This document shows, piece after piece, positions 1-49,712 of a stretch of 49,712 nt of DNA. The notes below the pieces were generated by a model. That model was not told the DNA's origin. It did not search any database and worked only from the letters and a program-made list of their open reading frames with translations. The translations under genes and the position numbers were made by a program. This stretch comes from Desulfosudis oleivorans (GTDB taxonomy: Bacteria > Desulfobacterota > Desulfobacteria > Desulfobacterales > SURF-7). Location: the NCBI GenBank assembly GCA_020723325.1, contig DYJD01000040.1:1-49712 (forward strand). The letters are read 5' to 3'. Every line of letters starts with the position of its first letter. Position 1 is the first letter of the stretch.

Positions 1-837
1 TTAACGCTTTCGTGGCAAGGCTCGTATTTGCCTCAGCAACTTTGCGGTTATAGTAGCGCCTGAAATTTTCATCGTATCTGCGGGTTAAATGGGCAGCCTC
101 GGTGAAGGCCCAGCTCAAATAGCGATTCCCGTTTTTACGGTTGTTTTGGCCCTTGCTTTTGCCGGCTGACAGTCTTTCGGAAGGTACACAACGACTATAG
201 GAGGCAAAATTTCCGACCTTGGGAAAGCGGCCGATATCGCCGACCTCCAGCATAATGGTCATGGCCAGAATGAGGCCTATACCGGGGACCGTCGTCAGAT
301 TTTGAAAGGTCTCACTGAGTTTCACTTTTTGTTGGATTGTTTTTTCAAGTCGTTTAATTTGTTGCTTTAGAAATGCGATCGTGTCTAAATTGGCTTGCGC
401 GGAAAGGACAATATTTTCTTCTTTTAACAGCTGCCGTAGGTCTTCGACGGTATAGGTTTTGATCTCATTGGCACTGACCATTTGGGAACAGCAGCGGGCG
501 ATTAAAGATTGCAGACTGAGGACATGAGATGTCTTCTGGCGAACAAGGAACAAACGCTTGCGCGCCAGATCACGAACCGGACGCTCTTCTTTGGGGTAAT
601 GTAGCCTTGAGGCAGGATGCCCAGAATCAGCATTTGAGCCAGGAAGAAGGCATCGTGCTGATCATCGGTATGCTTGATTCCTTCGTATTGCTTTATCGCC
701 GAAGGATTAGCCAGATGAACACAGTTGTAACCAGCATCCATCAGACCGTCGATCAGCCAGTACCAATTGAAAGTGGATTCGACGACGATTCCGTGAAACT
801 GAATGCTGTACATCTGGCTTGCGAGGTATCGAATCTA
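1..837 (-). pseudogene. IS110-family transposase, truncated and frameshifted, running off the left edge
   Basis: Reading the minus strand, the first part (813 down to about 594) encodes an IS110-type core with VVESTFNWYWLIDGL and HTDDQHDAFFLAQML. The reading frame then shifts near 593-600, where one base of the expected ATT-TAC junction seems to be missing. The next frame continues without a stop to base 1 as YPKEERPVRDLARKR, then TVPGIGLILAMTIMLEVGDIG (transposase_20 domain), then GKSKGQNNRKNGNRYLSWAF. The usual N-terminal RuvC-like start is absent: an in-frame TAG sits at about 837, next to the end of the PIN gene. Both the 5' loss and the frameshift are visible in the sequence, so this copy cannot make a normal transposase. 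The real 3' end lies outside the window. Confidence 0.85.
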
Positions 838-1233
838 AAGTGGTGAAGGCGTTTTTAATGAGAAATGGGTCACCATGGGCTCGAAATCACGATCATCATG
901 TAGCAAGGTCAATCCTTCTATAATGCAGAAGGTTGCGATAATTACATCAATTGTTTTTCGGACGGTAACCCCTGCTTTTCTAAGGATTCGATAATTATTG
1001 GCACTTTGAATCGCCACGTTATAACCACCAATTTGTCGGAATTGTAGAGCGCTGAGAAAGTTCTTGGCTGTTTCAAAATCTGTATTGGAGCGGAAACCCT
1101 GAAGAACCTCTGTGAGTATTAAATCACCTATAATAATGGGGGTGTTTGAAAGGTAATGATCAAGCAAATCTGTCTGCCAGGTGGAAATGCCGTTGAAATA
1201 ATTGATCCATACGGATGAGTCGACCAAAATCAC
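835..1233 (-). CDS. vapC: VapC-type PIN-domain toxin (ribonuclease)
   Basis: This 132-residue protein starts MILVDSSVWINYF, the classic PIN-domain opening with the first catalytic Asp. It has an acidic residue in the LILTEVLQGF helix and ends in TIDVIIATFCIIEGLTLLHDDRDF, which supplies the remaining Asp residues of the metal site. PIN toxins of this size cut RNA (often tRNA) and are held inactive by a partner antitoxin. Its start overlaps the antitoxin stop by 4 bp (ATGA-type coupling). The stop abuts the truncated IS110 relic, so the insertion sequence probably lost its 5' end next to this gene. The RNA target cannot be inferred. Confidence 0.9.
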   Translation of the reverse strand: MILVDSSVWINYFNGISTWQTDLLDHYLSNTPIIIGDLILTEVLQGFRSNTDFETAKNFLSALQFRQIGGYNVAIQSANNYRILRKAGVTVRKTIDVIIATFCIIEGLTLLHDDRDFEPMVTHFSLKTPSPL

Positions 1234-1424
1234 TGATCCATCCTCATAGCATCAAGGTCACCATCCCATTTAAGTTTTCCACGCAGATTTTTAATTTGTT
1301 CCTGTTTTTTTATTTGAACCAATAGCCTAAGCCCGGATTCAACAACAGCTTTTTTGGTTTTTAAGTTGCTGAGAGTCATGGCCTCGTGCATAAGCTTGTC
1401 ATCTATTACAATATTTGTTCGCAT
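1230..1424 (-). CDS. vapB: VapB-type antitoxin (ribbon-helix-helix/DUF2191-like)
   Basis: This is a 64-residue protein with the N-terminal strand MRTNIVIDDKLMHEAM and helices containing TKKAVVESGLRLLV. That is the usual layout of MetJ/Arc-like VapB antitoxins: DNA-binding N-terminus, toxin-wrapping C-terminus (GKLKWDGDLDAMRMDQ). A ribosome site (ttaagaGGTGtt on the coding strand) precedes the ATG. It is the first gene of the two-gene operon and overlaps vapC by 4 bp. It probably represses its own promoter through the inverted repeat just upstream. Confidence 0.88.
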   Translation of the reverse strand: MRTNIVIDDKLMHEAMTLSNLKTKKAVVESGLRLLVQIKKQEQIKNLRGKLKWDGDLDAMRMDQ

Positions 1425-1442
1425 GGTAACACCTCTTAAGCA

Positions 1443-1470
1443 TGTGTATGATATTTACTGTATATACACA
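1443..1470. promoter_or_regulatory. Inverted repeat, probable VapBC operator
   Basis: TGTGTAT (1443-1449) and ATACACA (1464-1470) form a perfect 7-bp inverted repeat about 20 bp upstream of vapB in an AT-rich stretch suited to a promoter. Autoregulation through such a dyad is usual for VapBC modules. The binding itself is inferred. Confidence 0.55.
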
Positions 1471-1596
1471 CTTGGACAATGTCAATAGCCATGACGCTTT
1501 TGTCAATATGAATTCAGATAGATGTACAACCCATTTTTGCACAGGACGCCAAACAGCGGGCGCCTATGAAAAACCCGTTCGGCCGGGAAGACATGA

Positions 1597-1899
1597 GCAT
1601 CAATACACTACTCATTAAGGCACCCCGCGAATGGGGGCGAGCTTACGAACTCGCTGAAGGCGCTCAGCCGGAGTCGGGCAAAAGAAATCAGGTACGTTGG
1701 GGACCTCGTTGAACTGAGCCCGGACGAAGCCGTAGTCGATGTCGTAGTAATGAGTCTACAAGGGGCTGCGGACTACGCGCTTGAGATTTACGGCAAGCAC
1801 GTGATAGACCTCCCCGATGACACTGTCGGCATGCACGTCGCGATATCGATTGGAAGTCCGGTCATAATTTCAGGACCTTCTATCGACTCCTGGTGTTAG
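1597..1899 (+). pseudogene. Coding relic, resembles an RNA polymerase alpha C-terminal (HhH) domain
   Basis: A frame open from the TGA at 1594 to the TAG at 1897-1899 reads NGGELTNSLKALSRSRAKEI, then RYVGDLVELSPDEAVVDVVV, and ends ISIGSPVIISGPSIDSWC. The first part recalls the alpha-CTD pattern of RpoA-like proteins (L.VRS.NCL....I.YIGDLV). There is no good start codon in this frame. An ATG at 1593 opens another frame (SINTLLIKAPREWGRAYELAEG) that could be the displaced N-terminus. I treat it as a decayed gene; family assignment is weak. Confidence 0.3.
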
Positions 1900-1917
1900 C
1901 TGCTGAAAGAGGTCTCC

Positions 1918-2136
1918 ATGGGATTCTTTGACCGATTCATGAATAAGCCAAAAGGGCCTTCCATCACTCAGCAGAGGGCTTCAATCACCATTACGCATCC
2001 GAAGTCGAAGGTTCGAATGAGTGTTAGATCGCTCGGGAAATCCTTTTCTGCCGCAAAGGCTTTTTTCTGCTCCTGGTCTGGCAGATCGGCTATTTCCAAA
2101 CCGCACACACGTGCGCGTGTGCCTACTGAACCGTAA
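1918..2136 (+). CDS. Hypothetical protein, probably a truncated or decayed gene
   Basis: An ATG preceded by GAAAGAGGTCTCC opens a 72-residue frame beginning MGFFDRFMNKPKGPSITQQ. The first 30 residues look like a real N-terminus. After that the composition becomes irregular (rich in Ser, Arg and Lys), as if the frame had shifted. I recognise no family. It sits in the coding debris between vapBC and operon A, so a broken gene is more likely than a working small protein. Confidence 0.3.
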   Translation: MGFFDRFMNKPKGPSITQQRASITITHPKSKVRMSVRSLGKSFSAAKAFFCSWSGRSAISKPHTRARVPTEP

Positions 2137-2247
2137 CCCTAGCATTAGGGCCGGGAGTTCAAAACGATCTAACCCTGATATTACTCCTGCGCGGAAATAA
2201 TAGAAAAGCTGGTATATAAACTTCGAGGGAAAAATGAGCCCGCCGGT

Positions 2248-2278
2248 GGTCATATATGACCAGTGGTGAAATATGGCC
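2248..2278 (+). promoter_or_regulatory. Tandem-palindrome operator (site A), probable sigma-54 enhancer
   Basis: A perfect 14-bp palindrome, GGTCATATATGACC (2248-2261), is followed after 3 bp (AGT) by a variant, GGTGAAATATGGCC (2265-2278). The same pair with the same 3-bp gap occurs at 12470, 24077 and 42841. It lies 103 bp upstream of a -24/-12 promoter and 209 bp upstream of the radical SAM gene that opens operon A. The remaining gene-free sequence from 2137 to 2487 holds this site and its promoter. Confidence 0.8.
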
Positions 2279-2381
2279 TTTTTATATGCGGCCGTCAATG
2301 ACAGCCTCGCAAATACCTTCATTACTATTTATTTTAAAAAATTCATGACGATGGGAAGCCCGAGCCCGAAAATTACAGGCC

Positions 2382-2397
2382 TGGCACAAAGATTGTA
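2382..2397 (+). promoter_or_regulatory. Sigma-54 promoter for operon A
   Basis: TGGCAC (2382-2387), 5 bp, then TTGTA (2393-2397). The -24 element is the exact consensus; the -12 element has GT where GC is usual. Transcription would start near 2408, about 80 bp before the radical SAM start codon. Support comes from the matching element at the same distance from an operator at three other operons. Confidence 0.72.
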
Positions 2398-2487
2398 CCT
2401 ATGAAGAAGTGAATAGTGCCATAACGGCGATGCCAACAAAAAACAAACCGAGCTATCGAATATCAATGTTGAAAGGCGTCTGCGAAT

Positions 2488-3966
2488 ATGAACATTCTTC
2501 TAATTTACCCAAAATTTCCGGATACCTTTTGGTCTTTTACTTTCGCCTTGAGTTTTATCGGAAAGAAGGCGGCCTTTCCACCTCTGGGTCTGCTTACCGT
2601 CGCTTCCTTGCTGCCGGTAAAATGGTCCAAGCGCCTCGTGGACATGAATGTGAATAGTCTGACGGATAAAGATCTTTTGTGGGCGGATATGGCCTTTATC
2701 GGAGGCATGGCGGTGCAGCGGAAATCGGCCGAACAAATCATCGCCCGTTGCAAGGCCTTGAATGTAAAGATCGTTGCCGGCGGACCGCTGTTTACATCCG
2801 AACCTGATGAATTCAAGGCTGTGGATCATCTCGTTCTCGACGAAGCCGAATCGACACTGCCCGCTTTTCTGTCGGACCTGCAAAGCGGACAACTGAAAAA
2901 GGTCTACCGGGCTACGGGTTTCTGTGATCTTTGCGACACACCGATTCCCTCCTGGGAACTGGTGCAAACGAAACGCTATGCGTCCATGAACATCCAGTTT
3001 TCCAGGGGGTGCCCGTTCAACTGCGAATTCTGCAATGTAACGACTTTGTTCGGTCACCGGCCGCGCATCAAAACCCCGCGACAAGTGATCGCGGAACTGG
3101 ACCATATTTATGCTTCCGGCTGGCGCAGCAGCATCTTTTTTGTCGACGACAATTTTATTGGCAATAAGGACTACCTGAAAACGCATTTGCTTCCGGCCCT
3201 GATCGAATGGCGTCGAAATAAAAAGGGTTGTGTCTTTTTCACGGAAGCTTCCATCAATCTCGCCGATGATCCGGAACTCCTTGCCATGATGGTGAGGGCC
3301 GGCTTTGATTCCGTTTTCATCGGCATCGAGTCGCCTGATGAGGTCTGTTTGACCGAATGTCATAAAAACCAGAACAAAAATCGGGATCTCCTGGAAAGTG
3401 TCGCGATAATCCACCGTTCCGGGTTGCAGGTGATGGGCGGTTTTATTGTGGGCTTCGACAGCGATAAACCTTCCATTTTTCAGCGCCAGATCGATTTTAT
3501 ACAGAAGAGCGGTATTGTAACCGCAATGGTCGGAATGCTCCAGGCTCCGCCGGGAACACGCCTCTTTGACCGGCTGCAACGGGAAAGTCGGGTGGTCAAC
3601 ACCTTTTCAGGAGACAATGTCGACGGAACCACCAACATCATCCCCCGCATGGGCATGGACAGGCTTTTGGAAGGGTATCGATCGATTATGCGGCAGATTT
3701 ATACTCCCAAAAACTATTATCAACGGGTCAGGGTTCTGCTGAAGGAACTGAAGGCGCCTGACATCAACCAGCCGCTCAATATTCAGCGGTTTCTTTCCAT
3801 CTTTCGCTCCGCTTTCCGGCTCGGGGTTTTGGGCAAGGAACGCTTTTGCTACTGGCAATTGATGCTCTGGACTCTGGTATGCAAGCCCAGATTGCTATCC
3901 GTGGCCATAACCCTGTCCATATATGGCCATCATTATCGTAGGGTATGCGAACGGTATATTTATTAA
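2488..3966 (+). CDS. B12-binding radical SAM protein with DUF4070-like C-terminus
   Basis: This 492-residue protein has an N-terminal cobalamin-binding Rossmann region (about 1-140; MNILLIYPKFPDTFWSF, MAFIGGM, IVAGGPLFTSEPDEF). A radical SAM core follows, with the cluster-binding motif C175-x3-C179-x2-C182 in SRGCPFNCEFCNV. The segment MLQAPPGTRLFDRLQRESR is typical of the DUF4070 tail. Relatives include the hopanoid C-3 methylase group and other lipid-modifying class B methylases. The substrate here is not identifiable, although the neighbouring membrane-maintenance genes make a lipid plausible. It is the first gene of operon A, behind the tandem operator and sigma-54 promoter. The ATG at 2488 begins exactly at the family's MNILLI start. 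Confidence 0.88.
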   Translation: MNILLIYPKFPDTFWSFTFALSFIGKKAAFPPLGLLTVASLLPVKWSKRLVDMNVNSLTDKDLLWADMAFIGGMAVQRKSAEQIIARCKALNVKIVAGGPLFTSEPDEFKAVDHLVLDEAESTLPAFLSDLQSGQLKKVYRATGFCDLCDTPIPSWELVQTKRYASMNIQFSRGCPFNCEFCNVTTLFGHRPRIKTPRQVIAELDHIYASGWRSSIFFVDDNFIGNKDYLKTHLLPALIEWRRNKKGCVFFTEASINLADDPELLAMMVRAGFDSVFIGIESPDEVCLTECHKNQNKNRDLLESVAIIHRSGLQVMGGFIVGFDSDKPSIFQRQIDFIQKSGIVTAMVGMLQAPPGTRLFDRLQRESRVVNTFSGDNVDGTTNIIPRMGMDRLLEGYRSIMRQIYTPKNYYQRVRVLLKELKAPDINQPLNIQRFLSIFRSAFRLGVLGKERFCYWQLMLWTLVCKPRLLSVAITLSIYGHHYRRVCERYIY

Positions 3967-4023
3967 GACCGACATCACCGTTCATCGTGAAGATATAAAT
4001 CTTTTAATTAAGGAAAAAATACC

Positions 4024-5124
4024 ATGACGGACAACCCAATGGATCAGATAGCGTTTTTTGTAAACAAATTGAAAGCGCGATTCAGGTTTCCCAAACTGGA
4101 TTCCAAATCGGCGAGGCGCTTGAATATCCTGTTGTTCGGCGCAGCCCTTGCAATTATTTGCTTCAATCTTCTTCTCGTTTACGTGCATCCGGATGAATAC
4201 GGGATCAAGGTGGTCCGGGTGGGCCTGAACCGCGGCGTTCAAAAAGAGGTTTACCATGCCGGTCTCACTTTTGTTCTGCCCTTCGGGTTGCAGGAGATGT
4301 ATCGACTGCCCAAGGGTATCCAGGTGCTGGAACTGACCAATTTTCCCGAAACCGCTTCAGTAACGGCGCGGAAAGACCGCGCCGCCCACATTCAGACCTC
4401 GGACGGCTTTTTCGTGGACGTGGACGTCTCCATATTGTACCACATCAAGGACCCCTACCTGGTTTTTACAACCATCGGTCCTGGAACCCTTTTCGAAGAC
4501 AACGGCATCCTTCCCAAGGCCGAGCCGGCCCTTAAAGAGACCCTGGGAAAGTTGACCACCGAAGAATTCTACAACAGCCCCATGCGGGTTAAAAAAGCGG
4601 AAGAAGCCAAGCAGAACCTCAACACCGAATTAAAGGTCAAAGGCATCGAGGTCGACCAGGTGCTGGTACGTTATTTTATATACAGCCCGGAAATTCAGAA
4701 AAACATTGAGGCGAAAAAGCTCCAGGATCAGATGGTGTTTACCAACCAGTCGGCGGCGCGGGCGGCCAGGGAAGAGGCGGAGTTGAAAAAAATCATTCAG
4801 GAGGGAATGGTTATCGCCGCCGTGGAGATTGAAAACGGTAAAGCCTATGTCACCCGCAAGATCGCTGAGAAGGATCTATACGCGCGCAAGATAAAAGCCA
4901 ATGCCGACTTGCAGGTGAAGCTGGCCGAGGCGGAAAGGGTGCGTCTGAAAAATGAAGCCTTGAAAGGCATCGGTTCCGAGCGCATGGTTGCCCTGAAAAT
5001 GGCCGACGCCTACAAGGGGCTGGATATGATCATCCTGCCCAGTGACGGCCCCCACGGGGTCAACCCGTTGAGTCTGGATAATGCCCTACAGCTATTTGAT
5101 GTTCGTAAAGGAGGCAACCCATGA
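4024..5124 (+). CDS. SPFH/band-7 (prohibitin-like) membrane protein
   Basis: This 366-residue protein has a short cytoplasmic N-terminus and one membrane helix at about 36-54 (ILLFGAALAIICFNLLLVYV). The SPFH domain (about 55-230) includes GIKVVRVGLNRGVQKEVYHAGL and the GIEVDQVLVRYF strand. A charged coiled coil (about 230-330) rich in Ala, Glu and Lys follows. SPFH proteins build ring assemblies around membrane proteases and in lipid microdomains. It starts after TTAAGGAAAAAATACC and overlaps the next SPFH gene by 4 bp, so the pair probably forms a hetero-oligomer. FtsH two genes downstream fits the HflK/HflC-FtsH pairing known in bacteria. It is not close enough to call hflK. Confidence 0.88.
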   Translation: MTDNPMDQIAFFVNKLKARFRFPKLDSKSARRLNILLFGAALAIICFNLLLVYVHPDEYGIKVVRVGLNRGVQKEVYHAGLTFVLPFGLQEMYRLPKGIQVLELTNFPETASVTARKDRAAHIQTSDGFFVDVDVSILYHIKDPYLVFTTIGPGTLFEDNGILPKAEPALKETLGKLTTEEFYNSPMRVKKAEEAKQNLNTELKVKGIEVDQVLVRYFIYSPEIQKNIEAKKLQDQMVFTNQSAARAAREEAELKKIIQEGMVIAAVEIENGKAYVTRKIAEKDLYARKIKANADLQVKLAEAERVRLKNEALKGIGSERMVALKMADAYKGLDMIILPSDGPHGVNPLSLDNALQLFDVRKGGNP

Positions 5125-6149
5125 AACGATTAATGATCTCGACAGCTTTACTGCTGGCCGTCCTTACTTTGGCCGCCTGTGTTCCCCATACCACGGGTCT
5201 GACGGAAGTGGGCGTCAGAACCCGTAAAATGGCTTTTTGGGGACCGAAGGGGGTGGAGGAACGGATCTACGCTCCGGGTGGCACGTATTTTTTTCTGCCG
5301 TTTATCAATGACTGGCATGTGTTCGACACCAAACTGCAGAACTTGGAAATGACCTTTTCGAAAATGCGTGGCGACCGCAAGACCAGAGACGACCTGGTGT
5401 TTAAAACCATCGATGGCAACGACATCGGTCTGGATGTGATCATCGTCTATCGCATCGATGCGAACAAGGCCCCACACATACTCCAGTATGTTGCCCGGAA
5501 TGACGAAATTTTGCGGGGAACCATCGTGCGGACCGTGGCCCGCAGCAAACCCCGGGATATTTTCGGCGAACTGAAGACCGAGGCTTTTTATGTGGCGGAA
5601 GCCCGCGAGACCCAGTCCGGCAAGGCCCGCGAGGCGTTACAGGGAATTCTGGGGCCCATGGGTATCATCGTTGAGAAGGTGCTGACCAACGACTATCGTT
5701 TCAACACCGAATATACCAAGGCCATTGAGGACAAAAAAGTGGCTGATCAGCAGGTGGAAAAAAACAAATCGGCCCAGCACGCCGCCACCGAGGAATACAA
5801 ACGTAAATTGGAAGAAGCCAGGGGCGAAGTCAACCAAATGGTGGCCGATGCCGACGGTGAATATCTCAAGGCCAAGATCGAGGCGGATGTATACCGGGAG
5901 CAGCAAGTGCTTATTGCCCAGGCCATCCAGGCCGAGGGCTCTGCCGAAGCCGCCGCCATCCAGGAAATGAATCATGCCCTGGCAGGGGCCGGCGGCGAGG
6001 CCATCGTGAAGCTGAGAGTCGCGGAGGCGATTCAGGGAAAACGCATCCTATTGCTGCCGGTTTCAGAGGGTGGGATGAATCTCAAGACCACCGACATCAA
6101 CCGTTTGATCGAAACATTGGGCGTTAAATCGCTTTCCGGCGGGCAGTGA
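5121..6149 (+). CDS. SPFH-domain lipoprotein, partner of the preceding gene
   Basis: This 342-residue protein has a lipoprotein signal, MKRLMISTALLLAVLTLAAC, with Cys20 in the lipobox. The SPFH domain follows (GVRTRKMAFWGPKGVEERIY, YAPGGTYFFLPFI), then a long Glu/Ala-rich coiled coil (about 200-290). The ending LRVAEAIQGKRILLLPVSEGG parallels the preceding protein's MADAYKGLDMIILPSDG, so the two are likely paralogues. A lipid anchor in place of a membrane helix is uncommon for a prohibitin homologue and would put the protein outside the cytoplasmic membrane. The two genes are translationally coupled (ATGA overlap). Confidence 0.85.
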   Translation: MKRLMISTALLLAVLTLAACVPHTTGLTEVGVRTRKMAFWGPKGVEERIYAPGGTYFFLPFINDWHVFDTKLQNLEMTFSKMRGDRKTRDDLVFKTIDGNDIGLDVIIVYRIDANKAPHILQYVARNDEILRGTIVRTVARSKPRDIFGELKTEAFYVAEARETQSGKAREALQGILGPMGIIVEKVLTNDYRFNTEYTKAIEDKKVADQQVEKNKSAQHAATEEYKRKLEEARGEVNQMVADADGEYLKAKIEADVYREQQVLIAQAIQAEGSAEAAAIQEMNHALAGAGGEAIVKLRVAEAIQGKRILLLPVSEGGMNLKTTDINRLIETLGVKSLSGGQ

Positions 6150-6178
6150 CGGACGCATGGCCGGGGAAAGGCAACAAT

Positions 6179-6457
6179 ATGCAAAACAAAATAGAATCAA
6201 CCCATATCGATGAATTATTGGTTAAAGCGGATGAGCTTATTCAACAAATCAATTCCGATGCACTCAAAGACATGGAAGCAGAGCAGCGCCTGCAGTTTGA
6301 AAAACACGCTCAGAACTTGAAACAGATAAAATCCGTGGTGCGGGGCCAAATCAAGAAAAAAGGTATTCCGAAAAAAAGTTACGGCGCCAAAGGCTTTCAC
6401 GAGGCGATCCTGGATATTGTGAAGGCCATGCAGGACTTTAAAGACAAGCTGTTCTGA
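6179..6457 (+). CDS. Small helical protein of unknown function
   Basis: This 92-residue, highly charged, all-helical protein begins MQNKIESTHIDELLVKADEL. A GTG at 6146 could extend it by 11 residues with overlap of the SPFH gene. The ATG at 6179, preceded by GGGGAAAGG at good spacing, is the better start. No Cys, signal peptide or membrane helix is present. It has Lys-rich turns (GQIKKKGIPKKSYGAKGFHE). Its place between the SPFH pair and ftsH suggests a role in that complex, but I do not recognise the family. Confidence 0.7.
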   Translation: MQNKIESTHIDELLVKADELIQQINSDALKDMEAEQRLQFEKHAQNLKQIKSVVRGQIKKKGIPKKSYGAKGFHEAILDIVKAMQDFKDKLF

Positions 6458-6494
6458 TTGCCACTAAGCACCTTTGAATACTGGAAAATCAAAA

Positions 6495-8411
6495 ATGACT
6501 TTTTCTGAAAAAAAAGCGCCGCTGGAAAAATTAACGGACATGTTGCGTTCCTTTACGGGTCGGGAAGATCCCCGCAAAATAAAGAATGGCTTGCCTCCCA
6601 AGGCTCAATTCAACATCGGGTATGCCCTGGCGGCCATACTTTTATTTTTCTATGTGCAGCAACATTTTTTTTCCACAAAAGTGGAAATGATTCCCTACAG
6701 CCGGTTTAAAGAATACATCGTCGAAGGCAAGGTGGAGAAATTGACCATCTATCCAGAAAATATCAGCGGAAAGCTGGCAGGCTCTTCAGGCCGGGAGTTT
6801 GTCACCGTCCGTGTGAATGATCCCGACCTGGTGAAGGACCTGGATGAACATAAAATCAGTTATTCCGGACAGAACGAAAATAAATTTCTGAGCAGCCTTC
6901 TCTCCTGGATTATTCCTCTTGGCGTTTTTTTTCTGATCTCACGGTTTGCCATGAAAAAGATGGGCACCGGTATGGGGATCATGTCCTTCAGTAAGAACAA
7001 AGCCAAAATTTTTGCGGAGAGCGATACCAAAGTCTCTTTTACCGACGTGGCCGGAATCGATGAGGCCAAAGAAGAACTCCAGGAAGTAGTCGAATTTTTA
7101 AGAACCCCGCAAAAATTTCAGAAATTGGGGGGCCGGATACCCAAAGGCGTGCTGCTGGTCGGTCCGCCCGGAACCGGCAAAACCCTCCTGGCCAGAGCCG
7201 TGGCCGGTGAGGCCAAAGTGCCTTTTTTCAGCATCAGCGGGTCGGAGTTTGTGGAGATGTTTGTCGGGGTGGGAGCGGCCCGCGTTCGTGACCTTTTCTC
7301 TCAGGCCGCGCAGCAGGCGCCCTGTATCATCTTTATCGATGAACTGGATGCCCTGGGCAAAGCCCGGGGGATGAATATTATGGGCGGGCATGATGAACGC
7401 GAGCAAACGCTCAACCAGCTCCTGGTGGAGATGGATGGGTTCGAAACGAATAAAGGGGTCATCATCATGGCCGCCACCAATCGGCCGGAAATTTTGGATC
7501 CGGCTTTGTTGCGGCCGGGACGGTTTGATCGGCAGGTCCTGGTGGACCGGCCGGACATCAATGGGCGGGAAGCCATTTTGAAGATTCATTCCAAGAATGT
7601 GGTGCTTGGCTCCGAGGTCGATCTCCGCAAGATCGCCGGCCGCACTCCGGGCTTTGTGGGCGCGGACCTGGCCAACATCATCAATGAAGCCGCGTTGCTG
7701 GCTGCCCGCAATAATAAAGAGGTGGTGGAGCCGGTGGATTTTGATGAGGCCATCGACCGGGTGATTGCGGGTCTTCAAAAAAAGAACCGGGTAATGAATG
7801 CAATGGAGAGAGAGATTGTGGCTTTCCATGAGGCCGGACATGCCATCGTGGCCGAGTCGGTTGAGCATGCTGACCCGGTGCATAAGATTTCGATTATTCC
7901 CCGTGGGATTGCGGCCCTCGGATATACCCAACAGCAACCCACCGAGGATCGCTATTTAATGACGCGTTCGGAGTTGATCGATCGCCTGGCTGTGCTGTTG
8001 GGCGGCAGGGTGGCGGAGGAATTGGTTTTTAAAGAAATCTCGACCGGAGCCCAGAATGACCTGCAGCGGGCCTCGGACATTGCCCGGGCCATGGTCACGG
8101 AATACGGTATGAGCGACCGCCTGGGTCTGGTGAGCTATGAGCGCCAGCGCCGATCGATGTTTCTTCCGGAAAGTTTTTCCTCCGGTAAAAATTACAGTGA
8201 AGCAATCGGCGCCCAAATCGACGAAGAAGTCGGCCGGTTCATGCATGAAGCGCATCAAAGGGTGATTAAAATCCTCTCGGAGCGTCGGAACGTCCTGGAT
8301 GAGTTGGCCCAGCTCCTTTCACAGAAGGAAAGTGTGCAGGGAGAAGAGCTTAGAAAGATGTTGGCGGCCGCCGCTCCCGGAAAGGCGACTCCACCGCAAG
8401 CGATTGGGTGA
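6495..8411 (+). CDS. ftsH: ATP-dependent zinc metalloprotease FtsH
   Basis: This membrane-bound AAA+ protease degrades damaged membrane and regulatory proteins. There are two membrane helices (about 41-56 and 135-153). The AAA domain has Walker A GPPGTGKT (about 223-230), Walker [11 protein letters not shown] and the second region of homology with [21 protein letters not shown]. The zinc site HEAGHA is at about 445. A TTG at 6474 is possible, but the ATG at 6495 gives the conventional start. Length, about 638 residues, is normal. The residue pattern is complete, so the enzyme should be active. Placement with SPFH proteins and cardiolipin synthase marks it as a specialised stress copy; a housekeeping ftsH is probably elsewhere. 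Confidence 0.95.
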
Positions 8412-9613
8412 TGATGAAAAAGGACACGCCGGCCATGGCCCGCATGATTTCAAACAATCAAATCAGCCTGCTGCAAAACGGCGCAGCGTATTTCCCGGCC
8501 ATGGAAGCGGCGTTGGAGCGGGCGCAGCATGAAATTTATATAGAGAGCTATATTTTCAAAAATGACAATACCGGGCGGTGTATTGCGGAAGCACTCAAAC
8601 GAGCGGCTTTGCGTGGTGTGAAAACCCACCTGTTGATCGATGGATTCGGCTCCAGCGGTTTGCCGAAAAACATGCTCGACGCTCTTGAAGCAGCCGGCGT
8701 GATGGTGATGAAATTCCGGCCCAGGGTATCGCCTTGGACGCTGCGGCGCAAACGGCTGCGCCGCCTGCACCGGAAAATTGTGATGGTGGACCGGAAGATT
8801 GCGTTTGTGGGCGGCATCAATATCACCGATGACATGGATACGGCAGGTCAAACAACTCGTTATGACTGCGCTGTAAGCGTGGAAGGACCGCTGGTGGAAG
8901 AAATTCACCATTCGTCCCGCCGGGTGTGGTCACGGGTAGCATGGGCCCGCCGCCTGTGCGCTACCTGGAGACGGAACAACGATAACAAAAACGTTTCTTC
9001 AAAGGAATCCGGGGGCAATATGCGCTCGGCTTTTCTGATACGGGATAACATCCATCATCGCCGCGATATTGAGAATGCGTATTTGCGGGCGATTGAGCAG
9101 GCGCGATTCGAGATCATTCTGGCCAATGCCTACTTTTTGCCCGGATTAAATTTTCGGCATGCGCTTTTGGATGCGGCCGGGCGTGGTGTCCGAGTGATTC
9201 TGCTGCTGCAGGGAATGGTGGAATTTCCGTTGCTGCATTATGCCTCGCTTGCCTTGCGCGGCAGTTTTCTCGATGCCGGGATTGAGATCTACGAATACCA
9301 CAAGGGGATTCTGCACGCCAAAGTAGCGGTGATCGATGAGCATTGGGCCACGGTGGGATCATCAAATCTTGACCCTTTCAGTCTCCTGCTCGCACTCGAG
9401 GCAAATGTCGTTGTTGACGACGAAAACTTTGCCAAGACAGTAAAGCACAGCCTGGAGCAGGCCATGCATAGCGGGGCGCGGCGGATACTTCAAGGCAACT
9501 GGAGAATGCAGCCCATTCGCCTGCGTCTGATCAGTTGGCTGAGTTACGGCCTGGTTCGGTTCATGACCGGAATCGCAGGGTATGCTCCGGGGCAACATGC
9601 TGCCCAGCAATAA
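8411..9613 (+). CDS. Phospholipase D-family cardiolipin synthase
   Basis: This protein of about 400 residues has two HKD motifs: HRKIVMVD at about 120 followed by the GGINI strand, and HAKVAVID at about 302 followed by ATVGSSNLDPFS. That is the layout of ClsB-type cardiolipin/phosphatidyl transferases. It lacks N-terminal membrane helices, unlike ClsA. The start overlaps the ftsH stop (TGATG); a GTG at 8408 and an ATG at 8414 are alternatives. A role in remodelling membrane phospholipid fits the Mla-type transporter that follows. Substrate is inferred from the family only. Confidence 0.88.
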   Translation: MMKKDTPAMARMISNNQISLLQNGAAYFPAMEAALERAQHEIYIESYIFKNDNTGRCIAEALKRAALRGVKTHLLIDGFGSSGLPKNMLDALEAAGVMVMKFRPRVSPWTLRRKRLRRLHRKIVMVDRKIAFVGGINITDDMDTAGQTTRYDCAVSVEGPLVEEIHHSSRRVWSRVAWARRLCATWRRNNDNKNVSSKESGGNMRSAFLIRDNIHHRRDIENAYLRAIEQARFEIILANAYFLPGLNFRHALLDAAGRGVRVILLLQGMVEFPLLHYASLALRGSFLDAGIEIYEYHKGILHAKVAVIDEHWATVGSSNLDPFSLLLALEANVVVDDENFAKTVKHSLEQAMHSGARRILQGNWRMQPIRLRLISWLSYGLVRFMTGIAGYAPGQHAAQQ

Positions 9614-9647
9614 TCGGTCGACAACATAATCTTTAGGAATTTTAGCC

Positions 9648-10496
9648 ATGGTGCTTGATTCAAACAGTCCGCCCCTCCCCAAGAGAGAAGACGAATGGCG
9701 GCTCTTTACGTTTTTGTCGCGACCATTTGCCGTCTTAGGGAGAGGGGCGATCAACAGGGTCGATAACTTGGGTGCTGCTACCATTTTCCTTATTCTGGCA
9801 TTACTGAAGATCGCCAGCCCCAAGCAGTTATCCAAGATTGTCCAACAAATTTATTACATAGGGGCACGCTCCATGATGATCGTCATGCTCGTCGGCCTCT
9901 TCACCGGTATGGTTATAAGCCTCCAATTTTATTATGCATTGAATAAAGTCGGCGCTCAAGGTGCGCTCGGCACTTTGGTGGCTTTGACGCTGGTCAGGGA
10001 ACTGGGACCTGTTCTTGCAGCCATCATGATTGCCGCCAGGGCAGGGTCCGCCATCAGTTCAGAAATCGGCATTCAGCGTATTTCCGAGCAGATTGATGCG
10101 CTGTGCACCATGCGTATTGACCCGATTGGCTATCTCATCAGTCCAAGAATTGCCGCTGCCGTCATCAGCTTTCCCTTGCTCACCGCCCTGTTCGATCTCA
10201 TCGGCATCATCGGCGGGTATATCTCCGGAGTGCTGCTCCTGGGTGCGAATGCTGGTACTTATTTTTATCGTGTTCAAACCAGTTTGAACATGAAAGATGT
10301 TTCCGACGGTTTCATCAAGTCCATCGTTTTTGCCTTCATCGTCTCCACCGTTTGCTGCTTCCAGGGCTATTTCGTGCATATGCGCACGGATAGCCATGGG
10401 GCCAAGGCCGTCGGACTTGCCACTACCTCGGCTGTTGTCATCTCGTGTGTGCTTATTTTGGTATCGGACTATATTGTTACTTCCCTCCTGATGTAG
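9648..10496 (+). CDS. mlaE: MlaE-family lipid ABC transporter permease
   Basis: This 282-residue inner-membrane permease has the MlaE signature LTLVRELGPVLAAIMIAARAGSAISSEIG and five or so membrane helices. With the next two genes it forms a minimal MlaE-MlaF-MlaD set, which moves phospholipids between the inner membrane and the periplasmic carrier to keep outer-membrane asymmetry. No mlaC or mlaB follows, so other copies must supply those or the system works without them. The N-terminus is hydrophilic (REDEWRLFTFLSRPF). An ATG at 9648 follows a weak AGGAATTTTAGCC ribosome site. Confidence 0.9.
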   Translation: MVLDSNSPPLPKREDEWRLFTFLSRPFAVLGRGAINRVDNLGAATIFLILALLKIASPKQLSKIVQQIYYIGARSMMIVMLVGLFTGMVISLQFYYALNKVGAQGALGTLVALTLVRELGPVLAAIMIAARAGSAISSEIGIQRISEQIDALCTMRIDPIGYLISPRIAAAVISFPLLTALFDLIGIIGGYISGVLLLGANAGTYFYRVQTSLNMKDVSDGFIKSIVFAFIVSTVCCFQGYFVHMRTDSHGAKAVGLATTSAVVISCVLILVSDYIVTSLLM

Positions 10497-10504
10497 AGAG
10501 ACCT

Positions 10505-11749
10505 ATGGATACGCCATTGATTGAATTCAAGGATGTTACAAAGCGGTTCGGAAACAAAACTGTTCTCGAAGGTGTAAACCTCAAGATATACGAAGGGCAG
10601 GTCACGACTATCATCGGCCTGAGCGGTGGCGGCAAGAGCGTCCTTCTGAAACATATCGTCGGTCTGCTCGAACCCGACGAGGGAGCGATTCTTTTCCGGG
10701 ATAAACCCTTTGTCGAAATGAAAAAGCACGAGATGAACACCTTTTTTGCCCAGATGAGCTATATGTTTCAAGACAATGCTCTGTTCGACTCCATGACCGT
10801 TTACGAAAACATTGCACTGCCGCTTCGGGAAACAACGAGAAAAGGTAAGGCAGAAATAGACCGGATGGTTAAGGCCAGAATCGCGCAGACGGAACTGGGG
10901 GATGCCGCTGGCAAGTTCCCATCCGAACTCTCCGGCGGCATGCAGAAGCGGGTGGCTCTGGCACGGGCACTGGTTATCGATCCCCGGATAGTCCTTTTTG
11001 ACGAACCCACTTCCGGGCAGGACCCTGTCCGGAAAAATGCAATCCTGAGCATGATCGCTCAGTACCAGCGAAAATTTGGTTTTACCGCGGTGCTGGTCAG
11101 CCACGAGATTCCGGATGTGTATTTTATCTCCAATCGTATTCTTGCCCTCTATCATAAAAAAATCGTTTTTCAGGGCACTCCGGATGAGCTTGATAGATTC
11201 GATCACCCTTTCAAAGACGAGGTCATCATCAGCCTGGAAGGATTGCGGGATGAATTATCGGGTCTGCACACCAGGCGGTTGTTCAATGTCATGTATCATG
11301 CTCAGTTGAAGCATAAAAGCGTCGGTGACACCTATACCGTAACGGTTTTCACCCTGTATGTGCAGGAGGCCATTTTAGAAGGTTTGGGTTACGAAGAAGC
11401 ACAGGGGGTGATACATGCCATGGGGGTATACATCGATAAACACTTTGGCGCCATCGGAGGGTTTTCCACACGCCACAAGATCAATGAATTCGTGACGGTT
11501 CTCCCATATTCGAATCTGTTTGAGGCTGAAGAAATGGTGGCGTCATTTATAAAGGATTTCCAGGAGCGGGGAATTCGTGACATTCGGCTTGGGGGACGAA
11601 GACAAGGTTTTGTACTGGAAGGCATTGAGATCTCGATCCACGCCGGTTTTGCCCAGGGCCAACCCATAGCCGAATTAGACGCCGTCATCGAATCCGCCAA
11701 ATCTCAACAAAAAGAAATCGGCCGGATTCTGTGTTCCGCAAAGGAGTAA
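10505..11749 (+). CDS. mlaF: MlaF-type ABC ATPase fused to a degenerate GGDEF-like domain
   Basis: Residues about 1-245 are a normal lipid-ABC ATPase: Walker A GLSGGGKS, LSGGMQKRVALARAL, and Walker B VLFDEPTSGQDP. A frame open from 10445 would overlap mlaE; MDTPLIEFKDV at 10505 is the natural start. MlaF proteins are about 270 residues; this one is 414. The extra 165 residues (after GLRDELSGLHTRR) read like a GGDEF fold: TVTVFTLYVQEAI, INEFVTVLPYSNLFEAEEMV where GGDEFVVLLP would be, and EISIHAGFAQGQPIAELDAV where the VSIGVA strand would be. The GGDEF and metal residues are not conserved, so it would be a sensor or scaffold, not a cyclase. The ATPase call is firm; the second domain is my inference. 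Confidence 0.88.
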   Translation: MDTPLIEFKDVTKRFGNKTVLEGVNLKIYEGQVTTIIGLSGGGKSVLLKHIVGLLEPDEGAILFRDKPFVEMKKHEMNTFFAQMSYMFQDNALFDSMTVYENIALPLRETTRKGKAEIDRMVKARIAQTELGDAAGKFPSELSGGMQKRVALARALVIDPRIVLFDEPTSGQDPVRKNAILSMIAQYQRKFGFTAVLVSHEIPDVYFISNRILALYHKKIVFQGTPDELDRFDHPFKDEVIISLEGLRDELSGLHTRRLFNVMYHAQLKHKSVGDTYTVTVFTLYVQEAILEGLGYEEAQGVIHAMGVYIDKHFGAIGGFSTRHKINEFVTVLPYSNLFEAEEMVASFIKDFQERGIRDIRLGGRRQGFVLEGIEISIHAGFAQGQPIAELDAVIESAKSQQKEIGRILCSAKE

Positions 11750-11753
11750 ATCC

Positions 11754-12209
11754 ATGAAAAAGTACGCAATAGAAACCACAGTTGGAATTTTTATCGTTTT
11801 CGGCCTGCTGGGTATCAGCTACATGACAATCACTTTCGGTCATGTTCCTTTTCTGGGCGATAATTCCTACCCTATTTCCGCTCGTTTTACCACGGTAACC
11901 GGTTTGAGAGTCGGCAGTCTTGTCTATATAACAGGCATTGAGGTCGGACGCGTGGAAAGACTCGCCATCGATCAGAAAAAACAGAAAAGCGTGGTGGAAA
12001 TGAGGATTCATAAGGGTATCGAAATTTACGATGATGCCATCGCTTCCATTAAAACCGAAGGACTGATCGGCGATATGCATATCAGCATAGACCCCGGCGG
12101 AGGCGGCGATCTCCTGAAAGAAGGAGGCATCATCACTGAGACGATATCGCCTCTGGATATCGCCGACCTTGTCAGTAAGTATGTCTTCGGTGATATCAAG
12201 CGCCCTTAG
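11754..12209 (+). CDS. mlaD: MlaD-type MCE-domain lipid-binding protein
   Basis: This 151-residue protein has one N-terminal membrane helix (TTVGIFIVFGLLGISYMTI) and a single MCE domain (FTTVTGLRVGSLVYITGIEVGRVERLAI, then IKTEGLIGDMHISIDPG). MlaD forms a periplasmic hexamer on MlaE that passes lipids to a carrier. It is the last gene of operon A, 5 bp after mlaF. No strong terminator is visible in the gene-free 540 bp that follow, which hold the operon B control elements. Confidence 0.9.
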   Translation: MKKYAIETTVGIFIVFGLLGISYMTITFGHVPFLGDNSYPISARFTTVTGLRVGSLVYITGIEVGRVERLAIDQKKQKSVVEMRIHKGIEIYDDAIASIKTEGLIGDMHISIDPGGGGDLLKEGGIITETISPLDIADLVSKYVFGDIKRP

Positions 12210-12469
12210 ACCCAAAGCCGGTTGCGGCAGGTTTGAAGTCTCTTCGACCTATTTGGCATCTCCACCGGCCGGTTGGTAAAAACCATACTCGCCGACTTCG
12301 ACCGTCTTACGATATTTCTTTGAATAACCAGTGGTTACCTTACGGCTTTCGAAATACTATGCTCCGAAAGTGCAATCCTTGAATTGCCGATTTCGTTGGC
12401 CGGGACCGAAGATAAATTCCCAAAGGGACTCACCTCGAAAGAGCTATCCACAAACGGACGCTTTAAAAT

Positions 12470-12500
12470 GGTTGCATGTGACCTATGGTTACATATGGCC
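12470..12500 (+). promoter_or_regulatory. Tandem-palindrome operator (site B)
   Basis: GGTTGCATGTGACC (12470-12483), TAT, GGTTACATATGGCC (12487-12500). Both copies depart from the perfect palindrome but keep the outer GG...CC, the ACC/GCC arm, the 14-bp length and the 3-bp gap. It lies 98 bp upstream of a -24/-12 promoter ahead of operon B. The intergenic stretch 12210-12748 contains nothing else that I can support. Confidence 0.75.
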
Positions 12501-12598
12501 TTTTTTCATGCCTGTCCATAAACAACCCGAAAGTACTTGCAGTTCCAATTAATCATGCAAATCGGCAAGATGGGCCGTTGCGCGGAATTTCGAAAACC

Positions 12599-12614
12599 TG
12601 GCATAAAGTTTGAA
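12599..12614 (+). promoter_or_regulatory. Sigma-54 promoter for operon B
   Basis: TGGCAT (12599-12604), 5 bp (AAAGT), TTGAA (12610-12614). It is nearly identical to the promoter of operon D (CGGCAT, GAAGT, TTGAT). Transcription would start near 12625, leaving a leader of about 124 bp. Confidence 0.7.
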
Positions 12615-12748
12615 GTTTAAGGAAGCATAAAACGTGATGGATCTCCCGGGAAGTATTCCATGAACCAGAATTACAACAATAATCCTGCTCTTATTGGGCG
12701 GAATCTGACTTGAAATTATGATCCACCACTAAAAAAGGAGTCATCATT

Positions 12749-13195
12749 ATGAAACTAAGTACAAGCGATAACATTGAAGGCAAGCTTCACCAGACAAGCG
12801 ATAAAATCAAGGAAGCAGTCGGGAAAATCTCCAAAAGACGCGACATGGAATTAGAAGAAAACATCGAGAAAGTCCGATACTACGTATTAGGGAAATTTTA
12901 TGAAGTATTGGATGGAGAATTTGGATTTCCGAAAAGCCAAAGCCTGGATGGTATACATACTGAATATATTTCAAAAGATATAGATACCAGGGAATTTGTC
13001 GACAAGGGGCTTTTTGGATTTCCAGCTCTGCAAGAAAACGACCTTGAAAAATTATTGGCAAAAATAGAATTGTTTTATGAAAAACTGCAATATGCAAAAA
13101 GCAATTTTATAGAAAGCAGCCAAATCAAAGAATTAAAAAGAATCATTAAAATTATCGAAGAAAAATTGGAACACTTAAAACTCAGATTTCAATAG
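12749..13195 (+). CDS. CsbD-like stress protein with a C-terminal extension
   Basis: Residues 7-36 (DNIEGKLHQTSDKIKEAVGK onward) resemble the CsbD repeat, IEGK...GK.KE..GK, found in general-stress proteins induced by sigma factors or starvation. The remaining 110 residues are helical and charged (KIELFYEKLQYAKSNFIESS), and I do not recognise them. The start follows AAAAAGGAGTCATCATT, a strong ribosome site. As first gene of operon B it would be the most highly expressed. CsbD proteins have no known biochemical activity. Confidence 0.65.
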   Translation: MKLSTSDNIEGKLHQTSDKIKEAVGKISKRRDMELEENIEKVRYYVLGKFYEVLDGEFGFPKSQSLDGIHTEYISKDIDTREFVDKGLFGFPALQENDLEKLLAKIELFYEKLQYAKSNFIESSQIKELKRIIKIIEEKLEHLKLRFQ

Positions 13196-13230
13196 TAGTA
13201 ACTTCATCGCCAAACGGGGAGCAATAGAAA

Positions 13231-15372
13231 ATGGAAAAGATGAATACGATGAAACCATTGTTTCCCCATTTACCGAAGCGCCTTGCAGGCTTGGAAGATC
13301 TGGCGGAAAATCTCTGGTGGAGCTGGAATCCGGGTGCTCGAATGCTCTTCAAGACACTCGACCGGCAGGCCTGGAAGGAAAGCGGCCACAACCCGGACAA
13401 GATGCTCAGAGAGTTTCCCCGGGAGCTTCTGGAAAAGGCCGGGGTCGATGAGGACTATATTCGCAGATACGATCATGTGATGGAGGTATTCCATAACTAC
13501 ATGCAACCAAAAGAGCGCCATTTGCCGGTGACTGTCTCGCGGGGCCACGAATTCGTCGTGGCCTACTTTTCCGCGGAATACGGACTCCATCGCTCCTTAC
13601 CGTTTTATGCAGGCGGATTGGGATTTTTGGCGGGGGACTATATAAAAGAATGCAGCGACCTTAGTGTCCCATTGGTAGCTGTAGGATTCATGTATCCGGA
13701 GGGCTATCTCCGGCAACAGATCCGGGACGACGGATGGCAGGAGAATCTCGTCGAGTCCATCAACCGGGAGGCTGCCCCGATTTCCAAAGTATTGGACAAG
13801 GATGGACGGCAATGCATCGTTACCGTTCCGCTGACCGATCCCCCTATCCATGTCGCGGTGTGGAAGGTCGCCGTCGGCCGTGTTTCCCTGTATCTGATGG
13901 ACACGGACGTCAAAATCAACGCTTTCGGGGACAGAGGAATCAGCGCTCGGCTCTACATTGGCGACCTTGAACAACGCTTGCGCCAGGAAATTGTCTTGGG
14001 GATCGGTGGAGCCGAGATGCTCAAGACGCTGGGAATCGAACACTACCTTTTGCACTTGAATGAAGGTCATGCGGCGTTCGCTCTTCTGGAACTTATCAGG
14101 AGACACATTCAAATGGGCAGCGAATTTGACCTGGCTTGCGAAAAAATCATTAATTATACAATTTTTACAACTCACACACCTGTTCCGGCAGGTCATGATG
14201 TTTTCCCTTTTGCTTTGATCGAAAAATATTTTCATTCATACTGGCCCATCCTGGGTCTTGATCGCCATGCGTTTTTCCAATTGGGAATCCACCCGGAAAA
14301 ACCGGATGCAGGCTTCAACATGACTGCTTTTGCACTGCGCTTATCCGGCTCCCGGAACGGTGTGAGCAAAAGACACGCCGCTGTCTCGCGAAAAATGTGG
14401 CAAAGCCTATGGCCCGAAGTGCCGGAAGATCAGGTTCCCATCGATCACGTCACCAATGGCGTCCATGTGCCCACCTGGATCGAACCGAAAATAAAACTGC
14501 TGCTGGATAAGTACATAGGGGCTGATTGGCTGGATAATCATGACGACCCGGCCATCTGGCAGCTTATAGACAATATCCCCGACACCGAATTGTGGCAAAC
14601 GCACCAATGGCTCAAGGTGAAACTGATCGATGCCATCCGGGAACGAACACGCCAACGCTGGGTCAGTGGGGATGCCAGCGACTCCCTCATTCTTACCGGC
14701 GGCGCTTTCCTGGAACCATCGGTTCTTACACTCGGCTTTGCCCGCCGGTTTGCTACCTACAAAAGAGCCCTGCTGATCTTCCAGAATCTGGAACGTCTTG
14801 CAAAGTATTTCAAGGACCGCTGGCGGCCCATACAGATCATCTTTGCCGGTAAAGCCCATCCCGCAGATGATCCCGGCAAACGGTTATTGCAGAACCTGAT
14901 CAAACTGGCGCGCAATCCGCAATTTGGAGGCAGAATTGCCTTTGTAGAGGACTATGGCGAGCAATTAGGACAATATTTGGTGCACGGCGTTGATATATGG
15001 CTGAACACACCGCTCCCGCCTCTTGAAGCCTGTGGTACGAGCGGCATGAAGGCGGCTCTGAACGGTGTGCCCCATTTAAGCATATTGGACGGCTGGTGGG
15101 AAGAAGGTTTTAACGGGAAAAACGGTTGGGCCGTAGAACATGATCCAAGTTCTGTGAACCCGGATGGAAGCGATGCTGAAAAGATTTACCGCATTCTGGA
15201 AGATGAGATCATACCGCTTTACTATAAGACCGCTGAAAACGGTGTTCCGCATGATTGGGTAAAGGCCATGAAGGCGACAATGCAAAGCAATGCTGCCCGG
15301 TTTTCCGCCCGCCGAATGGTCAAAGAATACAGGGATAAGTTCTATTTAAAAGGAATGCATCGAAAAACATAG
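13231..15372 (+). CDS. glgP: Alpha-glucan (glycogen/maltodextrin) phosphorylase, GT35
   Basis: It releases glucose 1-phosphate from glycogen or maltodextrin using phosphate. It has 713 residues, the length of the short alpha-glucan phosphorylase family (TIGR02094-like), which begins with a DUF3417 segment (LAGLEDLAENLWWSWNPGAR). Active-site sequences are intact: FSAEYGLHRSLPFYAGGLGFLAGDY, LNEGHAAF, THTPVPAGHD, and the pyridoxal-phosphate lysine in CGTSGMKAALNG (about Lys607). It spares ATP compared with hydrolysis and hexokinase, which matters in energy shortage. With the PfkB kinase and pyruvate kinase of operon C it gives a route from storage glucan to pyruvate. Confidence 0.94.
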   Translation: MEKMNTMKPLFPHLPKRLAGLEDLAENLWWSWNPGARMLFKTLDRQAWKESGHNPDKMLREFPRELLEKAGVDEDYIRRYDHVMEVFHNYMQPKERHLPVTVSRGHEFVVAYFSAEYGLHRSLPFYAGGLGFLAGDYIKECSDLSVPLVAVGFMYPEGYLRQQIRDDGWQENLVESINREAAPISKVLDKDGRQCIVTVPLTDPPIHVAVWKVAVGRVSLYLMDTDVKINAFGDRGISARLYIGDLEQRLRQEIVLGIGGAEMLKTLGIEHYLLHLNEGHAAFALLELIRRHIQMGSEFDLACEKIINYTIFTTHTPVPAGHDVFPFALIEKYFHSYWPILGLDRHAFFQLGIHPEKPDAGFNMTAFALRLSGSRNGVSKRHAAVSRKMWQSLWPEVPEDQVPIDHVTNGVHVPTWIEPKIKLLLDKYIGADWLDNHDDPAIWQLIDNIPDTELWQTHQWLKVKLIDAIRERTRQRWVSGDASDSLILTGGAFLEPSVLTLGFARRFATYKRALLIFQNLERLAKYFKDRWRPIQIIFAGKAHPADDPGKRLLQNLIKLARNPQFGGRIAFVEDYGEQLGQYLVHGVDIWLNTPLPPLEACGTSGMKAALNGVPHLSILDGWWEEGFNGKNGWAVEHDPSSVNPDGSDAEKIYRILEDEIIPLYYKTAENGVPHDWVKAMKATMQSNAARFSARRMVKEYRDKFYLKGMHRKT

Positions 15373-15465
15373 AAATGAATTGCCTTACTGCCGATGATTA
15401 TTCGCGCCATCATGATTTCTATGGTGGGTATTCCTATACGACGTCTATAAATATAAGGAGGGATT

Positions 15466-15885
15466 ATGTTCGGAAAATTATCAAGCGCGTTGGATATTGC
15501 GCTCCAGCAAGCAGTGGAGCAAGCGAAGGATGCAAACTTTTTTGAGGCCGGTACTACCGGCCGTGGGGTTTATCCTTTCATCAATTTGTTTGAAAAGGAA
15601 GGGGACTTGGTGTTGGCCGCTGAATTGCCTGGAGTCAAAAAAGAAGAATTAATCTTGGAAGTAAGAGAAGATGTTCTGCGTTTGGCCGGGGCACGTAAAA
15701 TTGAGTATGCTGAAAATTGCAGTTGCCATCGTCTGGAACGTAAAGGTTTAAATTTTGATCGCTCCATAAAATTGCCTTTTCGTATAGAGGGGGGCAAGAT
15801 CCAGGCAGAATTCAATGATGGATTATTGATGGTGACCCTGCCGAGGGCGGAGTCGGATAAACCCAAACAAGTTGTTATCAAATAA
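15466..15885 (+). CDS. Small heat-shock protein Hsp20 (first copy)
   Basis: This 139-residue protein has an alpha-crystallin domain (about 35-135): PFINLFEKEGDLVLAAELPGVKKEELILEVREDVLRLAG, then RSIKLPFRI and the GLLMVTLPR strand. The C-terminal PKQVVIK supplies the I-x-I/V-type anchoring motif. It holds unfolding proteins without ATP. A strong ATAAGGAGGGATT precedes the ATG. The next gene encodes a second Hsp20 from a different subgroup, a pairing seen in heat-resistance clusters. Confidence 0.93.
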   Translation: MFGKLSSALDIALQQAVEQAKDANFFEAGTTGRGVYPFINLFEKEGDLVLAAELPGVKKEELILEVREDVLRLAGARKIEYAENCSCHRLERKGLNFDRSIKLPFRIEGGKIQAEFNDGLLMVTLPRAESDKPKQVVIK

Positions 15886-15907
15886 TTTGATGAAAAAGGA
15901 GGATGCC

Positions 15908-16315
15908 ATGACTGAAAATAAAGGGGTCGCCAAGACCGAAGCGCAAGAGCTGCAAAAACAGGAGCATAAAGAAGAACGAACTGTTGCCGGACGATTTTTT
16001 ATTCCACAGACCGATATTATAGAAAACGAAGAAAGTCTCATTATAACGATGGATCTGCCGGGAGTGAAAAAAGAGGATGTGAACATAAAATTGGAGAAAA
16101 ACATCCTTGAAGTAGAAGGTCGGATCGACTACGCGCCCTATGAAAAACTCAATCCTGTATATGCTGAATACAACATCGGCAATTATGCCCGAAGATTTAC
16201 CGTCTCTAATGCAGTGGATACAAGTAACATCGAGGCTGTTCTTACCGATGGCGTGCTTTCCATGACGTTGCGCAAAGCGCCTGAAGCAAAACCGAGGCAA
16301 ATACCCGTTAAATAG
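15908..16315 (+). CDS. Small heat-shock protein Hsp20 (second copy)
   Basis: This 135-residue Hsp20 begins MTENKGVAKTEAQELQKQEH and has the alpha-crystallin domain FIPQTDIIENEESLIITMDL, PGVKKEDVNIKLEKNILEVEG and GVLSMTLRKAPEAKPRQIPVK. A frame extension back to 15872 exists, but AAAAAGGAGGATGCC in front of 15908 settles the start. It is about 22 bp behind the first hsp20 and distinct from it in sequence, so hetero-oligomers are possible. Confidence 0.92.
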   Translation: MTENKGVAKTEAQELQKQEHKEERTVAGRFFIPQTDIIENEESLIITMDLPGVKKEDVNIKLEKNILEVEGRIDYAPYEKLNPVYAEYNIGNYARRFTVSNAVDTSNIEAVLTDGVLSMTLRKAPEAKPRQIPVK

Positions 16316-16340
16316 AAAACGGTTATTAGGAGGTCGTGTA

Positions 16341-16838
16341 ATGAGAAATAACATTATCAAAACCCTGCCGATACTACTAGTATTGGTTTTACTTTCCTTG
16401 CTGGATTCTAATGCCTTTGGTCAATATTCGAAAGACGGAAGTTACAGCGAGGGATATGGTTACCACGGCACGATGGGTCTGGATCCTGATGAAATAATGA
16501 AATACGGTCAGTATATGATGAGATACGGCTTCCATGAAGCGGGGATGTCGGGCGGCTTAACCAAGTATCCGGGGTATAACTCAAATTTAAGCGATGAAAC
16601 CATAAAAAAACTGAATGCTGAACAACTATCGTTTATCAGGACGACTGAAGACCTCAGGCAGACGATCTATGAGAAGGAACTTTACTTGAAAGCAGAGATG
16701 GTCAAGAAAGCTGCGGATAGAGTTATCGCCTTGAATATTCAGAATAGCTTATCTGAGGCAAGAAGTAAATTCGAGCAAATGATGATCGAGCATTTAATCC
16801 GGATGAAAAAAATAAATGTGGAAGCGGAAAGCAAATAA
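16341..16838 (+). CDS. Secreted Spy/ZraP-like periplasmic protein
   Basis: It has a signal peptide (NIIKTLPILLVLVLLSLLDSNAFG), a Tyr/Gly-rich segment (SEGYGYHGTMG, MMRYGFHEAGMSGG), then a long helical region: LSDETIKKLNAEQLSFIRTT, LRQTIYEKELYLKAEM. The last part follows the LT..Q....R..I..KE.EL.AE pattern of the Spy/CpxP/ZraP family, which act as ATP-independent periplasmic chaperones or metal sensors. The metal exporter right behind it would suit a ZraP-like role. The family match is by pattern only. Confidence 0.65.
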   Translation: MRNNIIKTLPILLVLVLLSLLDSNAFGQYSKDGSYSEGYGYHGTMGLDPDEIMKYGQYMMRYGFHEAGMSGGLTKYPGYNSNLSDETIKKLNAEQLSFIRTTEDLRQTIYEKELYLKAEMVKKAADRVIALNIQNSLSEARSKFEQMMIEHLIRMKKINVEAESK

Positions 16839-16929
16839 GGCAAAAAAGGTCAATATCATTGAAAATTCGGAAATTGGTAGCATGTTGGGAGTCGCCAGAA
16901 TAATCGGCGAAACGGATAAAAACTGACGC

Positions 16930-17853
16930 ATGACGTCATCTTCCCAAAAAGTTATTTACGCAGCTTTGGCCGGGAATTTCCTGATCGCCATAACCAAAAT
17001 TTTTGCCGCCCTGATCTCCGGAAGTTCCGCCATGTTGTCCGAAGCGATCCATTCGGGTGCGGATACAGGCAATCAGATTCTGCTGCTATATGGCTTGAAG
17101 CGGTCAAAAATGCCGGCTGACGATCAATTTCCTTTCGGGCATGGCAAGGAGATTTACTTTTGGAGCTTTGTTGTCGCCATCGTACTCTTTGCCGGCGGTG
17201 CTGGATTTTCAATGTACAAGGGAATTGATCGACTCGTTGCACCAGTGCCGGTAAAAATTTCTTACGTCAATTACGGCGTTATCGGATTGGCTCTGATTTT
17301 CGAAGGAACCAGTTGGTATATAGCGCTGAAGGAATTCATCAAATTAAAAGGCGCGTGGGGCTATTTTGAGGCCATTCACCGAGGCAAAGATCCATCCATT
17401 TTTATCGTGCTGCTGGAGGATTCCGCCGCAATCATAGGCCTTGTTGTCGCCTTTGTGGGAATTTTTCTCAGCCATATGACCGGCAGCCCCGTCTATGACG
17501 GTGCTGCCGCCGTCATTATCGGGATGATACTGGCAGGAACCGCGATCTTCCTGGCATCCGAGACAAAAGGACTTTTGATTGGAGAGAGCGCCAATAGAGC
17601 GGTCATCCAAGGGATACGGGAAATTGTCTCTTCGTACAAAGACATCAAACAGGTCAATGAAGTATTGACCATGCACATGGGGCCTGACTTTATTCTCGTG
17701 AACATCAGCGTTGACTTTATAGACCCTATCCTGGCGACAGCGGTTGAGGTAACCGTGGCAGGCTTGGACAAGGCGATCAAACGGGCATACCCTAAGGTTC
17801 AACGCATCTTTATCGAGGTGGAGACATGGCAGACAAAGGAGGTATTCCCATGA
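16930..17853 (+). CDS. Cation diffusion facilitator (divalent metal exporter)
   Basis: This 307-residue inner-membrane protein has about six membrane helices and the CDF metal site SEAIHSGADTGNQ in helix 2, FPFGHGKEIYFWSF between helices 2 and 3, and LLEDSAAIIGLVVA in helix 5. A short cytoplasmic C-terminal domain (about 225-300) follows. CDF proteins export Zn, Fe, Mn or Co against protons; the ion cannot be told here. The stop overlaps the start of the oxidoreductase alpha gene (ATGA), so they are coupled. Confidence 0.88.
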   Translation: MTSSSQKVIYAALAGNFLIAITKIFAALISGSSAMLSEAIHSGADTGNQILLLYGLKRSKMPADDQFPFGHGKEIYFWSFVVAIVLFAGGAGFSMYKGIDRLVAPVPVKISYVNYGVIGLALIFEGTSWYIALKEFIKLKGAWGYFEAIHRGKDPSIFIVLLEDSAAIIGLVVAFVGIFLSHMTGSPVYDGAAAVIIGMILAGTAIFLASETKGLLIGESANRAVIQGIREIVSSYKDIKQVNEVLTMHMGPDFILVNISVDFIDPILATAVEVTVAGLDKAIKRAYPKVQRIFIEVETWQTKEVFP

Positions 17854-19559
17854 CAGTGGATATCAGTGTCTTGATTGGCGGTGAAGCCGGCCAGGGCATT
17901 CAGACCGTCGGCCTGCTCATGGCCCGCACCTGCCACAGAGCGGGTTTGTATGTGATCGTTGTCAATGATTTTGAATCTCGGATAAGGGGCGGCCACAGTT
18001 TTATCCAGCTACGCATCAGCGACGGCCCTGTCCATGCTCCGACCCAGGATCTTCACCTGATGGTGGCGCTGGATGAACGGACCTATCGGTTGCACCAATC
18101 CGATCTTCAAGAAGGGGGATTGGCGCTGATCCCTAAGGATGATGGGGATACCATGGTCCAGCACCATCAATGCAAAATAGTGGACTTTGCGGGGCTGGCC
18201 CAAAAGGCCGGCAATAAAATACTATCCAATACGGTGGCGGCAGGGACCTGCCTGGCCCTGATTGGAGCGCCGTTTGACCTTTTCGAAAACGTTCTGAAAA
18301 CGACATTCGAGCAGGTGGAAGAAAAACGCCTCGCGCAGAATGTTCAAGCGGCTCAATATGGATACGCTGCTGCTGAGGAACATACTTTCAGGTGGTCATG
18401 GCGCTGGGATAGGACATCGCCCAAAGGCCGTCTCATTGACGGGGCCCATGCGGTGGCATTGGGCGCCCTGGCGGGCGACTGTCGTTTCAGCGCCTTTTAT
18501 CCCATGAGCCCGGCCACCGGTATCATTCAGCGCCTGGTCGACATGGCGGCGGCCGTGCCACTCGTGGTAGAACAAGCCGAAGACGAGCTCGCCGCCGTGA
18601 ACATGGTCATTGGGGCTGCATTTGCCGGTGTGCGCGCCATGACAGCAACATCAGGCGGCGGCTTTTCGCTGATGACCGAAGGGCTGGGGCTGGCCGCCAT
18701 CACGGAAACGCCCATCGTGATTGTCAATGCTCAGCGCCCCGGGCCGGCCACGGGCCTGCCGACCCGCACGGCCCAGGCCGATCTTCAGTTCGTCATCCAT
18801 GCCTCTCAGGACGAATTCCCCCGCTTTGTGTTTGCACCGGGCACCCCGTTCGAAGCCTTTACGGTGACTGCACGTGCCTTTGAATTGTCCGACCGCTTTC
18901 AGGTCCCGGCGGTCATCCTGGTCGACCAGTTCCTGAATGATTCTATTTTTGTCGCTGAAGAGGCGTTTGAGGCGCCCGAAGCGGCGCGCCCGTTTACCAT
19001 AACAGACGGCGACCTCGATGATCCAACGCTTTACCGCCGCTACGCCCTGAACGACAGCGGTATCTCCCCGAGAGCGCTCCCGTGCAGGGGCCTCGCCCGG
19101 GTCAAGGTCTGCAGCGACGAGCACGATGAAGCGGGCCATATCACCGAAGATGCCGCGATCCGTGATGCAATGGCGGGAAAACGTCATGCCAAATACCAAG
19201 CGATGCGCGAGCAGATCCGCCCGCCGGAGGTCATTCACGCCGGCAGTGACATAGTATTGATCAGCTGGGGATCGATGCGCGGCGCAATGATAGAGGCCGT
19301 CAACCAATTGCGGGCCGACGGTATCAATTGCGGTGGTTTGCATATGATCGACCTATGGCCGTTCCCGGATGCCGCCATGGGTGAAATTCTGGAAAAGGCC
19401 GCGCAATTCTTCGTCGTGGAACAAAACAGGACCGCCCAGCTTGGGCAGCTGATCCGCCAACAAACCGGATACCGATATGCCGATGCCGTACTCAAGACCA
19501 ACGGCCGTCCCATGTGCGCCGGTGAAATTACCGAGGCCATCAAAACGAAATTAAAGTGA
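17850..19559 (+). CDS. 2-oxoacid:ferredoxin oxidoreductase, fused gamma-alpha subunit
   Basis: Residues about 1-190 form the gamma (catalytic CoA-side) domain (VLIGGEAGQGIQTVGLLMAR, SRIRGGHSFIQLRIS). Residues about 200-570 form the alpha domain (AGDCRFSAFYPMSPATGIIQ, AAFAGVRAMTATSGGGFSLM, PGPATGLPTRTAQADL). With the beta subunit that follows it oxidises a 2-oxoacid to its acyl-CoA and reduces ferredoxin. A frame is open from 17826, but AAAGGAGGTATTCCC before the ATG at 17850 fixes the start and gives a 4-bp overlap with the exporter gene. No separate ferredoxin-like delta subunit is encoded, as in two-subunit enzymes of the Sulfolobus type. Pyruvate or 2-oxoglutarate are both possible. Confidence 0.9.
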   Translation: MTVDISVLIGGEAGQGIQTVGLLMARTCHRAGLYVIVVNDFESRIRGGHSFIQLRISDGPVHAPTQDLHLMVALDERTYRLHQSDLQEGGLALIPKDDGDTMVQHHQCKIVDFAGLAQKAGNKILSNTVAAGTCLALIGAPFDLFENVLKTTFEQVEEKRLAQNVQAAQYGYAAAEEHTFRWSWRWDRTSPKGRLIDGAHAVALGALAGDCRFSAFYPMSPATGIIQRLVDMAAAVPLVVEQAEDELAAVNMVIGAAFAGVRAMTATSGGGFSLMTEGLGLAAITETPIVIVNAQRPGPATGLPTRTAQADLQFVIHASQDEFPRFVFAPGTPFEAFTVTARAFELSDRFQVPAVILVDQFLNDSIFVAEEAFEAPEAARPFTITDGDLDDPTLYRRYALNDSGISPRALPCRGLARVKVCSDEHDEAGHITEDAAIRDAMAGKRHAKYQAMREQIRPPEVIHAGSDIVLISWGSMRGAMIEAVNQLRADGINCGGLHMIDLWPFPDAAMGEILEKAAQFFVVEQNRTAQLGQLIRQQTGYRYADAVLKTNGRPMCAGEITEAIKTKLK

Positions 19560-19567
19560 GGACTGAC

Positions 19568-20425
19568 ATGGTGTCCATAAACGACTATCATTCTGATTAT
19601 CCCAATCACTGGTGTCCGGGATGTGGCAATTTCGGGATTCTTGAGGCCATGAAAGCGGCCCTGGCTGCTTTGGAGCTGCCGCCCGAAAAGATTCTCATCG
19701 TCTCCGGAATCGGGCAGGCCGCGAAAACACCCCATTTCTTGGAATGCAACTACTTTCATTCCCTCCATGGGCGGGCACTGCCCATCGCCACGGGCGCCAA
19801 AATAGCCAACCACCATATGACCGTTCTGGTGAATACCGGTGACGGCGATTGCTACGGTGAAGGCGGGAATCATTTCATGCATGCCATCCGCCGCAACATC
19901 GATGTGACGGTTCTGGCCCACAACAATAGGGTCTACGGCCTGACCAAGGGGCAGGCATCCCCCACCTCCATGGAAGGCATGCAGACAAAGATACAACCCG
20001 GGGGCGTCATCATGGGCGCATTCAACCCGCTGGCCGTGGCCTTGTCTCTCGGCGCCGGTTTTGTCGCCCGGGGATTTTCAAGCGATGGCGATCAGTTGCG
20101 TGACCTGATTCAAGCCGGTATCCGCCATCGCGGTTTTGCACTGATCGATATTATGCAGCCCTGCGTGTCTTTCAATCAAGTCAATACGCACAAATGGTAC
20201 AAGGACAGGATTGCGCCGATAGAAGAAAACCACGATGAAACCGACCGTATCAGCGCAGTCCGGCTATCCCTCGGGACCGATGATCGTATTCCGACGGGGA
20301 TCTACTATCGCAGAGAATCTCCCTCCTATACGGATCGGATCGACAAACTGAAGGACAAACCGTTGACGGATCACCGGTATCGCCCGGAACTCCTGAAGGC
20401 GCTGCTGACAGACGGATATCCGTAA
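19568..20425 (+). CDS. 2-oxoacid:ferredoxin oxidoreductase, beta subunit (TPP-binding)
   Basis: This protein of about 285 residues has the WCPGCGNFGILEAM opening and the thiamine-diphosphate motif GDGDCYGEGGNHFMHAIRRN followed by LAHNNRVYGLTKGQASPTS. The four Cys residues in WCPGC, FLECNYFH and MQPCVSF match the ligands of the single [4Fe-4S] cluster known in two-subunit enzymes. A GTG at 19556 is possible; the ATG at 19568 after GTGAGGACTGAC is preferred. The enzyme would complete glycolysis by turning pyruvate into acetyl-CoA and reduced ferredoxin if pyruvate is its substrate. Confidence 0.9.
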   Translation: MVSINDYHSDYPNHWCPGCGNFGILEAMKAALAALELPPEKILIVSGIGQAAKTPHFLECNYFHSLHGRALPIATGAKIANHHMTVLVNTGDGDCYGEGGNHFMHAIRRNIDVTVLAHNNRVYGLTKGQASPTSMEGMQTKIQPGGVIMGAFNPLAVALSLGAGFVARGFSSDGDQLRDLIQAGIRHRGFALIDIMQPCVSFNQVNTHKWYKDRIAPIEENHDETDRISAVRLSLGTDDRIPTGIYYRRESPSYTDRIDKLKDKPLTDHRYRPELLKALLTDGYP

Positions 20426-20548
20426 TCTGACCGCTACGGCACGCCGGTTGACCTCTCCAGCACCGGCGATAAAAACCGGAATACTCGAATTTGGATAAAA
20501 ATGACAGGGAGAAATACGTATCACGGGTCATGATAAAAAGAGGTCCTT

Positions 20549-21202
20549 ATGAAAATGGGAATCTGTAAGACGACAAGCCTGGCGTTGCTTCTGATCTGTG
20601 CATTTATGGCGATGATGCCCGGCTGTCGGTCCGATTCGAAAACTGTTGGGTCGGATGGGTCATCGGGTGCCGTTATCGTCGTCCCCCATGGGTACATGGC
20701 CCGCCTGGAGCTGGTACATGACGGCCGGATGGTCGGGTTCGGACCCTTCGTGGGCTATTATTTCCGGCCGCAGGACCCCGGGGATCTGAGCCGGCTGCGA
20801 TTCGTCTGCTTCAACGAAAATCGGTTCTACAGTTCGGATATGCCCAACGGTGCCAGGCTATACGAAGGGACGGCGGTGCGGACGACGCTGCCCCAGGCCG
20901 ATAGGGTCCTCCCGGCCCAGGACAGGATCAATCCGTTATTCTTTGGGGAAACGCCCGAGGCCTGGCGTGACACGCGGCCGGAGCCCCAGGACGAGTTCGT
21001 GCATTTTCACTCCTGTTACGACGCTGCGGGACCGGCACATACCGGATACTGGATTCGTCATGTGGCCGTCTCCGACTTCACCTATGACATGGGGGGGCTG
21101 GTCGGACGAGAGAGCCCACTGTACCATCGGGTCCACAAAGGTCCGGACCGGGACTTTGCCAGGATTGTCGAGTTCGACAGGGGGCCGGGAAAGGGCAATT
21201 AA
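20549..21202 (+). CDS. Lipoprotein of unknown function
   Basis: This 217-residue protein has a lipoprotein signal ending MAMMPGC. The mature part contains VVPHGYMARLELVHDGRMVG, GYYFRPQDPGDLSRL and a His-rich stretch, FVHFHSCYDAAGPAHTGYWIRH, which could bind a metal or haem. I recognise no family. It lies between the oxidoreductase and the sulfurtransferase genes and has its own ribosome site, AAAAGAGGTCCTT. A hairpin (CGCCGGT 20442-20448 with ACCGGCG 20462-20468) in the 123-bp gap upstream could lower read-through from the oxidoreductase genes. Linkage suggests an envelope sulfur or redox role; this is inference. Confidence 0.7.
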   Translation: MKMGICKTTSLALLLICAFMAMMPGCRSDSKTVGSDGSSGAVIVVPHGYMARLELVHDGRMVGFGPFVGYYFRPQDPGDLSRLRFVCFNENRFYSSDMPNGARLYEGTAVRTTLPQADRVLPAQDRINPLFFGETPEAWRDTRPEPQDEFVHFHSCYDAAGPAHTGYWIRHVAVSDFTYDMGGLVGRESPLYHRVHKGPDRDFARIVEFDRGPGKGN

Positions 21203-21276
21203 TTGAACGGTGTCCTTGCGGATCGATGCAAAGGCATTAAAGACGACAGACTAAATACGGAAAGGACGGAAAAGAG

Positions 21277-22386
21277 ATGAATATCGGTAAACAGATTCGC
21301 TATGGGGCAATTGCCACGATTTTGCTGCTTGGCGTTTACTGGTCGGCGGCCTCGGCAATCAACGACGGTGTCAGTGAAGATTATCCCAACACCGGTTTCC
21401 TGGCTACCGCCCAGTGGCTGAAATTACACCAAGCGGACGCCTCCCTGGTGATCGTGGACGTTCGAATGGACAAAGATATTGAGGGGAAGCTGATCACCGG
21501 CGCCGTCCGCATGCCCTGGCAGCAATTCCAGTACGACGATGCCGCCGGCAACGTGGGTGGGTTGTTCGTGGGCATCGTGCGTGCTCAGCAACTGCTGGGC
21601 GAACACGGCATTGCCCGGAACGACACGGTGGTTCTTTACGATTCGGTGAAACGGGACGGTGGTGCCACTAGTTCCTACATTTTCTGGGTTCTCGATCTGC
21701 TGGGTCACAAGAACAAGAAGGTGCTGGAGCGGGGTATCGACGGGTGGATCGATGCGGGCGGAACAATGGTGTCCGAACCGCGCATGCCCGAGGCTGTCCT
21801 GTATCAAGCCCCGTCTGAAGAGATCAACCTGCGCAAATGGGTCAAGGCCGAGTACCTGCTGCCGCGGCTCGGTGATCCCTATTATCAGATTCTGGATGTC
21901 CGGTCCCGGGCGGAATACATGGGCGAAAAACCCAATACCGCGCTGGACGGCACTGCGCTCAAGTTGGGGCATGTCCCGACCGCAACCAACAGCGACTACA
22001 CCCTCAACTGGACCTCCCCCGACATCAAGGCGATCAAGCCTTACGCGGCATTGCTGGAACGCTACAGAGGCCTCGACCCCGGCAGGGCCGTGATCCTCTA
22101 TTGCCATTCGGCCCGTCGGGGATCATTTGGCTATTTCGTCCTCAGGCTCATGGGCTTCGAAGACGTGATGCTCTATGAGTCCTCTTGGATGGAATGGGGC
22201 AATAAACGCTATTTCTTCCCGGTTGACACCGCGGAAAACGTCCTCACCGGGGATGTCCTGCCGAGAACGTCGTCCACACCCGCCGCCCTCGACCGACTGG
22301 GAAAGACAAACCGGAAAAGCGGCCTGGTCCCTAAACCCGGAGGCGACCGCAGCTCCAAAAGCGGGTACGTCTCCTGCGGAGGATAA
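21277..22386 (+). CDS. Exported tandem-rhodanese sulfurtransferase
   Basis: This 369-residue protein has an N-terminal signal or anchor (IATILLLGVYWSAASA) and two rhodanese domains. The first (about 45-165) has Asp where the active Cys should be (VVLYDSVKRDGGATSS), so it is structural. The second (about 185-310) carries the active-site loop CHSARRGS with Cys276. A C-terminal tail ends in SGYVSCGG, offering a second Cys. It moves sulfane sulfur between donors and thiophilic acceptors in the periplasm. The YeeE/YedE halves 4 bp downstream would import the sulfur compound it handles. Confidence 0.88.
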   Translation: MNIGKQIRYGAIATILLLGVYWSAASAINDGVSEDYPNTGFLATAQWLKLHQADASLVIVDVRMDKDIEGKLITGAVRMPWQQFQYDDAAGNVGGLFVGIVRAQQLLGEHGIARNDTVVLYDSVKRDGGATSSYIFWVLDLLGHKNKKVLERGIDGWIDAGGTMVSEPRMPEAVLYQAPSEEINLRKWVKAEYLLPRLGDPYYQILDVRSRAEYMGEKPNTALDGTALKLGHVPTATNSDYTLNWTSPDIKAIKPYAALLERYRGLDPGRAVILYCHSARRGSFGYFVLRLMGFEDVMLYESSWMEWGNKRYFFPVDTAENVLTGDVLPRTSSTPAALDRLGKTNRKSGLVPKPGGDRSSKSGYVSCGG

Positions 22387-22390
22387 GCCC

Positions 22391-22933
22391 ATGGAACATA
22401 CGAACAGAGAACTCATCCCCTATTGGAATTGGATCCCGGCCGCGTTTGCACTGGCGGGCATCATCGTCTTTATCTTTGCCACCTATGGGCCACCGGCCTC
22501 TTCCAGCGGATTCGTCAGCGTCCTCAAAGGCTTTTTCGAATGGGTGGCACCGGATTACGTGGCGGCCAAGGTCCACTATAAGGCTATTCCCGGACCCGGC
22601 GCATGGCTTTTCGCCTTTGTACTGGGCATGGCCATCGGCGGCTTTGTCGCCGGACGGACATCTAAAAAAATTCCGGTGCGCGATATGCCGCCCATCTGGA
22701 AGAAGCGCTTTGGCGACAGCCGGGCCAAACGATATGCGGCCACTTTTTTCGGCGGATTCCTGATTCTTTTCGGATCGCGGCTGGCAGGCGGCTGCACCCT
22801 GGGGTTGTTCATATCCGGATCAACGCAACTGGCCGTCAGCGGTCTTTATTTCGGCGTCGTCATTTTTGCAGTGGCCATGCTCACCGCCCGGCTGATCTTC
22901 GGGGAAATAGCGCAAGAGGAGGATATCCAATGA
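22391..22933 (+). CDS. YeeE/YedE sulfur-transport protein, first half
   Basis: This 180-residue membrane protein has helices at about 14-32, 66-84, 115-130 and 145-165, and the family's Cys motif SRLAGGCTLGLFISG. A reading frame open from 22175 overlaps the rhodanese gene, but MEHTNRELIPYWNW at 22391 is the real start. YeeE/YedE (TsuA-type) channels carry thiosulfate or related sulfur species through paired Cys motifs. Here the channel is split in two genes, like PmpA/PmpB pairs. Confidence 0.88.
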   Translation: MEHTNRELIPYWNWIPAAFALAGIIVFIFATYGPPASSSGFVSVLKGFFEWVAPDYVAAKVHYKAIPGPGAWLFAFVLGMAIGGFVAGRTSKKIPVRDMPPIWKKRFGDSRAKRYAATFFGGFLILFGSRLAGGCTLGLFISGSTQLAVSGLYFGVVIFAVAMLTARLIFGEIAQEEDIQ

Positions 22934-23532
22934 CACAAATTTGGCTGGGACTTTTTTCGGGCATCGCCTTCGGATTCGTCATCCAGCGCATTGGCGCTAC
23001 TGATGCCCATCGAATGGCCCGATCGCATTTGATGCTGGACGCGGACATCTCCCGGTTCATGGTTCTGACGGTGGCCTTGTCCGCCGTGGGGCTTTTCGGG
23101 CTCCAGGCGGTCGGCGTGGGGCGCACCCTGCCCCTACCCACCAGCATCGTGGCCACGGGGCTGGCCGCAGTGATTTTCGGTATAGGGTGGGGGCTGACCG
23201 GGTACTGTCCCGGCACCACCTGGGCGGCTGCCGGTGAGGGGCGCATGGATGCGGTCTTCGCCCTACTGGGCGGACTGGCCGGCACGACCCTTTTCGCCCA
23301 GTTGCACGAGACGCTGGTCCCCATTTTATACGATCCCACCAATGTGGGGCAGATCACCCTGACGGATCTGTTCCGCAATCATGCCGCAGCCGTTGTGGTG
23401 TTGGCCGTCGGTTTCGGCTTTTGTACATGGGGCATCGGAAAACTGTGGGGATCGGGCGAACGGATCTTTGCTTTCGAAGGGGAACCCGATTCGGAAACAT
23501 CACCGGGCAACGCCGAAAAAACGGCTGAGTAA
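22930..23532 (+). CDS. YeeE/YedE sulfur-transport protein, second half
   Basis: This 200-residue membrane protein has the second Cys motif, GLTGYCPGTTWAAAGEGR, and about five helices. It overlaps the first half by 4 bp (ATGA). Both Cys motifs are intact, so a working channel is expected. It is the last intact gene of operon B; the gene remnants that follow start 9 bp after its stop. The hydrophilic tail (SGERIFAFEGEPDSETSPGN) is cytoplasmic by inference. Confidence 0.88.
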   Translation: MTQIWLGLFSGIAFGFVIQRIGATDAHRMARSHLMLDADISRFMVLTVALSAVGLFGLQAVGVGRTLPLPTSIVATGLAAVIFGIGWGLTGYCPGTTWAAAGEGRMDAVFALLGGLAGTTLFAQLHETLVPILYDPTNVGQITLTDLFRNHAAAVVVLAVGFGFCTWGIGKLWGSGERIFAFEGEPDSETSPGNAEKTAE

Positions 23533-23540
23533 AGGAATTA

Positions 23541-23912
23541 TTGGATTCGGGCCAGTGCAAAGATGCTTATTCGACGGTTCAAATCGCCACTGCGCTTGCA
23601 AACGCTTTTAATGTTGGAATCAATGAATTGCCACTGTCGCTGATCATATCCTGGTATGAGCAGAAAGCGGTTTGCGTGCTGCTGGCACTGCTGCACCTCG
23701 GTATCAAAGGGCTCCGGCTGGGCCCGTCCCTGCGGGCCTTTTTAACGCCCAATGTGCTGAATACGTTGGTGATGAACTTCGATATTAAACCGATTTCAAT
23801 AGTGGAGGAGGATTTAAAGGTCATTCTGGGAAAGCAAATGGACAATAGCGAAACAAACCAAATTGGAAAGGAAAAAGCAAATGGCGCAAAAACTACAAGT
23901 CTACAAATGTGA
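23541..23912 (+). pseudogene. hcp: 3' remnant of hybrid-cluster protein (hydroxylamine reductase)
   Basis: The frame reads DSGQCKDAYSTVQIATALAN, INELPLSLIISWYEQKAVCV, LGIKGLRLGPSLRAFLTPNV and EEDLKVILG, the last 110 or so residues of Hcp. It retains the GQC cysteine that binds the hybrid cluster. The first 430 or so residues are gone, and the junction is within 10 bp of the yeeE stop. It ends with an irregular extension (DNSETNQIGKEKANG). Hcp removes nitric oxide or hydroxylamine in anaerobes. Without the N-terminal domains this piece cannot be active. Confidence 0.85.
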
Positions 23913-23980
23913 AGTATGTGGAAGCATCTCGGATATCGGTTCGTGAAAATTGCAATCTGCATGGACGATGGAAAGCATAG
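23881..23980 (+). pseudogene. dfx: Desulfoferrodoxin (superoxide reductase) with a large internal deletion
   Basis: Behind the ribosome site GGAAAGGAAAAAGCAA an ATG at 23881 opens MAQKLQVYKCEVCGSISDIG, the start of a desulforedoxin domain with the first CxxC. The sequence then jumps, out of frame, to RENCNLHGRWKA-stop (23942-23980), which matches the C-terminal iron-ligand segment (...CN.HG.WKA) of superoxide reductase. About 95-100 middle residues are missing. In the original order dfx directly followed hcp, a common oxidative/nitrosative stress pair in sulfate reducers. I see nothing else I can assign before the operator at 24077. Confidence 0.75.
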
Positions 23981-24076
23981 ACCGATACGAAACCTTCAAA
24001 GGAGAAATCTACTACGACTTTTTGTTTGGCGGAAAAATCGTGCTGAGCCGTGCGCGATCTACCCCCCCAAAAGCAA

Positions 24077-24107
24077 GGTCATATATTACCAATGGTCATA
24101 TATGACC
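24077..24107 (+). promoter_or_regulatory. Tandem-palindrome operator (site C)
   Basis: GGTCATATATTACC (24077-24090), AAT, then the perfect palindrome GGTCATATATGACC (24094-24107). The pair has the same 14-3-14 geometry as sites A, B and D. It starts about 100 bp after the dfx relic and lies 87 bp upstream of the operon C promoter. Confidence 0.8.
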
Positions 24108-24194
24108 TTGCTTTTTCTCCGTGCTTCTCTCCGACATCCAGGGTTTACATAATAAATGTGATAAATACCAATCCGTTAACAGTTGCCCACTATC

Positions 24195-24210
24195 TGGCAC
24201 GAACCTTGAT
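24195..24210 (+). promoter_or_regulatory. Sigma-54 promoter for operon C
   Basis: TGGCAC (24195-24200), GAACC, TTGAT (24206-24210): exact -24 consensus, with GA in place of GC at -12. The predicted start is near 24221, giving a leader of about 127 bp. The leader (24221-24347) contains no other feature that I can support. Confidence 0.75.
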
Positions 24211-24347
24211 TGTCTTGAGTATAGTGATCAGGGCGGTTTTAATTCAGGAGCACCGTCGCGCCAGCCGATGGTCACTCGCATCGTGCGGGAACCCAAAAGT
24301 AAGTTCCAGGCGACGGGGTCATGTTAAGAAAGAGAGAGGAAAAAATC

Positions 24348-24548
24348 ATGAAGATCACTCAATCCGGATTGGAATTAAGAGATTTGATGGAAAAAGCGAT
24401 TAAAGACTGCTTCATCACCAACAGCGTGTATGAGGAAATAATGAAAATGGCGAACAAAGACGGCGTGGTTGATGAGCATGAGCAGCGATTGCTCAGCCAG
24501 CTCCAGGGTTTGTTGGAAAACGGCTCCTTGAAGAAAATTAAGGGATAA
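24348..24548 (+). CDS. Small acidic protein with a TerB/EF-hand-like motif
   Basis: This 66-residue protein begins MKITQSGLELRDLMEKAIKD after AGAGAGGAAAAAATC; a frame open from 24321 gives an alternative longer start. The middle reads MANKDGVVDEHEQRLLSQLQ, an EF-hand-like loop followed by a helix, as in TerB/DUF533-type stress proteins. It is the first gene of operon C. The 120-bp gap to the next gene shows no second promoter. Family assignment is tentative. Confidence 0.65.
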   Translation: MKITQSGLELRDLMEKAIKDCFITNSVYEEIMKMANKDGVVDEHEQRLLSQLQGLLENGSLKKIKG

Positions 24549-24668
24549 CGGTGACTTTCCAAAAAAGAAGATAAAATGAATCTCATGCCGATATTTAGGG
24601 CCACCATATTTCCAATGGCAAGGAACCAAATATCCACCTGGCCCGAAGAATGATGGAAGGCGTCAAAG

Positions 24669-25595
24669 ATGATTTATACCGTCACCCTAAATCCTGCTCT
24701 GGACCGTTTCATTATCGTTGAGCAGTTACTGACAGAAGACACCACCCGCATATTATCTGAAACGCCTTATGCCGCCGGCAAAGGCATTGATGTTTCCAGG
24801 GTGATTCGGGAATTAGGTGGACAGAGTGTCGCCCTCGGCCTAGTCGGCGGTTACGACGGCTTGCAACTGGAAGGATTGCTGATCAATGCGGGTGTGCCGG
24901 CCGATTTTACCCGGATTGCAGGTGAAACAAGAACCAATATCATTCTTCATGAACAAACGGAAGGCCGACAGTATGTTATCAGCGCCACCGGTCCGGAAGT
25001 GAACGCAACCGAAATCGGCTCGTTTTATCAGAATTTTAAAAAAATTCAGGATATGAATTACTTGATCCTGAGCGGCAGCCTCCCGCGTGGCGTTACACCG
25101 AATCTGTATGGTCAACTGATCCTTACCGGGAAAAAAAAGAACGCTTTCATCGTTCTCGATACAGATGGAAAATCCCTGAGCGAATCCATCGAATATCAAC
25201 CAACATGCATTAAACCAAATACATATGAACTTTCCCGGCTGGCGGAAAGGGAGCTGCAAACCGAATCGGAAATTCTAGGCTTTTGTGAGAAACTCCACCA
25301 GAAAGGAATTCCATACATTATTGTTTCCAGAGGGAAAGAGGGGCTGCTGCTATCTTCGGTTAAACAAAGAATAAAGGCGGTTGCTCCACCAGTTGCGGTG
25401 GACAGTACCGTAGGCGCCGGAGATTCGGTGGTGGGGGGATTCGTACTGGCTCATTCACAGGGCAAAGATCTTGAGGACTGCGTTCGGCTCTCGTGCGCCG
25501 CGGGAACCGCAACCGCCCAAACACCCGGAACGGAGCTTTGCCATCGTTCAGATGTGGAAGCGATTCTGCCCCGGGTTCAAATATCGAATTTGTAA
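24669..25595 (+). CDS. PfkB-family sugar-phosphate kinase (1-phosphofructokinase/Pfk-2 type)
   Basis: This 308-residue ribokinase-fold kinase has the FruK/LacC/PfkB opening MIYTVTLNPALDRFI, substrate motif YAAGKGIDVSRVIRELGG, SGSLPRGV and the anion-hole/catalytic DSTVGAGDSVVGGF with Asp at about 252. Such enzymes phosphorylate fructose 1-phosphate, fructose 6-phosphate or tagatose 6-phosphate. No PTS permease is nearby, which favours fructose 6-phosphate. Together with pyruvate kinase immediately downstream it would drive glycolysis from glucose 1-phosphate released by operon B. Substrate choice is inference. Confidence 0.88.
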   Translation: MIYTVTLNPALDRFIIVEQLLTEDTTRILSETPYAAGKGIDVSRVIRELGGQSVALGLVGGYDGLQLEGLLINAGVPADFTRIAGETRTNIILHEQTEGRQYVISATGPEVNATEIGSFYQNFKKIQDMNYLILSGSLPRGVTPNLYGQLILTGKKKNAFIVLDTDGKSLSESIEYQPTCIKPNTYELSRLAERELQTESEILGFCEKLHQKGIPYIIVSRGKEGLLLSSVKQRIKAVAPPVAVDSTVGAGDSVVGGFVLAHSQGKDLEDCVRLSCAAGTATAQTPGTELCHRSDVEAILPRVQISNL

Positions 25596-25667
25596 ACGCC
25601 GGATTCAACTTTAGACGATTGTCGGATGGCAGTCCCTACTGACTGTTTAACAATCGGGAGAACGATT

Positions 25668-27089
25668 TTGGCCATCATTTTACCAAAAACAAAGATTGTT
25701 TGCACCATCGGACCAGCCAGCAAATCGCCCGAGACCATTAGGGAGCTGATTGCAAGCGGAATGCGTATCGCCCGTTTGAATTTTTCCCACGGGACACACG
25801 CTGACCATGCGGAAAAAATTCATACTATCCGGAAAATCGCCGAAGAGCTGAATAAACCGGTTGCCATATTACAGGATCTGGGAGGGCCGAAAATCCGGGT
25901 GGGGCATATACCTGATCCGGGGGTTCGATTAGAACCGGGGCAGGACATTGTTCTCACTTCTCATACTGTTGAAGGGTCGGCGCAGCGCATATCCGTTTCC
26001 TACCCGCTTTTACATGAGGAAGTGAAGGCAGGCGATCGGATACTGCTCGCTGACGGATTTTTGGAACTCCGTGTTCACACGGTAACTGGATCTGAAATCC
26101 ATTGTGAGATTGTCACAGGTGGCGTGCTGACCTCCCGCAAAGGGATTAATCTCCCGACCGGAAGTCTTAGCATGCCTTCAATGACAGATAAAGATCGCGA
26201 GGATTTGCATTTCGGCCTGGCTCAGGATGTGGATTATATAGCGCTGTCGTTTGTCAGAACAGCAGAAGACATCCGCAATTTAAAAAAAATCATTCAAGAG
26301 GAAAACAGGGATACGCCCGTCATCGCTAAAATCGAAAAGCATGAGGCCATTGATCATTATGAAGATATTCTGGATGAGGCGGACGCCATCATGGTGGCCC
26401 GCGGCGACCTGGGGGTGGAGATACCACTGGAAGAAGTCCCCGTTATCCAAAAACAATTGATCCAAAAAGCAAATGCTTTTGGAAAGCCGGTCATTACCGC
26501 CACCCAGATGCTGCGATCCATGGTAGATTCGCCAAGGCCGACCAGAGCCGAGGCCTCGGATGTCGCCAACGCTGTTTTGGACGGAACGGATGCGGTGATG
26601 CTTTCAGAAGAAACCGCCATTGGAAATTATCCCATTCAAGCCGTTCGGTATATGGTTCGTATCATTGCCGAAGCTGAAAAAGCCTGCCCCCATGACCGAT
26701 ATCTTAAAATGGCGCCGAAAAAGGAAATTTCGGATTCCATAACCTATGCGGTCTGTGTGTTGGCGGATCACCTGGATGCAGCTGTAATATTAGCGCCGAC
26801 CCAATCCGGCAGAACGGCCAGGCATATAGCCCGCTTCAGGCCCAAACAATCGATTATTGCCTTTACGCCCTGCCGGACAACCATGAGACGACTCGCCCTT
26901 TTCCGTGGAATTTACCCCCGTTTGATTCAGGATCCGAAAGATACGGATGATATCATCGAAATCATAGCGAATCTGTCTGCCGCTGCCGGCGATATATCAA
27001 AAGGGGATTTGGCGGTCATCGCGGCGGGCCATCCGGTTTGGTCTACCGGCATGTCTAATATGATTTTGGTTAAACGGCTGCTTGGGTAA
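25668..27089 (+). CDS. pyk: Pyruvate kinase
   Basis: It converts PEP and ADP to pyruvate and ATP. The protein begins LAIILPKTKIVCTIGPASKS with a TTG at 25668 behind GGGAGA at 7 bp; an ATG at 25626 would add 14 unrelated residues and has no ribosome site. Domain A has RIARLNFSHGTHADH, AILQDLGGPKIRVG, VIAKIEKHEAIDHYEDIL and MVARGDLGVEIP; the nucleotide and K+ region has TATQMLRSMVDSPRPTRAEA. The C-terminal domain is complete. About 473 residues is normal length. It is the ATP-yielding step in the proposed glucan-to-pyruvate route. Confidence 0.93.
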   Translation: MAIILPKTKIVCTIGPASKSPETIRELIASGMRIARLNFSHGTHADHAEKIHTIRKIAEELNKPVAILQDLGGPKIRVGHIPDPGVRLEPGQDIVLTSHTVEGSAQRISVSYPLLHEEVKAGDRILLADGFLELRVHTVTGSEIHCEIVTGGVLTSRKGINLPTGSLSMPSMTDKDREDLHFGLAQDVDYIALSFVRTAEDIRNLKKIIQEENRDTPVIAKIEKHEAIDHYEDILDEADAIMVARGDLGVEIPLEEVPVIQKQLIQKANAFGKPVITATQMLRSMVDSPRPTRAEASDVANAVLDGTDAVMLSEETAIGNYPIQAVRYMVRIIAEAEKACPHDRYLKMAPKKEISDSITYAVCVLADHLDAAVILAPTQSGRTARHIARFRPKQSIIAFTPCRTTMRRLALFRGIYPRLIQDPKDTDDIIEIIANLSAAAGDISKGDLAVIAAGHPVWSTGMSNMILVKRLLG

Positions 27090-27109
27090 CCTAAACAAAT
27101 ATAGCGTAG

Positions 27110-28714
<1,605 letters not shown>

Positions 28715-28719
28715 CTGCG

Positions 28720-31029
28720 ATGACATCCGATACTCAATACTACGAGGGCATCAACTCGGTGGCCGTAATCGGCAACTATCTGCCGCGCCGGTGCGGCATC
28801 GCGACCTTCACCACGGATCTGGTCGAGGCTCTATCCGTGCAAGCTCCCGGTATTAACTGCTGGGCGACGGTCATGAACGACAAACCCGAAGGCTATGCCT
28901 ATCCGGAAAAAGTGCGTTTTGAGATCAACCAGAATAAATTGTCCGATTACGGCGTTGCTGCTCAATTTCTCAATATCAGCCAGACGGATATCATTTGCGT
29001 GCAGCATGAATACGGTCTTTTCGGCGGCCCGGCCGGCAGCCACCTGCTGAAACTTTTAGGAGATCTGCGCATGCCGGTGGTGACAACCTTGCATACCATT
29101 CTGAAAAACCCCACAGCTGAATATCGTGATGTCATGTGCAAACTCTCCGATCTGTCCGACAAACTGGTGGTAATGAGCCGCAAGGGCTATGATTTTCTGA
29201 AGGATATTTATGCCGTGCCCGAGGAAAAAATCGCCTTTATCCACCACGGTATCCCGGACACACCGTTTATTGATCCAAGTTTCTACAAAGACAAATTCGG
29301 TGTGGAAGGCAAAAAAGTGCTGCTTACTTTCGGCTTGCTTTCCCCGAACAAGGGCATTGAAAATGTGATCCAGGCGCTGCCGGCCGTCATCAAAAAACAT
29401 CCGGATGCGGTCTATATCATCCTGGGTGCCACCCACCCCCATATTCTAAAATCCCATGGGGATGGCTACCGCATCATGCTGCAGCAGCTCGTGCATAAAC
29501 TCGATATCGGCGCGCATGTCATTTTTCAAAATCGCTTTGTTGCGTTAAAAGAATTGTGTGAGTTTCTCGGCATCGCCGATATCTACGTGACCCCTTATCT
29601 GGAAGAAGCCCAGATTACTTCCGGGACCCTGGCCTATGCCATGGGTACCGGTAAAGCCGTCATTTCAACTCCCTATTGGTATGCCGTCGAAATGCTGGCC
29701 GAGGGCCGGGGTCGAATTGTGCCCTTCCGCAATCCGGCGGCCATGGCAGAACAGATTATCGGACTTTTGGACAACGATTCCGAACGGCATGCCATGCGCA
29801 AAAAAGCCTACACTTTCACGCGCGAAGCGGTTTGGAAAGAAGTATCCCGCAAATATCTCCAGGTTTTCAGTGACGTGCGCCAAAACCGCACCCGCAACCC
29901 TCGTCCCCGGCATTCCTATGTTGAGAACATCCAGGCCATCACCAATTTCGACCTCCCGGAGATCAAGCTCGATCACCTGAAAGCCTTTACCGATGATACG
30001 GGCATCTTGCAGCATGCCAACTATACCATTCCTGATCGTAATTATGGTTACTGCACCGACGACAATGCCCGGGCATTATTGGTTGCCGCCATGGGCCATA
30101 AATATCTGCCGACCAACGGCTTGGGACTCGATTTTCTCAGCGGTCATTATCTTGGATTTCTCCTGTATGCCTATAATGAAAAAAACGGGCGCTTTCGCAA
30201 TTTCATGACCTATTCGCGGCAGTGGCTGGAGGAAATCGGTTCCGAGGATGCCCATGGCAGGGCGCTCTGGTGCCTTGGCAAGGCAGTTGCTTTTCTGGAG
30301 GATCCCGGGCACCTGGCCATGAGCACCACCCTTTTTAACAAGGCCCTGAGGGCGGCGGAGAATTTTCATTCGCCGCGGGCCGTTGCTTTTTGTCTGGTAG
30401 GCATGCATGCCTACCTGCATACATTTTCCGGCGACAGCGATGTCCGCAGAATCCGGGAGGTTCTTGCCGAAAGGCTGTTCAATCAATTTAAAAACAATGC
30501 TACCACCGATTGGCCCTGGCTTGAAAACGCGTTGAACTACTCCAACGGCAAACTGCCCCATGCCCTGCTGGTTTCCGGCCGGCGCATGCAACGCAACGAC
30601 ATGATCGATATGGGGCTCAAATCCCTCAAATGGCTGCTGGCCATCCAAACCCAAGACAACCACTTCGCGCCCATCGGCAGCAACGGTTGGTACGCAAAGG
30701 ACGGGCATAGGGCCCGTTTCGACCAGCAGCCCGTGGAAGCCAAGGCCATGGTGGAGGCCTGTGTCGAAGCCTTCAACCTCACCAGGGACAAAGCCTGGTT
30801 TGATAATGCCGTGATGTGTTTCAATTGGTTTCTCGGGCATAATGACCTGAATATGCCGCTCTATGACCCCAAGACCGGCGGCTGCCGGGATGGCTTGATG
30901 GCCGACGGCATCAATCAGAATCAAGGCGCCGAATCGTCCCTGGCTTGGCTTCTTTCGCTGATGACACTGCAGAAACTATATGCCGACGAGGTGCTAAAAC
31001 AACCGACGGCACCGGAAAACGACCGGTAA
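28720..31029 (+). CDS. GT4 glycosyltransferase fused to an alpha-helical barrel domain
   Basis: This 769-residue two-domain protein has a GT-B glycosyltransferase at about 1-385: AVIGNYLPRRCGIATFTTDL, QHEYGLFGGPAGSHLL, LLTFGLLSPNKGIENVIQAL, and the nucleotide-sugar segment PYLEEAQITSGTLAYAMGTG. Residues about 410-760 are an all-helical, (alpha/alpha)6-like region (YGYCTDDNARALLVAAMGHK, EKNGRFRNFMTYSRQWLEE, DWPWLENALNYSNGKLPHAL). Proteins of this shape occur beside GH130 phosphorylases, as here. It probably builds or extends a mannose-containing oligosaccharide; the donor and acceptor are unknown. It follows groEL by 5 bp. Confidence 0.85.
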   Translation: MTSDTQYYEGINSVAVIGNYLPRRCGIATFTTDLVEALSVQAPGINCWATVMNDKPEGYAYPEKVRFEINQNKLSDYGVAAQFLNISQTDIICVQHEYGLFGGPAGSHLLKLLGDLRMPVVTTLHTILKNPTAEYRDVMCKLSDLSDKLVVMSRKGYDFLKDIYAVPEEKIAFIHHGIPDTPFIDPSFYKDKFGVEGKKVLLTFGLLSPNKGIENVIQALPAVIKKHPDAVYIILGATHPHILKSHGDGYRIMLQQLVHKLDIGAHVIFQNRFVALKELCEFLGIADIYVTPYLEEAQITSGTLAYAMGTGKAVISTPYWYAVEMLAEGRGRIVPFRNPAAMAEQIIGLLDNDSERHAMRKKAYTFTREAVWKEVSRKYLQVFSDVRQNRTRNPRPRHSYVENIQAITNFDLPEIKLDHLKAFTDDTGILQHANYTIPDRNYGYCTDDNARALLVAAMGHKYLPTNGLGLDFLSGHYLGFLLYAYNEKNGRFRNFMTYSRQWLEEIGSEDAHGRALWCLGKAVAFLEDPGHLAMSTTLFNKALRAAENFHSPRAVAFCLVGMHAYLHTFSGDSDVRRIREVLAERLFNQFKNNATTDWPWLENALNYSNGKLPHALLVSGRRMQRNDMIDMGLKSLKWLLAIQTQDNHFAPIGSNGWYAKDGHRARFDQQPVEAKAMVEACVEAFNLTRDKAWFDNAVMCFNWFLGHNDLNMPLYDPKTGGCRDGLMADGINQNQGAESSLAWLLSLMTLQKLYADEVLKQPTAPENDR

Positions 31030-31039
31030 AGGAGCCGCC

Positions 31040-32071
31040 ATGCATATTGCCATGCTCGCACCCATTGCCTGGCGCACGCCGCCACGTCACTACGGCCCTT
31101 GGGAAAGCGTTACGTCCCTCTTGACCGAAGGGCTTGTGGCCCGTGGTCATGCCGTCACCCTGTTTGCCACTGCGGATTCACAAACCAGCGGCAGGCTGCA
31201 TGCCGTTTGCCCGCGGGGCTATGAAGAAGATCGCACGCTCAACCCCAAGGTCTGGGAGTGTCTGCACATTTCAGAACTTTTTGAGCAGGCCGGCGCCTAT
31301 GACTTGATCCACAACCAGTTCGACTTTCTGCCGCTGACGTATAGCCGCCTGACCACCACCCCGGTAGTAACCACCATTCACGGTTTTTCATCCCCGGGAA
31401 TTCTGCCGGTTTACAAGAAGTACAACGGCAAGGTGCATTATGTCTCCATCAGCAATGCGGATCGCGCGCCGGATCTCGATTATATCAAAACCATCCATCA
31501 CGGCGTCGATATCAAACAATTTGATTTTGAGCCCGGCCCGGACGACACCCTGCTTTTTTTCGGGCGGATTCACAATGACAAAGGCGCCCGGCAAGCCATT
31601 GAAATCGCCAAAGCCTGCCATAAAAAGCTGATCCTGGCGGGAATCATCCAGGACATGGCCTACTATGACCGCTTTGTCGCCCCGCATATCGACAACGATA
31701 AGGTGCGTTATGTGGGCAGCGTCGGCCCGGCCGAGCGTAACCGGCTGCTCGGCAAAACCAGGGCGCTATTGCATCCGATCCAGTTTGACGAGCCTTTTGG
31801 TCTGGCTGTTATCGAGTCCATGGCCTGCGGCACGCCCGTGATCGCCTTTGAGCGGGGCAGCATGCCGGAACTGATTGAAAACGGTAAAAATGGTTTTTTG
31901 GTCGGCGATGTGGATGAAGCCGTCAAGGCGGTTGCACGTATCCAAGAGATTGATCGTGCAGCCTGTCGTCGCCATGTTGAGCGGCATTTCACCGTCGGCC
32001 GCATGGTCGATGAATACATTCAAGTCTATGAGCGAATGCTTGATGAAAAAAAGGGTAGAAACTTTTTATAG
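31040..32071 (+). CDS. GT4-family glycosyltransferase
   Basis: This 343-residue GT-B enzyme begins MHIAMLAPIAWRTPPRHYGP and has WESVTSLLTEGLVARGHAVT, TTIHGFSSP, IHHGVDIKQFDFEP and the donor-binding EPFGLAVIESMACGTPVIAF with its E-x7-E pattern. Its gene is 10 bp behind the previous glycosyltransferase and 11 bp ahead of the GH130 genes. The four likely act on one glycan. Family members with this opening are often called mannosyl- or glucosyltransferases; I cannot tell which. Confidence 0.88.
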   Translation: MHIAMLAPIAWRTPPRHYGPWESVTSLLTEGLVARGHAVTLFATADSQTSGRLHAVCPRGYEEDRTLNPKVWECLHISELFEQAGAYDLIHNQFDFLPLTYSRLTTTPVVTTIHGFSSPGILPVYKKYNGKVHYVSISNADRAPDLDYIKTIHHGVDIKQFDFEPGPDDTLLFFGRIHNDKGARQAIEIAKACHKKLILAGIIQDMAYYDRFVAPHIDNDKVRYVGSVGPAERNRLLGKTRALLHPIQFDEPFGLAVIESMACGTPVIAFERGSMPELIENGKNGFLVGDVDEAVKAVARIQEIDRAACRRHVERHFTVGRMVDEYIQVYERMLDEKKGRNFL

Positions 32072-32082
32072 GACAGACCGCC

Positions 32083-33024
32083 ATGGAAATGCAAAATCCA
32101 ATCATAACTCGTTTTGCAAACAACCCGATCCTGACAAGAAAGGACATACCCTATCCGGTCGCTACGGTTCACAATGCAGGCGTCGTCAAACACAATGGTC
32201 GTTACATTATGCTGTTCAGGTCGCATCTCCTGAACGGGCGCTCCATCATCGGCAAGGCCGACAGTGAGGATGGTTTTTCTTTCAGGGTTCATCCCAAACC
32301 CTTTCTGATACCGGCGACGGATGGTATTTTTGCCGAATATGAAGCCTTCGGCGTTGAAGATATGCGGATCTCTTTGATAGAAAACGAGTATTTGCTGACC
32401 TATAGCGCCTATTCCCGCCACGGGGTACGGATTGCCCTGGCGCGCACCCGGGATTTTGAAAAACTGGAACGGATCGCTTTGATCACCCAGGCCGATCTGC
32501 GCAACGTAGTCCTATTCCCTGAAAAGTTCGGTGATCGCTATGTGCGTTTGGACCGGCCCCATTCGGAAATTTCGTCCTGGTCGATCTGGATCTCCTATTC
32601 TCCCGACCTCGTGCACTGGGGTGATTCCCGGGTGATTATGAAGCCGCTGGCCTATCACTGGGATGAAATGAAAATCGGACCAGGCGCGCCGCCCTTTAAG
32701 ACCGACAAGGGCTGGTTGCATATTTACCATGGCGTTTTTAAGACCATGTCCGGAACGGTGTATCGACTCGGCGCGGCCCTGCACGACCTTGCTGATCCAG
32801 CCAGGATTATCGGTGTTGCCGATCAGTGGATACTCCAGCCGGAGGATCCCTGGGAGGTGGTCGGCTATGTCCCCAATGTCGTCTTCACCTGCGGCGTTGT
32901 TCCGGAAGACGACGGTACGGTAAAAATATATTGGGGTGGGGCGGATACGGTCATGTGCGCCGGTACGGCCATAATCGATGAGCTGGTCTCGGTCTGCCTT
33001 TCGTCCACCCGTCCACCATTGTAA
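32083..33024 (+). CDS. GH130 glycoside phosphorylase (mannoside phosphorylase type)
   Basis: This 313-residue five-bladed beta-propeller enzyme begins TRFANNPILTRKDIPYPVAT. It has the GH130 catalytic sequence AFGVEDMRISLIENEYLLTY with the proton-donor Asp at about 93, and GPGAPPFKTDKGWLHIYHGV, the phosphate-binding region. GH130 enzymes reversibly cleave beta-mannosides with phosphate, giving mannose 1-phosphate and saving ATP. The short length resembles the beta-1,4-mannooligosaccharide or beta-1,2-mannobiose group. Pairing with a second, longer GH130 gene recalls the beta-1,2-oligomannan phosphorylase pairs of thermophilic anaerobes. Confidence 0.9.
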   Translation: MEMQNPIITRFANNPILTRKDIPYPVATVHNAGVVKHNGRYIMLFRSHLLNGRSIIGKADSEDGFSFRVHPKPFLIPATDGIFAEYEAFGVEDMRISLIENEYLLTYSAYSRHGVRIALARTRDFEKLERIALITQADLRNVVLFPEKFGDRYVRLDRPHSEISSWSIWISYSPDLVHWGDSRVIMKPLAYHWDEMKIGPGAPPFKTDKGWLHIYHGVFKTMSGTVYRLGAALHDLADPARIIGVADQWILQPEDPWEVVGYVPNVVFTCGVVPEDDGTVKIYWGGADTVMCAGTAIIDELVSVCLSSTRPPL

Positions 33025-33042
33025 ACTCCAAATCAAGGGCGC

Positions 33043-34530
33043 ATGAACATGCAGGTAAAAAATCATCAAAAGCTGAAAATTGAAAGAAAAGCAAATAAGA
33101 TAATCGGGGATACATCCCGGGTAATCACCCGTCTTCATCTTCCTGATGACAGGCGGCGTATATCGAAAATAATTCAGCGGATCATGCGCTTGTCGGAAAC
33201 CGCCGCCCAGAATTTACTTGCTCAAATCATGATTGACTTCGCCGGCCGCCATGAGAATATCGGACATATTTTTGAGCGCAATCTGAATGAGCTGAAAGAG
33301 TATCTTCCCCGGGATGCAAGGCTCAGTAAAGTTCAAGAAGCGCTTATCGGAGCATACTTCACCAAAGAATACGCCATTGAATCCGCCGCCCTTTTCAACC
33401 CTTCCATCGTCCCCCATCCGGATCAAAGCCATATCAGCAAAGGCAGTTTGCGCTTTGTCATGAGTCTGCGGGCAACCGGTGAAGGCCATATATCTTCGAT
33501 TGTTTTTCGCAGCGGCGTCCTTGACCGGCACAATACGTTCCGTTTCGACCCGCTCAGCGATTTTGTGGAAACGCCGGATCTCCAAGCCGATCCTGTTTAT
33601 AAGCGCAGTCTTTTCCAGCATAAGCTTAATGAGATGGAAGCCGGCAATGAGATTAGTGCTTATATTTTCAACCAACTGCCGGAAGATTTCACACATAATG
33701 AACTGATGGGTAAAATAGGAATGTTGTATGCGAGGCCGCAATTCTCCGAAACGATCCAGACCAGAACCTTCGAGATCATTCGCTGGCTTGCGGATTCCAA
33801 CTATGAGGTGGCTTTCCACGCAGATCACCGCATCTCCGAAAGGGTGATCTTCCCGGTTTCGAAAAACGAAAGCAGAGGCATTGAAGATGCCCGTTTTGTG
33901 CAATTCATCGATGACAACGGCGCGGTCGTCTACTTCGCCACCTATACCGCCTATAACGGCGTTACGATCCTGCCACAGTTGATTGAAACCAAGGATTTCG
34001 TCAAATTCAACATTTTAACCCTCAACGGTAAAGCCGCGCAAAACAAAGGCATGGCGCTGTTCCCACGTAAAATCGGCGGCCGTTATGCCATGCTCTCGCG
34101 TCAGGATGGAGAAAACAATCAGATCATGTTTTCGGACAATATCCATTTCTGGCAGAAGTCCCAGATCATCCAAGAGCCTGAATACCCCTGGGAGTTTTTC
34201 CAGATCGGAAACTGCGGTTCCCCCCTGGAGACAGATAAAGGCTGGATCGTGCTGACCCATGGTGTCGGGCCCATGCGCCAATATTGCATCGGCGCCATGC
34301 TGCTGGATCTTGAAAATCCTTCGAAAGTAATCGCCCGCCTGGACGAACCGTTGCTCGCCCCGCACGAGAAGGAACGCGAGGGATATGTTCCCAATGTGGT
34401 CTATTCCTGTGGTGCGATCATTTATAATAACCGGTTGATTATCCCCTACGCCATGTCCGACATCAATTCCGGCATAGCAACGGTTGAAGTTGACGAATTG
34501 CTTTCCTGCATGCAGGTAGTAACATCATGA
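33043..34530 (+). CDS. GH130 glycoside phosphorylase, long form
   Basis: This 495-residue protein has a helical N-terminal region (about 1-150) and then a GH130 propeller. The catalytic Asp is at about 282 in ESRGIEDARFVQFIDDNGAV. It has QNKGMALFPRKIGGRYAMLS and the phosphate-site region NCGSPLETDKGWIVLTHGVG. The long form with the extra N-terminal helices forms its own GH130 subgroup. It is 18 bp behind the first GH130 gene. The set of two transferases and two phosphorylases would allow synthesis and ATP-saving recovery of an oligosaccharide, possibly a reserve or compatible-solute glycan (inference). Confidence 0.9.
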   Translation: MNMQVKNHQKLKIERKANKIIGDTSRVITRLHLPDDRRRISKIIQRIMRLSETAAQNLLAQIMIDFAGRHENIGHIFERNLNELKEYLPRDARLSKVQEALIGAYFTKEYAIESAALFNPSIVPHPDQSHISKGSLRFVMSLRATGEGHISSIVFRSGVLDRHNTFRFDPLSDFVETPDLQADPVYKRSLFQHKLNEMEAGNEISAYIFNQLPEDFTHNELMGKIGMLYARPQFSETIQTRTFEIIRWLADSNYEVAFHADHRISERVIFPVSKNESRGIEDARFVQFIDDNGAVVYFATYTAYNGVTILPQLIETKDFVKFNILTLNGKAAQNKGMALFPRKIGGRYAMLSRQDGENNQIMFSDNIHFWQKSQIIQEPEYPWEFFQIGNCGSPLETDKGWIVLTHGVGPMRQYCIGAMLLDLENPSKVIARLDEPLLAPHEKEREGYVPNVVYSCGAIIYNNRLIIPYAMSDINSGIATVEVDELLSCMQVVTS

Positions 34531-34607
34531 TTGCAGGCTCCCGAAGAACGTCACCGCATTGCGGGGATGGTCGGAAACCATATAATGACTTGTGAGGAGA
34601 TTTGATT

Positions 34608-36071
34608 ATGGCGAACTCAACTGTTGAAAACCAATTTCGCCTTACCGAGACCAAACCATATCTGCGAATTGCTCTGCTGGAAGAAAAGTTGCTGGAAACG
34701 GAGAGGACCTGCGGTGCGTTGATAGATTCCGAGAAGCGTTACCGACGTCTCTTTGAATCCGCCAAGGACGGGATCTTGATTCTCGATGCCGATACAGGCA
34801 AGGTAGTTGATGTCAACCCTTACCTGTTACAGTTGCTCGGATATACCCACGACGTATTGTGCGGGAAACATATCTGGGAACTCGGTGTATTCAAAGATAT
34901 TGCCGCATCCAAGGACGCTTTCAAGATCCTGCAAGATAACGAGTACATCCGTTACGATGATTTACCGCTGGAAACCATCGGTGGACGGCCCATGACTTCA
35001 ACAACATGCTGTCGATAATCATCGGCCGGGCTGAACTGGCGCTGATGAAGCTGCAGCCATCCAACTTGATTCATAAAGACCTTCGTGAGATCGAGGCTGC
35101 CGGCATGCGCGCCGCGGGGCTCACGCGACAGCTTCTGACCTTCGCCCGCAAACAGACCATCGCACCCGTAATCCTGAATCTCAACCACACAATTGAAAGC
35201 CTGCTGAAAATGATGCGGCGACTGATCGGCGAGAACATCGGCTTTCTTTGGAAACCATCTGCCGACCTGTGGCCGGTGAAAATGGACCCGTCCCAAATCG
35301 ATCAGCCTCCTGGCGAACCTGATGGTCAATGCTCGAGACGCCATTAATGGCGTGGGCAAGGTGACCATCGAAACGAAGAACGTAATGTTTGATGAAACTT
35401 ATTGCACCATCAACGCCGGTTTTGTTCCCGGACAGTACACCCAGCTTGCTGTCAGCGATAACGGTTGCGGCATGAATAGGGAAACCTTGGTGAGTATCTT
35501 CGAGCCATTTTTTACAACCAAATCGATTGGTCGGGGCACGGGACTCGGTCTTGCCACAGTATACGGTATTGTCAAGCAAAACAGCGGCTTTATAAATGTG
35601 TATAGTGAGCCGGGCAAAGGCACGACCTTCAAGATTTACTTGCCGCGCTATTTGGGAAAAACCGCAACGGCATCAACCGAAACGCCTGCAGAGGTGGCAA
35701 CAGGCGGTTCGGAGACGGTGTTGCTGGTCGAGGATGAGCCGAAGATCTTAGAGGTGACCCAAATAATGCTCGAAAAATTGGGTTACACGATCTTGGCCGC
35801 CAGTACACCGGGCGAGGCGATCCGTTTGGCTGAGGAGTACGTCGGGGAGATTCATCTATTGCTAACCGACGTGGTTATGCCCGAGATGAACGGTCGTGAT
35901 CTTGCCAAACGTGTCCTTGCTCTTTGTCCGAGCCTAAAACATCTGTTTATGTCAGGCTTTACGGCCGACGTCATCGCCTATCACGGTGTTCTGGATGAGG
36001 GGGTGAATTTCATTCAAAAGCCTTTTTCGATAAAGGACCTTGCCGTCAAAGTGAGGGAGGTGTTGGGCTGA
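34608..36071 (+). pseudogene. Hybrid sensor histidine kinase, broken by a deletion and a frameshift
   Basis: Three frames together encode one protein. Frame 1 (34608 to about 34990): a coiled start and a PAS domain (RRLFESAKDGILILDADTGK). It ends abruptly at PLETIGGRP and passes, out of frame, into HDFNNMLSIIIGRAELALMK (from about 34993), the phospho-acceptor helix; some linker sequence that normally lies between them is lost. Near 35300 one extra base after IDQ shifts to NLMVNARDAINGVG, then DNGCGM, FEPFFTTK, GRGTGLGLATVYGI, and a receiver domain with LLVEDEP, LLTDVVMPEMNGRD and the QKPFS Lys. The ATG at 34608 follows TGAGGAGATTTGATT. The second lesion could be a sequencing error; the first is unlikely to be. 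Confidence 0.82.
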
Positions 36072-36107
36072 GTCATTTGCGCAAGCTGGTTTTCATTGAT
36101 TTTTTGG

Positions 36108-36132
36108 ATATTGGCACCTATACTGCCAATAT
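36108..36132. repeat. Perfect 9-bp inverted repeat across the ATPase start codon
   Basis: ATATTGGCA (36108-36116), 7 bp, TGCCAATAT (36124-36132). The ATG of the next gene starts at 36131, inside the right arm. A repressor site or an RNA hairpin that hides the start codon are both possible. The sequence inside also happens to match GG-N10-GC, but no tandem operator is near. Confidence 0.5.
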
Positions 36133-37300
36133 GCAAAGAATTATTCCGCGCCAAATGCGCACCTCCATACAACGCCGATTGGCGTCCATGCCTGCGGTAG
36201 CGATTCTCGGACCACGACAATGCGGTAAAACCACCCTCGCCCAAAACGTAATCAAGGATATTGAAAATACCGTTTATATTGATCTAGAACGCAGTTCGGA
36301 CTTGAATAAGCTGCGAGATCCCGAGGCCTTTTTTGAATTGAACAAGGATCGGCTGATCTGTTTGGATGAAATCCAGCGCCTCCCGGAATTGTTTCCGGAA
36401 ATGCGCTCGCATATCGATCGGGATGGGCGACCGAACCGTTTTTTGATTCTTGGATCAGCCTCACCCGAACTGCTCCGGCAAACCTCGGAAAGCTTGGCCG
36501 GCCGCATCTCCTTTGTTGAGTTAACCCCCTTTTCGCTTTCCGAAATCAATCCCCGGGCGGAAACTCCGATCATGCGAACCCACTGGCTGAGAGGTGGTTT
36601 TCCACGCAGTTTTTTGGCGGACGGCGAGGGTGAAAGTTATGAATGGCGGCTTGACTTTATCCGCACATTTCTGGAACGCGATATCCCCCAATTTGGAATC
36701 AATATTCCGGCCCGCCGCCTCGAACGATTTTGGAGAATGTGCGCCCATGGGCACGGCCAACTGCTGAATCGCTCCAAGCTGGGTGAATCAATCGGCGTCA
36801 GCCATCATACCATCGATACCTATCTGTCCTTGTTGGAACAGACCTATCTTCTGCGGGTACTCGAACCATATCATGCAAACCTGAAAAAGCGCCTGGTTAA
36901 ATCTCCGAAAGTATATATTCGCGATTCCGGCTTACTGCACGCCCTGCTGAACATTAAAAGCCACAATGATCTTCTCGGCCATCCGGTTTACGGCGCATCA
37001 TGGGAAGGTTTTGTGATTGAAAACACACTGTCCGTTTTTCCGGACTGGAAGCCCACCTTTTATCGCAGCGCTTCCGGAGCTGAAGTTGACCTGTTGCTGG
37101 AAAAAGGGCTCCGGCGCATCGCCATTGAAATCAAGGCGTCCACTTCACCACAGATCAAAGCCGGCTTCCGGCATGCCATAGAAGATCTTCAGGTGGATAA
37201 GGCCGTGGTCGTAGCGCCGGTGGAGGCACCCTATCCCTACCGGAACGACATTCAGGTGGTACCGCTGCAAATGCTTGCGGATCATCTCGGATCGTCTTGA
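36131..37300 (+). CDS. ATPase with DUF4143 domain
   Basis: This protein of about 389 residues begins MQRIIPRQMRTSIQRRLASM and has Walker A AILGPRQCGKTTLAQ, Walker B RLICLDEIQRLPELFPEMRS and sensor GSASPELLRQTSESLAGRIS, then the DUF4143 C-terminal domain (VDLLLEKGLRRIAIEIKAST, a PD-(D/E)XK-like fold). A TTG at 36077 would add 18 residues. These ATPases are widespread, often horizontally spread and linked to toxin-antitoxin or restriction-like functions, but their role is unsettled. It lies downstream of the broken kinase and probably arrived separately from operon C. Confidence 0.88.
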   Translation: MQRIIPRQMRTSIQRRLASMPAVAILGPRQCGKTTLAQNVIKDIENTVYIDLERSSDLNKLRDPEAFFELNKDRLICLDEIQRLPELFPEMRSHIDRDGRPNRFLILGSASPELLRQTSESLAGRISFVELTPFSLSEINPRAETPIMRTHWLRGGFPRSFLADGEGESYEWRLDFIRTFLERDIPQFGINIPARRLERFWRMCAHGHGQLLNRSKLGESIGVSHHTIDTYLSLLEQTYLLRVLEPYHANLKKRLVKSPKVYIRDSGLLHALLNIKSHNDLLGHPVYGASWEGFVIENTLSVFPDWKPTFYRSASGAEVDLLLEKGLRRIAIEIKASTSPQIKAGFRHAIEDLQVDKAVVVAPVEAPYPYRNDIQVVPLQMLADHLGSS

Positions 37301-37308
37301 CGATAGAC

Positions 37309-37383
37309 TTAGCAGCCCCCTTGCAGCCTGCCCCGTATCAGCACGCCCAGTCCGGCCTCGATAAGTGCGCTATTGAATTGCTC
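37309..37383 (-). pseudogene. Orphan 3' end of a second ptsP-like gene
   Basis: On the minus strand this reads EQFNSALIEAGLGVLIRGRL then QGGC and a stop. The real ptsP at 38585 ends LLNAALVEAGLGVLIRGPGN K-stop. Eleven of the residues ALIEAGLGVLIRG/ALVEAGLGVLIRG are shared in order, far beyond chance. It is a 25-codon scrap of a paralogue, between the DUF4143 ATPase and the AAA+ gene. It implies a former duplication or a deletion that removed most of another enzyme I gene. Confidence 0.7.
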
Positions 37384-37411
37384 GCCTGTATGATTAAAAA
37401 CAAGGTGGGGC

Positions 37412-38506
37412 CTACACTCTGGAATAGTTGATGCAATCCTGTTGAAATTCTTCAAGCACTTCACGGCTCAAAGAGGGACTCACTTTGGGAAGCATTTGAA
37501 TAAACGTAGCTGTTGTGACGCGATAGTCGTTTTTGCTTGCAAGCTCCTGCTCAAAGGCGAAATGCGCCACTTGTTCAAAAAAATACTCAATGTCCGCAGG
37601 GGTGAAGCCGTCCGTCATTTCTGCAAGTCGGTCCGGATCGATTTGACCGCAGTTGAGTCTGGAAAGATAATGATTCAGGATAGTCGTTCTGCCCTCCCGA
37701 TCTAAAGAACCGACCGGAATGATACAGTCGAATCTGCCCGGACGAAGCATCGCGGCATCCAGTTGCCGGATGTAATTCGTGGCGCACACCAGCAGTACCT
37801 GGTTGTTTTTATTTTTGAATACGGGTATCTGTTTTAAAAACTCATTGGTGATGGATTTGTCGATCCGGTTTGCGTTATCACGATTGCCGGCGATTTCCTC
37901 AAACTCATCAATAAACAGGACTATTTTTTCCAGGTTGCCGGACTTTTGCATGACGTCGCGCAGATTTGCCCCGACTTTTTCCACGCCGTCGATCATCAGC
38001 ATGCTTGGTAGGATCTCAATGTACCACCACGAAAGGACGCCTGCAATAGCCTTGACAAAATGGGTTTTCCCGGTTCCAGGCGGACCGAAAAAGATAATCG
38101 CCTTGGGAGGAACAACCCCATGTTTCAAAGCCAAACTCGCTTTTATCAGGGGCTGGATGATTCTGCGCTGGACCAATTGTTTCGGGGGCTGGGACTCGGC
38201 TATAGTATCCCATATTTCGCTGCCGATGGCTTGGGCTCCCATCTCCTTCAATAAATCCGTATGTTTGTATTTCAGGTATTCATCCGGGGCTTGCTCGATG
38301 TTTTCCAGAAAATCGATGCAGGCGGTGCGCAACCCCACATCCCTACCGACTTTTTCCGAGAGAAGCCATTTATGACTTATGATCTTGCTCCATAGATCGG
38401 CGGCGACATCCGCTTCGAAGTCGTTTCCACTCAACTCCAGTATTCTTTGCCTGCAAACTTCTGATGCCGTTATTTCATTATAGTTTTCGTCCAAGGTCTT
38501 CTCCAT
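37412..38506 (-). CDS. AAA+ ATPase with a DUF4032-like N-terminal segment
   Basis: This 364-residue cytoplasmic protein has an N-terminal region (about 1-100) containing LWSKIISHKWLLSEKVGRDVGL, similar to the HRW.LSE.AGRDVG stretch of DUF4032 proteins. An FtsH/p97-class AAA domain follows, with Walker A GPPGTGKT (141-148), Walker B IVLFIDEFEEIAG, sensor LVCATNYIRQLDAAMLRPGR with the arginine finger, and a small lid domain. There is no protease domain or membrane helix. It would be the last gene of operon D, 78 bp after ptsP, with its own ribosome site GGGGATTACTAT. The substrate is unknown. Confidence 0.88.
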   Translation of the reverse strand: MEKTLDENYNEITASEVCRQRILELSGNDFEADVAADLWSKIISHKWLLSEKVGRDVGLRTACIDFLENIEQAPDEYLKYKHTDLLKEMGAQAIGSEIWDTIAESQPPKQLVQRRIIQPLIKASLALKHGVVPPKAIIFFGPPGTGKTHFVKAIAGVLSWWYIEILPSMLMIDGVEKVGANLRDVMQKSGNLEKIVLFIDEFEEIAGNRDNANRIDKSITNEFLKQIPVFKNKNNQVLLVCATNYIRQLDAAMLRPGRFDCIIPVGSLDREGRTTILNHYLSRLNCGQIDPDRLAEMTDGFTPADIEYFFEQVAHFAFEQELASKNDYRVTTATFIQMLPKVSPSLSREVLEEFQQDCINYSRV

Positions 38507-38584
38507 ATAGTAATCCCCATATTCCCGCGGTTAGGATTTTATCGTACGCGGTTTATAATGCGATTAATGGTTTCAGTTCAGTTT

Positions 38585-40852
38585 CTACTTATTTCCCGGC
38601 CCCCTTATAAGCACACCCAATCCGGCCTCCACAAGCGCTGCATTCAGCAGATCGACAATGTCGGTTTCGTTCTCCACCGTCAGCGCCTTTTCGGAAAGTC
38701 CGCGAGCTTGCTGTTTGGTAAAGCTGCGGATGGTCCATTTGACACGCGGAAGATAAGATGGGTTCATGCTCAAGGAATCAACACCCATACCTAACAATAA
38801 GAGGGCGGAGGCCGGATCGCCAGCCATTTCACCGCACACACCGACGGTTTTCTTGCAGCGATGCGCCCGTGCCACGATATCATGGACAACATGAATTACA
38901 GCCGGATGAAGGTTGTCGTAAAAACCCTGGACCCGTGGATTGTTTCTATCCACCGCCAGCAGGTATTGGGTAAGATCATTTGTTCCGATGGAGAAGAAAT
39001 CCACGCGTTCCGACAACGCGGCAATTGAATATACGGCTGAAGGCACTTCGATCATGGCGCCCAAGCGGGGTTTTAGCGCCGGCCGGCCTTCCATCATCAA
39101 CTCCTGATAGGCGCGTTCTAACAGATCGATGGTCTGATCGATTTCGCTGATTCTGCTGATCATGGGAAAAATGACTTGCAGGTTGTGAAGCCCGAAATTG
39201 GCGCGCAGCAAAGCCCGCAACTGCGTTATAAATATTTCGGGATGGTCCAAAGTAAAGCGAATCCCGCGCAGGCCGAGAAAGGGATTGGCTTCGTTAATAA
39301 AAAAGAACGGCAGGGCCTTGTCGGCACCTGTATCGAGCGTGCGAATCGTCACCGGTTTGGGCGCAAAGGTTTCAAGCAGATTGCGGTACAGACGATACTG
39401 CTCGTTCTCTGTGGGAAGGGTTTCACGCGATAAAAAGAAAAATTCCGTGCGGTACAGACCCACACCTTCATAATCCCCGGCGCTTGTCGAAAAATCATCG
39501 GCGTCGATCCCCAGATTCACATGCAGGGGAATTCGGACCCCATCCCCGGTTTCGGCTGGCAAATCTTTAAGTGTCTCGAGTCGGGCGGAGATGGCCTGTT
39601 CTTCTATCATGCGTTGCTTGAATTCAATCCAATCCCCGGCTGAGGGATTAATACAGACAATCCCTTTGTCACCGTCGGCAATGACTTCGCAGCCCTCTAA
39701 ATAAGCGATGGGAAGATCGCCCAGCCCCATAACGGCGGGAATTCCGAGTGCGCGTGCTACTATCGCAATATGGGATAAGGTCGAACCGTTGCTGCAGATG
39801 ATGCCGACCAGCAAGTCCCGGGGTACCCCTGAAATTTCAGCCAGGCTGAGATCCGCGCCCGCCAAAATGCATTGCTTTGGATACTTGCCGGAAGGAGGAA
39901 TGTTTTCCTGCAAATGGCTTAGAATATGCCGGCCGACATTGCGAATATCTTCCGCCTTAGCGGCGATATAAGGGTCATCAATACGTTGAAAGATTTGCAC
40001 TAATTCTAGAACGGTGTCGCTTAAAGCGCCTCGCGCCCATTGTCCGGCGCGAATTCGTGCAATCGTTCCTGAATTTAGTTTGTCGGAATCAAGCATTAAT
40101 ACCGTAACATCGAACAGTGCGAGAACTTCGCCGGGCAGGTCGGGGCGCATGCGTTCGCGGCTTGATAGTAATTCCTGCTTCGCCGCGGCGACGGCGGCCC
40201 GGAAGGCCGCCTCTTCCATGTCGATGTCAAGCGCTGGATAGTCCGGTGTGGATTGCAGATCGGCGGGTTGGGCCAGGGTAATGACGCCGCTGGTGATTCC
40301 GGGCGCGCATGAAATCCCGCGGACAACCATCCGCCCAAGCGACGAGCCGATCAATTGCCGACCCACATCCCATTTTACCAGAAGGTGGTTCACGGCACCG
40401 CCGAGTTGAGTCGCCAGGGTAATAAAAAAGGCCGTCTCGTTATCGTCGAATCGTCGCTTTTCAATCTTCCGCGCCACCAGTATGGCCAATACCCGGCGGT
40501 GATGAATTATGGGAGCGCCGAGAAAGGCTTGAAAGCCCTCCGCTGCAATCTCCAGACTATGGTGAAAACCGGGATGATCGGCAGGGCTCGCGAGATTGAC
40601 GGCTTCCTCATGCGCCGCAATCCAGTCCACCAGTCCATCTTGCTGCCTCATCCGTGCTTTCCCGAAGGCGTCGGTAATCAAGCCGTCCGCCGTCAGTAAT
40701 TGATAATGGCCGGTTTCCGCATCTCTCAGATAGCAAGCGCATGCGTCCGACGAAATGGTGGTATTAATCCTTCCGACAATCAACGTGAGCGCATCTCCCA
40801 GACGGGATGCGGCGTTGACTTCTTGTATGATTCGACGGACGTGATTCAACAT
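38585..40852 (-). CDS. ptsP: PtsP-type enzyme I (GAF domain plus PEP phosphotransferase)
   Basis: This 755-residue protein has a GAF sensor (about 15-165; SDACACYLRDAETGHYQLLT), an enzyme I phospho-His domain with the active His361 in STLSHIAIVARALGIPAVMG, and a PEP-binding barrel with RTEFFFLSRETLPTENEQ, GLRGIRFTLDHPE, IGTNDLTQYLLAVDRN and the active Cys in VGVCGEMAGDP. All catalytic residues are present. PtsP takes phosphate from PEP and passes it to HPr/NPr and EIIA-Ntr; neither partner is in this window. The start overlaps the GGDEF gene end by 89 bp, but the N-terminus matches family starts, so the overlap looks real. Confidence 0.9.
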   Translation of the reverse strand: MLNHVRRIIQEVNAASRLGDALTLIVGRINTTISSDACACYLRDAETGHYQLLTADGLITDAFGKARMRQQDGLVDWIAAHEEAVNLASPADHPGFHHSLEIAAEGFQAFLGAPIIHHRRVLAILVARKIEKRRFDDNETAFFITLATQLGGAVNHLLVKWDVGRQLIGSSLGRMVVRGISCAPGITSGVITLAQPADLQSTPDYPALDIDMEEAAFRAAVAAAKQELLSSRERMRPDLPGEVLALFDVTVLMLDSDKLNSGTIARIRAGQWARGALSDTVLELVQIFQRIDDPYIAAKAEDIRNVGRHILSHLQENIPPSGKYPKQCILAGADLSLAEISGVPRDLLVGIICSNGSTLSHIAIVARALGIPAVMGLGDLPIAYLEGCEVIADGDKGIVCINPSAGDWIEFKQRMIEEQAISARLETLKDLPAETGDGVRIPLHVNLGIDADDFSTSAGDYEGVGLYRTEFFFLSRETLPTENEQYRLYRNLLETFAPKPVTIRTLDTGADKALPFFFINEANPFLGLRGIRFTLDHPEIFITQLRALLRANFGLHNLQVIFPMISRISEIDQTIDLLERAYQELMMEGRPALKPRLGAMIEVPSAVYSIAALSERVDFFSIGTNDLTQYLLAVDRNNPRVQGFYDNLHPAVIHVVHDIVARAHRCKKTVGVCGEMAGDPASALLLLGMGVDSLSMNPSYLPRVKWTIRSFTKQQARGLSEKALTVENETDIVDLLNAALVEAGLGVLIRGPGNK

Positions 40853-41837
40853 GATGGGTTTTTTTCTTTCGCTTTTGTTTGTACATTAATTTGTCGCCTT
40901 GAACTATTAACTCGGAAATGGAGGAATCGGATTCAGGGTCGTAGTAGGCGATACCGACACTCAACGTGAGCTTATAGCCCTGATTGCTTTTCAGGTTGTA
41001 AATTTCGATGGCCTTCTGCAGACGGGTGATGATCTTTGCGGTGCAATCACCGGCGATTCCCACCGGGAAAACCACGAACTCATCACCGCCGATCCGGGCG
41101 ATGATATCGGACTCCCGATAATGCTCGCGGAGCACTCCGGCGACAGCAACCAAGGCTTTGTCCCCTTCTGAATGCCCCGCCGTGTCATTAATGGTTTTTA
41201 ACTGGTCAAGGTCGACATACAACATGTAAAGCCCTTTTTTTTGTCGTTTCGCGATTTTAAGCAACTTGTTTCCCAACGTAAAGAGTCCGCGCCTGTTGAA
41301 AAGACCCGTAAGCTCGTCCGTGATCGATATGGAGATGAGCTTTTTCTCCAAGCGCACCCGTTCCGTGATATCTTCAATCGCCAGAAGAATCATTTGGTTG
41401 TCGATGGCTTGGTGATAAACCCGGCGGGCGTTGAGCATCATCACTTTTTGGCCGATGACTGCAAAACGATGTTCAACCTTAAAACCTTCGAACTTATGAT
41501 TTTTCGGAATAATATTCTCCAGCAGCAAGCGCAGTCGTGGAATATTCCATTGCCGGTTCCCGAGATCATAAAGATAACTCCCGATGGTTTCGGTGGGCGT
41601 CACTCTGAAAACAGTATAAAAAGAGCGGTTGGCGAATAGTATCGTCAGGTCTGAACTCAGCACCAGAATCGGTTCGCGCATTGTTTCCAAAATGCATTCC
41701 GCAAATTTTGGTGTTCTGTCATTCCGTGCTTCCGCGCGATTGTCTTGGGATTCTGTTTTTTCCAATAACACAATTCTGCGGCGCAATTCGGTCAATTCAC
41801 TTATCAGTAGACTTTTTGTTTTGCGCTGATCTTTCAT
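40764..41837 (-). CDS. PAS-GGDEF diguanylate cyclase
   Basis: This 357-residue cytoplasmic protein has a helical start and a PAS domain (about 55-165), then a GGDEF domain (about 175-335) with an intact active site IGGDEFVVF at about 250-254 and DLDQLKTINDTAGHSEGDKA. No RxxD inhibitory site is obvious. It should make cyclic di-GMP. The PAS shares LYDLGNRQWNIPRLRLLLEN, FKVEHRF and MLNARRVY with the PAS of the sigma-54 activator at 42942-44402 (LYDLGNRQWDIPKLRELLEE in register), so both probably sense the same signal. It is the fourth gene of operon D. Confidence 0.9.
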   Translation of the reverse strand: MKDQRKTKSLLISELTELRRRIVLLEKTESQDNRAEARNDRTPKFAECILETMREPILVLSSDLTILFANRSFYTVFRVTPTETIGSYLYDLGNRQWNIPRLRLLLENIIPKNHKFEGFKVEHRFAVIGQKVMMLNARRVYHQAIDNQMILLAIEDITERVRLEKKLISISITDELTGLFNRRGLFTLGNKLLKIAKRQKKGLYMLYVDLDQLKTINDTAGHSEGDKALVAVAGVLREHYRESDIIARIGGDEFVVFPVGIAGDCTAKIITRLQKAIEIYNLKSNQGYKLTLSVGIAYYDPESDSSISELIVQGDKLMYKQKRKKKTHHVESRPSNHTRSQRRIPSGRCAHVDCRKD

Positions 41838-41857
41838 TTCAACTTAATACGAAACCG

Positions 41858-41977
41858 TCAAATTTTCTTTTTTTTGTCTTTGCTTGTCGGCAATGCCGAG
41901 TAATAAATGATTATCCCGGCAAGAATTATCAAGAGCAGCCATACATACATCCCCCAATATAAATAAATCATCATCAT
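41858..41977 (-). CDS. 39-residue single-helix membrane peptide
   Basis: The minus strand encodes MMMIYLYWGMYVWLLLIILA, then GIIIYYSALPTSKDKKKKI and a stop. One long hydrophobic helix (about 4-26) is followed by a Lys-rich tail, which predicts the C-terminus inside. A strong AAGGAGAA ribosome site lies 3 bp from the first of three ATGs (41977, 41974, 41971); the second is best spaced. It lies within operon D between the ABM-domain gene and the GGDEF gene. No family is recognised. The ribosome site and clean membrane pattern make it likely real. Confidence 0.65.
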   Translation of the reverse strand: MMMIYLYWGMYVWLLLIILAGIIIYYSALPTSKDKKKKI

Positions 41978-42029
41978 TTATTCTCCTTGAAAATTTTCGC
42001 CGGATCATTGCCTTTCGGTACAGGCCTGA

Positions 42030-42365
42030 TTACTGCTGGAGCCCTTTTCCGCGCACGGCATGGACGGCTTCCTGCCCTTCCGATTGGTGGATGGTGTAAA
42101 TATTGATTTCATGCGGCTCGTTGAGAAGGCTCTTGGTCCCCAGTAGAACGCTGAACATTTCAGATTGTAAATGATGATCCAAATCCTTGCGTGTTCGCCA
42201 CTCCTCAAGCAGTGTCAAGAGATTCTGATCCTCGATGTCGCAAAAGAGGGCGTAGCTCATGCAACCGGTTTCCTTTTTCATCGGCCCCATCATGGAAAGG
42301 ACCGTTTGCACCAGCTCTTTCTGTTTTTCCGAAAGCACGTTCATGGTGATTCTGACGATGATCAT
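42030..42365 (-). CDS. Antibiotic-biosynthesis-monooxygenase (ABM)-fold protein
   Basis: This protein of about 111 residues begins MIIVRITMNVLSEKQKELVQ, with the ABM ferredoxin-like pattern GCMSYALFCDIEDQNLLTLLEEWRTRKDLDHHLQS. A GTG at 42374 is possible; GGGAGG before the ATG at 42365 favours the shorter form. ABM-fold proteins are quinol or haem monooxygenases or small sensors of electrophiles. The catalytic class cannot be told. It is the second gene of operon D, 34 bp behind the KH gene. Confidence 0.8.
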   Translation of the reverse strand: MIIVRITMNVLSEKQKELVQTVLSMMGPMKKETGCMSYALFCDIEDQNLLTLLEEWRTRKDLDHHLQSEMFSVLLGTKSLLNEPHEINIYTIHQSEGQEAVHAVRGKGLQQ

Positions 42366-42399
42366 TGCGGCCACCTCCCGGCAATGCCTGATTTTTTAA

Positions 42400-42630
42400 T
42401 TATTCGATGATTTCGAGCACCGTTCGTTTTTTGGACTTGGCGGAAACTGCGTTTAAAAGGGTCCGCAGCGCGCACACGGTCCGGCCCTGTTTGCCGATTA
42501 TTTTGCCTATGTCTGTTTGGGCGACCCTGAGTTCCAGTATTGACGTGTACATTCCTCCGATTTCGGTAATGGATACCACATTCGGTTTGTCAACCAGTGC
42601 TCGTGCAATGATTTCAACTAGTTGTTTCAT
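42400..42630 (-). CDS. KH-domain RNA-binding protein (KhpA-like)
   Basis: This 76-residue single KH domain is MKQLVEIIARALVDKPNVVS, then DIGKIIGKQGRTVCALRTLL with the GxxG loop as GKQG, then KKRTVLEIIE. That is the size and shape of KhpA, which binds RNA alone or with KhpB. The usual khpA is in a ribosomal operon (rpsP-rimM); this is an extra copy. A strong AGAGGAGGCGTTCC precedes it. As first gene of operon D it would be the direct target of site D, which points to post-transcriptional control within the stress programme. Confidence 0.88.
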   Translation of the reverse strand: MKQLVEIIARALVDKPNVVSITEIGGMYTSILELRVAQTDIGKIIGKQGRTVCALRTLLNAVSAKSKKRTVLEIIE

Positions 42631-42726
42631 GGAACGCCTCCTCTGCGGCCGTGGTTTGAAGGCATGGGGAACGGAGCTGGTTACTCCGGCCTGAAAAGCA
42701 TGCCTTTATTTGCTGCTTTTTATATA

Positions 42727-42742
42727 ATCAAACTTCATGCCG
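42727..42742 (-). promoter_or_regulatory. Sigma-54 promoter for operon D
   Basis: On the minus strand CGGCAT (42742-42737), GAAGT, TTGAT (42731-42727). The -24 GG and -12 GA have the same spacing as in the other three promoters. The predicted start near 42716 leaves a leader of about 86 bp before the KH gene. The gene-free sequence 42631-42941 holds this promoter, the operator and a hairpin. Confidence 0.7.
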
Positions 42743-42840
42743 GATTTCCAACGCCGCTTTTTTTATTGCATCGTTATGAATTTATAAACAAAATTATTTA
42801 ATGAAGGGGGCAATCCCAATGCAGGCAGCGAAATCGGCAA

Positions 42841-42871
42841 GGTCATATTCAACCACTGGTCATATATAACC
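42841..42871 (-). promoter_or_regulatory. Tandem-palindrome operator (site D)
   Basis: Given on the plus strand: GGTCATATTCAACC (42841-42854), ACT, GGTCATATATAACC (42858-42871). It is 98 bp upstream, on the minus strand, of the operon D promoter. It lies between the activator gene's stop and the KH gene. The geometry is the same as at sites A-C. Confidence 0.78.
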
Positions 42872-42895
42872 CTGTTTTGAGGGGGCGAATTACAC

Positions 42896-42922
42896 TCAAA
42901 GTCTGATGATCATGGACTTTGA
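42896..42922 (-). terminator. Hairpin after the sigma-54 activator gene
   Basis: TCAAAGTC (42896-42903) pairs with GACTTTGA (42915-42922) across 11 bp, 20 bp after the activator's stop. No T-run follows on the minus strand, so termination would be weak or factor-dependent. It may separate the activator transcript from operon D. Confidence 0.35.
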
Positions 42923-42941
42923 ATGGTGCGGAAACCAGGCC

Positions 42942-44402
42942 TCACGGTTTTTGAATATCGAGCTTGCGTATGCGGGCGCGCAAAGTGCTGCGGTCAAGAC
43001 CCAGGATCTCGGCGGCACTGTTCTTACCGCTCACTTTCCACTGTGTTTGCTCCAGTACCTTGATAATGTACTCCCGTTCAACATCCTGCAGGGTTCGTTC
43101 AGCCCTTGCTGAATCTTTTGCTGGCGTTTTCAGGTCGTCCACCAGACGCAGTTTGGGTCCCGAGGAGTTGATTACCGCCCGTTCAAGGACATTTTCCAGT
43201 TCCCGGATATTGCCGGGCCAATGGTATTTTTGCAGCGTATCCATAACGCCCGCCGGGACCACGTCTATGGCTTTGCCTAGTCTCTTTGAGATTTTATCAA
43301 TATAAAATTTCACCAGCAGGGGAATATCGCCCACCCGATTCCGGAGCGGCGGCATCGTAATCGGGAAAATATTCAGCCGATACCAGAGATCCTCGCGGAA
43401 TCGGCCTTTGCGGACTTCCTCTTCGAGATTTCGATTTGTGGCCGCGATGATTCTCACATCGACCTTGATTGTATCCGAACTGCCCAAACGCTCAAACTCA
43501 CCGCTCTGTATCACCTGGAGCAGTTTCGGCTGCAATTCCAGGGGTAGTTCGCCGATTTCATCCAGAAAGAGGGTGGCGCCGTCGGCAACCTCAAATCGTC
43601 CCAACCGCTTGGTTTGAGCACCGGTGAAAGCGCCTTTCTCGTGGCCGAACAGCTCGCTTTCAATCAGATTTGAAGGCAGGGTGGCGCAATTCATTTTTAC
43701 CAGCGCCCGATTCTTGCGTGGACTAAGTCCATGAATGGCTCGGGCCACCAGTTCCTTACCGGTTCCGGTTTCGCCCAGAACCAAGACGTTCGTACCCGTG
43801 CCGGCGATTTGTTGAATCTTATAAAACACATAATTGATTTCGTTGCTTTGACCGATGATGTTTTCATGGTCGAATTCCAGTTTGATTTCTTCCTGGAGAT
43901 AGGCTCTTTCAGCATCCAACTGTTCTTTTAACTTTTTTATTTCGAGAAGGGCTGTTTCCGCCTCTTCCCTGGCTTGGGTGAGTTCGACTGTTCGATTTTC
44001 AACCAATTCCTGAAGATGTCTTTTATAATATTCACGCTCGGTCACATCCTCGATGGCCAGGAGGATCAGTTGGGTCTGGCTTAACTCTCTGTAGACCCGC
44101 CTGGCGTTTAAATGCATTATCTTTCGACCGATGGTTTCAAAAGTATGCTCCACTTCAAAATTATTAAACATGGAATTTTGCGGCAGGATCTCTTCAAGCA
44201 ATTCCCTAAGCTTGGGGATATCCCATTGCCGGTTGCCTAGATCATATATTATTACGCCCTGTGTCTCTTCAGGTATGACTTTGAAGGTGCTATAAAAGGA
44301 ATGGTTGGCGCTTACAACTTTCAGATCGGAATCAAGCAGCAATAGGGGTTCTCGAATTGAACCCATTATGCTGTTTAGAACCTCAAAAAAAATTTTCGGC
44401 AT
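42942..44402 (-). CDS. PAS-sensing sigma-54 activator (enhancer-binding protein)
   Basis: This 486-residue transcription activator has a PAS domain (about 8-120), a coiled-coil linker (about 125-180) and a central AAA+ domain (about 185-420) with Walker A GETGTGKE (about 210), the sigma-54 contact loop GAFTGA (about 257) and ATLFLDEIGELPLELQPKLLQ. A C-terminal Fis-type helix-turn-helix follows (ILGLDRSTLRARIRKLDI). No receiver domain is present, so it senses through PAS and not by phosphorylation. The GAFTGA loop is intact, so it should drive sigma-54 promoters. It is the only such regulator in the window and adjoins site D, making it the natural candidate to bind all four operators. No site of this type precedes its own gene. 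Confidence 0.92.
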   Translation of the reverse strand: MPKIFFEVLNSIMGSIREPLLLLDSDLKVVSANHSFYSTFKVIPEETQGVIIYDLGNRQWDIPKLRELLEEILPQNSMFNNFEVEHTFETIGRKIMHLNARRVYRELSQTQLILLAIEDVTEREYYKRHLQELVENRTVELTQAREEAETALLEIKKLKEQLDAERAYLQEEIKLEFDHENIIGQSNEINYVFYKIQQIAGTGTNVLVLGETGTGKELVARAIHGLSPRKNRALVKMNCATLPSNLIESELFGHEKGAFTGAQTKRLGRFEVADGATLFLDEIGELPLELQPKLLQVIQSGEFERLGSSDTIKVDVRIIAATNRNLEEEVRKGRFREDLWYRLNIFPITMPPLRNRVGDIPLLVKFYIDKISKRLGKAIDVVPAGVMDTLQKYHWPGNIRELENVLERAVINSSGPKLRLVDDLKTPAKDSARAERTLQDVEREYIIKVLEQTQWKVSGKNSAAEILGLDRSTLRARIRKLDIQKP

Positions 44403-44562
44403 ATATTTTTTTTTAGCTTAAAGGAAACAACAATATACTGTTGCTGTCGGTCTTCTGTTTTCGCCAATTTAATAGTGATGCTGTTCTTATATTGATTTGC
44501 CAAGGCAATGGCAATACTTTTTACCCGGCATGCTCTCCGATCAACCAACCGGGTGATCCAGC

Positions 44563-44919
44563 TTGATCCCGGCACAAGAAGGTAGATACACTTTGGAAAA
44601 TCATCGATCCTGCACGGCCGATTTGGATTCTGGTTCAGCAAAGAAGGTATGGAAAAACACTTGCAAAGAAGCTAAGATTGGCCTAAGACATTTTCACGAT
44701 TTTCAACGGACCGCCCTCAGGAACATGGTGCGGTTCGGAATACCCGAAAGAGTAGTGATGATGAAATCAGGGCATAAAACCCGGTCTGTGTTCGATTGAT
44801 ACAATATCGTCAATGACACGGATATAAAACTAGTTTCCAAACAGCAGGAAGCCTATTTAAAATCTCTCGTGGGAACAATTTCGGGCACAATTCATCAATT
44901 TGAGGGTAAAAGTCGGTGA
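44563..44919 (+). pseudogene. Tyrosine recombinase/phage integrase C-terminal fragment with a nonsense codon
   Basis: The frame gives [53 protein letters not shown]-stop. It then continues in the same frame as YNIVNDTDIKLVSKQQEAYL to a second stop at 44917-44919. Homologous integrases read SVFDRYNIV, so a CGA Arg codon has become TGA. The HDF.RTA and GHKTRS..DRY catalytic segments are recognisable; the N-terminal two thirds are gone. It ends 36 bp before the tRNA-Arg gene, so it is probably a leftover of an older integration at the same spot. Confidence 0.75.
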
Positions 44920-44955
44920 GTTCAATATTTATAACCGCTTTTTTTAATGTCACAA

Positions 44956-45031
44956 GCCCCCGTAGCTCAGTGGATAGAGCAATGGATTCCTAATCCATGT
45001 GCCGCGTGTTCGATTCACGCCGGGGGCACCA
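44956..45031 (+). tRNA. tRNA-Arg (anticodon CCT)
   Basis: The cloverleaf is complete: acceptor GCCCCCG/CGGGGGC, D arm GCTC-AGTGGATA-GAGC, anticodon stem ATGGA/TCCAT with loop TTCCTAA (anticodon CCT, reading AGG), variable GTGCC, T arm GCGTG-TTCGATT-CACGC, and an encoded CCA at 45029-45031. The integrase gene that points toward it starts its 3' end 14 bp away. The 3' half of the tRNA is thus the likely attachment site of the island to the right. Confidence 0.95.
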
Positions 45032-45044
45032 TTATTTCAGATAG

Positions 45045-46175
45045 TTACAATTCACCATCTTGCTTCAATCCGTTTTCTGCTACCATTTTGCAACCGGTTG
45101 TCTGAAAAATGGTGTTTTCCAACCGGCAGGCAGCCTCTTGATTAACCGGTTTCATAAGGTGCGCATAGACTTCCAAGGTAACGGTCGGGCTTGAATGTCC
45201 GAGCTGGGTTTGGATGTATTTGATATTTTCCCCTTGCTCGATCAGCAGGCTTGCATAGGTATGGCGCAGGTCATGAAATCGGATTCTTTGAAGGTTGGCC
45301 TTTTTCAATGCCGGCCAAAAATGCCTGGTTACGACATGAGCATGATCAAGTGGTTTTCCAGCTTCATTCGGAAAAACTAAATCCAAATCGTTCTTTGGAC
45401 AAATCCGATTCCATTTTTTCAATTCGGCTATCATCGCCGGACCGATATCAATTTTTCGTTTGGATGTTTTTGATTTCGGCTTATACCATGCATTGTTGTT
45501 GAAAGTCCGTTGAATATGAATTTGGCTGTTAAACCAATCGATATCTGTCCATTTCAAACCGAAAAGCTCTCCCTGTCTTGCTCCGCTCATAATGGCCAGC
45601 ATGAATAAAGCACGATATTTTGGGTTTGTCTCTGCATTCAATACAGCGCTTATTTGTTCCGGCTCAAGAAGCCTGATGGACTCGTTATCCTCTTCCCCCT
45701 GTCCTTTTGGTCTTTCTGCATCCCGGACAGGGTTATAATCAATATACTTGTGACGGACAGCGTAATTCATCACCTGGTTGAATGTGACAATGATTTTTCG
45801 AAGTGTCACGATATTCATTCCGCTGTTCAGATGGGTTGTGATGAATTTTTCAACCGTCGCCGTTGAAATGCGATTGATCTTTATTCCATCAATTTCTTGA
45901 AAATGGAAAGACAGGTGTCCACGATACATATTCCAAGTTGATAGCCGGACATTGGCCTTTTTTTGCTCCAACCAATCAGCCGCCACTTTAGAGAAATCAG
46001 GCACTTTTTTATTTGGTAAATATACCCCTTTTAAAAGCAAATCCTCAATATCGCGCATTGCTTCTTTGGCCTTTGCCTTTGTTGTACCGTCCGGCAAGGT
46101 TTTCCATCTACGCTTTCCCCTGTTATCGTAAAAATCCAGCACATACCGGCCGCGCCGTTTGGTTACTTTTGCCAT
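45045..46175 (-). CDS. Tyrosine-type site-specific integrase
   Basis: This 376-residue integrase has an N-terminal Arm-binding domain (RRGRYVLDFYDNRGKRRW), a core-binding SAM-like region (about 60-160) and the catalytic domain with Arg in IMSGARQGELFGLKWTDID, H-x-x-R in RFHDLRHTYASLLIEQG and Tyr in GHSSPTVTLEVYAHLM. All catalytic residues are in place. It faces the tRNA-Arg gene, the standard arrangement for an integrative element that uses a tRNA 3' end as its target. No second copy of the tRNA 3' end is visible in the window, so the far end of the element lies beyond it. Confidence 0.93.
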   Translation of the reverse strand: MAKVTKRRGRYVLDFYDNRGKRRWKTLPDGTTKAKAKEAMRDIEDLLLKGVYLPNKKVPDFSKVAADWLEQKKANVRLSTWNMYRGHLSFHFQEIDGIKINRISTATVEKFITTHLNSGMNIVTLRKIIVTFNQVMNYAVRHKYIDYNPVRDAERPKGQGEEDNESIRLLEPEQISAVLNAETNPKYRALFMLAIMSGARQGELFGLKWTDIDWFNSQIHIQRTFNNNAWYKPKSKTSKRKIDIGPAMIAELKKWNRICPKNDLDLVFPNEAGKPLDHAHVVTRHFWPALKKANLQRIRFHDLRHTYASLLIEQGENIKYIQTQLGHSSPTVTLEVYAHLMKPVNQEAACRLENTIFQTTGCKMVAENGLKQDGEL

Positions 46176-46184
46176 GTCTGCACC

Positions 46185-46283
46185 TCACTTTCCCTTTTCG
46201 GATTTGGTCTGGTTTCCGGCTTCATGGACTTCGGGAAGGGTATCACCGTTGCCGGTTTCGGCCTGGTACTTTTCGGCTTGCAT
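46185..46283 (-). CDS. Small hydrophilic peptide before the integrase
   Basis: This 32-residue peptide, MQAEKYQAETGNGDTLPEVH then EAGNQTKSEKGK, overlaps the stop of the zinc-ribbon peptide (TGATG). It ends 9 bp ahead of the integrase, its 3' end carrying the integrase ribosome site GTGAGG. It may serve mainly to couple translation. No family is recognised. Confidence 0.45.
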   Translation of the reverse strand: MQAEKYQAETGNGDTLPEVHEAGNQTKSEKGK

Positions 46284-46384
46284 CACGAACACCAAATACA
46301 AACAGGCCTGAGTTCATTCCCGTAAAAACTAAAAACGATGTGCCGCCGGTCAAAGCTATCGCCACACTTGTGGCATGTCCTCAT
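46283..46384 (-). CDS. 33-residue zinc-ribbon peptide
   Basis: It reads MRTCHKCGDSFDRRHIVFSF, then YGNELRPVCIWCS. Two Cys pairs (CHKC and CIWC) form a zinc ribbon. The ribosome site AAGGGGGTGAATC is strong. It is the first of three overlapping genes ending in the integrase. It could be a recombination directionality or DNA-binding factor; that is inference from its place. Confidence 0.6.
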   Translation of the reverse strand: MRTCHKCGDSFDRRHIVFSFYGNELRPVCIWCS

Positions 46385-46407
46385 GATTCACCCCCTTGAA
46401 ATAAAAA

Positions 46408-46476
46408 GCGCCTGAAGATTTTCCCCGGTTCACAATAACCGCCTGATCGTTGCCGATGTCAGGAATCTTCAAGCGC
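46408..46476. repeat. Long inverted repeat upstream of the integrase operon
   Basis: GCGCCTGAAGATT (46408-46420) and AATCTTCAAGCGC (46464-46476) match in 12 of 13 positions with 43 bp between. It lies 24 bp before the zinc-ribbon start. It may be an integrase/excisionase operator or a transcript hairpin. The AT-rich stretch 46500-46600 beyond it probably holds divergent promoters. Confidence 0.5.
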
Positions 46477-46613
46477 ATAAAATATGGTTACTTTAACTTA
46501 TTGTGATGCGGGATTTATATTTTATTTGGTTATTAACTTTATATATTAATTAATATTGCGCGTCAATAATATTTAAACTTGCTTTTCAATGTTTTTCGAT
46601 ATAACAAAAGACC

Positions 46614-46778
46614 ATGCCGACCCAAAAACCCATACTAACATTTGCAGCCGACGAAGAACTAATGAAACGCATTGCGGATTTCCGCTTTGAAAACCGGATT
46701 GAAACCAAATCGGAGGCTATCCGGATGTTGGTTGAGGAGGGTTTGAAACACCTGGAAAAAAAGCCGAACAAAAAATAA
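46614..46778 (+). CDS. Ribbon-helix-helix DNA-binding protein
   Basis: This 54-residue protein is MPTQKPILTFAADEELMKRI, ADFRFENRIETKSEAIRMLV, EEGLKHLEKKPNKK. It has a strand followed by two helices in the CopG/Arc pattern (ILTFAADEELMKRIADFRFE, TKSEAIRMLVEEGLK). It reads away from the integrase operon across the AT-rich promoter region, so it may control integrase genes. The start lacks a strong ribosome site. Confidence 0.75.
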   Translation: MPTQKPILTFAADEELMKRIADFRFENRIETKSEAIRMLVEEGLKHLEKKPNKK

Positions 46779-46833
46779 AAATTATTATACCAACACGCTC
46801 GGAACTGATTAAAGAAAATTAAAAGCAGAATTG

Positions 46834-46880
46834 CCGGACTGGTAAAAGTGCACAATGGTAGGAGCAATGTGCATCATTTT
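46834..46880 (+). repeat. 47-bp hairpin repeat, copy 1
   Basis: It matches 47576-47622 with one mismatch. The core is a dyad: TGCACAATGG, 5 bp, GCAATGTGCA. A TGGCAAG motif follows exactly 25 bp after it, as in copy 2. It lies upstream of the NIPSNAP gene. Confidence 0.8.
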
Positions 46881-46905
46881 CAAGGCATTGGGAACGTGCG
46901 CACTT

Positions 46906-46920
46906 TGGCAAGTTTTCTGC
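46906..46920 (+). promoter_or_regulatory. Possible sigma-54 promoter before the NIPSNAP gene
   Basis: TGGCAAGTTTTCTGC keeps GG-N10-GC spacing. It is 25 bp after the hairpin repeat, and the NIPSNAP start codon is about 127 bp beyond the predicted start. The matching spot after copy 2 (47648-47663) has N11, which weakens the idea. Confidence 0.35.
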
Positions 46921-47057
46921 ACTCTTGAGGTGTTCATTTTCAGCCTTTCAAATTAGGATTTCTCTACGTTTTTATGAATTCTCAGCAGAAAGCTGATTTT
47001 TGTCGGCTATTCGAGCCGGCGCGATAATAAAATTTGCTAGGGCATAAAGGAGACATA

Positions 47058-47363
47058 ATGGTCACATGCTATCTTCGCTATGTCATTGATCCTTTCAAAC
47101 TCAAAGAGTTTGAGCATTACGCGAAGCTTTGGATACCACTTGTTGAAAAATTCGGCGGTAAACACCACGGGTACTTTATGCCGCATGAAGGAGCTAATGA
47201 TATTGCCTTAGCTTTATTCTCTTTTCCAAGTCTAGCCGATTACGAACAATACCGAGCGAAAACGTCTGAAGATCCTGAATGCCAGGCAGCAATGAAATAC
47301 TACGCGGAAACCAAATGTTTCCTGAGTTACGAGCGAACATTTATGCGTCCAGTTTTTAAATAA
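47058..47363 (+). CDS. NIPSNAP-family protein
   Basis: This 101-residue protein begins MVTCYLRYVIDPFKLKEFEH, then LWIPLVEKFGGKHHGYFMPH and LALFSFPSLADYEQYRAKTS, the dimeric alpha-beta barrel pattern of NIPSNAP/DUF1330-like proteins. ATAAAGGAGACATA settles the start at 47058. It is a common passenger gene of unknown function, complete in length. The 212 bp after it contain one 6-bp hairpin (47401-47422; T-run on the minus side only) and nothing else I can name. Confidence 0.85.
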   Translation: MVTCYLRYVIDPFKLKEFEHYAKLWIPLVEKFGGKHHGYFMPHEGANDIALALFSFPSLADYEQYRAKTSEDPECQAAMKYYAETKCFLSYERTFMRPVFK

Positions 47364-47575
47364 TGCTTTAACCCAACCTATAGTGTAGGACGTGCAAAAA
47401 TGCCGCGTGCCCCAAAGCGGCACATTCAATGTTCCGGGATACCGGAAATTCGTATCAATAGCCAAGTGCAGGATAAGGCTATTTAACCGCCACGATTATA
47501 AATTTTCAAGGAGTGAAAAGACTACTGAGTTCAATGTTGAAACCGGCCAGGCCAAACAAATTGACAAAGGCATTT

Positions 47576-47622
47576 CCGGACTGGTAAAAGTGCACAATGG
47601 CAGGAGCAATGTGCATCATTTT
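47576..47622 (+). repeat. 47-bp hairpin repeat, copy 2
   Basis: It is identical to copy 1 except T to C at the loop position. It is followed 25 bp later by TGGCAAGCATTCTTGC (47648-47663). It sits upstream of the group II intron-like tail and the first cassette gene. Confidence 0.8.
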
Positions 47623-47681
47623 TAGGGGGTTGCAATAGGCCAGTTTCTGGCAAGCATTCTTGCACTTTCGATATAACAGAA

Positions 47682-47748
47682 GAACCGGATTCCGAAAACC
47701 GTAAGTCCGGGTCTGTGTGTGGGCGATGGACAACCGGCTTTCCTACCA
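47682..47748 (+). ncRNA. Group II intron 3' remnant (domain V/VI-like)
   Basis: The sequence GAACCGGATTCCGAAAA continuing to TCCGGGTCTGTG (47682-47717) resembles intron domain V: a CCGGA/TCCGG stem under an AAAA loop, and the usual TCCGGGTCTGTG exit. A domain VI-like stretch ending CCTACC (about 47743-47748) follows. Pairing is imperfect (one A-G mismatch). There is no reverse transcriptase gene, so it would be a dead 3' scrap. Group IIC introns often target attC sites, and attC-like sites start 250 bp downstream. Confidence 0.4.
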
Positions 47749-47763
47749 CGAGAGAGGTAAGAA

Positions 47764-48003
47764 ATGTTTTACTCCGATAGCAATGAGGCGAGAGTCGGCG
47801 ACACAATTGCCATCGATGAAAAATACAGTGGCGTTGTAGTCGCGGTGATCGACACCAACGAGTTCAGCGAGAATTACCCAGTGGAACAGTGGGCGTATCT
47901 CCGAGAAGGAATTCTGGTCGATACAGATTTTGGAGGTCTGGTTCACTACCAGAGCACAGAGCATGAAAAGATATTGCTCATTAGCAGAGCCAAAAACCTC
48001 TAA
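47764..48003 (+). CDS. Small cassette protein of unknown function
   Basis: This 79-residue acidic protein begins MFYSDSNEARVGDTIAIDEK and contains YSGVVVAVIDTNEFSENYPV and QWAYLREGILVDTDFGGLVH. Proteins with this GVVV.ID..E.S..YP.EQWAYL pattern are frequent in integron cassettes; none has a known function. The ribosome site GAGAGAGGTAAGAA is good. The stop codon TAA falls inside the following attC-like site, typical of a cassette gene. Confidence 0.75.
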   Translation: MFYSDSNEARVGDTIAIDEKYSGVVVAVIDTNEFSENYPVEQWAYLREGILVDTDFGGLVHYQSTEHEKILLISRAKNL

Positions 48004-48059
48004 CCACGGCATGAAATGCGACGGCAAGAAGCCACCGCGCCTTATGTCGAATGTTCGCA
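47998..48059 (+). repeat. attC-like integron recombination site 1
   Basis: R'' CTCTAAC (47998-48004) and R' GTTCGCA (48053-48059) flank arms CGGCATGAA and TTATGTCG that pair with G-T wobbles. The 62-bp length is typical. The gene before it ends within R'' and the next starts 11 bp after R'. It is the weakest of the three sites. Confidence 0.5.
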
Positions 48060-48070
48060 ATAGATAAAGT

Positions 48071-48388
48071 ATGGAACAGAAAAAATCAATTGCCCCAACA
48101 GTTGTAATCATTTTGGTGTTTTTACTCGCTTTTGGAGGTATGTGGGTATCAATGCCTATGAAGTTTGTGCTTAGTATGCATACAGGAACACCAAACGATT
48201 CAGTATTTACAATTATTGACCCAGACAAAATGAATATACCAGAAAATCAATTGCATTTCCGGTGGGCGATTGCAGAAATTAAAGGAAGAATAGCTGTGCT
48301 TGGATCTATTATTTTTATATATCTTTGTACGGTATATTTTTATGTGAGATATAGAGATGCAGCGAACAAACGGATTATATCAAAATGA
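48071..48388 (+). CDS. Two-helix membrane protein, cassette gene
   Basis: This 105-residue protein has membrane helices at about 8-30 (APTVVIILVFLLAFGGMWV) and about 73-93 (IAVLGSIIFIYLCTVYFYV). The segment between contains PNDSVFTIIDPDKMNIPEN and is probably periplasmic. No family is recognised. AT-rich codon use differs from the GC-richer core operons, as expected of a mobile cassette. Confidence 0.65.
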   Translation: MEQKKSIAPTVVIILVFLLAFGGMWVSMPMKFVLSMHTGTPNDSVFTIIDPDKMNIPENQLHFRWAIAEIKGRIAVLGSIIFIYLCTVYFYVRYRDAANKRIISK

Positions 48389-48434
48389 AAACGCCAGCAC
48401 ATTTTTTACCTTTTGCTTATGACTTTAATAAATC

Positions 48435-48497
48435 TGCGAACCATCCGCTTGTGAGTGACGCGCAAAAAACCGCGCGCTTCGCAGCGGTGCGTTATAA
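48435..48497 (+). repeat. attC-like integron recombination site 2
   Basis: R'' TGCGAAC (48435-48441), L'' CATCCGCT, an inner GCGC/GCGC stem, L' AGCGGTGC, R' GTTATAA (48491-48497). L'' pairs with L' leaving one unpaired T (CATCCGCT against CACCGCT), the extrahelical base that attC sites use for strand choice. The 63-bp length is typical. Confidence 0.7.
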
Positions 48498-48517
48498 CTC
48501 GATTGAGGGATTAAATC

Positions 48518-48850
48518 ATGTCGATCTGGTGGTATAGCAAAAATAAGGATGGGAAAAGATCGGTCACAAGTATATCTATTCCATATTCTGTAATTATAGT
48601 GTTGATAGGGATTCTTTTCTCGATAATCTTTCCTGCTCTACCATCTCGAAAGCTGCCTCCCCATTTTGGTATCCATGTTTTTATCCTTTGTTTGGGATTT
48701 GTGCTTTTTTTTATTTCCAAATTATATCCGTTTAAGAGCGGAATATGGACGACTTGGGGATGGCGGAATATGCCCACAACTGGAAGACTTTGCTATGTGA
48801 CAGGCTATATTTTAATGCTGTATGGCGCTATTATGCTATTATTAGTGTAA
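48518..48850 (+). CDS. Three-helix membrane protein, cassette gene
   Basis: This 110-residue protein begins MSIWWYSKNKDGKRSVTSIS and has helices at about 22-42 (SVIIVLIGILFSIIFPAL), 51-68 (IHVFILCLGFVLFFISKL) and 91-110 (YVTGYILMLYGAIMLLLV). It starts 20 bp after attC-like site 2 and stops 5 bp before site 3, which fills a cassette exactly. The family is unknown. Confidence 0.7.
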   Translation: MSIWWYSKNKDGKRSVTSISIPYSVIIVLIGILFSIIFPALPSRKLPPHFGIHVFILCLGFVLFFISKLYPFKSGIWTTWGWRNMPTTGRLCYVTGYILMLYGAIMLLLV

Positions 48851-48854
48851 AAAG

Positions 48855-48982
48855 TTATAACCACACACTGGTAATGACCGCAAGGGCCGGACGGAATTTG
48901 TCTTTTTTGTGGTTAATCAATCAGCGAGGCTATTTTGTGCGGCACAAGTTCCCCTTGCGGCCTCACAGTGTGGCCGTTATGA
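48855..48982 (+). repeat. attC-like integron recombination site 3
   Basis: R'' TTATAAC (48855-48861) and R' GTTATGA (48976-48982). The outer arms ACACACTG and CAGTGTGG pair, as do the inner arms CCGCAAGGG and CCCTTGCGG. The 128-bp length is in the upper normal range. Confidence 0.68.
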
Positions 48983-49002
48983 ATAAATTACTACGAGGCA
49001 TT

Positions 49003-49491
49003 ATGCATCCAAAAACAAGGATCATTTTTCTTATAATTACGTCTCTACTATTGCCAAATTTCTCAGTTGCTGACGATACTCCTTTGGGAATGAAAGAGAC
49101 TATTAGCAAATTGGAATTGGAAATTAAGAATATAAAGGATCAATTGGCTATTCTTGAATCAAATGTATCTCAGACCGAAAATGCCGTAAACAAATTAAAT
49201 TCGGCAAGATTTAAGAGCGATAAATCAGCAAATATTTGGTTGGGCAGCTTCAATCTGCCTGTGGGCTCTATAATTCCTTGGATACCAAACAATCATGTTC
49301 CAGAAATAGAGTTAGATAAAGAGACAAACCTTCCCAAGGGTTTTTTAGCTTGCAACGGTCCCCATCGGATTGACAATTTGAAAACAAAATTTGATGAAAG
49401 AAAAATACCAAACCTCAGCGCTGGCAGCCTTTTTAATGGTAAAGAACGTGAAGAAATCATAATGATAATTAAAGTTGATGCTAAGAATTAG
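49003..49491 (+). CDS. Secreted protein with a tail-collar-like region, cassette gene
   Basis: This 162-residue protein begins MHPKTRIIFLIITSLLLPNF with a signal peptide ending SVADD; an ATG at 48979 inside attC-like site 3 would add 8 residues. A coiled coil follows (ISKLELEIKNIKDQLAILES). The rest, LPVGSIIPWIPNNH, LPKGFLACNGPHRI and RKIPNLSAGSLFNG, matches the pattern of phage tail-collar domains (PVGSI..W......P.GWL.CDG...PDL.G.F). An exported collar domain with a coiled coil is unusual. The 170 bp after it show nothing I can support apart from the IS-like end at 49661. Confidence 0.65.
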   Translation: MHPKTRIIFLIITSLLLPNFSVADDTPLGMKETISKLELEIKNIKDQLAILESNVSQTENAVNKLNSARFKSDKSANIWLGSFNLPVGSIIPWIPNNHVPEIELDKETNLPKGFLACNGPHRIDNLKTKFDERKIPNLSAGSLFNGKEREEIIMIIKVDAKN

Positions 49492-49660
49492 TTTCACAAC
49501 CTCCGCGTCCACTGGGGTTAGCTGTAAGAGCATAGGATAGTATTTAATTGAACACTGAACTTCGTCAGACATTACGCCGTAACTGGATACATAGCATTCA
49601 TCATTTTGCTTCACCAAAGTTGCAGAAATTATGGGTCACAGGACACCCTGAAATTTTAGT

Positions 49661-49712
49661 GTAAGCGCTCAAATAACCCCATCTTCACAGGCTCAAAAAT
49701 CCGTGCCATGAT
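49661..49712 (+). mobile_element. Possible left end of an IS66-type element, cut by the window edge
   Basis: GTAAGCGCTCAAATAACCCC at 49661 resembles IS66-family terminal repeats, which begin GTAAGCG. The element would continue past the right edge. No transposase or second end is visible, so this is a pattern match only. Confidence 0.35.

Follow-up and report, generated by a model that had tools for sequence, protein, structure and literature searches.

The MlaF ATPase encoded in the 49,712-nucleotide stretch of DNA analysed here (the window) carries a C-terminal tail domain that is homologous to GGDEF diguanylate cyclases. The tail matches GGDEF structures in its predicted fold, has lost the catalytic residues, is under purifying selection, and recurs beside mlaE and mlaD in many genomes. 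The fusion of MlaF to a degenerate GGDEF-like domain had been proposed in the initial annotation, which placed the domain at 11252-11749. The domain itself was borne out by family profile and predicted fold, which agree; its start lies slightly upstream, as Pfam places the start of its match at residue 248 (about 11246).

The mlaE-mlaF-mlaD locus and the identity of the MlaF tail

The mlaF gene (10505..11749, 414 aa) encodes an ABC ATPase followed by the degenerate GGDEF-like domain of about 165 residues (11246..11746, plus strand). The gene lies 8 bp from the end of mlaE, which encodes a 282-aa permease (9648..10496; Pfam MlaE, 3.6e-75) on which no STAS fusion was seen. It lies 4 bp from the start of mlaD, which encodes a 151-aa MCE-domain protein (11754..12209; Pfam MlaD, 2.7e-18; NCBIfam OM_asym_MlaD, 4.1e-37), and all three genes are on the plus strand. 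The nucleotide-binding domain (NBD) covers residues 1-234 (10505..11206, plus strand), with Pfam ABC_tran matching residues 21-170 (2.2e-32) and NCBIfam MlaF matching residues 4-233. The top NCBIfam match, MlaF PRK11831, scores 186.2 bits against an equivalog cut-off of 441. This indicates an MlaF-like ATPase and not an equivalog of the E. coli type. The product is nevertheless an ABC ATPase with adjoining MlaE and MlaD, by which MlaF is recognised. Home-made profiles for MlaC and MlaA, built from two sequences and one sequence, gave no match in the window, and with these profiles mlaE, mlaF and mlaD are the only Mla genes recognised there. The full E. coli-type partner set, with MlaC, MlaA and MlaB in the locus, was not found. 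Promoter and terminator scans gave 5 promoter-like and 7 terminator-like sites, with 6.3 and 5.7 expected, and were uninformative.

Upstream of mlaE and on the same strand, the region 4024-9613 holds two SPFH/Band 7 (HflK/HflC-like) genes, an FtsH protease gene, and a phospholipase-D/cardiolipin-synthase-like gene. This gene set forms a membrane quality-control and lipid neighbourhood.

The window sequence by itself was not decisive for the identity of the tail, because both of its Pfam GGDEF matches, at E 0.0087 for the whole protein and 0.0018 for residues 235-414, were below the gathering score (18.5 bits for the window copy, cut-off 23.8). A PDB search with the window domain as a single sequence returned nothing useful, and NCBIfam gave no match to the tail domain alone up to E 0.1. 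The family resolves the question. Pfam GGDEF was matched by all 13 homologous tail domains scanned singly, with a best value of 3.2e-20, and the cut-off was passed by L048, which is the closest relative (26.8 bits), and by the second copy in the same genome (54 bits). A 13-row profile was built from the window and 12 loci, all within ABC-ATPase reading frames. Against the PDB, this profile matched 48 distinct sequences at E<=0.01, mostly titled GGDEF or diguanylate cyclase, with DgcR at the top (8.8e-20). Further proteins in the genomes of the order matched the profile at E 1e-20 to 1e-22. All six that were opened are canonical GGEEF proteins that match Pfam GGDEF at 2.4e-39 or better and have no ABC signature or part.

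Structure prediction with a fold search had been suggested as a check, and it led to the same family. The predicted domain model, from a 65-row alignment, has a pLDDT of 77.7 and a pTM of 0.78. The matches listed by Foldseek (best 1.3e-7) and by VIA-align (161 residues aligned at Z up to 15.8 and rmsd 3.7) are GGDEF-containing proteins, as judged in part from their titles. The full-length MlaF model is less confident (pLDDT 70.8, pTM 0.50) and has a similar order of elements. In this model a predicted helix, residues 237-252 (11213..11260, plus strand), joins the ATPase to the tail, with pLDDT below 50 from residue 246. Chance resemblance to GGDEF is ruled out by the family profile and the predicted fold together. 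The tail shares family-level homology and predicted fold with the GGDEF domain PF00990 (DgcR 6zxm, DgcB 6tts, SadC 4wxo).

Lost catalysis and two subfamilies of the tail

The elements of the GGDEF fold follow in register along the tail, all on the plus strand. KINEF (11477..11491) occupies the position of GG[D/E]EF, whose signature is lost, and EISIHAGFAQ (11627..11656) is the later strand of the fold. This register had been read correctly in the initial annotation. Its inventory overlooked an N-terminal element of the tail domain, DELSGLHTRRLF (from 11249), which resembles DxLTGLxNRRxF, the N-terminal hallmark of GGDEF domains. Within it, DELSGL (11249..11266) is the counterpart of the DxLTGL motif. 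AIGG (11450..11461) stands at the position of the inhibitory site (RxxD), so that the window reads AxxG where RxxD is lost.

An alignment was made of 171 distinct tail domains, of which L193 was mis-aligned and left out, leaving 170 usable rows. They were first split by the pattern at the site, into a GG[FILV][ST]xR type (group A, 111 rows, one of them the window copy) and rows with an alignment gap before the site (group B, 56 rows). The remaining three are L173, which has GxxG and was kept out of the group B counts, and L010 and L213, which have neither pattern. When the site and the N-terminal motif were masked and the 170 rows clustered, the 111 group A rows together with L173 and L010 separated from the 56 group B rows with L213. 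The masked clustering thus recovers the pattern-based split, apart from the three odd rows. The tail of L173 (genome G611) is intermediate, with GTTG and SQNEI; it joins group A once the site is masked, and in the ATPase tree it is a neighbour of this group with a support of 89.

The absence of catalytic residues, also claimed initially, holds for the whole family. GG[D/E]EF is found in none of the 170 usable rows, and an active diguanylate cyclase is ruled out. The window has T at the position of the metal-binding Asp and Q at that of the guanine-binding Asp. The first position is T or S in 87 of 111 group A rows and T in 47 of 56 group B rows; the second is Q in 100/111 and 51/56, respectively. 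Since these replacements are common to both groups, they are as would be expected if catalysis had been lost before groups A and B parted. The LTG of the N-terminal hallmark is largely kept (T in 104/111 of group A and 45/56 of group B; G in 110/111 and 52/56). Compared with PF00990, the tails are fused to a transporter ATPase and are without GG[D/E]EF, the metal Asp and the guanine-binding Asp, and group A is also without the inhibitory site.

The inhibitory site separates the two groups. RxxD is kept in 41 of the 56 group B rows, its D in all 56, and K or R is found at +31 in 42 of the 56, 31 of these among the 41 RxxD rows. In group A, RxxD is found in 0/111 rows and D or E at +31 in 85/111. 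This group has a new conserved stretch, GGFSxR-like, whose constant GG and R are partly by construction because the group was defined by the site pattern. It also has P at +18 from the site start in 111/111, with F (110/111) and H (108/111) just before.

These counts bear on the suggestion that the window copy is a cyclic di-GMP receptor in which binding at the inhibitory site gates lipid transport. GGDEF ancestry speaks for such a receptor, as do the 41/56 RxxD rows in sister group B, with a basic residue at +31 in 31 of these 41, and the reported degenerate GGDEF receptors PelD and SgmT. The AxxG of the window, the 0/111 count for RxxD in group A and its acidic residue at +31 (85/111) speak against it. 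With the canonical inhibitory site gone in group A, binding of cyclic di-GMP there is unlikely for the window copy, and the earlier proposal of such binding is weakened. We consider this receptor quite improbable. Cyclic di-GMP binding by group B, judged from its kept motif, is plausible.

Recurrence, constraint and comparison with domain-less operons

A profile search for the same fusion in other Mla operons had also been suggested, and the fusion proved to be recurrent. An initial search of 59 genomes, including the window's own, gave matches in 12, again with its own included. At the level of the order, 124 matches at E<=2.5e-24 were found in 98 of 242 genomes, 21 of which have at least two. 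The 124 were opened in part; they include a few short frames, and the search may have passed over fusions of greater divergence. One of those opened, L025, is a frame of 256 aa that lacks the ATPase signature. MlaE was found in 220 of the 242 genomes and in all 98 with a profile match. In a sample of the phylum, a match at E<=1e-25 was present in 50 of 395 genomes. In the named collection, the tail domain was present in all of the best 80 of 438 related stretches, which by title are mostly Syntrophaceae, Smithella, Syntrophus and unclassified deltaproteobacterial assemblies. A tblastn search of the plasmid collection with the tail domain gave no match.

At 60 of 80 group A loci, mlaE, mlaF with the domain, mlaD, mlaC and mlaA stand in this order; the remaining 20 differ in their gene sets or show incomplete ones, and several of them sit at contig ends. 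Among the group B regions opened, mlaE and mlaD adjoin the fusion in 38/41. Tail-bearing MlaF proteins without a recognised MlaE or MlaD beside them were also observed: L135 (G039 C21), L203 (G179), and a second copy in L093 at about 8625-9977, near the end of the locus. These three are possible orphan ATPases.

The genome of the window has one group A and one group B fusion, each with its own MlaE, and these two are its only MlaE matches. The second operon, mlaE-mlaF(group B)-mlaD-mlaC-mlaA, lies at L128:8692-12633 (G000 contig C64, minus strand), and the inhibitory site of its MlaF is RIID.

The window is one whole contig (C72) of an assembly with an estimated contamination of 2.25%. In the ATPase tree, its MlaF groups with Syntrophaceae sequences, and the genomes of the same family (n=11) gave no match to the window domain at E<=0.01. 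The nearest relative, L048, is outside the window's order and within the same phylum. Tetranucleotide correlation was 0.81 with about 50 kb drawn from the genome's other contigs and 0.76 with a 43 kb Syntrophaceae mix. Horizontal transfer or mis-binning of the contig is possible. The fusion finding is independent of the origin of the window, because the fusion is present in many genomes.

For comparison, 20 regions were selected by hand among those MlaE hits that have no co-located fusion match. Five of them (L216-L220) have STAS fused to MlaE (frames of 379-403 aa) and a short, tail-less MlaF; in 14 (L222-L235) the MlaE lacks STAS and the MlaF lacks the tail domain; and one is MlaE alone at a contig end. 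The domain-less MlaF operons are otherwise similar to the fusion operons.

These regions bear on the view that the tail replaces MlaB, standing in for the STAS subunit by which E. coli MlaF is stabilised. It is favoured by the genome itself, whose STAS_2 matches fall on neither Mla contig, by the short MlaF in all five STAS-fused MlaE systems opened, and by the point at which the tail joins, which by eye is where the MlaB-binding tail of E. coli begins. However, the stretch examined around the 14 domain-less operons L222-L235 showed no STAS gene either, so that no swap is needed and the tail is not a simple substitute for MlaB. The Mla system of Veillonella likewise has no MlaB counterpart, according to a part of PMC10665443. 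In addition, a STAS ORF lies near the fusion, on the opposite strand, in two of the 41 group B regions (L206 and L210), and the STAS and GGDEF folds differ. A simple MlaB substitute is weakened by these data, and replacement of MlaB appears unlikely.

A quick tree of the ATPase part was built with 74 rows (23 of group A, 31 of group B including L173, and 20 domain-less), with no root inferred; of its 69 inner branches, 16 are starred and 36 open. Group A is set apart by one branch (97, starred), and all fusions together with 10 domain-less MlaF fall in one starred set (99). The presence and absence of the domain require 6 changes on this tree. The pattern fits one gain of the domain followed by several losses, as read from an unrooted tree with many open branches. 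The domain-less MlaF proteins inside the fusion set end soon after the ATPase. Since they lie inside this set and their operons are otherwise similar, the domain is dispensable in some lineages.

Selection was measured on 114 close pairs, of which 10 were unusable, with L078 and L120 left out beforehand. Over the 104 usable pairs, the domain had a median dN/dS of 0.22 and the ATPase one of 0.07; between the window and L048 the values were 0.31 and 0.09. The largest value, 3.8, belongs to a pair with dS near 0. The domain is under purifying selection, with a constraint looser than that on the ATPase and a dN/dS about three times higher. A decaying, functionless leftover of the fusion would agree with the loss of catalysis, the faster evolution of the domain relative to the ATPase, and the domain-less relatives in the same tree set. 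A dN/dS around 0.2 and the many near-invariant positions over 111 group A rows, in a domain found through many families, argue against it and make it very improbable.

A possible regulatory role in lipid transport

The reading we favour, with modest confidence, is that the tail is a dimerising or regulatory module of the MlaF ATPase. A GGDEF domain would have been fused to the C-terminal end of an ancestral MlaF; after the loss of its catalytic residues, it would have been retained as a regulatory module. The reading draws on analogy with other tails at the same end of the protein. As stated in a passage of PMC7367683, the tail of E. coli MlaF forms an inter-subunit handshake that wraps round the neighbouring subunit, its deletion abolishes function, and dimerisation by GCN4 restores function partly. 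The paper also gives the general view that C-terminal domains in other ABC ATPases work through the way in which the NBDs associate. In the fusion proteins, the two tail domains of an MlaF dimer would pair via the linker helix, and the paired tails would favour or restrain association of the two NBDs. This association would then set ATPase activity and phospholipid transport via MlaE and MlaD. In group B the switch would probably be cyclic di-GMP at the kept inhibitory site. The group A tails, that of the window among them, may act as a constitutive dimerising clamp or respond to another ligand or partner through the new conserved motif.

A broader and more tentative possibility is direct second-messenger control of inter-membrane phospholipid transport in a large part of the phylum. 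The group B MlaF would be a dead-cyclase sensor of cyclic di-GMP, and the derived group A branch of the window would have been adapted to some other ligand or partner. A single cell could then run two Mla pumps under different signals. A tail derived from a cyclic di-GMP enzyme, with the motif kept in one branch and lost in another, makes second-messenger control of outer-membrane lipid balance testable. Control of the levels of active MlaB is termed an open question in a section of PMC7367683.

Several known systems resemble parts of this arrangement. The window shares with E. coli MlaF/MlaFEDB the ABC ATPase with the SGGM signature and the adjoining MlaE and MlaD. It differs in having the domain of about 165 residues and no STAS match on the contig, whereas E. 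coli MlaF has a handshake tail of about 25 residues together with MlaB, according to part of PMC7367683. The tails of MetN, ModC and MalK are likewise C-terminal on the NBD and are proposed to act on NBD association, but have ferredoxin-like or TOBE folds, unlike the GGDEF-like tail. PelD and SgmT are likewise reported to reuse an inactive GGDEF domain for regulation. Group B mostly keeps their binding motif; the group of the window has lost it, and the output would be a lipid-transport ATPase. Residues 467-582 of PDB 8qj3, in a chain named ammonium transporter, match the profile at 1.4e-11, in a different transporter class. The passage of PMC7367683 on a survey of 379 ABC structures names no GGDEF domain, and the GGDEF-like tail would be an extra domain type among known ABC ATPase regulators.

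The initial annotation knew of no described MlaF with such a domain, which agrees with the literature searches. No published MlaF-GGDEF fusion was found in full-text searches, as judged by titles and the openings of abstracts and with most subscription journals lying outside their scope, and GGDEF is absent from the main text of the phylogenomic Mla paper PMC10665443. The same annotation had also described the fusion as the neighbour of a cyclase that shares its regulon. This is not supported: the cyclase is a PAS-GGDEF gene (40764-41837, minus strand) that lies 29 kb away on the other strand, and a partner cyclase next door was rejected. Its product is the only other window ORF reported by the profile (19.1 bits). 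The GGDEF motif of this gene is intact. In its region (38585-44402, minus strand), it is flanked by a gene that its translation suggests to be phosphotransferase enzyme I-like, and by a PAS sigma-54 activator, and both the PAS-GGDEF gene and the activator match PAS_4.
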